DNA from: Branchiostoma floridae
Lineage: Eukaryota; Chordata; Leptocardii; Amphioxiformes; Branchiostomatidae
Length of the DNA stretch: 64,000 bases
Reading direction: 5' to 3'
NCBI RefSeq assembly: GCF_000003815.2
Contig: NC_049983.1
Coordinates: forward strand, 17,204,746-17,268,745
The notes beneath the pieces are model-generated. The model did not search any database and was not told the origin of the DNA. It saw nothing but the letters and a program-made list of their open reading frames with translations. The position numbers and the translations under genes were made by a program. Positions 1 to 64,000 of the stretch are shown here, in pieces. Position 1 is the first letter of the stretch; every line of letters starts with the position of its first letter.

Positions 1-240
1 TCCCCCCCCCCCCCCATTCGTCACGGTTCAGCACTGGGGTGGACTTTCTTATGCAGATTGCTTCTTTAATCCAGCTCAGCCACGTTTGGGATAGTGTTAC
101 CTCCGCAAAAGCGCCACCTACATCGGCTACATATAGCGGCGAGAAGCAGAACTCCAATTAGAAGCTCAGAGCAGTTGAGACAAACTGGTTGTGTAAAAGA
201 AAAACTCTTACGTCCTATGATCTACCAACCTGATGAAATT
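1..240. repeat. Dispersed repeat, copy at left edge
   Basis: The segment containing gcgccacctacatcggctac, agaagcagaactcc and a tail resembling ctggttgtgtaaaag...accaacctgatgaaa recurs near 39370-39660 and 42640-42960, and in part near 37010-37090. It is a dispersed repeat of unknown class; no ORF is visible. It is cut by the window edge and starts with a run of C. Confidence 0.6.
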
Positions 241-794
241 ATTTTCGGGGGTTAGATTATTATTGATTTTATAAAACTTGTGAGCAATTTAATTAGATTC
301 CTGGCCACGATGCCGGGGCGAGGGAAAGTACTTGCCTTGTTTGTGCCTTTATTCTCTTCAAGATCATACACTGAACATTACTCCATCGTCAAACTTGGCA
401 CAAATATGAACTTCAAGACGTTGACTTAAAGGACAGCGATCATTGTATCTACGGAAGATCCGGGATCAGATCAGTATTTTGTGTCGTTGTTTCTTTTCAT
501 TTTTCATTTGTCTTTTTCCTTAGTCTATGTATCCGGAGTTTTAATTTCGAAACCGTACGACTGAGAAAGTTAGGAGAATGCTTATAGGATTCGTGTTTCG
601 ATTTGGTCTTGGTCATATTCTATTAGAAACTAGCTATAGATGTCAGAGTATATTTAAGATGAGGAAGACACTGCGCGCAATCTAGATCTCTGCCAGCAAA
701 TGATAATGACTATCCTGTACATGTGTTTGAATAAAATACCTTATTTTTGCACACCACCATCCCACTCATTATCATTTAATGTCACGGTTTCCAG
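241..794. other. AT-rich sequence upstream of EGF exon, no feature seen
   Basis: No coding exon, tRNA or clear repeat was recognised. By position it is intron or upstream sequence of the EGF gene whose exon starts at 795. Confidence 0.4.
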
Positions 795-1666
795 ATACAA
801 ACGCCTGCTCGTCCAGACCGTGCCATGCACATGCTAACTGTACCGACAATCCCGCTCCCGCCCTGGACGCCAACTGCACCTGTACCGGCGGATATACCGG
901 AGATGGTCGCGCTAACGGAACCGGATGTTCAGGTATGGAGTTTTCGCAAATCTGTGCTAGCCTGCATCTCGTGTCTTACTATCTTGAAAAGGGACTTAAC
1001 TTAAGTCTTAACTCCACCGCACAACAGACGGTGTCAGTACAAGTCCCCTTCCAGACGTTTGACGTGAACACACCGGCAAAAGCTGGAGGCACCTACTCTC
1101 CAAGCAGAGGTTAGACTCCGGCTGTTTTGTTGGACGGTTTTAGGCGTTTTTATCAGGCTTTCAATTTTGTACCGTTTTGTAGATGTCTCATGACCTAGGC
1201 AACTAGACATTAAGAAAACGGTACAAAATAGAAAGCCCGATAAAAACGCCTAAAAACGTTGAAAAACAGCCGGAGCCAAACCTCTGTTTGGAGAGTGGTC
1301 ATTATATAAATTACCGACCCGACCCATCTCTGTTCACGATGTTGATATGTGTGATTCGGTCCCATCTCCATAACGTGCAGCATGTACTTAATGTGTTATC
1401 TCATGTTACCATCTCTAGATATCAACGCCTGTTCTTCCAACCCGTGTCATGCGAACGCCACCTGCGAGGACAACCCCGCCCCTGCCCTGGACGCCAGCTG
1501 TACCTGTAACGCTGGCTATGCCGGGGACGGGACAGTGTCAGTGAACGGAACCGGGTGTTCGCTACAACCCGTCAGCGGCGCTGGATATTCAGACACCCAA
1601 TATTTGCCCACAATCGCATACACTTTGGCGATCATTGTGTCGATTGTGTATGAACGAGCAATTTGA
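795..1666 (+). CDS. EGF-repeat protein, last two exons (5' part outside window)
   Basis: Two exons are visible: 795-932 (acceptor ttccag, donor after TCAG) and 1419-1666 (acceptor ctctag, stop TGA). Both start in the same phase and each encodes one EGF-like domain of about 45 residues beginning D-T/I-N-A-C. Each has six cysteines in the pattern C-x4-C-x5-C, C-x-C, C, and the G-Y-T/A-G-D-G motif typical of the third disulfide loop. The two domains are near duplicates (both have NPAPALDA). After the second domain come about 35 residues ending in a hydrophobic stretch (IAYTLAIIVSIVYERAI), so the product is probably an extracellular protein with a C-terminal membrane anchor or GPI signal. The N-terminal part and total domain number are unknown. 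The exons are in compatible phases (1 to 1) and separated by an intron that holds a MITE. Confidence 0.75.
1096..1296. mobile_element. Foldback MITE in EGF-gene intron
   Basis: The two arms of about 80 bases are inverted copies. The left arm starts ctctccaagcagaggtt and continues with ggctgtttt...ttaggcgtttttatc...tttgtaccgtttt. The right arm is its reverse complement and ends aacctctgtttggagagt. There is a short loop near 1185-1210 and no ORF. No clear target-site duplication was found. Confidence 0.8.
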
Positions 1667-2742
1667 GAATGATGGATTGACATCTTATACACAGTAGAAG
1701 TCGTTTAATTGCACACCCGATTTGCCGGCGTACTTCGTGCAATTATCCGGATGGTGCAACAAAACGAATTTATCAAGCTGGACCGCGCCACCACGGGATT
1801 TCGGGATTCCATGCAATTAACAGGAGTGTGCGGTTATCCGTTGTGCAATTAACTGGCTTCTACGGTATTACTTCTGCAACATTATTCAGTGGACTGCCTG
1901 TTGCGACTGGTGTCGTGCAGGTGCTAGATGTTATAAAGTTAGTTTGGTATAAGGTGTGTACTGATCCATTCTAACATTACTGCTTTGACTAATATACATC
2001 CAATTACTTCTCAAATGGATTTCGAATGTTTTGCTCAATTTGAATATGGACTTTGTCTTCTTCGCTTCATTTACTACCCAGATGCACAGTAGATTTTAGG
2101 TTGCCTTTGAAGCTAGTTATTTCGTGGATGGGATGTCTGCTATGGCAGTTGGTGTTGTAGCTATTGTAATTTTCTGTTTTGTCTATTGTAATACTTCTCA
2201 CACAAAAGAATCAAGATCCATAGATCTACTTAAATCAAAATAGTATTTTTAGAACACCTCAGCCTCCATTATTTCCTACCTTAAAGATGAAGAATTTACA
2301 ATAGAAATGTTAAATATTGATTTACCTTTATACGGCAATATAGTGACAATACAATGACAGGATAGATTCAATTTAACTTTCTAATATTATTATCAATTAC
2401 TAGATTCCTTTTTATATATTACTCGGTGGGGGGAAAAGATTTTTTCAATGTGTCTGTATACAACTTCAAGATCTAAGCATCGTATGTTTTTACCCTAACG
2501 AAGGAGGTTTTAACTTAAGAATCTATAATGTTACACTCTGTTATATTGTTTAACCTAGGTATAGGCGGTCAATATTGGTAACGTTTGCTTAGTTTATTGT
2601 GGATTTTCGTCAACACCTAGCCGTACAAGTGTAAACGTGGAAAATCAAACGTGGTTTCTCTACCCATCAGATCCATTTTTCTACGTACCCTCTTCCCACC
2701 TCCATGCGACCACCCTCCGTCAGAGTTAGTAACTATCATAAC
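1667..2742. other. Downstream of EGF gene, no gene recognised
   Basis: This is AT-rich non-coding sequence and 3' flank of the EGF gene. No exon, RNA gene or repeat was recognised apart from low-complexity stretches. Confidence 0.4.
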
Positions 2743-3170
2743 TAGGGCTGGGTACCAGTACAAAACCAGTTTTTGTCATTGGACCGGTCCAGAAAAACCG
2801 GACCTAAAAAATTTGGTAGACCGGAAGTTGGACCTATTGGAAAATGAACAGATTATATGATAAGGCATTCACACGCTTCGGGGCTTACCGGACGAGGAAA
2901 ATAACAAGGGCGAAGTAGAGTAGAGTCTATAGTGTTTTGTTCCAAGTCTTACAGTCAATAGTACAGAGATAGTTAACCTTGTAGGATTTAAATACGCCAG
3001 TGAGAGTCAAATACTCCACAAAACAGATTTCTTTGTTGCAAAATGGACCATTGTTTATAGTATCGTCCATTCACAAGTACTGAATCAGGTCCAGGTTTAG
3101 GTCCAAACCTGGACCTGATCCTCTGGACCTGAACCGGACCTGAATTTTCTGTACCGGTACCCACCCCTAA
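2743..3170. repeat. ggtaccggtac repeat family, copy 1 (long form)
   Basis: It is bounded by agggctgggtacc on the left and ggtacccacccct on the right, with many internal copies of the motif ggtcc/ggacc (aggtccaggt, ctggacctg). A shorter copy in the opposite orientation lies at 33196-33346. The termini are near-inverted, suggesting a MITE-type element. This copy has about 280 extra bases in the middle (roughly 2830-3080). Confidence 0.65.
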
Positions 3171-3429
3171 CTATAACATCACATTCCCATATAGAAGTCC
3201 TACGTTTGGAATACGTCTTATCGAGAAGAAATGAAATGCTATCTATGCAATTGAGACGGTGACCACACCCTGTAAGTTCACATATGACGCGTGGCGTCTA
3301 TTAGGTATGAAGTCTATACTAATAAACAGGAAGTTGGAATATTGGGGAATAAAAAATGAACTAACAAATTCACTTCTCTGTGTTTATTTGTATACAAGCA
3401 TGGTATCAGCATGGTATAGCATGGAAGAT

Positions 3430-3925
3430 GTCCCCCCTTCCTAGACCCTTGTGGAATGATCGACCCCCTTTCCAAGACCCTTAACCCCATCTGAAAAGGT
3501 TGGCCCCACTTTACTATGCATCCAAACTATATGGTCAGTCCCCCTTCCCAGAACCTTTAACCCCATGTATCCCTCCCTTGCCAAACTCTTACCCCTTGTA
3601 AAACGGATGGTCCCTCTCTTGCCTGACCCTGTGTGAAATGGATGGATGGTCTCTCCTCCCATCCCATGTGAAATGGATGGTCCCATTTACCCAGACCTTG
3701 AGCCCTATGTGAAATTGTTGGTCCCACCTTCTCATACCCTTACTTCCATGTTATACGGTCCGTCCCCAGAGCAAAAACCTTTGAGCACATGTGAAAAGGA
3801 TGCCCCTTCTCAGATCCTCAACCACATGTGAAATGGATGGCCCCTCCCTTCTCAGCCCTAAAGCTGATAAAAAATGGACGCTCCCCTTCCCAGAACCTTG
3901 AATGGATGGCTCCTCCCTTAAATGT
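3430..3925. repeat. Degenerate minisatellite
   Basis: Imperfect units of roughly 40-50 bases share the words tgtgaaatggatggtccc, ccttcccagaccctt and accccatgtg. They are diverged and of variable length, so this is an old array. The ORFs that cross it are repeat artefacts. Confidence 0.7.
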
Positions 3926-3986
3926 TCAATGGGTTCATGCTTCTATTCGTGATAGGCTACCATAATTCTTAATCATGTAACTTTAA

Positions 3987-4790
3987 AGGACAGGCTTAGT
4001 TGCTCATGTATTGATGGTGTTCAGCACCAAGGACAGAATTAGTTGTTCACGTATTGAATGTGTTCAGCACAAAGGACAGAGTTAGTTGTTCATGTATTGG
4101 TGGTGTTCAGCACCAAGGACAGACTTAGTTGTTCATGTATTGATGGTGTTCAGCACCAATGACAGGCTTAGTTGCTCATGTATTGAATGTGTTCAGTACC
4201 AAGGACAAACTTAGTTGCTCATGTATTGAATGTGTTCAGCACAAAGTACAGACTTAGTTGCTCATGTATTGAATGTGGTCAGCACAAAGGACAGACTTAG
4301 TTGTTTATATATCGGTGGTGTTCAGCACAAAGGACAAACTTAGTTGCTCATGTATTGAATGTGTTCAGCACAAAGGACAGGCTTAGTTGTTTATATATTG
4401 GTGGTGGTCAGCACAAAGGACAGACCTTAGTGCTCATGTATTGAATGTGTTCAGTACAAAGGACAGACTTAGTTGTTCATATATTGGTGGTGTTCAGCAC
4501 CAAGGACAGACTTAGTTGTTCATGTATTGAATGTGTTCAGCACAAAGGACAGGCTTAGTTGCTTATATATTGGTGGTGTTCAGCACAAAGGACAGACTTA
4601 GTTGTTTATATATTGTTGGTGTTCAGCACCAAGGACAGACTTAGTTGCTCATGTATTGAATGTGTTCAGCACAAAGGGCAGACTTAGTTGTTCATATATT
4701 GGTGGTGTTCAGCACCAAGGACAGACTTAGTTGTACATGTATTGGTGGTGTTCAGCACCAAGGACAGGCTTAGTTGCTCATGTATTGAAA
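3987..4790. repeat. 43-base minisatellite overlapping the MMP-like gene's stop
   Basis: There are about 18 units with consensus ggacagacttagttg(c/t)tcatgtattg followed by (a/g)(a/g)tgtgttcagcac(a/c)aa. Two unit types alternate, with cat-gtattgaatgtg versus tat-attggtggtg. The right-most unit runs into the coding end of the MMP-like gene, where its reverse complement supplies the last codons and the stop. Confidence 0.85.
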
Positions 4791-7700
4791 GCAACCCATC
4801 CAGTATTTAGCCACGCTGCGCGGGTAGGGTGGGTTGGCCCCTTCGGTCACAGCGCCGCCGTTGTCCAGCCTCCAGTACTGATCGCCCCTGAAGATGTAGT
4901 CCAAGCCGTTCGTCCACTGGATAGCCGCGTCCAGGCGGTCCGGGAAGTCCCTCCACAAACTGAGGGCCTTCGGGTAGCCGCGGTCTAGTGTCCTGGGGCC
5001 CTCGGTGTACCGCCAGTACTGGTCACCTATAGTGGAGGGGAGAGAAGGATCTCTTTAATACACAACCACCCATTTTCCTATACGTGTCAGAAACGTTCCC
5101 TAGATGAATCAACACTCACCCGTGAATAAGTAAGCCCTGGCTCTGCCCTGAAACTCTCCAAAGTACAGCGCAGCGTCAATGTTGGGTACGGTACGCCAGA
5201 GGTAGATGGAGAGGGGGTAGTCCCTATCAGGACTGGCGCCGTCAAACCGCCAGTATCGGCCACCCTGCGTGGACAAGGCAAGTCAACCTTAAAGGCTCTG
5301 TTTTCCATCATTTCACCAGGCCCTTTATTTAATCAATATCCAAGCAAATGCATGATTGCGTTTTTTTTTTCAGCACATGTATACGTATGACACTGAGGAG
5401 ATGCTATTAGTGTTGAACAGTGGGTCCAAAATCATATCCAGTTGCTTGAGTAACAATAAATGCTTTTGGCATATCTTATTACTTAATTAATGTCTAACAT
5501 TCATCGACGTTACAAATGTATACCTTGACAAACAACAGGAGCTAATTGACTCATTCTTATCAACATTGTCTTAGCTTTGCCTTACCTTGTTTTCTATTAC
5601 ACTTCTAAAGTCGTTTTCAGCTCTTTTGTATTCATAGTTTTGATATGAAAGACCAATTTTCCTAGATCAGGCACTGACGAAAGATAGTGGATACTCTACT
5701 TGAACCGTCTGACCGTTTCTGAAATCATATAGTTACTTGATTAACTGCTTTTGGGCGTATCTTCACAAACAATTTTGTTCAACGTTCCCCACCAACCGCA
5801 CAGGAGCAAACCCGCTTAGTTTTACCTTGAAGAAGTAAGTCTTCCTGTTGGGCGGCCAGTACAGCGCGGCGTCTATCCCGCCACCCGCTTATTTTTACCT
5901 TGAAGAAGTAAATCTTCCTGTTTGGCGGCCAATACATCGCGGCGCCTATCCCGCCACCCGCTTAGTTTTACCTTGAAGAAGTAAGTCTTCCTGTTGGGCG
6001 GCCAGTACAGCGCGGCGTCTATCCGCCACCCGCTTAATCAGTTTTACCTTGAAGAAGTAAGTCTTCCTGTTGGGCGGCCAGTACAGCGCGGCGTCTATCC
6101 CGCCACCCGCTTAGTTTTACCTTGAAGAAGTAAGTCTTCCTGTTGGGCGGCCAGTACAGCGCGGCGTCTATCCCGCCACCCGCTTAGTTTTACCTTGAAG
6201 AAGTAAGTCTTCCTGTTGGGCGGCCAGTACAGCGCGGCGTCTATCCCGCCACCCGCTTAGTTTTACCTTGAAGAAGTAAGTCTTCCTGTTGGGCGGCCAG
6301 TACAGCGCGGCGTCTATCCCGCCACCCGCTTAGTTTTACCTTGAAGAAGTAAGTCTTCCTGTTGGGCGGCCAGTACAGCGCGGCGCCTATCCCGCCACCC
6401 GCTTAGTTTTACCTTGAAGAAATAAGTCTTCCTGTTGGGCGGCCAGTACAGCGCGGCGTCTATCCCGCCACCCGCTTAGTTTTACCTTGAAGAAGTAAGT
6501 CTTCCTGTTGGGCGGCCAGTACAGCGCGGCGCCTATCCCGCCACCCGCTTAGTTTTACCTTGAAGAAGTAAGTCTTCCTGTTGGGCGGCCAGTACAGCGC
6601 GGCGTCTATCCGCCACCCGCTTAATTAGTTTTACCTTGAAGAAGTAAGTCTTCCTGTTGGGCGGCAAGTGCAGCGCGGCGTCTATCCCGCCACCCGCTAA
6701 ATTAGTTTTACCTTGAAGAAGTAAGTCTTCCTGTTGGGCGGCAAGTACAGCGCGGCGTCTATCCCGCCACCCGCTTAATCAGTTTTACCTTGAAGAAGTA
6801 AGTCTTCCTGTTGGGCGGCCAGTACAGCGCGGCGTCTATCCCGCCACCCGCTTAATCAGTTTTACCTTGAAGAAGTAAGTCTTCCTGTTGGGCGGCCAGT
6901 ACAGCGCGGCGTCTATCCCGCCACCCGCTTAATCAGTTTTACCTTGAAGAAGTAAGTCTTCCTGTTGGGCGGCAAGTACAGCGCGGCGTCTATCCCGCCA
7001 CCCGCTTAATCAGTTTTACCTTGAAGAAGTAAGTCTTCCTGTTGGGCGGCAAGTACAGCGCGGCGTCTATCCCGCCACCCGCTTAATCAGTTTTACCTTG
7101 AAGAAGTAAGTCTTCCTGTTGGGCGGCCAGTACAGCGCGGCGTCTATCCCGCCACCCGCTTAGTTTTACCTTGAAGAAGTAAGTCTTCCTGTTGGGCGGC
7201 CAGTACAGCGCGGCGTCTATCCCGCCACCCGCTTAGTTTTACCTTGAAGAAGTAAGTCTTCCTGTTGGGCGGCCAGTACAGCGCGGCGTCTATCCCGCCA
7301 CCCGCTTAGTTTTACCTTGAAGAAGTAAGTCTTCCTGTTGGGCGGCCAGTACAGCGCGGCGTCTATCCCGCCACCCGCTTAGTTTTACCTTGAAGAAGTA
7401 AGTCTTCCTGTTGGGCGGCCAGTACAGCGCGGCGTCTATCCCGTCAGCAGGCAGGCCTTCCCACACGTCAGCGATCAGCTGGGGGTACCCGGGGTCCGCG
7501 CCTGCGCTGTTCAGTCTCCAGAAGTAACGGCCTGTCACGCAGAGTAGGAATAAGTGTGGCAATAAAAACTACAAATGTATTGCCATGGCGCGACGGGTTA
7601 GTATCTATGATTGTTGTTGTAGATACGTTCTATCCTTTCGCATGGCTATATGTACAAAAACTGTTTTATGCGATGGATGTTTGTGGGGCATTGGCCACTG

Positions 7701-10700
7701 CTGTTAACAAGAAATGTGATCTGTTCTGATGAGCGACAGACATGCCTACCACCAAATTTGGAAATTCTTGTCAAACGGACACACACTATACTACTAGGCT
7801 AGCCCCTGGGTGTCGCCCAAAATAAAATGAAAAACATGAATTTTGTTCCTTCAAGGCGTTAAACTGACCAAAGATAGAAGGTACTTTTTCGGTCTAGTTT
7901 AGCTTATTGAAAGCCGGTCTTCCATTGGTGGTGACAGAGAGGACGTCAGTGCTGTGTCCGTTTTGTAGAACCAATTCTTAAATGTAATGATCTAGTTGAC
8001 TACCGGCAGTTAGAACCATTTCCAAAACATGCAAGTCTGATGTAGCCTCTACCAGGCTCCACATAAATGATGAGAAAATTGTTGACATTGGCCAAATAGA
8101 CAGATAACATGCCAGAGCAGTTAGCCGGACTAAACTTAAGTTCGATGACAAAAGAGCCGGAATTTGAGTATCCTTACTTTTATTTACATCTATTTCTTAC
8201 ATCAAAAAGTGGTCACAAAATGAATAGGATGCAGTGTGTAGCGGCATCACCTCTGTATCTGTATCTGTATTTGTATTTATATCTATATAGCCGGTATAAC
8301 CGCCGTTAGGCGTAACACACCAGCTTTGCAGTCACGCGGAGCGGGAGCAGCTGGTTATATTACACTGAACGATCCGTCACACCTACCTTTTGCACATCTG
8401 TCTGCAAGCGTTCTTTAAAGCTATCCAGAGAAGATGATGCCCCTACTGTACTTGGTGATAACAAATTCCACTCTACGATAGTACGATACCTCTGAAGGCG
8501 TACACGGACCCGTTGGCCAGACGAGTGAAGGCATCAAACTTCTCCCCGCTGCACGTTACCGCGTCCAGATCACCGCCAGGGGGACAGAGCGGAGAGGGTG
8601 GCCGAGGGTTCGGCAGCGGAGGAGATGGCCGAGGCCTAGGGTTCGGCAGCGGAGGGGGTGGACGGAAGGTCGGCAGCGGAGGGTGTCCTGTAGACAAGGG
8701 CGGAACATCATGGTTGAAAGCGTTGTCCTTGTTATTTTTTTTTAAACAAGGAATGAAAAACTATTGAATCAGTGATCACGAGCACAAAGTTTATTACATA
8801 CTATTGACGTCACCAATTCACGTCGACAGGCGACACCTTGTGAGTAATTAATCGGTCTCTACTGCGTATATGCTTGTCTATTAACCATGAAAATAGACTA
8901 TCATAATCTTCATACAGATCTTATGTGATCTAATGTCATATTGAGTGTATGTCGTTGAGTGTGCGCTTTTGTCTACTAGCATCTGTTCGACTTTACAGAA
9001 ACGTAGAAAACGCGGCAAAGCAAAAAATGAAAACCGGCCGGAGTCACGCGTCAGCTGCTTTGAGATTATGTGTCACAGTTTTAAACCGACCGTAGAGCCT
9101 CCGGATGCCCCGGATGTCGTCACCATGGAGGCGGAAGTTGGGCCGGTACCGGTAGAAGGGCGCCATTACTGCAGTGTTTCCCCGGGAGTGCCCGAGACCC
9201 AGGACGTGCCCCAACTGGTGAGCCGCTACCTGGCGCAGAGCAACGCCTCCGGGAAGATCTGGAGGAGGGATGGAGGTATAAAAACGTGGGAAAAGATAGA
9301 CTGGGAAAGAAAAGAGAACACAGAAAACAAAAACAACGAAGAAATCACGTCTTTAGGTAATATACATAGCTGTATGCACTGTTGGACTCGGTATACGAGT
9401 CCTATTGAGAGAGGTTCTAGATCAATCAAGGTCCTTGGTTCAAGCTAAGTTTCACGGTGGACAATAAGTATAGAATTTTTCATTGGGAAGTTTTTCTCGT
9501 AGCCTTACCGTTTCTCTTGTTGATGGTCCAGGTCTCCGACTCGTCGAAGTGTACATCGCCGCCGATGCCGTTGCCAGGGCCGTACGCATGCGCCAGGGTC
9601 TTCCCAGGCCCGTCGAATGAGTGGCCGTCCCCGTGGAGGAACGAGACGAAGCTGATCTCAATGTCGGAAGGAGTGGAACCCTTCAATCTCCGGAACCGCA
9701 GCGAAGTGTAAGCCGACCAAATCTACAGGTAGGCAGAAACCCCCGTGAGCAGTTTTATCAGATTGGCACGTCACTAGCTGAATAAAGAGACATTTTTTCG
9801 CGACCCTTGCTGTATTTCCGTCGACTTTTCGGTGACCGTTTGTCACCTTCCTCAGGGCAATTCTGACTGGTTTACATTACACTGCATGCACGGAAAGCAA
9901 ACTATGGTGAAAACATTGTATGAACACAGCATTGTAAACATCGCGCATCACTGCTTGTGAAGTGATAACTATTCTAAAGCATAATAAGGTGCCATGTCGT
10001 TGTTGCTGCAAAAATGCAACATCGCAAAAAATGAATCTTCTCAAAACCAAAAAGAATGCAGTACAACAAGGACGAGTCTACAAGCAAACATTACAGGCCA
10101 AATCTCTCCAATCTAGAGCACAAATGAGCTTACTTTTTGAGCTCTCCGTATCTCCCTTCGCACGCTAGCCGGCGGCAGGTCCGGGGTGTAGTTCACTATA
10201 CGGTAGGTGAGGTTGTTCTTTCTCCACCGCCGCCCGAGCTGGAGCAGGTAGGAGGCCAGCTTCTCACCCGTGTCGGCAACCCCGCATCTAGGCATGCGCA
10301 TCATCTCCGTCGTCTTGTCATCAAGTTCACCTGGAGACAGAAGCAATGAAGGAAAGTTAGTGGTCCAGAAGAAGGCAGGGTCTACTACTTATATGCTAAA
10401 GCAAGCCAGCACCTCAGAGCATTGGTCATGAAAAGACATAAAAAAACAGGCTAGAGCCTCCTTCGGTTAGTATTGACCATGTTACGTTTGAAATAAAAAC
10501 AACACTAAATGTATTTAGCCCGAAAGTTGTTAGCCCGAAAGGTACTTATTTAAGGACGTTAACTGATTAAGGACAAAAAATAAGGTCAATCAGGAAAGCC
10601 TCGAATCATACAATTTTTTTCATGATGAACATGCCATTTCATGTGGCTCCTAGCTCCAGTAAGGAGTGAAATGTGCAAACCGAAACAGGCACCCCCCCCC

Positions 10701-11661
10701 CCCCCCCCTCATTGAGGAGTATCTATGATTACCCTACCTTGCTATTGCGGACATGTAGCATGCCCACACCACGCCCTTAAATCTCCTCACCTGTTTGATG
10801 TATACCGGCGAACCTTTGAAAGTTTGTGATGGCTCTGCGCAAGGCGATCCGGTCATAGTGCATGCCTAGCTCGAACCAGCCGAACCGCATCAGGTACAAC
10901 TGGAGGATTTCATAACAGCTCATAAAACTTTTCTACTAGGACGGCACTCTCGCAGCGACCTAAAATTTGACAGATCGCTCAACGAATTCTGTAGAAAAGA
11001 AACGAATCTTTTTACACTTTGTGTGTTTTGTTGTCTTCTTAGTGACACTTTTACGTTTTGTATGACATACTAGTACCCAGTGTGAAGGCGAAAATTACAC
11101 ATATCCTTTATAGGTCGCAGTAAGAGCGCAGCGCGATCGCCGTCTAGTGAAATGGGGCCTTACACATGGCGACAAAAATCTTTGTCTGTAGTAAAGCCAC
11201 TCTGACTTGTTTATATTTGGATGACAACCGCGAGAGTATCTCTTTTCGTCCGTTTCAAAAACAACTTTGTGTCCATACTGTAAATCATACAAAGAAGCTG
11301 CAAAATGAACAAATATAACGTTATGCCGTAAATTACAAAAGTATCGAAAAATAGATACTAATGCAAACGATGTCTCTTTTCCTGTTGTAAAATGCACTGA
11401 TCTTTTTGTGAGCTTACCCCTTATACAAGATTTATTTCAAGCCCTCATGAGCGAAGTTTTCCAAAGTCTCACAAGAAAATGTGAAAGAAACATCAAGAAT
11501 TGTTTGGCAATACCATACACTTGTAAAACGTTCTGACACTTACATTTGATAATTAAGGAAACTTTTTGCTCCAGTTTAGCACGGTCGCATAAAACTAAGG
11601 CGGTCAAAGCTCATATGATTAAATCAGCGTGGGAATCGATATATATATATATATGTATGTA

Positions 11662-11713
<52 letters not shown>

Positions 11714-12258
11714 GAACGGGTTTGACGGATGTGAAGACTATATTGTTTTAGTAGCTTATGTTCTCCTGTTGACCATGGCCAACTTCAAACAAGGGATGAT
11801 CACAAGTGCTGGGCGTAAACAAACACTTGATATGAACATTGTCATGACTCCTGCGTCTCAATAGTTTAGGCAAACACTCGTAATGACGAGAATGCTTGAA
11901 GGGGACACACCGTGAGTGATAGGGCATTGTTCGGGCCATTTAGGATGATATTGTTCTAAGAGGAAGAGTATGGAAGCTAAACACACTTCACTACCAGTGG
12001 ACTAGCCTGCTGTAGTGACCTACTGTTTGTGTGACCACAGGGCGTAAAACGGAGATAGGTGCCGGGCCTACGCATCNNNNNNNNNNNNNNNNNNNNNNNN
12101 NNNNNNNNNNNNNNNNNNNNNNNNNNNNNNNNNNNNNNNNNNNNNNNNNNNNNNNNNNNNNNNNNNNNNNNNNNNNATTTGCACGGCCTGGCCTGGCTCG
12201 GGGCCGGCAAAGCACACAGGAACACCGCCAGGAGGGGTAGCACAAGTAACCCGCGCAT
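4770..12258 (-). CDS. Matrix-metalloproteinase-like protein with Glu-to-Gln active site
   Basis: Exons in gene order: 12258-12177 (runs into the gap), 10899-10791, 10330-10134, 9722-9509, 9258-9091, 8687-8490, 7531-7389, 5264-5120 and 5026-4770. All visible junctions keep frame, giving about 476 residues after the gap. Exon 1 encodes a signal peptide ([20 protein letters not shown]). The prodomain has [16 protein letters not shown] and the cysteine switch PRCGVAD. The catalytic domain has the structural zinc/calcium segment ([26 protein letters not shown]), the zinc helix [11 protein letters not shown] and the Met-turn VMAPF. The three zinc histidines are present, but the catalytic Glu is Gln (codon CAG at 9215-9217). 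A proline-rich hinge with a PLPNPRP repeat follows, then four hemopexin blades framed by Cys (VTCSG, WMGC). There is no furin site before the catalytic domain and no membrane anchor. By family it should be secreted and bind matrix or TIMP-like partners; by sequence it is probably proteolytically inactive. One or more early prodomain exons may lie in the gap. The start of the second exon is the least certain boundary. Confidence 0.9.
5412..5770. repeat. Dispersed repeat in MMP-like intron
   Basis: It contains aaaatcatatccagttgcttgag and cactgacgaaagatagtggat...gaccgtttctgaaatcatat. Related copies lie at about 38805-38910 and 45535-45745, in different orientations. No coding capacity was seen. 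Confidence 0.5.
5815..7388. repeat. Minisatellite made of MMP exon end plus splice donor, about 21 copies
   Basis: Units of about 72-78 bases each contain, on the minus strand, the last 55 or so bases of the hemopexin exon that ends at 7389 (encoding [18 protein letters not shown]), the same donor (AAG then gtaaaact) and about 20 intronic bases (aagcgggtgg). I count 21 copies plus the genuine exon end. The copies are nearly identical. Variants include tta inserts before gcgggtgg, single-base changes such as ggcaagtac, and loss of one C. No unit has an evident acceptor of its own. Confidence 0.92.
7563..8489. other. MMP-like intron between hinge and first full hemopexin exon
   Basis: It holds a dispersed-repeat copy (8255-8395) and otherwise unrecognised sequence. 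Short ORFs here have no recognisable domain. Confidence 0.4.
8250..8395. repeat. Dispersed repeat with tatctg microsatellite, copy 1
   Basis: A microsatellite of gtatctgtat type is followed by tatatagccggtataaccgc, then cacaccagctttgc, gcagctggttatattacac and cgtcacac. A close copy is at 47440-47570 in the same orientation. The end-microsatellite suggests a non-LTR retrotransposon 3' end or a SINE. Confidence 0.6.
11640..11710. repeat. AT-dinucleotide microsatellite
   Basis: This is a run of alternating a/t about 70 bases long with a few g interruptions, in a non-coding region between the second MMP-like exon and the assembly gap. Confidence 0.95.
12077..12176. other. Assembly gap, 100 N
   Basis: There are exactly 100 N, a conventional placeholder for a gap of unknown size. 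It follows the signal-peptide exon of the MMP-like gene at once, so the start of the prodomain is missing. Confidence 0.99.
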
Positions 12259-13478
12259 GGTTCTACCAACCCTTCCCCAGTCCGTTCTACAAAACTGGCA
12301 AATATGGCTGCAGGACTTCTACCCGCATGTATATATATGCATGCATATATATATGTACTTTGACCGTTAGTGAATCATGCGATTTTGGACCCTACCCTTA
12401 CCAAGGGGCAGATAAGTAGGCCGTAACATGTTGTTAACATGTTCAATTTCTTTCGTGTGCATTCGTGTGTGGCAGCCTGATCACTAACCTTTCTCGAATT
12501 AGAATCAGAAAAATGCACATAAGTTGTATTGTTTCTCACAATAAACGCGCTACACATTACCTGAAAAGTAGCTACTCATGATTTGTGTATTGTCAAATGC
12601 TGGTGTTCCTTATTGAAACGTGTACTACAGACCTACCAATTATCATAAAGATCTGTCCACAACTTCTCGAGTTATCAGCCTGTTCACACACACACACATA
12701 CAAACACGTAAGGGTGAGAGGGCACAAATATCATGCCGTGTATGCAGTGCATTGTGTTCGGTTTAAGTTGTCATAGTAACAATATGGTTTGCTCACATAA
12801 GTATACATTACTTAGATTCCCCTTATCCTCGCGATGTGACCCGTGAAATGGGAAACGAGAAAACAAAGAAAACGACATAACTGATATCTAAGAAATTGCT
12901 TACAAATATTTTAATGGCATTGGTGACGTTTTATATGAATTGGTGCCCTAGTATTGTTTTTTATTGTAATTACACGATGGAGCTACCATTTGTAATGTTC
13001 AGAACAATTCAGGATGTCCAGCAGGATATCCTGCATGCCTGTGCATTTTTAATAAAACTTGTCAAACTTGTCAAGAAAAGTAAGAGAGGGAAACAACCTC
13101 AGTGATGTTTTTCAAGTCTAAGTTCACCTCAAGACAGAACCCGAAGCAATAAAGTTAAGAATAGTCACTTGTAGTGATCAAAGTTTAAATCAGGAAAGCC
13201 TTGAAATGTTTCTACAATCTTCTTCACGATAAATGACCCTTTTACATGTGTCACATGACTCCAGACTACTGAATGAAAGGTGAAAGCTAAAATGAGTCCC
13301 TCCCTCAATTGCAGCGCCACCTTACTGCAGTGCGAAGTAGCGCAAGTCATCATTGCTTTCTGTGAAGTGGCAAACCCAACGCCGAAACATGGGCAGGTGA
13401 AAAACATTGCGACAATTTTTGTGAACCAGAGCAAGGGACAGAAATGAAACAGTTCAGAGTCTCTCAGTGTTTCCCTTC

Positions 13479-15959
13479 TTAGGCAATAGGCCGCCAGGGA
13501 ATAGGACATCTTGTGTTGCAGTATGCGGGTATGTTGAAGACACTAGTCGGGATGGGGTCGCGGCTGAAAGACCTCATGTTGAAAGTGATGTTGTGACTTG
13601 GATGCGGCCAGAATTTGATCGTCTCCGAGTATCGACATGGAGTTCCGTCTGCTGTTTGGTACCACCTAGAGGAAGATGTTTGAACAGTTAATCGCATCAG
13701 GTCAGTATGATCCTGTAATATCATGAAACTAACATGAGGCCATGCTGATTTGATTATAGCCTGATTAAATCTCGCTGATTAAAAAAAAAGTTTCAACCAT
13801 ATTGTAAATCGTACAATTAAGCAGCTGCAAATGAGCAAATATGTGCCGTAGACTGCAGAAAAAAATGTCGGAAAACGTCTACTAATGTCATAGAATGGTA
13901 AGCTCAATTCCAATTAAGGTCATAGAAGAAGATGGAAAATAACAAATATGAACGATCTATTGTTCTGTCTTTTCAATCATTCATTTCAATGAAGGCTACC
14001 TTTTCTGGACAAACCTTTTTTTAATTCGCACGCTCTCATCAGTTTTGGGGTTCCTAGAGGATGCCATTCATATAATCAAATCAACATGGCCTTACACATT
14101 ATATTTGTTCTTTTACAAAAATATAGTAGCCCTACGACGTAACACACCAGTTTCGCATTTTTGTTTTCTGCATGGAAAAGATTCTATGATTTTCTATTGC
14201 ACATCGACAAGAGAGTGTGTCTATTTTTGGGATGTGTGCTATGATAATGGTGGCGGGCACATAATTTTGTAGGTGATCGTCATGTTGCTCCCGGTTTGAT
14301 ACGTATCCCGGCTAAATCCGGTGCATTAACCATGAACGGAAAATCCCTAAAGGTGAACATCGTCACTCTCATTATTCATTAGTCAAAACGCAACAGTTTT
14401 CAGACAATTGACTCTGGTGAAATAGAATGCTGAAGTCATAAATTTGCATCTGAACTTTATTTATTTATTTATTTATTCAAATTGCAAAATACAATGTGGA
14501 CACATAGGCAGGATGCTGATATCGTGACCACATACATACATATACAATACAAATCATAACGCTACACAACAATTGCATAATCAAGAACTAACAACATATC
14601 TAACATGTTAATCTAAAATCAGTCTACAATCTTATTTACAATATACAATTCAAGTCATAAATGCTTCATATCACAAAAAAATAGTTTGTTCACAAGTTCG
14701 GAGGTCAGAGGTCATCTGAAGGAAAGGCTATGTGGAAAGGCATCTGAAGTTAAGGGGCCCTCCGTGCGTTACATATCTCATTCGTGACCTCAGTTTCTAT
14801 ATCTTTCACTCCTTCTTCAGCGATTCCTGTATTACTGTTGGCCATTGAAGACTGCATGTGATATTTGCCTAAAGGGGCGTCAAAGTGGTGCGGTGTGTAC
14901 ATAACCTTTAAGTTGCTCCCGGTTATATTTTGTCACTCCGAACAATGTTGTTCGTCCGTCGAGTCGCCATCACATACTCATACTGCAGGCTGCCAGACGC
15001 AGTGTCAACTGCCAGTCACGTGCACTCGCAATAATTTGTTATTGCGGCAAATCTTTACATTCGTTGGAATCTTTCTGACATACAATCACAAACTGAGTGC
15101 ATTCATAGGATAGGTCGGACACGTATTGTACAAAATTCAGCTGTCTTCTTATCATATAGTCTGTGTAACACAAACTCCGCTGTCCAGGGCTCTAACTGGC
15201 CCCTCCCCGGCGGATGTTTGGCGGGCTGCTATAAGCGAGATTTAATCAGGCTACTTATCATACTGAAAAGTCTGTTTTAGATTCTTGTCGGAGGTTGGCT
15301 CACGACAGAGGTGACAGCGTCGTGACCGTGTCACATACGAAATGACACCTCAACGGCAATCCAACACTTACATATGCATCAGGTGGGAAAGAAAAATCCT
15401 CTTTCATTCAAGTCTAGAAAAAAAAGAAAGAAACTTAATGATACGAAAATAATTCAGTTCCGACGCACCTGTCCCTTGCGGCGGCCCCGTCCGCCTCCCA
15501 GCCATGGCATACCGTTCCGTTTATGTTTTCGGTCCCGAGGTACGTAGCCCCCGCCATCCAAGTCGGCTTCAGCACGGTGCACCCTTCGGCTACCCCACAG
15601 GCACGACAACACTTCTCTTCCCGGGGATAGTGCACATACATGTCCGTGGTGTTGAACAGAAGATGGCAGTCGCCTCTCAAGTCCTTCAACTCCAGCCCGC
15701 GACCGTGGCAAAAGTTGTCCATCTGTCCCTGCAAGTGGTCGAATCTCGCCCGCTTGTTACTGAAGTCGTAGTGCCAGGCGCCGGCGTTTCTGGCGAGGGG
15801 AATGATCCAGACCCACTGCTCTTCGTGAAAACTTACCGAGAAGGTTGAAGGCCATGACGGTGGCTGATCGGGGGGTGAGAGGCCGATGATTTGTGTCAAG
15901 GTCATCAGTCCCATGAGGAAAGATATAAGAGTTGCGTAGGTTATCCCAAATGCAGCCAT
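13479..15959 (-). CDS. Secreted protein resembling the At4g14100-like family
   Basis: Two exons: 15959-15469 (donor gtgcgt after GACAG) and 13665-13479 (acceptor cctctag, stop TAA), in compatible phase, for 225 residues. A start 11 codons earlier (15992) is possible. The later ATG is preferred because it begins a clean signal peptide (MAAFGITYATLISFLMGLMT). The mature part shows FSVSF, W-H-Y-D-F, FDHLQGQMDNFC, REEKCCRACGVAEGCTVLKP, WMAGATYLG, NGTVCHGWEADG, RWYQTADGTPCRY and SVFNIPAYC. The order and spacing of these segments match my recollection of uncharacterised plant proteins of the At4g14100 type, which also occur in invertebrates. It has many cysteines and a few N-glycosylation sequons (NTT, NGT, NIT), consistent with secretion. 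Function is unknown. Confidence 0.75.
14459..14478. repeat. (ATTT)n microsatellite
   Basis: A short run of tttatttattt units within the large intron of the At4g14100-like gene. Confidence 0.8.
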
Positions 15960-15992
15960 TTTCAGTCTCTCTGGAGCTGCACAAATCGTCAC

Positions 15993-18900
15993 AGAGTTTC
16001 CGGTATGAACTATTCATGTGCTTTGCAGGCGTATCACGTAACACTATTGCGCAGCTCTAAACGGCAGCAGGATCCTGACACATTGGCATGTTTTGCATGT
16101 ACAGTATCAATATACAAAGTTTGGCCGCGTGCATAAGCGGCCACTAGCGATATAGCTGAAAACTGCAAATAATACGACACAATTTCATTTCATTCAATCT
16201 CTACATTGATCTTTAGAATTTTTGATTCCCGATTGCCCCCATATGATTTCACCTTAATATTTTATACCAGCGTTTAGAAGACAAAAAGTCTAACCTTTCT
16301 TTCCTGTTTTGCCAAAATATGACCAAAGCAAATAAAAACAGCATGCTGCCTTCCCCCCAAAAGACTTGAGATGGACGAGTCCAAGATGGCGACGTCCAGT
16401 GCCAAGCAGACGGTGGAAGAAAAAAGCGGTCTTTTGTCTATGTATCCTTTTGAAAATCACATGTTTCGATGCCATTAGGGTCTTTAACAGGTAGAGCTTC
16501 AAGAAACCTGCCAGTGGTGTATGTTTCAGCTTCGTAGATTCTAGTCGAATCAAATGGTGATTTCGGTCAAGAGTCGGGGGTGGGGTGGGGGACGGAAAAT
16601 TTAGCTGTGTGTGGTTAGCGGGTCTAAAATAGCCCTTCTAAATTATGTAAATATTTGAGATTTCTATGTAGATTCAGGGAGAGAAAATGTGGCTAGAAGC
16701 CTGTGTAGGTTTGGTCTTTTTGGTATGACTGTTTTTGCTGTCCTGTTCGTTGTGTGAAGGGAAAGTTGCAAGTGTCAATTGGAATCGTGATAACGTCATG
16801 TTAAACACCTGTAGTGATGACGTGATTGCCGTCACAATGACATTGTTGATTAATGAAAGCAAAACTGTGATGATGAAGATGTAAATTTTCACATTGCTTA
16901 TCATCAGAATCAGTTCAGTTTTAATGTTCATCATGTACAAGGAAGTGTCAATCGTATTCAAAATATTACCTATCTAACATTGTTACATCAAGGAATTAAT
17001 TGCATTTCATTTCATGTTATCAAAGTACGGTATAAATGTATGATGTAACATTACAACCAGCTAACATCTGTTGGTCAGTCCCATTCTAAACTCACTCGCG
17101 CACTCTACAGTTTATCGTCTGTTGCTTCTTGTCAGACCAGGGTTAGACATGTAAAAGTGGGGGCTGCATGGCAGCTCGCCAGTAGCTTCTATCTTGGCAC
17201 TAGCAGCGTACATACATTTTGTGAATCAGGAAATGTACATCAGGTAAGGGTACAGGTACTGTTACAGAGGTTTAGGCACATGCCCAGATCTGTACCTGTA
17301 CTAGTACCTGAACAAAACTCTCTACCTGAAAGATCATTTGCATATTAATTTCGCTGTCCCCTAACGTGTCTTTTCGGTCACGTTTGGTGTTGCATGGGGC
17401 CATGAAGTTAGGGGGTGAAAGCTAAAACACAATGTTTTATTTGTAATGTATCATTTAACTGTTTTTATACAGTACTGAAGCATGGTTTGGTGACCCTAAA
17501 ACGTACCTACTAGTACTAGTACCAAAAATGTACTTCAAAATCATGTCCACTACTTATGGTATTTTACAATGGCCACTTTTTTTTCTAGCCGATTACGTGG
17601 ATTGGACAGTAGCATTATTACTTTTGCTACTAGTACGCATGATTTAAGAGAATTGATGTAGTAATAGAAACATTCTTCCAATTAGCTTCCTAATGCACTT
17701 AATTCAAATGTGATGTCATTCAATGGAATAGCCCTTTGAGACCATCTGTTTAGGGAAAGGTTGATTCAATTTATGTATCACGTGATGTAGCTTTTATGAT
17801 TGGCTTAAACTATACCCATTATGGGGAAAATATAATAATATATGTTTACTTCTCTCAAAATCTCACAAATGATTAGTTCATGATACGTATGTGACATAGT
17901 AGACATTCAGCTTTAAACTAAATTTAAATTCAAGTTTAAATGAAAATGAGATGCATCAAAGGCAAAAATAAGTTTTGCATCTGTAAGTGTAACTTCGTAT
18001 TATTACAAGCTGACAAAAAATTCATAATGATAACACTAAAATGACACTATTTTTAATGTTTAGAGTGGGGTTTTATGTCCTGGAGGCTCATAGCTACAAT
18101 TTTATGTATTCCAAATGTTTCATAGTCTTCCTGCTTTATTTTGTATAATAATGAATGAGTGAACAGCATTTGTATAACTTGAGTAACCCTGCCAGTATTA
18201 GCCGCTCTTCCCAAAGCGCTAGCCCCAGTGAAATAATCGTGATCGCAGAAAAGTCCCTTTCTTCTTGCACAAAATTTTTGGCATTCTAAAGAGCATTTTG
18301 TTTATATAATATAGCTGCTCTAAAAAAAGTATAAAGTATATGCATGTTATAATTCCCAGTGGAGTTGAACCCAGACAGTCACATTCAGAATGGTTGGTTG
18401 AAATGTCACCAGGGAGATAGCTGTCTGCCATTCTGTGTTACACTGTAGATACAGGGGCTTTGTTTGGCATAATCTAATGAACGCTGTGATGTCATCGGGC
18501 CAGATCAACTTGGTGCCTTGGTTCTAGAATTTTTGCGGTGAGTGAAAAAACAGCACACTTACATTTAAATCTTGAAATATTTGCTGTGGTGTGTGAACAG
18601 TTGCTGCAGTGCCTATCTATTGTGAAATCATTACACTAAGAGCTGCATTTTTTATAAAGTATATTGGGTATTGTTTGCCTGGAAATTTTGAACACCTTGA
18701 AATTGACAAGAGCCAAGACATTATTCTATGTTGACCTCTGACCCCTCCCACTCAGTTTTAACTTTTTAAGTTACCACATTTTGCTTACTGTTTATAAATA
18801 GTATAATTTTTTATTCCTAATACATTTCATATGATTGCATTGCGCATACACAATATAATCTGATGTAACTGGACTCCAGGCAAAATAGTGTGAAATCAAA

Positions 18901-19132
18901 TAAGACAATACTATTACATGAAGATCCATATTTTAAAACAAGCAGTCATAATGTGTTTGTGCGTCCAGGTTGTCTGATGTACAGGGTCATCCCTGGAGAG
19001 GAGATACTGTCGTCCTGTCCTGTACTTGTATCATAATGATGACAAATCGTGTGGTAAGCACCGTGCACGACTCGGTCATTAGGGCGGCTGGAATTGGAAA
19101 TGGGAGGAGGCATGAGGTCATCCCAATATCAG
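15993..19132. other. Intergenic, no gene recognised
   Basis: It starts with the upstream region of the minus-strand At4g14100-like gene (the promoter is presumably in the first few hundred bases). The rest is AT-rich with short ORFs that show no domain. No exon could be supported. Confidence 0.4.
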
Positions 19133-19281
19133 GTTTTCCCTAATCTCCAAGCAGATCCACAGTGGCTTAATATAGTATCAAACCCACCGCCCGTTTGACT
19201 CCCTTTGGCCAGCTCTTCTTCTTGGCTAGCTTAGATACTATCTTATGGCACCGTAGGATCTGCTTGGAGATTAGTTTTCCC
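19133..19281. mobile_element. hAT-like MITE, copy 1 (complete)
   Basis: The terminal inverted repeats are taatctccaagcagatcc (from 19141) and its reverse complement ending at 19273. They are flanked by perfect 8-base direct repeats gttttccc at 19133-19140 and 19274-19281. The body contains tagtatcaaaccc, cgtttgactccctttggcca and gatactatctta. Two further copies are at 30843-31192 and 43550-44016. No ORF is present. Confidence 0.9.
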
Positions 19282-20599
19282 CAGAAGACCATGCAAAATG
19301 AGGCATCCCTGATTCCAGGAAAAATAAATTATTATGGAAATATATCCAAGAATTATTAGGAAGGAATTGTGATTTTTGTAGCAACATCATACATGACTCA
19401 GAACACATTTCTTCCTCGTTTATCTTTTGATGATCATTTATCTGGTCATGACCTTGTGAATGTTGTTGGCAACTCATGCCATGCCAGACAAGTAGACAAG
19501 GGCTGTTTCATTTGTCAATGTGTGATGCAGGAAGGGGTCAAAGAAGACCCCTATAAATTGAGGTTTTTCAAATGACGAAAATGGATGCATGAAATAAGAC
19601 GTTCACAGTGCAAAGATGCAATTGACAGATGATTCTGTCAATAGCCACTTCCTCATGTCTTTTTTCTGTTTCACACGTCACTGAGTGGTTACAAGAAAAA
19701 GTCATCACTGGTATTTTAAGGCTCTTCTAGTTATAGCCATGGACATCCAGAATATTGGCCCCAGAATTTTACAACTTTTGTGAGGAGTTTAAAATGACAG
19801 CCAATAATTAGATACTACAGCCCTTAAAGGCCAAGGTGATTAGAATTGGAAGTGACCAATGGGCAGTAATAGAATACATATATGTTACAGTTAGGTTTAC
19901 TTGTGCAATCGGGCCTTGCTACAGTTTGTCTATTTTGCTAAGCACACCTGGCTACCCCTACTCTCCTCAACATGTGTGTTGGGTTCATTTATGAGAGGAT
20001 ACACTTGTAAATACATGTATGTTACTACAGAATTGTTACAACATGCAAACCTCAGAACATGACCAACCCTTAGCCAATCAGAGCCCTTCAATTAGTGTTT
20101 ATATCCCCATAGTGCAGAAAAGTGTGGTACTATGACAAATTTGTCGTACTATGAACTCATTTGCATGAAATAGAACCACACATTTTTCATAGTACCATGC
20201 TTTTTCTGCACCACTGGTCAGCTCACAGACACACTGTGCAAGCTAGATTTCCCAGGATGTGGCATGTGGCAGAGACATGAACAGGTCCATTGATCAAGAG
20301 AGACTCCAACTTAGATCATTTCTTCCTTTTAAGATATAATGCAATATCCTGAATATAAATTGTCCTTGATTCATTTTGATGAAAAGAAGAAGAAAATCTT
20401 CGGGCTATTGGCCATGTTCTAACATCTATAGGCACTCAGCATACTATGAGCAAATATGCTTGCTCAGCCCAATTGGGGGTTCCATAACCCCTGAGGCAAA
20501 AGAACCCACCTTGTGGGCGGAGCAAGCCTATTTGCCCGTAGTAGCCCTTGTCTCATGTTGTAACTATTAGTATTACATAGTCTATTCCTTAACCACCTG
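19282..20599. other. Upstream of LAGE3, with a small foldback element
   Basis: A hairpin-forming repeat lies at 20112-20217; nothing else was recognised. The last few hundred bases should contain the LAGE3 promoter. Confidence 0.4.
20112..20217. mobile_element. Short foldback MITE
   Basis: The left arm agtgcagaaaagtgtggtac and the right arm gtaccatgctttttctgcac are near-perfect inverted copies about 105 bases apart end to end, with further inner pairing (actatgaca...catagtacc). There is no ORF. Confidence 0.7.
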
Positions 20600-21373
20600 A
20601 TGTCCAGGGAGCTACGAGTCCCCTTCCCTTCCCAGCAGCTCGCTCTCGTTGCGTACGGATCGCTGTTCCCAGACCCCGAGCCCAAGAAAGAGATTGTGAA
20701 GAAGTTACGTGTGGAGGGCACAGAGCTTGTCGTGTAAGTACCCATGTATGATATCATATCCATGGCGTTCTATCTGTTGTTAAGGATATGGGTGTTTCCT
20801 TTTCATACTTTTCTAAGTCCTTTATTTGGGGCACAATGACCCACAGCTGGACAATACGTTATTAGTGCAAATATACTTAAAATGTGTACATATGTTATAT
20901 ATATATAATTCACATATGTTATATATATATAATACACATGTTAACCATACACATTATAGAAGTGCTTTGCTTTAGAATCAATTATGAATTCTAGATGTGT
21001 CAAACTTTTGAAAGAATATACCCTACACACACACACACACACACACTAATATTCACATTCCACAATACACATCCTTTGATGTCCTAGTTGTTCCTTTTCT
21101 GTCATAATGTATGCAATAGTTATGTATATATTTTATCATAGAGCCCTGTTGGATATTCCAAGCTAGATTCTTTAAAAAACTATATCACATATGACCACTG
21201 TTTGCTGTCCAACCCATGTCAATGATGCTTGTCTTTTTGTCGCCCTGGACAGACTGTTCACTGCCCCCCAGGCCCGTCTCCTGCGTGTGGCCTTCCATTC
21301 CTTCCTTGACCACCTGGACATGACCATCCAGACCATGGAGAAGTTTGGGCCAGCTGAACCACAGACCGACTAG
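20600..21373 (+). CDS. LAGE3: LAGE3/Pcc1 subunit of the KEOPS complex
   Basis: Two exons: 20600-20733 (donor gtaagta) and 21253-21373 (acceptor ctggacag, stop TAG), together 84 residues, the usual size of Pcc1-type proteins. Landmarks are the N-terminal VPFPSQQLALVAYGSL, then FPDPEPKKE, the RLLRVAFHSFLDHLDMTIQT helix and the conserved end TMEKFG. These align along the length with vertebrate LAGE3 (Y/HGSLxPDxEP, RLLR...FLDxL, TMxRFG). In the KEOPS/EKC complex Pcc1 is a small dimerising subunit that supports the Kae1/OSGEP enzyme making the tRNA modification t6A. An upstream non-coding exon cannot be excluded. The ULK3 coding start follows 280 bases downstream on the same strand. Confidence 0.9.
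21026..21047. repeat. (AC)n microsatellite in LAGE3 intron
   Basis: A short perfect ac-dinucleotide run. A duplicated atatgttatatatatataat block also lies nearby at about 20890-20935. Confidence 0.9.
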
Positions 21374-21653
21374 GAACCCTGAAGACTTTCAGACCAGAGA
21401 GAAGTGACTGGTACATGTGTCCATTAGGACTCAACTGGTCTCAACTGAGAAGTAGGAAAAAGACTGGAAAATTTGTGAAGATTGAAAAATTCGAAAACAA
21501 ATTCTAAATTTGAAAATTTTGAAATTTGAAGAACCTTTCTCCATGGTTAGAAATCTTGACTTTTTGATGTCATTAGAGAGAAATGAAAAATCAAGCAAGT
21601 GGGAATGATTGTGGAGAGCTTGTAGAAAAGCAGCTGTAAAACTTTTTTCAAGA

Positions 21654-23135
21654 ATGTCCCGACCAGGTACTGCCCGCCCGGTCTCTGCGCGGTTTGGTCC
21701 TGGCCGACTTGCCGCCGTGCCACAACTGCCGGACTTCGTTCTCACAGAGCGGCTGGGCAGCGGGACATATGCTACCGTCTTCAAGGCATACAGTAGAAGC
21801 AAGCGACGCCAGGTGGTCGCCATCAAGTGCATCCAGAAGTCGAACTTGAACAAAGCCGCCACCGACAACCTGCTGACGGAGATTGAGATCCTGAAAAACG
21901 TTCGGCACCCGCACATTGTCGAACTGAAGGACTTCCAGTGGGACCGCGACAACATCTACCTGATCATGGAGTACTGTAGCGGTGGCGATCTCTCGCGTTT
22001 TATTCACAGTAAGAGAACGTTGCCAGAGTACCTGGCGAAGAGATTCGGCCAGCAGTTGGCGATGGCTTTACAGTTTCTCCGGTCAAAGAACATCTCCCAC
22101 ATGGACCTCAAACCGCAGAACATCCTTCTGTCATCACGAGACAACCCGGTGCTGAAGTTGGCGGACTTTGGGTTTGCTCAGTACATGGGTGACGAGGCAC
22201 GGATGACTTCGTTACGAGGGAGTCCACTCTACATGGCACCAGAAATGTTCTGTAACACAAAGTACGATGCACGAGTGGACCTCTGGTCGCTAGGGGTGAT
22301 CTTGTACGAAGCGTTGTTCGGCAGGGCGCCGTTCTACTCTCGGTCGTACGCCGAACTGGAGGTCAAAATCCGCGACACCAAACCCATCGAGATTCCTCAG
22401 GGGATACAGATTTCTGGGAAATGTCGTGACCTGCTCCTAGGGCTTTTGCAGAGAGACCCAAACCAGAGGATAACGTTTGAGGAGTTCTTCAACCACCCGT
22501 TCATCGACTTGGAACACGTGCCGTCTCACGACTCGCTAGACAAAGCCGTCTCCATAGTGACGGAGGCGGTGAGTTACGACGAAGAGGGAAATCACGCGGA
22601 AGCGGTGAAGAAGTACTGCGACGCTCTGGAGTACTTTGTACCCGCCGTCCACTACGAGACCGACGAGTCGAAAAAGGACGTTCTCAGAAAGAGAGTGATG
22701 GAGTACATGGCTCGAGCGGAGGAACTCAAGTCCATAATCAAACCTGCAGAAGAACCCACCAATGAGGAAGAAGACGAACAAGAGGCGACGCCAAAGGAAG
22801 CGGAGACGCTGTGGGAAATGGCGGGGTCTTGCACGCGTCTACATCAAGCGCTGAAGCGGGCCGCCATCGCGGAACTGAGGGCGGAACACGAGCTTTACGA
22901 CAGCGCCCTTGAGGAGTACAAACATGCCCTGGAGGAACTACTTTCTCTCCTGGAGGCAGAACCAAAAGGCAGGCGGAGGGATCTGCTGCACATGGAGGTG
23001 GAGAAGCTGTTGAATCACGCACAGGCGGTGAAGGACTACAAGAACATGATGAAGCGAGACGCCCAGAAGCTGTCCGATTCTGGGGAGCGATATAACGATT
23101 CCAGAGATGACATGAACAGATGTGTTGTTCAGTGA
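21654..23135 (+). CDS. ULK3: Serine/threonine kinase ULK3, intronless
   Basis: One uninterrupted exon of 493 codons. The start at 21654 (MSRPGTARP) is preferred over an in-frame ATG 45 bases upstream because a pyrimidine tract and aag precede it and the conserved protein begins just after. The kinase domain (about residues 35-295) has GSGTYATVF (P-loop), VVAIKCIQK (lysine), a catalytic loop SHMDLKPQN, ADFGFAQ and MAPEMF. His-Met-Asp instead of His-Arg-Asp matches the non-Arg form (HLD) of vertebrate ULK3. Two MIT-like helical regions follow (about 300-385 and 410-485), each with the YDEEGNHAEAVKKYCDALEY or LYDSALEEYKHALEEL type of helix, separated by an acidic linker. In the family, ULK3 acts in Hedgehog/Gli signalling, autophagy and the ESCRT-III abscission checkpoint through its MIT domains. 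An AATAAA lies about 23992. The coding region lacks introns, unlike other genes here, which suggests a retrocopy origin that stayed functional. Confidence 0.95.
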   Translation: MSRPGTARPVSARFGPGRLAAVPQLPDFVLTERLGSGTYATVFKAYSRSKRRQVVAIKCIQKSNLNKAATDNLLTEIEILKNVRHPHIVELKDFQWDRDNIYLIMEYCSGGDLSRFIHSKRTLPEYLAKRFGQQLAMALQFLRSKNISHMDLKPQNILLSSRDNPVLKLADFGFAQYMGDEARMTSLRGSPLYMAPEMFCNTKYDARVDLWSLGVILYEALFGRAPFYSRSYAELEVKIRDTKPIEIPQGIQISGKCRDLLLGLLQRDPNQRITFEEFFNHPFIDLEHVPSHDSLDKAVSIVTEAVSYDEEGNHAEAVKKYCDALEYFVPAVHYETDESKKDVLRKRVMEYMARAEELKSIIKPAEEPTNEEEDEQEATPKEAETLWEMAGSCTRLHQALKRAAIAELRAEHELYDSALEEYKHALEELLSLLEAEPKGRRRDLLHMEVEKLLNHAQAVKDYKNMMKRDAQKLSDSGERYNDSRDDMNRCVVQ

Positions 23136-26100
23136 AGGTCTGGAATTATCATAAATGTAGCCATTGAAGTTTAAGGCATCAGATTTTTGGTGTGCGGGTG
23201 GGGGAAAACAATTTTCATAACGTTTGCATCCATCAAAATTAGGGAAAGATTTATGACAACAATCCTACTGGTACTTCTCCTTCTGAAACAACAGTGCACA
23301 TTCTCAGGGTGCTCAGTTAGGCCACTACAAAGTACTTTTATTTCTTTTTTGGACAGAACTAAAATATCGAAGATGAGTTGCCTAACACTAGACTTAAAGT
23401 GAAGAATGTCCTATATACAGAGTATCCAAACCAAGAGAAGCTATTTTATCATTCAGTTTATGTATGGATCCTTTCCCAAACTTAAATGGTGATGGAACAA
23501 ACCAAATTTGATGACTCAGTCTCGCATACTTTATCTCAAATATGGATGACATGTAAAGGTACAATTTGATCAGTGCAGCATTCTGATATGTTCTGGTGAA
23601 TAACATTGAAGTCAGCTTAAACATGAACAGATAGAATGACAGCACTGATTGTATGTTGGTATTGCTGTTATTATAGTCACATTGCAAGTCTTATTTGAAG
23701 TCTTCTTGCTAGCTTTTCTTTTATAGTTGTACATGTAGTTTATAACAGCTTCTTTGTAGAGTATATACCCCAAGATGTTGACCTATCAGGAATGGTGATA
23801 TTATGCCACAGATGACTAATATATGAAACACTGGAATCTTGTATGTTGACTCACTTTTAAAGTGTAAGTTGAGGAGGTCATGTTGATTTCACAGAGTTAT
23901 CTATAAGTGCAGGGTTTTGCCCACTGCCCGTCATTTGTTGCTAATAGCCATTCCATTCGTTCCAAACCTCAGTCAAAAAATACGTATGTAAAATAAAAAG
24001 AAAGAAGCAAGTACTCAATGAGATGCAGCCACTCTCTTACTGGTTGTACCAACAATTTCCATGCTGTCATTTGTTGGACTGCAAATTTTAATGGACAGCC
24101 CGCAATGATGTCAGGATAGGTATATTGGCACCTTAACCACGAGGAAGATTAAATGAAGACAAATCATGCCAGGTAGTGAGCGGCAATTTGCAAAGAAGAT
24201 TAGCGAAGAAATCTATAACCTCCTATCAGATCTTCGTGAATGTGGCAAAATTGGAACTGCCGGCCAAGATATTGTCCATGGTCGGTACTTACAATTTTTT
24301 CTCTGGAAGATATGTTTGGAGAATATAGGGTTGTCTAGGGCTGGGTAAAACCCTGTAGTCATGTACTTGTGTCATAACATGGAAAAACTTCCTTCGTAAC
24401 AACAGACATGAATTTAGGGACAACATTTACCCGAGATCTTTCTCCGCAGAAGAAACTGCTGTAACATGAAGCTTGTTGTATAAGCTACAAACTTTGTAAA
24501 AAAAACATAAGAAAAATCAGGGAAAAGATGAGCACCGGCAGCAGCATTCAAGCTGCCTTTGTAGAGTCTTTAGGTAGCCATAAATGTTAAGCATTTGATC
24601 TTCAAGACAGTCCTTTAGCAAGTGTTGATTAGCAAATGGCATTTTGATAGTACATATTTCATTGTCATCATATGTTGAAAGAAAAGTGTAACTTATGTCT
24701 TTGACTTAATGTTGAAGGTGAAAGAATTCCTGCTAGTTCTTAAGAAGCAAACAGTAGAATTATTGGCCCTCATATCTTAAGTACTGTTAACAGATTTCAA
24801 GACATACAACTAGAGGAATATGCAAATGCCAATGAAGTATCTTGTCTGCTTGCAGCCCTTGGTAAACTACACTGGCATCAAAACCACTGTTATATGCAAT
24901 GTGTACTAAGTAAACAATGGTGATAATGTTCGCTGTAGGGATCGTTGTCATTGTTTGGAATCAGACGTATTTTCCTATGTGTACCAATATGTGTCATGAG
25001 ATCAAGATTGAAACAGGTTGCAAAAAGTACCTTAAGTACCTCTCTTTGCACTCTAACAGTCTAAGTGTTTAAGGAAAACTATTGAAATGTGTCAGGAACC
25101 AATCCTAGATCCCGTTGCATTTGAACTTGGTAAAAGAGAGTTCCACAAAGCATCTATAGAGTCATGTACATGTGCTTAGCCATTGAAAAAAAGACCTGGC
25201 TTATAAATGGTGCAGAAATAGTTCAAGAAAACAGTATTGATGCAAAATGGCTGCCTGTATATTGAACAAAATGTTGATTGTCTGATTCTGCAATGGTGCT
25301 AATACATGTAGTAAAGAGTTATGCTATTTAAGGGGAATATTGGGTTGATATACTATAGGTGCACGGGTGGATTAACAGACTCCAAAAAGGCTCTGTCCCT
25401 GAGGTGACTCCAAAAACAAGCAGAGCTGTCCATAACTTATACTGTTGTCTTTGTCAATTTACATTGACAATTGACATTGATGCCGTTTTGTGGCTGATTG
25501 TCCAAGTTGGGTGACTTCCTCATGCTAGCACAGTTTTACAAAAGTATGAAGTTGAACACAAAATGAACATGTGTTTTGTATGCAAAATACAGTAACTCAA
25601 CATGGATCCGATTTGAAATTAGAGGCTCCACCCTTGAGGTGTTGCCAAAAATGAGTCATAGCCATGAAAAAATCTCATTACTTTCTTTAAAAGGATATCA
25701 AACATATTGATGGATAATTTACTATTGTTTGAAAAGTGAACACTAAAAAGTTTCTAATTCAAAAAAGTCAAAGCTTATTGAAGTTTTTTTGGTGGCATTT
25801 TGCATACATGTATACTTGTTGGACAATAAATTGTTTTATCTTAAAAATGTACATCCTGTTAACTGTGTTGTACCATACATGATGACTTGAAAAGTAAAGC
25901 ATATTGTTATGAATAAAGATGGTCTCAAAAAAGGAGAATTGTTCTATTTATTGATTTGTAATAGTAGCGATCTATATATGCCAGTTCTGTCCCCAGTATT
26001 TTAATATATCTATAAGAATTCAATTATTACCTATAAATGTAGTTTTAAAAATCTTTGCCAAATGCATTGTCATTTCATTTGTGTCTATATTATACACATC

Positions 26101-26140
26101 ACAAACTAAAAAGTCCTTACAGAAAGGGTTATCAAACATG
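23136..26140. other. ULK3 3' flank and intergenic DNA
   Basis: It contains a possible polyadenylation signal (aataaa, about 23992) and otherwise AT-rich sequence with no exon, RNA gene or clear repeat recognised. Confidence 0.4.
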
Positions 26141-26146
26141 TTTATT
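26141..26146 (-). terminator. Polyadenylation signal of EEF1AKMT2
   Basis: AATAAA on the minus strand (tttatt on the plus strand), about 37 bases after the stop codon at 26183. Confidence 0.6.
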
Positions 26147-26182
26147 GCCATTTATCTCCTTTATCTTGAGAGGCCTGACACT

Positions 26183-29100
26183 TTATCCGCTGTCCTTTTT
26201 CCTGAACACAATAGAGGTTGTCGTGGTCCCAACTTTCCCTCCAAATTTAAAGGTGGGGTGTCTTATTTCATCAACTGACTCGAAACCTGAAACAGAAAGA
26301 AAAGTTTCAAATGCTGGAACTTTAAGACAGAGTAGAAAATTCCACAATAAAAATAAGAGGCGAAATTCTCTGTAAACAAAAGCAAAACATTCCAGTACAC
26401 ATAGAGTTTGTATACAAGTCCTTTTCTACACAAAACCTTCAGGTATCTATAGAATAGCCAGTTAATTCCAACTCACCACACCTGCAAAAGCAAAATGTTC
26501 TTTTTCCACATTCTTTTCTAGCTTTTGGCAGTTGAAACAATTTAAAAAGTCAAGGTCTCCAACAGCTATTGTTGTCAAACCTTATCATCTATGTAAATGG
26601 AAAGCAATCTCTGCACCCATTTGTGTACCTGAAGAAAAGTGTTCCAAAAGCTCCTCCTTGGTCCAGTTACAGGACGTGATGACCAAGAGTCCTGCGTCCT
26701 TCAGGAGTCTGTGAACATGATTGACATATGTCTGTCTCTTCTGTACCACATCATCTGGACTGAGACTGATGGCATCATATGTTCCCTTGTCTGTGCAGAT
26801 GTCAAATCTGTCTGCCGAGAAGATTGGGTCTTCTTCGTTGAGGATGTCAGCTCTCTATGGAGTTCAAGAGAAGATGTTGGAACTGATCATTATAAATCTC
26901 CAGTGAGATGAAACTAACTTTGACATGTTTTCAGTTACTTATCCTTGTTTTCCATCACAGAATCAAATAAACGTACATGTACCGGTATCATTCCCTGGGA
27001 TGGTTTCAAGGTGGTTTTTAAGTTTAACAGATAAAGATAATGAGACAATTATATTATTGTAGAAGTTACTTGAATACAGTTTGCATTTTAAAACATAGAT
27101 GATAGTCTAGGTGATATTGCAACTATTTTTTCATACCTGCCATACCTTCCTTCTTTTTGAGGTCAAGGTTTGATAGCCTCCAAACTGCACATTATACAAG
27201 AGCTATTTACTGTTAAACTTAAAAACCACCTTGAAACCATCCCAGGGAATGATACTGGTACATGTACGTTTATTTGATTCTGTGATACAGCTCTTATGGA
27301 TATACCAATTCTTCAAGGTGTATCCCAAGAATTGTTGACTAATGAAATAATGGTTACATCTGAAAGATGCACTTGAAGATAAAACTTGTTTCGTTTCATA
27401 ATCATTAAAGTTTTGGGATTTAAAGAACATGTCTCACCTGATATGCAATGTTGACATTTTCTGAGTTGGAAATGGCAATGGCCAAGTCTACAGAGGGCTG
27501 GGAATAGTCCATTCCTGTCAGGGAGGTAAAACCCTCCTTTGCCTGTAAAGATGATGAGACAAATATATCATTGAAGAAGTATTATCTACTATTGTACAGT
27601 TTGCATTTTGAAATGTAGAGAATAGTCTAGGTGATATTGCAACTACTTTTTCAAATCTGCTATACCTTCCTTCTTTTTGAGGTCAGGGTTTGATAGCCTC
27701 CAAACTGCACATAATAACAACATTAGAGCCTAATCACACTAAAACACTAATCAACAATCACACAACCATAGTATGTCTACCTTGGAAAGACACTAAGACA
27801 CCCGTTATGGAACTTGGCCTTGTTTCTTGACCCCTACTCACATACCAAATATCATAAGAATCCATTAAAAGATTCTTGAGTTACACCAACTACCTACAAA
27901 CACACACACACAGACACATGCATACACACACAAACAAACACAGACATACACACACACACACACACACACAGACATGAAACACAAACAGACATACATACAC
28001 ACACACACAGACATGCACACACACAGACATACAGACACACGGACATACAAACAAACACACACACACACACACTCACACAAACACTGACAAACTGCCCTGA
28101 AAACATAGCCTTGTCTTGCAAAGGTTAACAAATATGGGAGAGTGTAGCATATACATGGTTAGGCCACAGCATGTAAATTTTATGGATGACATCTGCATGC
28201 TCATTACTTTTGCCTAATTTCAGAAAAAACAAAACAAGATTTTTTTTTCTTCTTCAGGGATAGTCAGACAGATTGGCATTTTACCTAATGTGCTACCCAC
28301 CATTTCCACAAGCAAAGCTCCATTTCCACAGCCGATGTCCAGGATTCTGCTGTCTGTTTGCACCAGCAAACCTTCCCTGAACCAGTCCACTATCCTCTCC
28401 ATACAGTCCTCACCGAACCTAGTAACAGAGGAAATACCTTTCTAGATTTAAAAGCAACTTTATCGGAGGGGAGTTTTTGATCTGAAATATTCTGTTCAGA
28501 ACATTTGTTCGGTTGACTGGATTCTGAACAAGCATGGTCAAGACAAGAACTGTCGTTGACATCATGGGGCTTCATCTGTAACGGTCTAATGGAATGACGG
28601 GTACGACTCACGTTGTTCTTAAGACAGATGTATTTATTGATAAGACCAGACAAGACAAGAGTGAAACTAAAACGTGACTTACCTCAAGCTATGGTGTTCT
28701 CTGACTACTTTCAAAGTATATGGTCTAGTGGTTAGGATTTGGCGCTCTCACCGCCAAGGCCCGGGTTCAATTCCCGGTGTGGGAACCATGTAACGGTCTA
28801 ATGGAATGACGGGTACGACTCACGTTGTTCTTAAGACAGATGTATTTATTGATAAGACCAGACAAGACAAGAGTGAAACTAAAACGTGACTTACCTCAAG
28901 CTATGGTGTTCTCTGACTAACTTCAAAGTATAAACTGTATAAACTGACTCGTTCTCCGAATATAATCTTAAGAATGTTATTCGATACTTCCGCCAGCGTC
29001 ATATCTGCGGTTACGCGCGGATGACGCACTCTCACTACGTAATCCGCGCGGCCGCCACGTAGCGCTGGCTACTCTAAGTAACTACTAAGTATATTCTATA

Positions 29101-30771
29101 TATATATATACACTGTTACACATCTTTGATTGCGCATGCATTCTCAGAATGGTAAACAAACTTGTTTTGTACATCTGTAATGCAAATTTGTATGATCTTC
29201 TCACCATATTTCCCCCACATCTGCATGATCTTCAAAATTTGTTTTTTCTCGTTCGTACGCTGCATCCCAACTGTGAGTACAAGATTGTAACATTACCAGT
29301 GAAAGCTATTAGAGTCATAGAATCTCAAAGAGTATGAACAAAACATTTTACACCATAATTTATTTGTAACAAATTTCTAACGCTGTGGCTATTGACACAC
29401 TCAGTGTGCCAATAGCCAAACAGGCTATTGACACACCGAGATGCCAGTCAGCCAATCAGAGCTTGTAACATGCCTTTCCGGCAATATTTTACACAAGCAA
29501 TAGTTGATTAGACATTGTTCGGAAGATTAGACATTGGAATCTTTGAATCTTGGAATGAACGGACGTATTCAAGTTATGCCCTACATCTGGATACCTAATA
29601 ATACAGCCTTCATCGTGTATGTATGACGTAGCGTAGTGGATAGAGCGTTGACCCGGGAATTCTTGATACCAGCGCCGACCCGGTTCGAGTCCGCGCCGGA
29701 GTTTTTTAAATTTTTTTTTTTTTCAATTTTTCTTGTCCCTTTTTAAACATCCAATTTGATATAAGAATATTTTATATATAAACAACTTTTAAAGTTATCA
29801 ATATATCTGTTTAACAATATAAACCAAAAATAACACTGACCACAAAACATGTCATAATTTTCGGCCGTGTGGTTCCGGCGCTATCGGCAGCGACTCGGAA
29901 GAATATTTCTTTCACATTAAAAATAATGGAGGTAAAACAACAACTATAACTTCGCTTCCTTAGTGATATAAGTTTTGAGGCCGAAAATTCTCCAATATGG
30001 CAGGAATTCGTCGGTAAACACAGCTGAAAACGTGTTCCTAACCGATCCAACATGGCTGCCATGATCACATGCGGTGACAGTAAAACTAGCACCCTATATG
30101 ATAGCAGATTCCGATGTTTAAAATTGTGCCGTAAACACGTGAAAAAGATCGTATTTTGGGTTGATAATGGACACAGGATGCCATTTGTATTTTTCAGAGT
30201 GTTGATTGTCAAATATAATCGTAAGATTTCCTCATTTTAGTGGTTTCTATCACTGGGTGTGTCAATAGCCTAACAGGCTATCGACACACTCAGTGTGCCA
30301 ATAGCCTAAACAGGCTATCGACACACTCAGTGTGTCAATAGCCTGTTAGGCTATTGACACACTGGGTGTGTCAATAGCCTCGCTCAATTTTTAATTTGCT
30401 GAATCTTTATTGATAAAGAAAGCTATATCATAATAAAGTTTTTTTTGTGTAGAGCAATGACAGGCTTGACAGTAGAAACAATCAACACGAGACAGGAGCA
30501 TGAAGCTTACAAATAAAGGTTAGGTAGCCAAAATTTCACGTGAACCCACGTGGATCAACATACAAAATACTTTCGCCCCCCTCCCACTCCTTTTCTGACG
30601 GTGAGGCTCGACTAAAAATACACAACCACGCCATTAAACAGTCCGATCTTTGCAGAAACATAATTTGTTTTATAAGCTGTCCTAGCTATTTCATATATCA
30701 TTATTCTCTTACTATTCTTTCGTTCCGAGTTTGGAAGGTCCGAATGATCCGGCTGTTTCGTCGTCTGCCAT
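26183..30771 (-). CDS. EEF1AKMT2: EEF1A lysine methyltransferase 2 (METTL10)
   Basis: Six exons: 30771-30713, 29270-29205, 28418-28301, 27542-27438, 26854-26629 and 26286-26183. All phases close, giving 225 residues with stop TAA. The start [10 protein letters not shown] precedes the conserved SKLGTKEYWD. Family landmarks in order: [26 protein letters not shown], the SAM-binding motif [25 protein letters not shown], the post-I motif [31 protein letters not shown] and the C-terminal FKFGGKVG. These match METTL10/EEF1AKMT2, a seven-beta-strand enzyme that methylates a lysine of translation factor eEF1A in the cytoplasm. Introns carry a tandem/inverted duplication, a CA array, an LTR-tRNA element and a foldback element. 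The gene ends 1.1 kb downstream of ATPSCKMT, which is on the same strand. Confidence 0.95.
26958..27290. repeat. Inverted repeat inside EEF1AKMT2 intron
   Basis: Arms of about 75 bases: 26958-27033 starts cagaatcaaataaacgtaca, and its reverse complement occupies about 27212-27287 (ending tttatttgattctg). Only a few bases differ. The spacer (27036-27200) is itself directly duplicated at 27548-27715. Confidence 0.85.
27036..27715. repeat. Direct duplication flanking EEF1AKMT2 exon 4
   Basis: Blocks at 27036-27200 and 27548-27715 share agtctaggtgatattgcaac and ccttccttctttttgaggtc and end gatagcctccaaactgcaca, with modest divergence. They lie on either side of the exon at 27438-27542. Confidence 0.85.
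27896..28078. repeat. Imperfect CA microsatellite
   Basis: About 180 bases of (ac)n with g/t interruptions. The cysteine-rich ORFs read from its complement are artefacts. Confidence 0.95.
28573..29124 (-). mobile_element. Small LTR element containing a tRNA-Glu primer copy
   Basis: The element spans 28577-29120 and is flanked by catc on both sides (28573-28576, 29121-29124). One full LTR-like unit is 28789-29120 (TGTAACGG...TGTTACA on the plus strand). A second, truncated copy is 28577-28720, 144 bases with about two mismatches. Between them lies most of a tRNA-Glu sequence whose CCA end abuts the LTR end, exactly the geometry of a primer tRNA joined to minus-strand DNA. Read on the minus strand, the order is LTR, extended primer-binding site (TGGTTCCCACACCGGG...), LTR fragment. 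There is no coding capacity, so it is a non-autonomous TRIM-like insertion in an EEF1AKMT2 intron. Confidence 0.75.
28721..28788 (+). pseudogene. tRNA-Glu(CUC)-like copy lacking the 5' acceptor strand
   Basis: Starting at canonical tRNA position 8 (tggtctagtgg, A-box-like), it keeps the D arm, an anticodon stem-loop with CTC, a T arm with ggttcaattcc (B-box), the 3' acceptor strand gtgtggga and CCA. The first seven nucleotides that should pair with the acceptor strand are replaced by LTR sequence, so a functional cloverleaf cannot form. The encoded CCA marks it as a copy of a mature tRNA. Confidence 0.85.
29385..30388. mobile_element. Foldback element with palindromic ends
   Basis: Both ends are built from the palindromic unit ggctattgacacactcagtg / cactgagtgtgtcaatagcc. 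The left end has two copies (29388-29440) and the right end about six alternating copies (30250-30383). The roughly 800-base interior includes a tRNA-like segment and a poly-T tract but no convincing protein. It lies within the first intron of EEF1AKMT2, overlapping nothing coding. Confidence 0.7.
29624..29701 (+). other. tRNA-like sequence (SINE head or decayed tRNA)
   Basis: It shows an A-box-like tagcgtagtggatagagcg and a B-box-like ggttcgagtcc followed by a T-rich tract. The acceptor strands do not pair and the anticodon arm is irregular, so I do not call a functional tRNA. Confidence 0.45.
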
Positions 30772-30834
30772 GATGAGTTACTTCCGGGTTCTCACAAAGG
30801 ATTCTGGGTATGATATAGCCTCGTTTGCAGGCTC
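30772..30834 (-). promoter_or_regulatory. EEF1AKMT2 5' flank
   Basis: This is the short stretch directly upstream of the EEF1AKMT2 ATG, before a MITE begins at 30843. No TATA box was recognised, so the promoter must lie here or beyond the MITE. Confidence 0.3.
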
Positions 30835-31200
30835 TACGAAGATAATTTCCAAGCAGATCCACGGTGGCGTAACATACTGTAAATGCAGAAATGTTCGCGG
30901 TGGATTAATGTTAGCGGTTTTCGCGGTGACCACTTAACCGCGAACTTAAAACCACCGCGAATATTTTTCTATTAAGGTATAAGACTGCAGTCTATGGTGT
31001 TACCGTGAACTTAAATCCACCGCGAAAAGTCTTTTTTCCCGCTACCGCAAAATTAAATCCCCCCCCGCAAAATTACAGTAGTATCAAACCCATAGTGCCC
31101 GTTTGACTCCCTTTGGCCGGCTATAGTCCTTGGCCAGCTTTGATACTATCTTTAATAAGGCACCGTAGGATCTGCTTAAATTTTGGAGATTATACGAAGA
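30835..31200. mobile_element. hAT-like MITE, copy 2, carrying a nested MITE
   Basis: The element spans 30843-31192 with 8-base duplications tacgaaga at 30835-30842 and 31193-31200. The ends taatttccaagcagatcc and the diverged taggatctgcttaaa...ggagatta match copy 1 at 19.1 kb. The difference in length is largely explained by a second element inserted at 30877-31078. Confidence 0.88.
30877..31078. mobile_element. Nested MITE in a TA target (Tc1/mariner-like)
   Basis: The ends are ctgtaaat...attacag, flanked by TA on both sides (30875-30876, 31079-31080). Removing it and one TA restores the host MITE sequence ...taacatagtatcaaaccc, which matches copy 1 (taatatagtatcaaaccc). The interior is self-complementary around gttcgcggtggatt, gcggttttcgcggtg and accgcgaac. 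Confidence 0.85.
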
Positions 31201-31715
31201 TAATGTAAGTTCTTAGGTGGCCAATAATGTGCCTTTTTTCTGACCGAATATCAGTTCTGTTGCACTCTATGTTTTGTGTCCGGCCTAGTCTATTGTACTC
31301 AATTTCTGACCTCTATCAGATGATCTGATATGCCATTGAAAATCATAGGCCAGTGAAACTGCCTCATAAAGTCTATTGGGACAAGGAGGTTTTTTAACCT
31401 CCTTGGTTGGGAAGGCTAATATGACAATATCTAAAGGGAAAGTGCTGCATTTTGTTTCCATTTATGATCTAGCTAAAAAGAATTGTTCTCACTTTTTTTA
31501 TCTCAACTGTTAAGTCAAAACCATATATTTTAAGACTGAATATTTTATATCCCATTTGTATCCCTTGCATGCTATGCCACCCCACCCACAAAGGGGGCAG
31601 GAAGGAGAAGCTGGGACAATCCTGTGCCTTACTTCTGTAATATGATGTCCAATATTTAACCATTCAGCAATGCATCAGGAATAAATACACATACACTCAT
31701 GACCTGTCAGTCTTC
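31201..31715. other. Between ATPSCKMT and EEF1AKMT2, no feature seen
   Basis: No exon or repeat was recognised. A short inverted motif aaggaggttttttaacctcctt at 31384-31405 is the only structure noted. Confidence 0.4.
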
Positions 31716-31721
31716 TTTATT
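31716..31721 (-). terminator. Polyadenylation signal of ATPSCKMT
   Basis: AATAAA on the minus strand (tttatt on the plus strand), about 130 bases after the stop at 31853. Confidence 0.6.
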
Positions 31722-31852
31722 GCCTTCAGTACATTTGAAATACCGTATGGTATTAAGTATCCATTTACAACTTTTATTGCAAAATACAAAATGTATCAGC
31801 AGTACATTATAAAACATGAGTGGTATATAGCGTATCATTCCTTATACTTTTC

Positions 31853-34219
31853 TCAGTCCTCCCATAGATATCTCATCACAATGTCCTTGGCTTCGTACGC
31901 CCATACACTGTCCACTCCCGCCTCTATTGTTTGTGAAGGCAGCCATGTTGGGAAATTGAACCTGCACGCTACCACTTTGGCACTTCTTTGTAACTCTCGT
32001 GACAGCTTCTCTTCAAGAGGAGGCATCTGAAAGGTAAAAAAGGAAAACAAAGGTTATGTGCAGTCTTTTTTACACATCTGGAAGAAATAAATGGCACTAG
32101 TCTGCTGGCAAGATGTTCTTGTAGAACATCATTACCTGCACGTACAAGGGGGCACCATCAATATTCTAATTCTATGATAAATGTATTAGAAGCAGACTAT
32201 TTTTAGTTAACATTGATTCAGACACGAATTATGCTTTAGTGCATTAAGGGCACATGGGCACCTTTTCAAATCTGTAAGAAATATAACTGTACAGACATTA
32301 TTTAAGATCAGGTTATATAATAGCTAATTGTACCATTTGACTAGCTACAGGTGAACAAAAATGAAAGTTCATTACAAATCTACAGCCCTAGCTCAATTGT
32401 TGTAATCCTGCATTGTTATAACTTATGACCACATTTACAGTCAAATGACTGACAGGTGCCAAGGATCTTTTGGGTTATCTGTTGCGTTGACAACAGTTCA
32501 ACAATCAACTTACCAATTGAGGCACACCAAAGATGACTACATTGTCTAACTCAGCAAAGTTTGCCTGCAAACAAGTATAAAACATACTGATTAAGAACAG
32601 AGGATTCTGCTGAACAAACAAGTAAATACAGTACGATAAAGGACAACAGCACACTACATCATCAAACATTTACAGGTGACCAGCTTTCCAGGATCACTTT
32701 TTTGTGTAATTTTTCAGGTTTCCCATCTGTCTATATACTGACTTAACCTCCTATTGCTATAGAAGAGAATTTTATCGGTCCCTCAGTGGTCTTCTTGCGC
32801 AGTTTGGACTGTAGACGTATAGAGAACAAGTTGCAAAGATGCAAAGACTTTCCATGGTACATTTGTAGCTCACAAAAAATTTAAGGTTGTTGTCCCATAG
32901 CATTTTTGAGGCCATAAGGACAGTGGATTGTTATCCACTATATCTAGGGTATGGTATTGGAAAGCAGAGCTCATCCCTCTCCTTCCACCCTTTTTTTTTC
33001 ACCTCCCCAAACAAAGTAAGGTACTTGTAACATTTTACACCTCGGTTGAGTGATCAGAGTTGTGTCTTTCCTAGCTGAGAATTAAACTCGTGACCTCTCA
33101 ATCTCGGGTCCGCCAGCCCAGCCACTCAGCCATTTGATGCCACAAACAGGTGTTCACAAAACAGTAGATCAAAATAGGAAATACAATTTGTGCTGTATAG
33201 GGGTGGGTACCGGTACAGAAAATTCAGGTCCAGGTCCGGTCCAGAGGATCAGGTCCAGGTCCGGTCCACTTAAGTTTTTCAGGTCAGGTTTTTCTGGACC
33301 GGTCCAATAAGAAAAAAATGGTTTTGTACCGGTACCCAGCCCTAGTGCTGTACCTTAAAGAGATCTCTCCTGTAGAATCTTGCTTTCCCGAACACACCAT
33401 GTCTTACTGCACTGAGCCGGGAGTACCAGACCAGCCATGGGTTCAGCTCATAACCTACTGCACGGAAACCCTGCTTTGCTGCAGCTATAACCTTTGGTAA
33501 ACAACAACAACAACAACAACAACATTGCTTAGCATCATTATAAGATTGATTATGATTAACTATTGAGATGATGGGGAAAAAGATGATGTCTATTAATAAC
33601 TTCAATGAAAGTAAAGTTCAATCATCTCATATCTTCTGCAGCAACAATATTTGATAAGTCTAATTTGAATAACTCACATTTGATAATGTCACTGTCTACT
33701 TAAGGTCAAAATCATGGTAAGACTGAAGTATGTTTTTGCATGGATCATAATATTGTTATGGAGATAATATTGTATGGAGAAAAACGCTGTTTCATAATTT
33801 TCTGCCAACAGACGCACAAATCAAGGAGGTTGTACAAATGATGCAATCGCATGCAAATTTAATATAGGGCTACTGCTGTGTATTACGTGCAGCGCAGCAC
33901 GTTCTCTTGCATTTTCTTCACTATAAACTATCAAGCTATAAAGCGAGCTACAGTCACTTACAATTCTTCCGTCCCCACTCCCGAGGTCCACCAGGGTTCC
34001 CGATCGCCCCTGTAAGAGTTTGAAAACGTTGCCTACTTGTTCCTGCGTGGCAGGCACGTACGGTAAACATATTTTCCTCATGGCCGGCAAAACGAACGGC
34101 GCAGCCACGGCCGTGATTGCCACTGCTGCACCCCCCACCATTCCCGCTGCGATCAGTCCTATCTTCCGTCTCCTGCGGTTTTCTGCTTCTTCCAGCAAAG
34201 CCTCGCCTTCCTCAGACAT
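31853..34219 (-). CDS. ATPSCKMT: ATP synthase c-subunit lysine N-methyltransferase (FAM173B)
   Basis: Four exons: 34219-33962, 33491-33354, 32564-32514 and 32026-31853. Every junction is phase 0, giving 206 residues ending WED. The start [18 protein letters not shown] is followed by a hydrophobic segment ([19 protein letters not shown]), which in the family anchors the enzyme in mitochondrial membrane. Conserved blocks are [22 protein letters not shown] (SAM-binding motif I), [14 protein letters not shown] (acidic residue and ELNPWL), [20 protein letters not shown] and DSVWAYE. The N(V/I)FGVPQ and RF-FPxW blocks are specific to FAM173 enzymes. Human ATPSCKMT trimethylates a lysine of ATP synthase subunit c in mitochondria. 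The first intron has GTT repeats next to the acceptor; other introns hold a SINE and a ggtaccggtac repeat. Confidence 0.95.
32985..33145 (-). mobile_element. tRNA-derived SINE
   Basis: On the minus strand it reads atggctgagtggctgggctg (A-box) then ggtcacgagtttaattctc (B-box). An unrelated tail leads to a poly-A-like tract (plus-strand [14 protein letters not shown] 32990). It lies in an ATPSCKMT intron. Confidence 0.7.
33196..33346. repeat. ggtaccggtac repeat family, copy 2 (short form)
   Basis: It runs from aggggtgggtaccggtacag to ggtacccagcccta, with internal caggtccaggtccggtccag copies. It is opposite in orientation to the copy at 2743-3170 and lies directly before an ATPSCKMT splice donor (33354). 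Confidence 0.75.
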
Positions 34220-34503
34220 AATAGAGAAGTACAAGATCGCCGAAATACGGCAGAAAAACAGGGTACAAGTGTGGATGTCAAAAATCCACGTGTTTTTCCA
34301 AGAGCTGATATTTTGCTGGCCGTCGGGAGGTCAGAGGTAAAGGAGGTGTTGCATCCTGGGTAGTTCTTACGTCATCTTTTAGTCATATGATCTCGACTCA
34401 GTGTTGCGCCATTTTGGTCGAGACGGAAAAACTGGGACCTCTCATTCGAAAGTGCATTTTAGCCCGAAAAGACAACAATTAAGCAGACTGTCAAGCGATT
34501 TTA
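34220..34503 (+). promoter_or_regulatory. Candidate divergent promoter and plus-strand leader exon
   Basis: The region upstream of ATPSCKMT contains ttacgtcat (CRE-like) and gcgccattttgg (YY1-like). On the plus strand it ends in gattttag followed by gtgagtat at 34504, a good splice donor. This suggests a non-coding first exon transcribed away from ATPSCKMT. No downstream plus-strand coding exon was found in the window, so the partner transcript is unproven. Confidence 0.35.
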
Positions 34504-36047
34504 GGTGAGTATGATATCTTATGAAGATATTCTGACGAAACTTTTGTTCGTAATGAGCTGTTTTTGACGGAAATTTTGGTTATTTGTGTCACTCACGTGA
34601 TGATCCCCGTGAGTTGAGGCCTTTGAGTCAACACTTCTCTGTCACACCGGTGTGGTGACTTCTCCGCACTTGTCGTCTTAAGACCCATAAATCACCATCC
34701 TGACATGTCTTCGCCTTTGTATGTCGCAATCAACGAGTTCTCAGCGTGTAAAAGTCACCAAACGAAGCCATCTAGTGTCGTATTTGCGATCATGTATGCT
34801 GTGAATAAGACCTTAGCCATTGGGCACTCCCTGTTTTCTCTTGTGAATTGATTTTTTGTATATTCACCTTGCATTTTAGGGAATATCTGAATATTTGGAG
34901 GTCATGAACTACAACCATACAAGATCCACACAATTACCCTCCATACAGTACCATTTCAAAGTAGCTTCAAATTATATCTAGTGTACGGTCAAGCATAATG
35001 AAAAATTTTCTTTAGTATGAAACGTCACATAATTTTTTAGTTTAGCTGATTTTTCCACAAAAAGCAAACACCGTAATTTTTTTTAGTATCCTCACATCAT
35101 GAAATATCTATAGAGATAGATATATGTCCGGGACGTACATTACCGAATGCTTTTGATTCGAGAAACATGTAGTATGGTCAGGAAGAACATCAGCTGGTGC
35201 TGACATCCTGTTACATTTCATTCTTGTACTTGTATCCCCTGTACACCTTCATGCACATGTGAGTGGGAGGTATTTTCCGTGACTATGAATCACTTCTTAG
35301 ACCACCACAGTACACCACTTACTGCATGGGGGTAAGGAAGTGCCAGGAAGTACCTGTCTCTTTGTCCACCCCTCTCCTTCATCATAGGCCTTGTCCCAGT
35401 TCTGTGATATCATAGGTTGATGGTCACTGACCCAACGTATTGTAGATGGGTTGGAATTTGACCCCACAAAATGCAAAGTGCACATGCAAAAGCATGAGGT
35501 GCTAAATTACATAACTGTGATAATGGCATGGACAAAAAGGTTGGAGAAAACAAATATTTTTGAAAAAAGTTTTATTCGTGGAAGGGTGATAATTTTTTTG
35601 CAAGAAAGATTGAATGCCTGACTAGAGGTTTTGAGTGTTGAAAGCTTTTTTGTCTGTTTCACCCGAAGTACCGAGAATCAGAAAGGTCACGTGGAATATA
35701 AGATTAAAGTGAGAAGGGATCCAACAACCTGTGTCTTTTAGTTTTAGTTTTGGCCACTTGCCATGAGCCTCTGCCAAACATACATTTATGATTGTGTCAT
35801 GACAGTTTGTAATGCACAGATTAACCTACATGATGTATGCAAAATGCACATCTCACAAAAATCACCTGAAAGATTCATTTGAATTTTAATGCTTGCCTCT
35901 AAGTAAAAGAAGCTGGCTCAAGTACACAATGCTCTTGAAGTTTAAGAGTACCAACCTCCATCAAGACTAAGTGTAATGTTCACTAACACTAACAGGGGTA
36001 ACATTGTACCTGTACATGTACCAAACCTTTCAGTAATGATCTTATCA
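34504..36047. other. Non-coding stretch right of ATPSCKMT
   Basis: No coding exon was recognised on either strand. It is either an intron of a plus-strand transcript or 3' flank of the minus-strand EMI/EGF gene. Confidence 0.4.
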
Positions 36048-39000
36048 TCAGCTTTCAGTCACACGGTTCTCCCCACACATGGCATGCACGAATGTCTGTA
36101 GGATCNNNNNNNNNNNNNNNNNNNNNNNNNNNNNNNNNNNNNNNNNNNNNNNNNNNNNNNNNNNNNNNNNNNNNNNNNNNNNNNNNNNNNNNNNNNNNNN
36201 NNNNNAAGCAGTTGTGTTTACCTCGAAGGTTACCACTCCCTTTTGGTTGACGATGGGCTGCCTAGATCGTTCCGTGGTGTCGACGTCGTCGTTCGCTTGT
36301 GGCACGGGTACGAAGAACTCAGCAATGGCGTTCAGGAACTTGCCGTTGTGGTGGGTGTGTTGGATGAAGTGGTCCATATACTCCACGGTGATAAGTTGGT
36401 CAAGATTCGTCTGCCACTGTTTTGGAAAATAAGACATTTCCATTATAATATGCTTGCCTCATCAATATGTTTCTAGCAAGTTTTTAATTGATTGAAAATG
36501 TAGGGTGTGAAACATATTGTTTTCTTCCCCTGCTGGTGATGGTCTTGTGATCTGTAATAAAGTTTATGATAATGTCTGTTGTTTCCGTCTCAGGTTTTAT
36601 CTTTATTGTTTTACACATAATCTCAAACACAGAAAACTTGTTTTATGAAACATTTATTCCTATGCATCATAGGATGGAGAGTGTTCAATTACAATTCTGC
36701 GATCAAAATTAGATTCGTGCATATCAACTCATAATTTGAAAACAAATGCGATCCATGATGTAAACTTATGATTTGAAGGACCGAATGAATACCGAAAACA
36801 TGTTCCAAATTAAACTTCTTTATAAAAAAAAATAGTCTGAATGAGGCGAGATGGCGTTGTGGCCTCAGTGAAAATCAGCTTATAAATATATATAAATTAT
36901 TATTTTATGTTTAAATGTTTCATCAACGAAATTTCGCCAATGTTAAGCCTATCCACAAGTGCTGTCCTCTAGCAACTATGCAACTATAATCTACTCGAAT
37001 CCTGAACAGTGATGATGGGGGATACAAACTCAGTCACGTTTGGTCTTCTTTACATTACAGCAGCGACACCTAGCTGCAGTGCAAAGTAGAACCAGACAAT
37101 TTCCCCCTGAGCACTGAAACGTTGTGATCAACTCGTTGGTTTCATAAAAAAAAAAACTTTACTAACCTACAGTATCCAACCTGGGTTGTGTAAGAAATGC
37201 AAAACTTAACCTTCAGTGTCAAATAAACCAAAGACAATTCAAATACAATTCAATCTCTAAAACTGGATAAAAAACGAATATTTACTTCTCGAGTTTCGAC
37301 GTTTCGAGTGACATCCATCACTCTTCTTCAGCGTTACTAGAATGAACTAGCAGAACAAGTCCATACAAGTACAGCTAACTAGAAAAAACTGGTTTAACCA
37401 CTAAATCGTTAGGATCATTTTGCAAGAAGTTACTCAAATGTAAATCATGTTAGCATGATAGTTTCCTATGGTCAGACAACAATTATATTGCCTACCCTGA
37501 TGTCTAACCAACATAAACAAACCAAAGACAAATGTCTAACCAGGAAGTCAGTGTCCGCCACAGTTGTGGAGATCCACATGTCCCCGTTCTCTGCTAGCCC
37601 AGCGGAGTCGTCAACCGTGATGGTGGAATCTGCGTCGTACAAGTAGAACCGACGTGTCCTCTACAAAAAGATAAATATGTTCGTCAGCATTGTCAATCTT
37701 TTCATGTATACAATTACAGTATCCTTCAGACAATGTTTTTGTTTATATTATGTGCACAGAACACATAGGCCAAAGCACAGTCCTATAATTATCCTATACG
37801 TGTTCCATAATTCCCTTTTTATTAGAATCTGTGGATGGACATAAGAATTGAATGTTACAAATGCCGTATTGCTATTATTATTATCTCCATAATATCCACA
37901 CACTATTTCTAGAATTCGACAATACAATAATTCGATTATAGGACAGTATCAAAAATATTATTTTAATAATGATAAATAGGACAGTATTGTTTTATATGTC
38001 GCCATTATAATCCAGTACTGCAGTACATTCGACTTCCTCTCCCATCTTGGTTAGTGCACAAATGTAATTGGGTAGAGTTGGTTTATCGAAGGTTGTAAGG
38101 AATATCATTTTTAATTACTATTTAAATTTAAGTACCTGAAGTGGGGAAATTTACTTAACACGCATAGCCGAAAAAATGCTTCTATCGCTATCATACAAAG
38201 GGCAATCTACAGTAAACTGTAGTTCTAGGGGAGTGTGGTTATGTCTTCCTGATTCGATGTGCAACTTGTGACATATGATGCATGCAGTACCTCGATGTTC
38301 CCAGCTTCGTTGCCACCAGAGGCATCTTCAATAGTCATGACCACCGAGAACACGCCCGGGTCCTCACCCGCCATGTTGATCGTGTAGGAACTGGCAGAGG
38401 ACTCCAGGGTCTCTGTGTTGTAAAACAAATAGTGATGAAAATTGTTGAAGAAAGAAAGTAACTTCATCGGGCTGGTAGATCAAAAGATATTGACAATGAC
38501 ACTAGAGTTTGTTGCATATTTGTTGCCCCGTCGGGGCTAAATGCAGTCAGTTTGATACAAGGGGTAGTAAACGCAAAGTTATACATATACTATAGTTTAC
38601 ATGCATCTTCTCTCTTCCTTAAACATTTGTAGATGAACTAACAGAGATTTTCCAGTATTGCAGTTTTTCTTTTATACAACCAGTAATGTCCCTTACCTGC
38701 TTATGTTTCGATGGCTGTTAGACATCTTCCCCAAAGCTTCTTACTGAATTACTGGTTACTGGTCCACTCCAGTATAAATACATCAAACTTTATACCAATA
38801 AGTAGTTACTCACAAGAAACTGGATATGATTTTGGAAACGGTCAGACGTTTCGGATAGAATCCGCTATCCTTCGTCAGTGACACTGAAGTGATCTGGAAG
38901 AACTAATCTTTTATACCATAACTATGAATGAAGACAATTTTAGATGTCCAATATGAGATATTGTAAGACAAAGTCAAACTGAAGAGAATTTGGATACGAA

Positions 39001-42000
39001 TGGTAAACAAAGATAGGGCAAAGTCAAGCTGAAGACAATTTGGATTCCAATGGGAAACAAAGCTCAGACACAGTTTATGTAAAGGAGTCAATTACCTCCT
39101 GTTGTTTTAGTTGCAGGATCTAAATGTTGTGTTTCGAGTAACTGCTTTTTGGCATATCGTGTTACCTGGATGTCTAATCGTCGTACATCACACGGTCATT
39201 TGTTTCCTTACCGTCGATCCACGGAGTAGATCCCTCCCTCAGTGTGTCCCCTTGAGTGTGGTCCATCCTGTAAACCTGCACATGATAGTTCTGTATACCA
39301 GACCCAGTGTCGCTCCATCCACTCCAACGTGCTGCGATGGAGCTCTAAAAAAACATGAGATAGAATATATAATGCCAGGATATAAGAGAATTCTTTTTAC
39401 ACAACCAGCAGTAACTTACATTTCTTACGTTTCGATGTCTCTCAGACACCTTCGTCAGAGCTTCTAACTGGAGTTTTGCTTCTCACCTCTATATGTAGCC
39501 GATGTAGGTGTCGTGGTGAGAAGCAGGACTCCAGTTAATAGAAGCTCTGACGAAGGTGCCTGAGAGACGAAACGTAAGCAATGTTAATAACTACTGGTTG
39601 TGTAAAAAGATTTCTCTTATATCCTATATTTTACCAACCTGATGAAACTATTTTCGGAAATATATAATGCCAGTTAACCTTTATCCGCAGGGTAACCTAT
39701 ATCCGTCATGTAAAAAAACCCAGCGTAATTGGGATATCAAGTCGATGGACGGTGGTTTCCAATTGCACGATTTGCAATGTTTTCTAAAGAAATATTGCAT
39801 TTTAAACCACCGTCCGTCAACATAACATCCCCTGGTGCTCTATCTAGAAATCAAAACAACAAAAACAACGGATATAGGTTACCTGCGGATAAAAGTGAAC
39901 TAGCGTTACATGTATACCTGATATAATGGGATGTGCATCCCATAATTTCCCTTCATATATTGCCCTGGAGACGTTGTAGCTAATAAAATAAAATAATTGT
40001 TTCGGTAACTTGTCTACCGCATAGCATGCTAGGTCGAATTACTAACTAGGCCCCGGCCGGGTAGTTTTGGGGAACGAAGAGTATGGTATAAATGACACCA
40101 GACTACACAAGACGTAAAGAGAATAGTCTTATTTAGGCTTAGGTCATATTTGAAAAAGGGGCCCGGTCGGGCAGCTTTCAAGAGCAAAAAGAATGATGTG
40201 AAAGACATCAAAATACGCAAAATGTCAAAATAAGATTCAAGGGCATTATTTGTGTATTTTTCTAAGTACACATTTTAATTTTTCGTTTCTTTAAACACCC
40301 CGGCCGGGCCCCGGTTTGGAAATGTGACCTTAGCCTTAGTAGCATCATTTGTGTATATTTTTTTCCTATACATTTCTCTTTTATGTTTCCATAAACAGCC
40401 CGGCCGGGCCCCGGTTTGGAAATGTGACGTTAGCCCAAGACAACCATGCAGGGTAGGAGGGTCGGCACATCAAATGCCCTAACCTGTTTTGTGAAGGGAT
40501 CTCCGACGTCCAACATCTGACCAAACGTCCCGGAATGAGTTGGCGTGGTGGAATCATACCTACAGAAGTGAAGAGGTTAATTCAAAACTGTTTCTATACA
40601 AAGATCACACGTTAGCACTTTATACCCTAAGTAAATGGCTTGGGACAAATACGTTATTTCCACATGCTAATGAATCATTTGTGTAACATTTCCTTAAAAT
40701 TCATAAGCGTCATTCTGCATAAAGAATCGTGTTTCGAGCTTGATAACAATAAATTTGATTTCTTTTTTTTTTATTGTCAGGCACACGTCTAGTTTGTTAT
40801 CAGTTATGATAATATGTTAAGTTTATTGCTAATTCTTACCCGATGACTAATTGCAAGTGACATAAAAATTACAGACAATGGTACACAGTACAGTAAGGAA
40901 CTACTCTAGATCTTTTATAATGCTAAACTGTATCTAATTAGGCTTGACTTCTTTTTCTGAGACAGTAGAAGATGAAAGATCACATCTTTTCTATAATTTT
41001 CTGGTTTTGTGATGTCAAGAGGAGAATAGTTCTCTGTCTGTCTGTCTGAAAGCGTAGAAACAGTTGGATGGCATTTACTGGCCTTTTTAAAAAACCCTTT
41101 TCTTACTTGATTGTAGAAGGGACATGTTGAAGTTAAATGTGTTTCGCCTTCTGCCATATCCAACATACAGTATTTACAGGTCCTTTAGCACACAGGCAAA
41201 TCTACAAAAGCTTCACCTTCCGCACTGGTATTCAAGTGCTGATTCAATGGTCAAAGCCGCCTCAGCACTGGTTTTCCAGTACAGGAAAAAATTCAGCACT
41301 GGTTTTCATGTGCTGAATGGCTCTATTCCAGTGCTGGAGCTCCATCAAGACTGGATTTCCAGTGCTGAATCTTGTTCCAGCACCGGTTAGTCAGTGCTGA
41401 ACTCATTTTAGCACTGGTTTTCCAGTGATGGACTGCCGTCAGCTGTCGCTGTCTGCACTGGAACCATCCGAGTGCTGAATTACAAAAGCTTTACCTTCCG
41501 CAATGGATTTACCAGTGTTCAGGGACACTTCATTCACTGAATATCGTCCGAGCACTCGGTTTTCAGTACTCAGACGCCGGCTTTTCAGTGCTGAGCCATC
41601 TTCAGCACTGTAACCGAGTGCTGAAAAAAGAGGGTGAAGCTTTCGTAGTTTTGCAGCACGCAAGTAACTCAATTTTTCTATTGCTGCCCCTACAGCCGGT
41701 GAGGCTACGGGACTGGTGAGGTGAGGCTGTGCGTACTCACCTCCACTTGGCCCCGGAGCCGGTCCTTTGGTACGGTCCGTCTGTGAAGTACCGGTTGTGG
41801 TTTTGCCCCGTGTCGAAGTCGTGATAGGTGAAGTACCCACCGAGCTTAGCAGAAATCTCTACCTCAATCCTACATACCAGTACAGAGCATCAACCAGTTA
41901 GTTTCAATACACAGCAAAACCTAAATAATACCGACCACTGAACGAAAAACGTACGACTTTGGAGGCTACAGTTTTTTTCTTTCCATGAAATGTTAAAAAC

Positions 42001-45000
42001 TTGACCTTTTACTATTTACATCAGCGCCTTGCAAACATTATGAAATATAGACGGGGGACGCCATAAGCTTCCAAAATGACTACCATCTTCTTCATTATAT
42101 ACTTCATAAAGCACAGCAAAATCTTTATCCTGGTGTGCAAAAAGCATGAAAATATGTTATAGCTGCAACCCTGCAGATCATATGACGTGCATATTAAGCG
42201 AAAATGCTTCTCGTCTAATGCTCAGTAAATGAAGGTGAGGAAAGACCTAGATAGGCAGTGCTTACTTCCTGTCTAATTCGCGTTTAACTACGAGGAGGCA
42301 TAGTGACAGGGTTGTTACTCACTCGTCGCCATGGATGATGTTCAGTGAGGCTGCCTGATCGTTGGTACATTGTATGGCGGAGTCCAGTGGAGGGTTGCTG
42401 TTGCTGAGAGCCATGTCACAGTTGATGGTACCGCCAGTAACAACTTGATCTGTAAAAAGTATACATGAGCACGTGTATAGTTATGCATTATAAAATATGT
42501 TGGTCCACATGTATTGTTTTTAACTTGGCCACGAAGTTTCTGTTTTCTGTAAAGTTTTGTGTGACCATAACTAAAAAAAAACCCTACAAATGAAGTGTTT
42601 TGTATGTTGTATGTTAATACTCCGATTTGCTTACGTTTCGATGTCAGATGGCAGATGTTTCATGTCGAAGTTTTGCTTCTCGCCACTATATGTTGCTCAT
42701 GTAGGTGGATAAGAAAGTCAACCCCAACGATGAACCGGGAGGGGGGGGGGGGTGGTTGGGGGTTACAAACTTAGCCACATGAAGGATTGTGTTCTCGCCG
42801 CAAAAGCGCCACCTACATCGGCTACATATAACGGCGTGAAGCAGAACTCTAGTCAGAAACCCTGAGAAAGGTGTCTGATGTGCATCGACACGTAAACAAG
42901 AGTTAGTGAGCTGGTTGTGGTTTTACACTGGTTGTGTAAAAGAATTCTCTTATATCTTTAGGTTTCGCACAACTCACAAGTGTTCCTCTTCTGGCTCCAG
43001 CTCACTTTACTCTCCATGATGCCGACTTTAAAAGCCCGGATGTAGGAGTGGAAGTCAGGGTTTGGTCTCGTGTAGGACAGGAACCATTCAAAGTCCAGTC
43101 TAGTGGGGATCTGAGTGGAGGGGGGGGGGCGTTGTTGTAGGATTATTAAGAAGTTTATTGCAAATTTCTGCCAGTGTGTAATTTACAAGTAACATGAAAG
43201 GTTCACAAAGGGTAAAAAAGAATACAGCATGTGTTTACTCTATTGTAAAGGAAACGTATCTTGTACAAAATTGAAAACAGCATTCCTCTCATTGCTGTAT
43301 AATGAACAGTCAACAACAAAAATGACACTCGTCTCCTGCCTTATAATTTAAGTTAAAATCATGACAAATTCTTTGTACCTTGTTAGTCCAGACTTCCTGA
43401 TTGTTTTGGTCCAAATCAGCTGTTCCTCCGGAGTTTTCGTGCAGCTTCCCCAGCCAGTGTGTAAACGTTGGGGTGGAATCGACTGGGAAAGAACCATGTC
43501 AAGTATACGTCATCGTAGCCCTGGCATTTCAAGTTTCATGGTATACAGCTAATCTCCAAGCAGATCTTACAATGGTATACGTATATGATAGTACCAAACT
43601 GGCCAAAGAGTGTAGTCAGCCAAAAGGTGTCCATTTGCTTTTTGCAGAATCTGCCCCAGTCCGCTAGAACAAAGGCTATTATTAGTATTAATATTAACAT
43701 CCAATTGTGTCCCAATCAAACTGTGCTTGCAGTTTAGGTGGTAATAGCCCTCCTTCCTGTTTGGTGCTAACTTCCAACTGGGACATATGCTGGTCACAGA
43801 CCAGGTGGTCACAGACTTTGTCCCAGTGTAAGTCGCTCGTAAAATCATTAGCACATGGCCACAGGGAGGGGCAGCAACACCATTGTTGAATACAAATGCT
43901 CCTCCCTGTTTCAGTGCCGGCAGATCCCCGGTAGCGAAACACACTCCTAAGCCGGCTTCACTCCTCTGCCAGCTTTTATACTATCTTATGCTACCGTAGG
44001 ATCTGCTTGAAGATTAGTATACAGCCAACACTACGACATTTGCACCCCTGCTAATATCTTACAGTAAGAACCTGGTGAGTAGATCGCTTTCTTTTGCATG
44101 TGGTAGGTTGTGGGTTTGATACCTTACATCTAGATAAACATCTAGATCATTAGTAGATATCAATTTACGCAAACGTGAGTTTGTAGCTTTCATCATTATG
44201 CACATGAAAAACATAGTTTCATTGCAGTATGTACCAAAATGCTTTATTTTGTAATAGAAAAGGCGTGACGTAGGCCTTAAGATGCACTCTCACCGGACGT
44301 GGGGCACGCTTACGGAGTTCGAAAGATACCGAACAAATTTCATAGATAAAGAACGAATTTTCTTATACTTGTTGTGTTTTTTGTCGTCTTCAATGCCATA
44401 CTTTCACGTATTACGCAATATCTGATATATAAAAAAATCGGAGAAAATAACAAAACAGTAACGCAGCAATGCCGCAAGCGTGCTCCACGTCCGTTGAGAG
44501 TGCATCTTTAGTGAGGCCAGGTTTTCTGCGTGTTTTTTTTTTTTTTCTATTTGCTTTTGGACAGACGAGGACGATGTGGCACTGCACTCAAGTTTTTGTA
44601 ACTTATATTAACAATGCCACATACACGGTACAGACAGAAGGAAAGTCGTGTAAAGTGCCTTTCCCAAGGGCACAACGTCGGGGGCACGGTGGGAATCGAA
44701 CTCAGGACCCATAGATTCCGAGCCGAAAGCTCTACCAGTTACGCCACGCCCGACGCCACAACTGCGTGTTTGAGTTATATTCTAAGGTGTACCGTAATGA
44801 TAGACTTACTTGTTGTGCAGGAACTGCCGGAGAAACCAGAAGTGCAGGAGCAGGAGCCAATCCGCTCACACGTACCAGGGAAGCACAGGTTACTGTCGCT
44901 TCTCCACGAACAGCGCTCTGTTGAATGAAAGAGAGTTTGTGATTGGTCGAATAACGGCGATCTACTCAACTATTTAAATTTCAAACTTTTGTGAGGCTTC

Positions 45001-46727
45001 CACTAGTATCACTAGAATTGATTGAATCAACACACACACACACAAACACAAACACACACACACACTACATCTACAGAAGCAATCTACAGGAGCAAAAAGC
45101 TAGTTTCTCTCTGCTTGCTAAAACATATTATCATATAGCCAGGGGACGTGGGCCAATCAGAAGGCCCCATTTCATGCTGGTTATGACGCCGTAACAGCCG
45201 TGCATTAAATTTTTGATTATCACATATGTGATAAAACTTTTGAAAGTTTAAACCAATCAGGAGGACAGACAAACAGGACGCTGGCCAATCAGAATGAGAT
45301 ATCCAGGAAGCGTTCATCTGCCAAGATAGGGCAATAAGTACAGGCATGGCAGGGGGGGTGGCTCCCTCTATTAACATCGGTAGTGCGTGTTTCTTTGTTC
45401 AAAGAAAACATTTGCTGTCTTAAAACAACATTGAATTACCTATAATATATGACACCATATACACCTCGGGGCGGGTCATTAACCCTTAATTGTATCATGC
45501 GTCGATGAAGGTTAGACATCCAGGTAATAAGATACGCCAAAAATAAGCAGTTACTCAAGCAACTGGATATAATTTTGGAAACGGACAGACGTTTCAGACG
45601 GTATCCACCATCTTTCGTCAGTGTCACTCAAGAGATCAGGAAGAATATTTGTAGCTCGTTGTTATAGCCTAACTAATCAAAATTGCATTCACCGCTTAGA
45701 GGTTTCTTCCCGATCTCTTGAGTGTCACTGACGCAAGATAGTGGATAATCTACACCCAATATGTTGATTTATTCATATTACCTATAGATATCCTTGCATG
45801 TCTGTTTAGTTGTACTGTAAGTAGTTGTTATAGACCTTACGAAAGTCGCTGTCCTTTTGTCGTGCCAATAAAGATTTCCTTTCTAAAACATCTGTCCACT
45901 TCCAAAATCATATCCCGCTGATTTTTTGCACTTACGATAGCAGTTCATGCCGGAAGCGTCATAGGCTCTGGCTGGTTTCCCGTTGTAGGTTCCATAGTCG
46001 TGCACACAGCCTGGGCACTGGTCATTGTCGCACAGGTGAGAGTTACACAGCGGGTCGGTACAGATTCCTAAACACCATGCGACAATAACACATTAAGAGG
46101 GCGAGGCAGTAGTACTAGTATCAGCTACGAACCAACACATTGATGTTTCAATGGACGATTAATCTAAAAGGAGGTATCTCACTGCACTGGCGGCACCGTT
46201 GCAGCATTGCACTTCGAAAGATTACTCAACGAATATTCTTACATTTCTGTATTTTGTTGTCTTCTAAGTCATACTTTTACCTATTACGCAATATCTACAT
46301 TGTGTCGCATGAGTGCCGCAGTGAATGAACCCCACAGTTCCACACCGGTGCCCCAAGTACAGTGAGATACCACCTTAAGAGGTCTACCGTAGATCTCCAT
46401 CAAATTTGATAAAAATGAGAGTAGAGATAGGTAGTAGATACTATCTTTGTGTTACATGTAAGTTAATGTTTGCTAAGTAAAGCGGTAAAACGCAATGTAC
46501 ATTATACCAAACTCTCAGCTAAAATTATTTGTCATCCTTGGTTGGGCTTTTAAACCTACAATGCAAAACCAATTATATTGTATGTATGTGTATGTATGTA
46601 TATATGTATAATGTATCTATCTACTCCCTCATACTTACGAATGCATCGACTCTGTGTGTACTCGTAGCCGGAGCAGCAGAAATAGGTTGTTTTGGGGCAG
46701 GTAGTTTCTCTATACGATGTTCGGTAC
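36048..46727 (-). CDS. EMI/EGF-type extracellular protein, 5' end missing
   Basis: Exons in gene order: 46727-46639, 46067-45936, 44917-44810, 43482-43379, 43110-42978, 42449-42323, 41869-41741, 40559-40484, 39344-39212, 38412-38291, 37660-37541 and 36416-36222, and a likely last exon 36095-36048. All phases agree, giving 489 codons before the gap-spanning intron. The first exon ends in an EMI-domain-like FCCSGYEYTQSRC. The next is cysteine-rich (CTDPLCNSHLC, CPGCVHDYGTYNG), then an EGF-like domain (CFPGTCERIGSCSCTSGFSG). A long region without cysteine clusters follows, with FN3/HYR-like stretches (ARWSGWSDTGSGIQNYHVQV; GEDPGVFSVVMTIEDASG). The first listed exon starts mid-codon, so signal peptide exons lie upstream, possibly beyond the Helitron region. 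The last exon is inferred across the 100-N gap. It is probably secreted; I do not recognise a specific orthologue. Confidence 0.75.
36106..36205. other. Assembly gap, 100 N
   Basis: Exactly 100 N, a placeholder of unknown true length. It lies 17 bases left of an exon end (36222) of the EMI/EGF gene, and further exons could be hidden in it. Confidence 0.99.
38805..38910. repeat. Dispersed repeat (tatccttcgtcagtg family)
   Basis: It contains cacaagaaactggatatgat, ggtcagacgtttcgg and atccttcgtcagtgacactg. It is shared with 45535-45650 and, in reverse, with 5412-5770. Confidence 0.6.
39370..39660. repeat. Dispersed repeat, copy related to 1-240
   Basis: A foldback: ttcttacgtttcgatgtctctcagacacctt (39421 on) pairs with gaaggtgcctgagagacgaaacgtaag (39553 on) around gatgtaggtgtcgtggtgag. 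The end accaacctgatgaaactattttcgg matches the end of the copy at 1-240. Confidence 0.65.
39670..39905. mobile_element. Foldback MITE
   Basis: The ends gttaacctttatccgcaggg and its near reverse complement cctgcggataaaagtgaac are followed inward by taacctatatccg / cggatataggtta. An inner inverted pair gacggtggttt...aaaccaccgtc adds a second stem. It lies in an intron of the EMI/EGF gene. Confidence 0.85.
40040..40436. mobile_element. Foldback MITE rich in ggccgggccccgg
   Basis: Left-arm motifs aggccccggccgggtagttt and taggtcatatttgaaaaagg and right-arm motifs ggccgggccccggtttgg and aaatgtgacctta are inverted relatives. The arm is partly duplicated at 40300-40436. There is no ORF of note. Confidence 0.7.
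41190..41655. repeat. Foldback array of cagtgctgaa motifs
   Basis: The outer ends ctacaaaagcttcaccttcc (41203 on) and ggtgaagctttcgtagtttt (41632 on) are inverted copies. Inside, the words agcactggttttcagtgctg and ttccagtgctgaa recur about ten times in both orientations. It lies in an intron directly upstream of the exon at 41741-41869. Confidence 0.75.
42640..42960. repeat. Dispersed repeat, third copy of the 1-240 family
   Basis: It includes gcgccacctacatcggctac, gaagcagaactct, ctggttgtgtaaaagaa and an upstream run of g. It lies between exons of the EMI/EGF gene. Confidence 0.65.
43541..44024. mobile_element. hAT-like MITE, copy 3 (longer form)
   Basis: The element spans about 43550-44016, with taatctccaagcagatc at the left and gtaggatctgcttgaagatta at the right. 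Direct repeats gtatacag lie at 43541-43548 and 44017-44024. The right third matches copy 1 (ctatcttatgctaccgtagg). The centre is 330 bases longer and contains inner inverted segments (gtgaccacctggtct / cagaccaggtggtcac type). Confidence 0.8.
44279..44513. mobile_element. Foldback MITE with aacgaat core
   Basis: The ends are aagatgcactctcaccggacgtgg and the inverted cacgtccgttgagagtgcatctt. The core holds gaacgaattttcttatactt, gttgtgttttttgtcgtctt and tattacgcaatatct. The same core recurs at 46169-46379 and, as a fragment, at 10928-11070. Confidence 0.8.
44635..44757 (-). mobile_element. tRNA-derived SINE
   Basis: On the minus strand it reads ggcgtggcgtaactggtaga (A-box), then gagttcgattcccacc (B-box), followed by tgcccttgggaaaggcactt, a tail typical of widespread deuterostome SINEs. 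Confidence 0.8.
45031..45066. repeat. CA microsatellite
   Basis: A run of cacacac with few interruptions in an EMI/EGF-gene intron. Confidence 0.9.
45535..45745. repeat. Dispersed repeat (tttcgtcagtg family), foldback form
   Basis: The left part caccatctttcgtcagtgtc and actcaagagatcaggaag is mirrored by cttcccgatctcttgagtgt and cactgacgcaagatagtgg at 45705-45745. It is related to 38805-38910 and 5412-5770. Confidence 0.65.
46169..46379. mobile_element. Foldback MITE with aacgaat core, second type of end
   Basis: The ends are aaggaggtatctcactgcac and its near reverse complement gtacagtgagataccacctt, with ggcggcaccg / cggtgcc just inside. The core (caacgaatattcttacattt, ttttgttgtcttct, tattacgcaatatct) is shared with 44279-44513. 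Confidence 0.85.
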
Positions 46728-48596
46728 CTGTTGGAAAAAAAAACGTTTTCTCATGTTTCATGTTTCCAGTTGACAATACCAGTTTATATGTCTGGATCCA
46801 ATCACACACGAGCCCGTTTTTTTGTTCATTTTACAAAAAGGAAAAGCACACAATAACAATACAAAAGAGAATGCATTCACCACGGATCCAAAGCAACCAG
46901 TACAACATAATCAACAAACAGAAACAGAAAATCACAGAAAAAAAGAATCGAAATATATTACAGCCAACTAAATCAACACTAACTCAGGAAAAATAAAAAC
47001 ACATGGCGTTACAGTATTTAAACAACCAAATACATATAAATAATGATAAGAAAAAAATTATTCCATCTAAAGACAATTACACACAGTAGTTAAAGAGGCT
47101 AGAAAACAAACAGCTATATGAATGATAATAGGGTCAGAAAAAACACAATAAATAACTTTAAAGTAGATGTGAAAGATTAATCATGGAAGGTCAAAGAGAA
47201 AGAATCCCATTATGATAATGGTAGTCAAGCTTATTTCTTCTTTCAGCTATGACATATTCTGTTTTTAGTGTATTTTAAGAAATGAAATAAGAGCCCGTTG
47301 TTCATTGATCATCACAATTGCATTACAAACAAGAAATGTTTTTAAAAAAGCTGGCAACGCAGTCTCAAATGATGATGGTGAGAATAAAATGGTGGGAGAG
47401 GTTAGTTTACAAATGACTGGAAATACAGTGCTGATCGTAACTATATTTGTATCTGTATCTATATAGCCGGTAAAACCGCCGTTCGGCGGAACACACCAGC
47501 TTCGCACGCACACGGCGCGGCAGCAGCTGGTTATATTACACCGAACTACCCGTCACACTTAACGGGTTATTCGGTGTAATATAACTTAAGGTCTCATTGA
47601 TGTATTACTCCGCTAGTGGGGACCCTAAAAGAGATCCGAGCCAAAAACTGAACGGCTGTATAGACGCATGTTTTTAGCGGTGGGGAATTCCCTTTTAGCC
47701 AGCGGAACTGATATCAAAAGTTAGATTGGTGAAATTTTGTTTCTAACTGAAGAAATAAGCAGGTAAAGTTTGGCAGCCGCGCGCTAGATCGGAGGTACAC
47801 AGTCGTGGGTTCTGAGTGGTGCGGTTGTACAATAGCAGCGAAAAAGTGCCTTTTGTGGGGATTGACTAATCGTAGTTTGTAATTGCTATAAAAAAAGTTT
47901 CTATGTATAGTTTACATTGGCAATTTTTTCCCACGATATAGGGTAAATGTGCTCGACAAAGAATGAAAAATCTGCTGAAATTTCACGTAGCTTCATTATG
48001 AACGCGCCCATTTAAACCACGAATTATAACATAGAAGTCTATGGGAAGAAGAAACTCATCAATGAGACCTTAAGCTATGTGACTCGGAAGTCACATAGCT
48101 TCCAGTTAGAATTTTTATTCAGCCTGCTTTTTATTGAATAAAAAACACTTCTTGTCCTATCTGATGGAGGATGTTGTATCTATTATGTACGTTACATTCA
48201 AGTTTGACATTGAAAGACACTCAGTTAACTTTGTCACAATAGAGTTTTGGCCATCCCTAGCGGACAGTTGCTAAACAAGAAATCTTTTTAAAAAAGCTGT
48301 GCCTTGCCGCGTGGTAGGAATATCGTCAGGAAAAAGTGGGTCGGCACTTCAAGCCCGGCAAGGCAAAATGCTGTGCGTTGGCGTGCAGTAGGGATAATTT
48401 GCTTGTCTGCTAAATACGTATTATGGTAGCGAAAGCCTTGTATTGATCTGTTAATCTTGTTGTAAATATATGTAGGTGTCTTAAAATATGATGTTGCATT
48501 TTCTGACGTTCGACAACTAATAAATATGAAATAATTAGACCTTATTTCAAGGATATACAGTAACAATTTTAATTTATTTCATTTCTGTGAAAGGAT
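46728..48596. other. Upstream of visible EMI/EGF exons
   Basis: No exon in the correct phase (ending with two bases of a codon for Tyr46727) was found. It contains a dispersed-repeat copy at 47440-47570 and a possible transposon relic at 48387-48419. Confidence 0.4.
47440..47570. repeat. Dispersed repeat with tatctg microsatellite, copy 2
   Basis: gtatctgtatctatatagcc, then cggcggaacacaccagcttc, gcagctggttatattacac and ccgtcacact match 8250-8395. Confidence 0.65.
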
Positions 48597-49440
48597 AGCT
48601 GAGTGAGTACTGTATGGTTAGCAGGAGTTCAGGTACTTTGGTCAGCTGAGAGGGTACAGCATGCACAGCAGGCGTCCAGGTATTGTGGCCAGATGAGTGG
48701 GTACTGCATGCACAGCAGGAGTCCAGGTATTGTGGCCAGCTGAGTTAGTACCGCATACACGGCAGGAGTCCAGGTATTGTGGTCAGCTGAGTGGGTATTG
48801 CATGCACAGCAGGAGTACAGGTACTGTGGTCAGCTGAGTGGGTACTGCATGCACAGCAGGAGTCCAGGTACTGTGGTCAGCTGAGTTAGTACCGCATACA
48901 CGGCAGGAGTCCAGGTATTGTGGTCAGCTGAATGGGTACCGTATGCACAGCAGGAGTCCAGGTACTGTGGTCAGCTGAGTGGGTACTGCATGCATGGCTG
49001 GAGTCCAGGTACTGTGGTCAGCTGAGTGGGTAATGTATGTATGGCAGGAGTCCAGGTACTGTGGTCAGCTGAGTGGGTATTGCATGCATGGCTGCAGTCC
49101 AGGTACTGTGGTCAGCTGAGTGGGTACTGCATGCACAGCTAGAGTCCAGGTACTGCGGTCAGCTGAGTGGGTACTGCATGCACAGCAGGAGTCCAGGTAC
49201 TGCAGTCAGCTGAGTGGGTACTGCATGCACAGCAGGAGTCCAGGTACTGTGGTGAGCTGAGTGGGTACTGCATGCACAGCTAAAGTCCAGGTACTGCGGT
49301 CAGCTGAGTGGGTACTGCATGCACAGCAGGAGTCCAGGTACTGTGGTGAGGTGAGTGGGTACTGCCTGCACAATTTGAGGTACTGTGGTAAGTTGAGAGG
49401 GTACTATATGAATGACTGCAGTTCAGGTATATGTACTATG
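48597..49440. repeat. Minisatellite left of the Helitron ORF
   Basis: There are about 14 units of roughly 58-60 bases, consensus agtccaggtactgtggtcag then ctgagtgggtactgcatgcacagcagg. The outer units are more diverged, and the ORF over it (49261-49458) is an artefact. Confidence 0.9.
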
Positions 49441-50105
49441 GTAAGATTGAACAATTAGTTAAAAATAAATTGTCTTTTGACAAATTTGAATTGAACAACT
49501 TATGTGAAACGTGTTGTTTATCAGATGGCATAGCTTTGTATATTGCAATATTTGATGTAGTTCATCAGAGCAGTGTGCATTTGTGCTAATCACAATGAAG
49601 TAAGGAAGGTGTGTTTGTCTTTACACAAATGACATTTGTAAACAATGCAAAGAATGGTTGAAGTGAAATCGTGTCAATTCTATTCTAAAAGGTAATGCAG
49701 TGTTTGTATATTCTTTACATGCATAGTTTGCTTGGCTTCGTATGTATAGGGCTATTCAGACGTGATGTAAATTTTCTTAACAAACAAAAGGGTTTTCATA
49801 TGGATGTGGGTCATAGTGACGACAATGGTCTGCCATGCTGCATTACCTATTTGTATTTCATTGCATCATAGCTGAAGGTAACACAGCCTTTTTCAGTCTT
49901 AAACTTTAATGGCAAATTTTCAGGTATTCTCCACAGTCAATAGTGGGTATTTGAACAGATCAGAAGGTATACAGTTTATTGGTATGTAAATGTTTTAAAT
50001 GTGCAGTCGACAATGGTTGCAATTATGGTATTGAGTAAATAAGCTCTGTATTTGTTCAGTAGGTAATTTATGTTTACTGTCATGATAATATATATAGTAG
50101 CATTG
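49441..50105. other. 3' flank of the Helitron ORF
   Basis: AT-rich. It contains a minus-strand AATAAA (tttatt near 49975) that could end the helicase transcript. No Helitron CTRR terminus could be assigned. Confidence 0.35.
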
Positions 50106-53100
50106 TCATGTACTGTCTGGTTGTTGACTTGGTGTAATACTTTGAGTCAATCTTGTCATCTCTCTCAAGACAGATTGAAACGCTGTTATCCTCTTTGGTT
50201 CAAACTCTAGTATGGCCAAACCTTCAAGTGAGGTAACTCTGCTTAGAGCAACATATACCATTCCAGGGCTAAATACACTTGGTCCTATATCAAGTACAAC
50301 TTTTGACAATGATAGGCCTTGTACTTTGTGGCAAGTTGATGCGTAAGAAAGTTGGAGTGGAAACTGTGTCCGGGTGAAAACAGTGCTGTAGCGTGCAAAG
50401 AATTTTGCTGTGATTGCTGAGATAAGAATAGCATTGTTCTTGGTAGGGTCTTGTAACATTTGACCAACCCTGGGATTGTCAAACTTGACGTAGACTCCTG
50501 TAACAGTTGGCACATTTGAGTTGTATTGTTGGTCATTTTCAGAGTCTTGTGATAGGAAGTCCTCCACTGTACCCTGTGCACCATTTACAAGTCCATCCTC
50601 GCTCAGAATGTTTCTTAGTAGCATGACTCGACAACCTTTAGCAAGGCGAAGTTCTTTCTCAAGTCCTGCTGTTTCACTGGTGTCTTCTGATATTAGATCT
50701 TGTTCAGGTATGTTGTTTGCATTGACAGGACCATCCGTCATTTCATCTCTTGCTGTCAGTACATGTATCTGAGTATCTGTTTGAGCATATAGTCTTTGCA
50801 GTTCTTGCATGTTATGCTCTATGGCCTTTTTCCTTGTTGGGAAAATGTGAAGAGCCATGGAAAAGGCAGATTGTTCAATCTCTGCTCTTCTTTTGATGCA
50901 AGTTGAAAGGAGGGCAATATCTGCATTGGTTGGCAGTCCAACTCGTACTCTGTTAAGGAGTTCTGTAAACTCTTTGTCAGTTTTTTGTCTGTGATTGACA
51001 GTTAAGAATAATGGCTTGAATAGTGATCTCCACAAGTGAGTGAAAGGTTCTTGTTGGTTTAGTGAATCTTCGAATATGAATTTTCCGAAGACCGGTTTGA
51101 GCTGGTAGAAATCACCAAAAGCTATGATGTTGAGGTTCCCAAAGTAGCTGTGTTGGTCAGCTGTAGTGTCTTTGATCTCTGATAGGCGGAGGTGAATGTG
51201 TTCCAGTCTGACATTGCTGATCATGCTTATTTCATCAATGAAAACTGTGTGTACATTGCTGAATTTGCGTCGAAGTTGTGACAGTTTCTCAGCACTGAGT
51301 GGTAGGTACTGGGTTTTACCTCTTCGGCTATGGTCAACAGGCAGTGATAGAGCTGAATGTACTGTGAAGCCACCAATGTTGTAGGCAGCGACACCTGTTG
51401 GTGCAGTGAGCATTACAGGAGATGTTGGGCAGTTTGATGTACGGATCAAGTACTCATTCAAAACTTTTATTAGAAAGCTTTTGCCACAGCCTGCTCCTCC
51501 CGTCACGAAGAGTCTCAACGGTTGTGGTTTTGGAGAGGCTCGGTCTGCTTGGTGTCTGTTCATCAGTAAAAAGTGTTCTTTCACTGTGTTAAACACGTGC
51601 TGTTGGTCATGTGACATGTTATTGAGTGCGTCAAAGAATGCATCATCAGCCATTGTGTAGCGAGATACAGTATTCCATGCAAGTGAATCATCATGTAACA
51701 TTGTGAGGTTTTCTGAAGATATCATGTCAATACTATTAGTTTGAGCAACAGATGCTGCTGCTTGTTCTGCATTTTGTGCTGTCCATTGTGCATCAAGATG
51801 AAGTCCTTCAGTGTTAAAGTCATGTTCAGTTTGCAACTGTTGGTGAGTCACATTGGGGGCAAGTGTGGTAGCAATAGATGTTAGATCATCTGACAGCAGG
51901 CGTACTTGCATGATAGCTTGTTCTATATCTGATGTGAAATGAAAATGCTGTGCAAGACTATTGTCAAATTGATCCTTCTTAGCAGAGAAAGCATCTTGAG
52001 CACAAGCATATTCAGCAAGGATGTCGTTTTCATTTCTCCATGGGTAGTACATGTACAAGAGACCGTAGAAATAGTCATCTCCATTTCCAGAGGATAGTTT
52101 TGAACTTCTAACACATGCAAGCTTTTGACGTTTCTTTATCCATCTGTCACATTGTTGTAACTTGATAGTTTGAGAAGCTTCTGATGGCTCAATGGATGTA
52201 ATGGAGTATGTTGCGGCAAAGGTGAATAATGACATTGTATCCCAGGGATCACCATGTGGTCTCATTGCATAGTATTGAGCTGTTCCCTTTGTGAAAATGT
52301 CAGATGATGAATCATCAAGTTTGTCGAGGTCATCTTTGGGTTTGAGCAGACGCATTCTTTTGTGTGGTGGTTTGGCATTGATTGACACTGTTTGTCTCGA
52401 TGATTGTATGAGTTGCAGGTTTGCAAGTCTGTAGCCAACTTCTTGTCCTCCAACTAGGCGGTGGCTGAGTACAGTGTTACCAATCTGGGCTAAACGTGCT
52501 CTTTTTGTACTGTTAGGTGGTAGATGTGACAGACCAGCATAGATAGCTGTTTGAAGATTATCAGGCTCAGCTTTTGAGATGTACATACATGCATAGTAAG
52601 CAGCACCATACTTTGACCCAACCATTTGTATGTCCATGTTAGACTGCATATGTAAGAGCAATGTAGGGCTATATGCATTGATCCAGATGTCCTGTTGTGT
52701 TCGTTTTGTAACATAAAATTGTGCGCTGCGATTAGCATCAACATCTAGCCTGAGTCGTGTGGTCTGTGACACTTCTCGAGGGAAGTGAAATCGACACTTT
52801 GTTCGTCCCTTCTCACATGTTCTTGTGTGATGATGCCGTTGGTATTTGGACACTAGTTCATGTAAGAGAGAGTTTTCATCATCAGGTAGCTGTGTGGACA
52901 CATATTTGTCAATGAATTCAGGTGCTCTTTGCCTTCCTTCTATGGTATCAAGGTTGGGGGCATTCTCAACCCAGAACATACAGTGCAAGTGAGGAGAACC
53001 TCTTAACTGAAATTCGACACGAATCCAGTGGTCCGTAATCACACCAATAGGATGTTGCGGACTGTTCAATATGAAGCGTAGCAGTGCATCAGTGCGCCGG

Positions 53101-55973
53101 TTAAAGTGTATGGCACACATGACAGGGTCTGATCTCATCAGGTTCCATTTGTCTTGCTGAGGTAATGCTTTAGCTTCCTCATATGTCAGATCAGGATTGA
53201 GAGACATAAACAGCTCTGGCCAGTTCAAGTCATTTGCTGACACAGTGAGAAACCAAGTTGGTGGGCCAATTGTGTTGATTTTTGCTAGTAGGTTAAGCAG
53301 TTGGTCCTTAAAGTATGCTGCTGTTCCACGGATGTTCTTCATGAAAGTGTATGATGTGCTTTCAACATCTTCATGAATATTCTGACGCAGATCACCTGCT
53401 GTCAGAGGTTGTGGTGAAGATTGTGAGGTATCATTACCTTGCTTTTGCATTCTACACACAATTGATATCTGACTGTACAGTTTCTTGATTTCATATGAGT
53501 TCAAAGCAAAGAAGAGCCAAGGGATATTTTTCCTCCAGATATCATTGATATTAAGTAGTCGTGACTGGAAGTACTGTAAGTCTGTCATAGGTATTTCTCT
53601 CATCTGTTGGAAACCATTACAACCATATGGATACAGCTGAGGGAAGCAGTGTTCCTCGAGGTCTTTCTCCTTAAAAATACTTTGTGGTGCTGATGTTTCA
53701 CGAGGGAGAGATACTGATGGTACAGTGTCTGTTGCACTCTGCAACAGAGATTGTAAGGGAATATTTGGATTGATGTAGTTGCATGGAAAAGCAGACAGCT
53801 CTGTGACATTAGAAGATCCATTTGATTGATGGATTTCATCATAGTTGGCAAGATTTGAATGGAATTCGCATGATGTTTCCTTCCAATCTTCAAAGGAAGC
53901 TATGTTTACATCTGAGTAAAGACTATTGTTAGTGATCAGCCATGTTAGAGCTTCATGCATGTGAGTATATCGCACAATGTATTGTGGATCATTTCTTTGT
54001 GTTCTATCGTTAGTTTCGGAGGGATGTACTATTACGATTCCTGATGTGTTTTGACAGCGTGGTAAGAGATTGCAAGATGTTTCAATGTTGGTAGAGAAAC
54101 TTATGGCTTGGCCTTGTTCACCATATTGTCCACCTGGTAGGATAACAAGCTTTACAAATGTGTACTTCAGGCTGACAAGTCTTGTCTCCATTCTAGTAAG
54201 CTGTTTTATACATGATGGGATATCACCTGGGTCCATATTGTTAGTCCAAGCATTGGGTATTGGGTTTTGTCTTTCAATAGCAGTTGAACACTTTGAACAC
54301 AGATGGCATTGATCAGAGTTATTTTGATGTGCGTACTTCATAGTATCTGTTACAGAAATGTTGCAGGCTCTTACTTGCTCATGAAATAAGAATTTTCTAC
54401 ACAGAATGCAATAGTATTTTGGTTGCTGCTGTATGTAGCAATGGAATGCTGGGAACTCTGATTTGTACCCTTCGTTAGTATGCTCAGTGTGACCTGTGCT
54501 ATGTTCTTTCACATACTTGTTAGCAGCTGTATTCCTTTGGTAGTCACGGCACTTCTTTACACGTTCAGCTCTATGCTGAGAAGTTTCATTAGCTGCTTTG
54601 TTTCTGTAGTTTAATCTTTGTTTTGCAAGTCTTTTTAACCTTTCGTCAGATGTTTCATTTTGTTTCCTGGCTTTGTTACATTCTCTTCGCTTAGCAAGTC
54701 TGTCTGCTTTTTTATCAGCTGTCTCTCTTTGTTTCTCGGCTTTGTAGCATTCTCTTTGCTTAGCAAGTATGTCTGCTTTTGTATCAGCTGTCTCTCTTTG
54801 TTTCCTGGCTTTGTAGCATTCTCTTCGCTTAGCAAGTCTGTCTGCTTTTTTATCAGCTGTCTCTCTTTCTTTCCTGGCTTTGTAGCATTCTCTCCGCTTA
54901 GCAAGTCTGTCTGCTTTTTTATCAGTTGTTTGTGGTTTCTCAGTTTTAAAATGTGTGCATTGCTTTGCAATTCCGTCAGCATTTTGTTCAGCTGTTTCTG
55001 TTGCTATGTTGGGTGTGTACTGTGTTCTTTGGTTTGCATAGCTGTCTGCATTTTGGTTAGTTGTTTGCTTTGTGTCACTTACTTGTTGATACATGAACAT
55101 GTCTTGTTTCTTTGCACTCAATTTGTGTTTCGCAGAATTATGTTGACCCTTTGAAGTCCTTGTATAAAAAGAAGATAGGTTTAGAGGTTGTAAGGTGCCT
55201 TCAATCAGTACCGATTTAGATGGTGGTACTAATGAGTTAACTTTCTGAGCCTGTAGAAAGCTGTGTGATCCCATTGGCTCATTGTTGTCAGTCAGTGTCA
55301 AATAGCGTACATCCAGTTCCGTAACATCACTTGTCAATTCAATGTTTTCTGATTGCACTGCTACAAGCTCAAAGTTGCATGTTAGACTTGGTTTCCAATT
55401 AAGTGTTTGTAAGAATTGACAAAGGTTAGTAATCGTCATGTGCCTACTTAAAGCAGATGAGCCATTATCATCAGGCAGTGCTGTTGTTTGACTTCTGGCA
55501 TGTGAATCATAAACAAAATAATTGTTACCAGTATGCAGTAAGGCTACTGTGGAACCACTTGATCCAGATGCTGTTATGAGCAAACATGTGTCAGATATAG
55601 CAAATGCTTCTTCTAGGGCTGTCTGCAATGTGTAGTAGGGATAATATGCTTGTCTGCTAAACACGTCTCCAGTATATCGCTCTTTGATTGTTATGTGCAA
55701 AGTGTTGTTTCCAATCTGCCAATAATTGGGCAGATCATCAACTGATAGGTAAGATACAGTAGGCGGTAGAGATGGTTTTATGCGGTTGTAAAGTGCATCA
55801 CCTTCAAACAGTACAGTATCAAGATCTGTGGATGTCCAGGAAGTTGCTTGTTTGTTAGCAGAGTGATAAAGGATAGCTATCAAAGAATTTGCAGTACATT
55901 GTTTACCTCTACTAGTTTCATTGAAAATGTTGTTGCCTTGGTGGTAGTTTCCTGACAGTGTAGCTTCACACAT
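50106..55973 (-). CDS. Helitron-like Rep/PIF1-helicase with N-terminal cysteine-protease domain
   Basis: An intact ORF of 1955 codons in one exon. The N-terminus has a papain-like arrangement, GKQCTANSL (Cys26) and YDSH (His158), like the OTU or herpes-tegument-type peptidases seen in Helentrons and related elements. Residues of about 335-470 are charged 23-residue repeats (ETADKKADRLAKRRECYKAR), likely a coiled coil. CxxC pairs follow (about 520-575). The Helitron Rep signature is HLH in GSPHLHCMFWV (about 990) with a Tyr-rich YYACMYISK (about 1120). The C-terminal third is a PIF1-type SF1B helicase: GGAGCGKSFLIK (Walker A, about 1493), FIDEISMI (Walker B, about 1580), then TVNHRQK, TCHKVQGLSL (about 1885) and VALSRV. 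Such proteins drive rolling-circle transposition. No frameshift or stop is present, which suggests a young or active copy. Element ends are not resolved, so it could be Helitron or Helentron type. Confidence 0.92.
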   Translation of the reverse strand: MCEATLSGNYHQGNNIFNETSRGKQCTANSLIAILYHSANKQATSWTSTDLDTVLFEGDALYNRIKPSLPPTVSYLSVDDLPNYWQIGNNTLHITIKERYTGDVFSRQAYYPYYTLQTALEEAFAISDTCLLITASGSSGSTVALLHTGNNYFVYDSHARSQTTALPDDNGSSALSRHMTITNLCQFLQTLNWKPSLTCNFELVAVQSENIELTSDVTELDVRYLTLTDNNEPMGSHSFLQAQKVNSLVPPSKSVLIEGTLQPLNLSSFYTRTSKGQHNSAKHKLSAKKQDMFMYQQVSDTKQTTNQNADSYANQRTQYTPNIATETAEQNADGIAKQCTHFKTEKPQTTDKKADRLAKRRECYKARKERETADKKADRLAKRRECYKARKQRETADTKADILAKQRECYKAEKQRETADKKADRLAKRRECNKARKQNETSDERLKRLAKQRLNYRNKAANETSQHRAERVKKCRDYQRNTAANKYVKEHSTGHTEHTNEGYKSEFPAFHCYIQQQPKYYCILCRKFLFHEQVRACNISVTDTMKYAHQNNSDQCHLCSKCSTAIERQNPIPNAWTNNMDPGDIPSCIKQLTRMETRLVSLKYTFVKLVILPGGQYGEQGQAISFSTNIETSCNLLPRCQNTSGIVIVHPSETNDRTQRNDPQYIVRYTHMHEALTWLITNNSLYSDVNIASFEDWKETSCEFHSNLANYDEIHQSNGSSNVTELSAFPCNYINPNIPLQSLLQSATDTVPSVSLPRETSAPQSIFKEKDLEEHCFPQLYPYGCNGFQQMREIPMTDLQYFQSRLLNINDIWRKNIPWLFFALNSYEIKKLYSQISIVCRMQKQGNDTSQSSPQPLTAGDLRQNIHEDVESTSYTFMKNIRGTAAYFKDQLLNLLAKINTIGPPTWFLTVSANDLNWPELFMSLNPDLTYEEAKALPQQDKWNLMRSDPVMCAIHFNRRTDALLRFILNSPQHPIGVITDHWIRVEFQLRGSPHLHCMFWVENAPNLDTIEGRQRAPEFIDKYVSTQLPDDENSLLHELVSKYQRHHHTRTCEKGRTKCRFHFPREVSQTTRLRLDVDANRSAQFYVTKRTQQDIWINAYSPTLLLHMQSNMDIQMVGSKYGAAYYACMYISKAEPDNLQTAIYAGLSHLPPNSTKRARLAQIGNTVLSHRLVGGQEVGYRLANLQLIQSSRQTVSINAKPPHKRMRLLKPKDDLDKLDDSSSDIFTKGTAQYYAMRPHGDPWDTMSLFTFAATYSITSIEPSEASQTIKLQQCDRWIKKRQKLACVRSSKLSSGNGDDYFYGLLYMYYPWRNENDILAEYACAQDAFSAKKDQFDNSLAQHFHFTSDIEQAIMQVRLLSDDLTSIATTLAPNVTHQQLQTEHDFNTEGLHLDAQWTAQNAEQAAASVAQTNSIDMISSENLTMLHDDSLAWNTVSRYTMADDAFFDALNNMSHDQQHVFNTVKEHFLLMNRHQADRASPKPQPLRLFVTGGAGCGKSFLIKVLNEYLIRTSNCPTSPVMLTAPTGVAAYNIGGFTVHSALSLPVDHSRRGKTQYLPLSAEKLSQLRRKFSNVHTVFIDEISMISNVRLEHIHLRLSEIKDTTADQHSYFGNLNIIAFGDFYQLKPVFGKFIFEDSLNQQEPFTHLWRSLFKPLFLTVNHRQKTDKEFTELLNRVRVGLPTNADIALLSTCIKRRAEIEQSAFSMALHIFPTRKKAIEHNMQELQRLYAQTDTQIHVLTARDEMTDGPVNANNIPEQDLISEDTSETAGLEKELRLAKGCRVMLLRNILSEDGLVNGAQGTVEDFLSQDSENDQQYNSNVPTVTGVYVKFDNPRVGQMLQDPTKNNAILISAITAKFFARYSTVFTRTQFPLQLSYASTCHKVQGLSLSKVVLDIGPSVFSPGMVYVALSRVTSLEGLAILEFEPKRITAFQSVLREMTRLTQSITPSQQPDST
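54590..54960 (-). repeat. 69-base coding tandem repeat in the helicase ORF
   Basis: About five in-frame units (aagtctgtctgctttttt and agctgtctctctttgtttcc type on the plus strand) encode the 23-residue charged repeat. Unit ends vary, but frame is kept throughout. Confidence 0.9.
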
Positions 55974-56104
55974 TATGGATAAGTTGAATCAGTAACTTAT
56001 ACTTTAGAAATGTACAATGTATGTAGATTTCGAGTGTGCGTATTCAAGTTATTTATGTTTGATGTCTGTTCAATGACAGAAGCTTATTTAGTTATGTGTG
56101 TAAG

Positions 56105-56500
56105 TGCAGTTTGCACGGTGAGTGCGAGAGCACAGAGGCAGGGGTTGGACTTGTAATTGGATTGAGTGCGAATGCACAGTCTGCACGGTGGCAGGGGTTG
56201 AACTTGTTGTTGTATTGAGTGCGAATGCACAGTCTGCACGGTGGCAGGGGTTGAACTTGTTGTTGTATTGAGTGCGAATGCACAGTCTGCACGGTGGCAG
56301 GGGTTGAACTTGTTGTTGTATTGAGTGCGAATGCACAGTCTGCACGGTGGCAGGGGTTGAACTTATTGTTGTATTGAGTGCGAATGCACAGTCTGCACGG
56401 TGGCAGAGGTTGAACTTGTTGTATTGAGTGCGAATGCACAGTCTGCACGGTGGCAGGGGTTGGAAGATTGAGTGCAAAAGCACAGTCTGCACGATGGCAA
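56105..56500. repeat. 53-base minisatellite upstream of the helicase ORF
   Basis: There are about seven units with consensus gagtgcgaatgcacagtctg then cacggtggcaggggttgaac and ttgttgttgtatt. Each carries the short palindrome gtgcgaatgcac. It starts about 130 bases before the ATG of the helicase ORF on its 5' side. Confidence 0.92.
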
Positions 56501-57088
56501 GGATTGGTAATAAGTGGCAGTGATTAGACTTTGTCTACTTGATGGCGTATTTAATTCAATATACACTTTGGCTTCAACACGGTCTGGTCTGTGCTGTGAA
56601 GAAATCTGCAATCGAAGACTGAAAGAGAAGGAAAACAATTTCTTGTGTCAACATTAAAACCAACTGAAAGAGCATATGCATATTTAATTGATAGAATACT
56701 AGTGGTTTCTAAACATATGACAATGGAGGTTTAAATAGACCTTGACATGAATAAAGGGTAGCCAATTTCATGGCATTCTTCAATATTTGTTGTAGAGAGG
56801 ATCTGCTCTCCACCGACAGCATAAATCTTTTTTAAAAATGGGACCAAAATGAAGGCAATACGATAGAAACAGTCATGAGAAGACACTTAAAGATGGCAAA
56901 CGTTAGTTGGTAAGCAAGAAAGTAAGACACGAATGTGCTCAATCATGTGAAAATAGAATTATCCGAAAAGAGGGAGGGGGGCTGTTTTGTTTCACTTCGT
57001 CTTTTCGTGTTTATGAAATTATGTTCACGGCCGGACAAACCAGCGTCATTTATTACACTTGTTAATAATTTGTTAACCTACAATGTCA
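56501..57088. other. Spacer between the two parts of the 53-base array
   Basis: No gene or repeat was recognised. It separates the main array from the outlying units and may be an insertion into it. Confidence 0.4.
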
Positions 57089-57172
57089 GGGAACAGTCTG
57101 CACGGTGGCAGGGGTTGAACTTGTTGTTGTATTGAGTGCGAATGCACAGTCTGCACGGTGGCAGGGGTTGAA
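57089..57172. repeat. Outlying units of the 53-base minisatellite
   Basis: One and a half units identical in sequence to the array at 56105-56500. A further fragment, gtggcaggggttggaagatt, lies at 57260-57279. Confidence 0.9.
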
Positions 57173-57279
57173 GATTTGAGTATATTCAACACTGAACCAT
57201 GAATAAACAAGCGGGCTTTTGCGCATTCCGGAAACTGTTTAGTGCACTGTTTACTATGGTGGCAGGGGTTGGAAGATTG

Positions 57280-60200
57280 TTTAAGTCTCCCACTTTGCGT
57301 GGTTTGTAGAAAATATAACACTTCAAAGAGAGTGTAACTGATAGCAAGTCCCTTGGGATTCTATTCCCAGTGGAACTTTAATCCGTGACAATAATATAAC
57401 AAGGCTGTTTATCAATGGATTTCATATTTACAACGACATTAATTTGTATCAATCGGCAGCCACTTACTCGAGGTTTAAATGGCAAATCGGCATGTCGGTA
57501 AACTGCCGGTATCGCGATCAAAACTTGGCCCGAAAACACATCAACCAGCGGCAAATCAATTCTGCTGTTGCACTACACGGTTATGATGTTCTATGAAATT
57601 TTTCATCCATTGTTTGGTAAGCAAATGGCGGTAAATACGTTGTTTTGCGAATGGCTCCCCAAAAATATACCTGCAAAACACACTACAAACTCCCTACGGT
57701 ACGTCCCCATGTCGGGGCCAGTTGGTTTCGCCGGTAAGATTCGTCTTGCTGACTTTGGATGTGAGCACTTTGACAATAGGGGTGAAGGGACGTACTTTCA
57801 AAATGGCGCATGTTCGGAAGGCCGCAGAATTGACGTAACAAAGCCTGCACTGTATTTGAAACAGGGACTCTTCAAGGCATGTTGGTTGTCTTGAATGGAC
57901 AGTTTATTAACTTTTCGCTATATTTACTGTGATGATGAAGGAGTAATGTGAGGATGAAAAGTAGAAATCCTTGAAATTACGATACCTGCCCCCCTCCCAC
58001 GGCTTGAATTACGAGATGTAAACATACCGGAAGATGGATTAACTTGTCGCTGCAGCGTGCGATCTTTGTGAGCTCAATCTTACAAGGTTTTAAGTCGTAT
58101 ACCTAACTGGTTTTGTAAAGCACTCAAAAGAATTTGCATACCGGAGCTAGTTTTTGACTGACAGATGGGTTCTGAAAATCACGGTTTAACCTCCCGTCAC
58201 GGATAATAACGTTCCTTGCCGTTAGCTACGGCCTCACAAAGTCTGATAAAACAATGATTATTTTAGGAATCACTACGATAAAACTACAAGTTTGACATCT
58301 ATATTAGCCAGAATATTATCTTACATATTCCAAGGCGTTACATTTTATTTCTGAATTAGCGATAACTTTGAAAGAAATGATGTTATAAAGACTAGGAAAT
58401 TTATCTACGTACAAACCTGCTGATGCAAAATTGGACTCACACCGGAGTTTCTTAGGCATGCGTTCTGAAATGCGGCGCATATAGAATATGCATTGCAAAC
58501 AAACACTTATTGCTTGCCGCAGGGCTAGGGTTGATGTTTGAAATATAAAAAAATGATCCTAAATATTATCTATTGCGACTTCTCGTGTGACGTTTTGTGC
58601 TGGCGCTCTCCTAAACTCACGTTAGCGTTTTGCTGCGGTCTCGGAAGGTCTCCCATGCGATCTGCAACGTTTTGATGACGTCATGGCTACTTATATATTC
58701 ACATACAATTTATTAGCCTGATTCGAGAATAATTTCATCTTTATGAATAGCTAATGCATTTTTTTTGCGAGATAATACACTTGATTTCATGCCACTCAAA
58801 ATGAATTTAGAATTTTACCATACAAACGCTTCATTCATTAAATGTAACCAAATATTAAATGCTTTTAGAACCGACCGCAAACAGAAACAAATACGTAAAA
58901 CGGACGGTTTAAAATTCAACGAGGATGTACCATTGTCTGCCTAAGCCGTCAAACTTGTCCATGAGAAAGGCGATTTGGAAGGGCCTTTGAAAGGGTCTTT
59001 GGAAGAGCAAGGTTAACAGGTCCGTCCATTGATCCATGGAAAAGACCTGGCGTAAAGCCTTGCCTGGCGGCAAGGCAAAAATGGCGGGAAAATGGCTGCG
59101 TACTTTCAATTTTGCCCATTCAGTCGTAGATCCGGGCTATTATGCAACGATTCTTCACACTTTTACATGAGTTGTAGGTCACCAACAGGAATTCAAGATT
59201 GTTGTTGAATCATGTTCGTCTTGTGCCGTGAGCATGTGTAATTATGATCTATAAATTTGGCAATGAATGTGACAGTGTGTTCGTCCCACGACGAGCTGCC
59301 TACCCCGAAAAAGATACTGAAAACTTTTGGCCTTGTTGTCTTCGAATGCATTGTTATCGATGCTTTGTAAATGATGTATTGGACACCTAGATGTCTGAAG
59401 TGTGCACAGCTCAGAAATAACTATTGTTGCATGTGTAGATCTCTTTAAGTTCCAGTATTTTTAATCTACCGGTATAAGTCTTACTACCGGTATTATGCCA
59501 ATGCATGTTATATGCTACAATATTCGTATGCGTATGAAATAACGTAGTTAAACGGGCTCTATTTGTTCCATATTTTCTACGGTTTTTCGAGCGAGCTATG
59601 GGCCTGGTAGAGAATATATATTATTAGTTTACCCAAAAAGCTTTCAAATTCATCAAAAGCTCCTTGTTTACCGGGGCTTCCTTGTAAACTCAAGCCGGTC
59701 TTAGTATTACTACGGATGCAGTTTTTTTGTCAAGAAGTCTGATAGAGACTAGCAAAATTGAAATCAATCTTGATTCTTGTCAAAAACCATTCGTTGATAA
59801 TAAACAGCTATCATATAAGATCAATATGTCCTTACCTTGTGCAAATCAATGAGGACGACTTCAGTTCCTTGCACTAAAGCTATGTCTTGGCCAAAGGGAT
59901 GGAACTTCCTTGTTGTTCAGAGTTGAACACATAAGAATTTGCCGTTGCGTCCGCTCACCACCGCTCCGCTGTACGCCTGGCAAATGACGGGTAGTATTGT
60001 CTGCTGCCGTATCGTCGGATCGGGTCTAATTACCAACTCTTGTGGCCAATCAGGGCTCGCCCTTCAGACAATCACACAAGCTGATTGGTCCAAGTTGAAC
60101 ACGTGAATAGAGAGAGATCAGGCTCTGTTTCTGTATTACTCCGAGGTATACTAAAGTAGTCCGACCCCCCCCCCCCAAAAAAAAATATCGGCTCAAGAAA

Positions 60201-61229
60201 GTTTCACTCTTCTCTTGCTTAATAGCTGTTCTCTTTTGCACATTAGTTGTTCATCTCTTAGCGCATTTTTTTTGTAACGAACGGCCGTCTAAGCAGTCTT
60301 AATTTGTCAACGAATTCGACACCCTCTGATCAAAGTGACGTATAACGTTAATATGTGAGGGACAATCAGGGCACTGCTGTTACGTCATGGACAACGTTAC
60401 AACAACCAATAGCGCTCTATCTTAGAGATTTAACGTCATTATTTACTCATACTTTAGGCAGGTTAGTAAAACCATATCGGTGCACAACAGTTACTGTGAA
60501 TTCCCTGACAAATAGAGTACTTGTAATAACCTATATAGCGTTATAGTTTACGGACCCAACGGACAGAAATATATCAGACATAAGTATCTGTTTATTACGT
60601 ATGAATAATGTGCAATACATGTACAATTCAGCTAGTGCTATTAGTACCGTAAAATGTTAATAATTGTACCATATCCATATATATAGATCGTACTACCCAT
60701 CAGTGTTTCAGCTTATGCTGTCTAACTAGTAACAATTATTTCAGTGTCTGGTTAATAAACAGCTGTCATCATTGTCCTATATTTGTCTTGCTGATAGTAA
60801 ATATGATCATTGCAGGTATCTAGTAACAATGTTTATATATATTTTATGTCTTACGTTGCATAGTGTCCAAGTTATAGATATGTTGACTAATGCCAGGTTT
60901 TACAGTAACGGACTGTTGATTATGTCTGGGCTGAAATCTTGACCAAACAGCTGTTAGTTTTAAATCAATGTTTGAGGTTATAGTTAAAGCGATACACGTA
61001 ATCACGTATCTGTGCTTGTTAAGTACGCCTTTCTATCATGAAGAATAATGCATATAATACCGACACATGGTTACAATTTGTAAACGAAATATAGTAGGGA
61101 AACAATATTATCAGACTATTTAACAAATAGTATAAAGTGTCGACCGTTCAGTGCGCAGTTGAAATTACTGTTGTGTAAGTACAATTTCCTTATTATGATA
61201 TAAATACAGCCGACTGTTGATACTGGGGG
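57280..61229. other. Long stretch without a supported gene
   Basis: Short ORFs at 57568-57894 and 58909-59109 have no recognisable domain. On the minus strand, about 59920-59837 could encode PFGQDIALVQGTEVVLIDL before a gtaagg donor. This may be an isolated exon, but no partner exons were found. The rest is AT-rich. Confidence 0.35.
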
Positions 61230-61883
61230 TTAGAAAGAAATAAAGTATGCCGCAAAGGCCGCAGCTACAGCGAGTAGAATGGGAGGGGTTGCCAGACTTG
61301 GGGCGGCGGAGATGGCGTCTGGCGTCGTGGTCTCGGGGATGACACCGCCGGCGCCTTGGGTTGGTTTGTCGGGGTTGGGCTGACCGGTCGCCGCGCACCT
61401 CGGCGCTCCACCCGGCGGGCGGCAAAACGTCGGGTAAAACCCGCAGCATCGGAAGAACTCCTGTCGGTTCTCCTCGCAGTCTGGGATGACGGCCGACTGT
61501 TGGTTTATCTCCTGCGGTAGCAGAACCTCCTCGTCGCTGTACGTCAAGAAGAAGAAGTAGTGCGAGTCGACGTCCACGTTGTTGGCGACGCAGTGCGCCT
61601 GGTTGACCAGCCCCATGTCCGTGACGTTGAAGCTGCCTTGCAGCGCCAGAGGGTCGGCGTCACCTTTAACTTGACAGACGAACCGGATCTCGGCGGTGTA
61701 GGAGGTTGCGGCGGACACTCTGAACCCGTGTTTGGCGAGAACACGGCCCCACACGACAAGTTCTGCCGCCTGAACGCGCATTGAGATGTTCCAGGGTTCG
61801 TACCCCACGGGGTGGTCACAGCACAATGATTTCGGGATGGTCACGGCCACAAGCAAAGTGGCGAAAATGACAAGACGCGACAT
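61230..61883 (-). CDS. CCDC3-like secreted protein with predicted GPI anchor
   Basis: A single exon of 217 codons. The start at 61883 (MSRLVIFATLLVAVTIPKSL) gives a signal peptide; an in-frame ATG lies 10 codons upstream. The mature domain has paired cysteines (CCDHP; RCCGFYPTFC). Its blocks match vertebrate CCDC3: ELVVWGRVLAKH, YTAEIRFVCQ, FNVTDMG, HYFFFLTYSDEEVLLPQE and AVIPDCEENRQEFF, compared with VYARVLALH, SAEVEMLC, LNLTGLG, YFFFLRMDENYNLLP and PDTQENR. Unlike CCDC3, no C-terminal coiled coil follows. Instead there is a Thr/Pro/Gly-rich spacer and a hydrophobic tail (PPILLAVAAAFAAYFISF), consistent with GPI attachment. N-glycosylation sequons NIS and NVT are present. The function in lancelets is unknown; vertebrate CCDC3 (favine) is a secreted vascular/adipose factor. 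The comparison rests on memory of the human protein. Confidence 0.8.
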   Translation of the reverse strand: MSRLVIFATLLVAVTIPKSLCCDHPVGYEPWNISMRVQAAELVVWGRVLAKHGFRVSAATSYTAEIRFVCQVKGDADPLALQGSFNVTDMGLVNQAHCVANNVDVDSHYFFFLTYSDEEVLLPQEINQQSAVIPDCEENRQEFFRCCGFYPTFCRPPGGAPRCAATGQPNPDKPTQGAGGVIPETTTPDAISAAPSLATPPILLAVAAAFAAYFISF

Positions 61884-62720
61884 TTTTGCTACTTTCTCTG
61901 AACAAGTAGACACTGCGACGTGTACGATTCGCGGTGTCGGTGAAGATGTGCACGGTGCTGACTTGACAATTCAAGAAGTTAGAACGATCCATCCATTTGA
62001 GGTGGTATCCAATTTTATCTATTAGACTTTGAACAGTATTAAGAGCAATGTACAGGGCACTGAAGTAAGACAGATTTTGGATGGGTACACTGCAGAAAAG
62101 AACAATAGTGTCTCGTTTTAATTTCCGGGTGCGTTTTCGCTAATTTTGATAATTTCTGATGTCACAAACTCACCCTTTGTGCAACACGTTGGTACAACCC
62201 ACACACCACTATATGATATATTGCCAATGTATATAGTAAGCAGGGAGGTCACTTGGTGACTATTTCTTGTGTTGTCCGCCCAACAGACGTCACGACAGCC
62301 ACCATAAAACCGTCACCATCGTCAGCGAATTTTCTTCAATCAAAGTTTCTGAATGACCAATAAAAAGAAGCGCACCACTTCGTGAATGTTTGTGTCATCG
62401 ATTTTGGGGAGGGTATCAACCATGATGGTGGCAAACAGTGACGATATTACACCAATATCTTTAACGTTATATTTAGCAGTGATAGTATCATTCAAATATC
62501 TATGCACGAATACTCACCCTTCTCCTGCTATCAGACATCGTTCCTGTTATCATACATAGCGGCCAGTTCCGTAACCTTAAGTAATGAGTTACAGATACCC
62601 TCTTTTTGGCTACACCTCACATGAGCACACATTATGACGTCAACTTTGGCGATCAACATCACACGATACAGTTGATATGCCGATTTGGAGCTAACTATCT
62701 GATAATGCGTAAAGAGTTTT
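61884..62720. other. Between CCDC3-like and MFSD2-like genes
   Basis: It contains the upstream region of the CCDC3-like gene and the 3' end of the MFSD2-like gene. Nothing else was recognised. Confidence 0.4.
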
Positions 62721-63901
62721 CTATATCGCAGATGGAACATTTTTGTTTGAACCTTTCTGGAGAGCCTCTTCATTCGTATCAGTGGACAGGCTTTCGTGTT
62801 GTCGGCTGGCGCTTTGCTGGAAGGCGTTTGCATGTTTCCTGTAGAATGCAGAAAAAGCACAAAAAAGTAAAACCAGTCAGTCAGTCAGTCATAGTCATAC
62901 TGTGTATTACAGCACCGTTGGGGTTATACCGCCCCTTACGGGGTGGCATATCCTTTAGTAAAGGAAGTAAATCTCCGTTTCTATCCAGTTGTAGAGATTG
63001 ACTTGTATTTGAATATTGCTTATCTGGATGTCTAACCTTCATAAACATAGCAATCTGGAAGAATAGACGAAACAACTAACCGTTTCCTTATGGCCTCCGT
63101 AATTTCTTTTTGCCTCTCCTCTGTGATTGGGTATCTCCATAGAAACACCACGCCCATAAAGGTGAAGATTGCGGTATACAGTGCCAGCAGAATCCGCATG
63201 GCGCTTCCTACGTCGTCAGGCTGAATACAGGATCCTAGTTTGTAGCCTCCGATTCTACATGGGAAACAGGCGAGAATGCCACAGAGGATGATGAAACTCT
63301 TAAATCTTTACATAATGCCGGCTAGCCAAATTGACTCACACGAATAAAGGAAGGAAAGGAAAGGAATGAATGAATGAATGAATGAATGAATGAATGAATG
63401 AATGAATAAACTTCATTGCACGACGTTTATCCATGATGCAATCTAAGGCAACAGTAAAAATCAGTTTATACAATATGACACTAGTCTAAGGCCTATAACT
63501 ATATATAGTACAGAAATGTGTAAATGGCGTATCAATATACTGTAATATACAAGTTAAACGCTATAGGCCCTGTTGCTGTGTTGCTGTGCCCGGTTATAAC
63601 CGGGATTGGGTATTCGCGCGGGCAAACGGCATTGTGCGCATGCGGCTCGCGGAACACGGTTTTCGTGTTTCAGTTCAGATATCAACCACTGCCATTGATA
63701 GTATCTTATTGGACTGAAACCTAAATGTGACCAAAACAGCGTGAAGTAAATATCGGTACTCACTCCAGCCCGATGGTGGCCATTATCAGTCCGATGGTGA
63801 TGCCGAGACTGCCTACAGACAGCAAAACGGCCATGAAGGCGGTGTCCAGCCTTTCCTTGGTTTGGAGATAGCAGTCCTCTATAATGTCACTTATTAAGAC
63901 C
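62721..63901 (-). CDS. MFSD2-like transporter, last three exons (partial)
   Basis: Exons 63901-63764, 63254-63081 and 62838-62721 are in consistent phase and end at TAG; the gene continues beyond the right edge. The first exon has LISDIIEDCYLQT, like the MIPDVVDDYQLK segment of MFSD2, followed by a membrane helix (LLSVGSLGITIGLIMATI). The second has GGYKLGSCIQPDDV (compare GY-x-GxCxQPExV), the last membrane helix (ILLALYTAIFTFMGVVFLW) and the conserved end RYPITEERQKEI (compare MYPIDEERRRQ). The last exon encodes a hydrophilic cytoplasmic tail (SLSTDTNEEALQ). The family (GPH-type MFS carriers) includes the sodium-dependent lysophosphatidylcholine symporter MFSD2A. The substrate of this one cannot be read from the C-terminus alone. 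Confidence 0.8.
63354..63408. repeat. (GAAT)n microsatellite
   Basis: aggaaagg units lead into about ten gaat repeats in an MFSD2-like intron. Confidence 0.95.
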
Positions 63902-64000
63902 CTGCGGGAAGATGCGAGAAAAAACGTCACAGGCTCAGTGACCGGTGGAGCATCGCTTTGGAATCATGACTGCATGCAGCACGCCGTGGAACCACGGAAT

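Follow-up and report, generated by a model that had tools for sequence, protein, structure and literature searches.

A lancelet matrix metalloproteinase gene with glutamine at the position of the catalytic glutamate

A matrix metalloproteinase (MMP) gene whose zinc-binding helix carries glutamine instead of the catalytic glutamate was found on the minus strand of the window, the 64,000-nucleotide stretch of DNA analyzed here (C5:17204746-17268745 of its own assembly). As the initial annotation, which gave no strand, had proposed, the codon at this position is CAG (9217-9215, within the exon at 9258-9091), so that the glutamate of HExxH, which marks an active MMP enzyme, is absent. Among the residues of catalysis, zinc and calcium binding, the cysteine switch and the Met-turn, no other is lost. 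In the best explanation of the sequence, the gene (hereafter the Gln gene) would be a duplicated lancelet MMP that diverged and turned into a pseudoprotease.

Gene model and domain content

The Gln gene has at least nine exons and runs from about 12258 to 4770 of the window. The following features were annotated.

Exon 1 (part), 12177..12258, minus strand: signal peptide; a similar candidate exon (MRGLL...) lies upstream of the C11 paralogue.
Exon 2, 10791..10899, minus strand: prodomain, 8 codons shorter than in the C11 paralogue.
Exon 3, 10134..10330, minus strand: cysteine switch PRCGVAD and start of the catalytic domain.
Exon 4, 9509..9722, minus strand: structural zinc and calcium segment.
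Exon 5, 9091..9258, minus strand: zinc-binding helix and Met-turn; length 168 nt, entered and left in phase 1.
Catalytic-position codon, 9215..9217, minus strand: CAG (Gln); GAG in the nearest paralogue.
Exon 6, 8490..8687, minus strand: proline-rich hinge and start of hemopexin blade 1.
Exon 7, 7389..7531, minus strand: hemopexin blade 2; 140 of 143 nt as in the paralogue (probable gene conversion).
Tandem array, 5810..7443, minus strand: begins within exon 7 and lies in intron 7; about 22 units of 73-77 bp.
Exon 8, 5120..5264, minus strand: hemopexin blade 3.
Exon 9, 4770..5026, minus strand: hemopexin blade 4 and final Cys; stop TAA at 4772-4770, with the last codons inside a 43-bp minisatellite.

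Exons 2-9 comprise 1431 nt and encode 476 residues, with no internal stops in the spliced translation. Their phases are 0-1, 1-0, 0-1, 1-1, 1-1, 1-0, 0-1 and 1-stop, where the entry phase of exon 2 was read from its own frame because exon 1 cannot be followed to its end. Every donor seen is GT (seven) and every acceptor AG (eight). Exon 1 is truncated by 100 Ns at 12077-12176, which hide its donor; the exon is backed by the similar candidate signal-peptide exon of the C11 paralogue, there reading MRGLLVVLLLALCLSVPG. The earlier statement that all exon phases close thus holds for exons 2-9, which are in frame with GT-AG boundaries, but does not extend to the exon 1 donor. Frame disruptions elsewhere in the gene, named in the same annotation as the sign of a decaying pseudogene, were not found across exons 2-9. 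The first residue of the exon 5 peptide straddles a splice junction, and the stop sequence of exon 9 recurs in the adjoining repeat, the right end of the exon being 4770. Since exon 5 has 168 nt and phase 1 at both ends, its skipping would preserve the frame and yield a protein lacking the zinc helix.

The matrixin profile PF00413 matches residues 71-230 over its full length (profile positions 1-159 of 159) with E=1.2e-53 and 181.7 bits against a curated cut-off of 24. Pfam also gave the hemopexin profile PF00045 in four stretches (E=1.1e-45) and a peptidoglycan-binding-like match in the prodomain (E=3e-05), and the closest solved structures by sequence are MMPs. The cysteine switch PRCGVAD is present in exon 3, and all three zinc histidines (HxxGHxxGxxH) and the Met-turn AVMAPFY were read from the translation. 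The structural-zinc and calcium segment is kept as HGDG...FDGPG...LAHAYGPG..., with residue roles that we assume from what is generally known of MMPs. The translation and the Pfam matches together agree with the initial annotation that the three histidines, the switch, this segment, the Met-turn and the four blades are intact. Of the 32 near-invariant columns of exons 4-5, 30 are kept; apart from the catalytic Glu, the only one changed is a Gln in the last helix. The alignment behind this count had one partly contaminated row (C11_6.855, with its neighbour's exon 4) and one intron artefact at the Glu column.

Two further possibilities were rejected. A wrong frame or splice does not account for the glutamine, as the codon lies mid-exon, the sequence on either side aligns to MMPs all along and the junctions are identical in the paralogue. 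RNA editing back to Glu was dismissed from the genetic code, in which neither A-to-I nor C-to-U editing of CAG yields a Glu codon.

Relatives of the gene and their divergence

The assembly searched comprises 513 Mb in 431 contigs. Matches to the matrixin family profile, which also occur in six of 14 prokaryote controls, were found for 57 exons and were grouped into 31 MMP-like loci, a number to be read as a lower bound. Among the 30 MMP genes with a readable active site, 29 have Glu at the catalytic position and one, the Gln gene alone, has Gln. The 31st locus (C14_9.3) lacks a readable catalytic exon, lying in a stretch (L037) with 488 Ns, and the N shown for it does not stand for a residue of the active site. 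An apparent second Gln in gene C4_19.9 proved to be an artefact of reading into the intron, as the spliced codons are CAT GAG joined across the junction to ATC GGT CAC and thus encode Glu. A search of the assembly with the exon 5 peptide (E up to 10) returned 29 places, with 100% identity at its own site only and 75% at the next best, and no second copy of exon 5, with either Glu or Gln, was found in it. Three near-identical MMP genes were also observed at about 13, 57 and 91 kb of another contig (G000:C144; 255,966 bases), close in sequence to a gene at C2:25.82 Mb.

The nearest paralogue lies on contig C11 (G000:C11, about 6842-6850 kb) and reads HEFGH. A tree of exons 4-5 joins the two genes as sisters (support 0.98); it included 27 of the 31 loci (C14_9.3, C4_11.57, C4_11.56 and C4_19.9 being dropped) and a corrected row for C11_6.855. 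They have in common the domain order, the exon junctions (compared for exons 2-5 and 7-9), the unusual exon 5 donor GTCGGT and a similar candidate signal-peptide exon, as well as the switch PRCG, the three zinc histidines, the structural zinc and calcium residues, the Met-turn and the hemopexin blades. The Gln gene differs in having Gln for the catalytic Glu, a prodomain shorter by 8 codons and six extra C-terminal residues that fall in the minisatellite. Exon 6 of the paralogue is interrupted by 100 Ns. The weak exon 5 donor was considered as a sign of decay and rejected, the HEFGH paralogue having the identical donor.

The codons around the catalytic position are CAC CAG TTG GGG CAC GTC in the Gln gene and CAT GAG TTC GGC CAC GCC in the paralogue. 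With GAG against CAG, one base separates the genes at the catalytic codon, in accordance with the single-base change described earlier. Since the neighbouring codons differ from the paralogue too, the stretch is not a mis-joined piece of it. The exons of the two genes differ by 12-21% in DNA (79-88% identity) with the exception of exon 7, in which 140 of 143 nt (98%) are identical to G000:C11:6843509-6843651 and synonymous differences are absent. This excess of identity over the other compared exons suggests an exon-sized gene conversion of exon 7 between C5 and C11.

Pairwise dN/dS against the paralogue, an estimate that the initial annotation had called for, ranges from 0.28 to 0.45 as an average along the lineages: 0.43 (NG86), 0.28 (YN00), 0.45 (LWL85) and 0.29 (ML) over 355 codons, with exons 6 and 7 excluded. 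By part of the gene, with YN00 values for some partitions only, the ratio is lowest in the active-site exon (0.10-0.25) and reaches 0.43-0.62 in blades 3-4 and 0.34-0.67 in the prodomain. Branch values were obtained with our own script for a three-branch codon model, with the neighbouring C11 gene as outgroup; they are rough because the outgroup branch was saturated and ran to its upper bound. On the branch of the Gln gene, omega for exons 3-5 is 0.20 (likelihood-ratio test against 1, p=0.006, with this saturated outgroup), the same as that of the paralogue (p=0.94). For exons 8-9, the hemopexin part, omega is 0.48 and a value of 1 is not rejected (p=0.73), and for exons 3-5 and 8-9 combined it is 0.22 (p=0.006). 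The absence of stop and splice lesions, counting stops and splice dinucleotides only, bounds any wholly neutral period at about 0.04 substitutions per site (95%). The earlier description of the gene as maintained is thus partly supported, by the lack of such lesions and by an average purifying selection against the paralogue that may have acted before the Gln change.

The catalytic part of the Gln gene has evolved faster than that of its sister. The branch length for exons 4-5 is 0.34 in the Gln gene against 0.08 in the paralogue, and among 200 bootstrap trees 190 retained the pair, of which 189 gave the Gln gene the longer branch; when the C11 neighbour was left out, 193 of 200 did so, again with 189. 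Relative-rate counts of changes in the Gln gene and in the paralogue, taken as a check for relaxed selection, were 18 and 6 when gene C served as outgroup (p=0.023), and 17 and 11 when 24 of the 31 loci did (p=0.34); for synonymous changes they were 9 and 4 (p=0.27), a difference in the same direction. No such excess was observed in exons 8-9, with 12 changes in the Gln gene and 10 in the paralogue. The faster catalytic part would fit relaxed constraint as well as it would fit a new function.

Possible function of the product and alternative explanations

The same exchange has been made in MMP-9 by design. Passages of PMC7771667 report that MMP-9 E402Q is well expressed, whereas three His-to-Ala mutants are not, that MMP-3 processes it and that TIMP-1 shifts it in gel filtration; its prodomain-free form is stated there, from another paper, to be without proteolytic activity. 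According to the same passages the engineered inhibitor M91005 binds active MMP-9 and not E402Q, so Gln does not leave every interaction of the cleft intact. In excerpts of PMC4224431, MMP-9 E402Q binds and antagonizes TIMP-1, and treated rats had lower TIMP-1 protein. The PDB chain 1eak, an MMP-2, reads VAAHQFGH and, like MMP-9 E402Q, carries the same substitution as the Gln gene in the same helix with the histidines unchanged. MMP-9 E402Q is laboratory-made, and so presumably is the MMP-2 with Gln, whereas the Gln gene was found in a genome assembly. That an otherwise intact MMP has lost its catalytic base is thus supported from three sides, namely the gene's own sequence, the 29 of 30 genes that keep Glu and the published Gln mutants of MMP-9 and MMP-2. 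By sequence and by this analogy the product is very probably non-proteolytic.

Pseudoproteases are already well known among ADAMs and other families. Parts of PMC3650047 state that the Glu of HExxH in zincin-like proteins is most often replaced by Gln, with HQxxH in some ADAMs, and that CLCA zincins carry a natural substitution at HExxH. Eight human ADAMs (ADAM2, 7, 11, 18, 22, 23, 29 and 32) are given as proteinase-inactive in a portion of PMC4885070, and these resemble the Gln gene as metzincins whose catalysis was lost in evolution, HQxxH being among the substituted ADAM forms (PMC3650047, same parts). ADAMs nevertheless constitute another metzincin family with disintegrin and cysteine-rich domains. 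The CLCA zincins differ from the Gln gene in both family and domain order. Among the matches listed in the open-licence literature on amphioxus or inactive MMPs, no natural MMP with this single loss was found. One MMP phylogeny study removed sequences without the canonical motif, according to a section of its text (PMC12587646), and would thus miss MMPs of this kind.

TIMP-family exons gave three matches over the cut-off in the same assembly, on contigs C328 and C5, and none in 14 control genomes; amphioxus TIMPs are described in passages of PMC2825198. From the published mutants, the product of the Gln gene would be expected to fold, bind zinc and remain latent through its cysteine switch; another protease could unmask it, whereas it could neither unmask itself nor cleave. 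Once unmasked, the zinc cleft might, together with the hemopexin propeller, still bind TIMPs and MMP substrates, and as a TIMP sink or substrate shield the protein might shift the activity of the true MMPs. By analogy the likeliest form would be a secreted, latent zinc-binding protein that, once unmasked by another protease, binds inhibitor or substrate without cutting. A role as inhibitor decoy appears plausible because engineered MMP-9 E402Q serves as a TIMP-1 antagonist and TIMP-family exons occur in the assembly.

These parts of the reading differ in strength. On its sequence, the chances are evenly balanced that the gene is kept as a functional pseudoprotease. Tentatively, and a little short of even, the product may be a functional, non-cutting binding protein, as both the sequence and the published analogues suggest. 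A TIMP sink in particular is rather doubtful by analogy, and more doubtful still is a natural, selected pseudo-MMP, reached in lancelets through a single base change and comparable to MMP-9 E402Q as a TIMP antagonist, which would raise true MMP activity by removing the inhibitor.

Foremost among the alternatives is a recent loss, in which Gln would either segregate as a null allele or be the initial lesion of a gene that is entering decay and has no function of its own. We consider this a serious but minority possibility. Selection before the Gln change would leave the identical dN/dS signal, and a neutral period within the bound given above could leave no stop or splice lesion; the faster catalytic part and the minisatellites in intron 7 and at the gene end also point this way. 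Set against these are the intactness of the remaining features, an omega below 1 in the catalytic part (with the saturated outgroup) and the weak exon 5 donor, which its occurrence in the HEFGH paralogue removes as a sign of decay. It is also conceivable, if improbable, that the hemopexin propeller is the working part, binding to the cell surface or matrix with the metalloproteinase domain as a mere carrier, a reading that overlaps the non-cutting binding protein preferred here in being a function without cutting. The presence of four blades and the lack of excess changes in exons 8-9 (12 against 10 in the paralogue) agree with it, whereas constraint there is not stronger than in the catalytic part (omega of 0.48 against 0.20).

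A base-call or consensus error with GAG as the true codon would require one base only, G to C, and a 100-N gap does lie within the same gene, but consensus errors in assemblies are rare per base and the codons beside CAG, differing likewise from the paralogue, speak against a mis-joined stretch; such an error is very unlikely. A slow but real protease, in which Gln permits weak catalysis or activity or pH dependence is retuned rather than abolished, is to be taken as highly improbable. In its favour, Cha and Auld in 1997, a work listed among the references of PMC3406945, mutated this residue in human matrilysin; the Gln mutant reportedly kept a small fraction of activity. The prodomain-free MMP-9 E402Q, stated to be without proteolytic activity in the passages of PMC7771667, argues the other way.

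Returning to the preferred reading of a non-cutting binding protein, if the Gln gene is fixed and expressed, it would form with its HEFGH sister a natural pair for the roles that MMPs play without cutting, and this pair would bear on whether MMPs are really regulated by titration of their inhibitors.

Repeats and other features of the window

Each unit of the tandem array at 5810-7443 consists of the last 53-58 bases of exon 7 together with its 5' splice site. The exact sequence TTCTTCAAG followed directly by GTAAAAC occurs at 21 places in the array, that of exon 7 itself included, and all 21 of the partial exon 7 copies are at the locus of the Gln gene. By its sequence, the intron 7 array is possibly a natural row of decoy donor sites. 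The 43-bp minisatellite (window 3985-4788, about 19 copies) reaches into the coding sequence at its 3' end; the last codons and the stop of the Gln gene come from it, whereas the C11 paralogue stops directly after the final Cys.

An uninterrupted open reading frame of 1955 codons was found on the minus strand at 50109-55973. Its matches to Helitron_like_N and PIF1 helicase indicate that it is probably a Helitron transposon; near its start there is a Herpes_teg_N match (E=5e-07) barely above the cut-off. A single open frame on the plus strand at 21609-23132 encodes a protein kinase domain and, after it, two MIT stretches and is, we presume, ULK3-like. Finally, two similar EGF-like exon pieces were noted by eye on the plus strand at about 790-1560.
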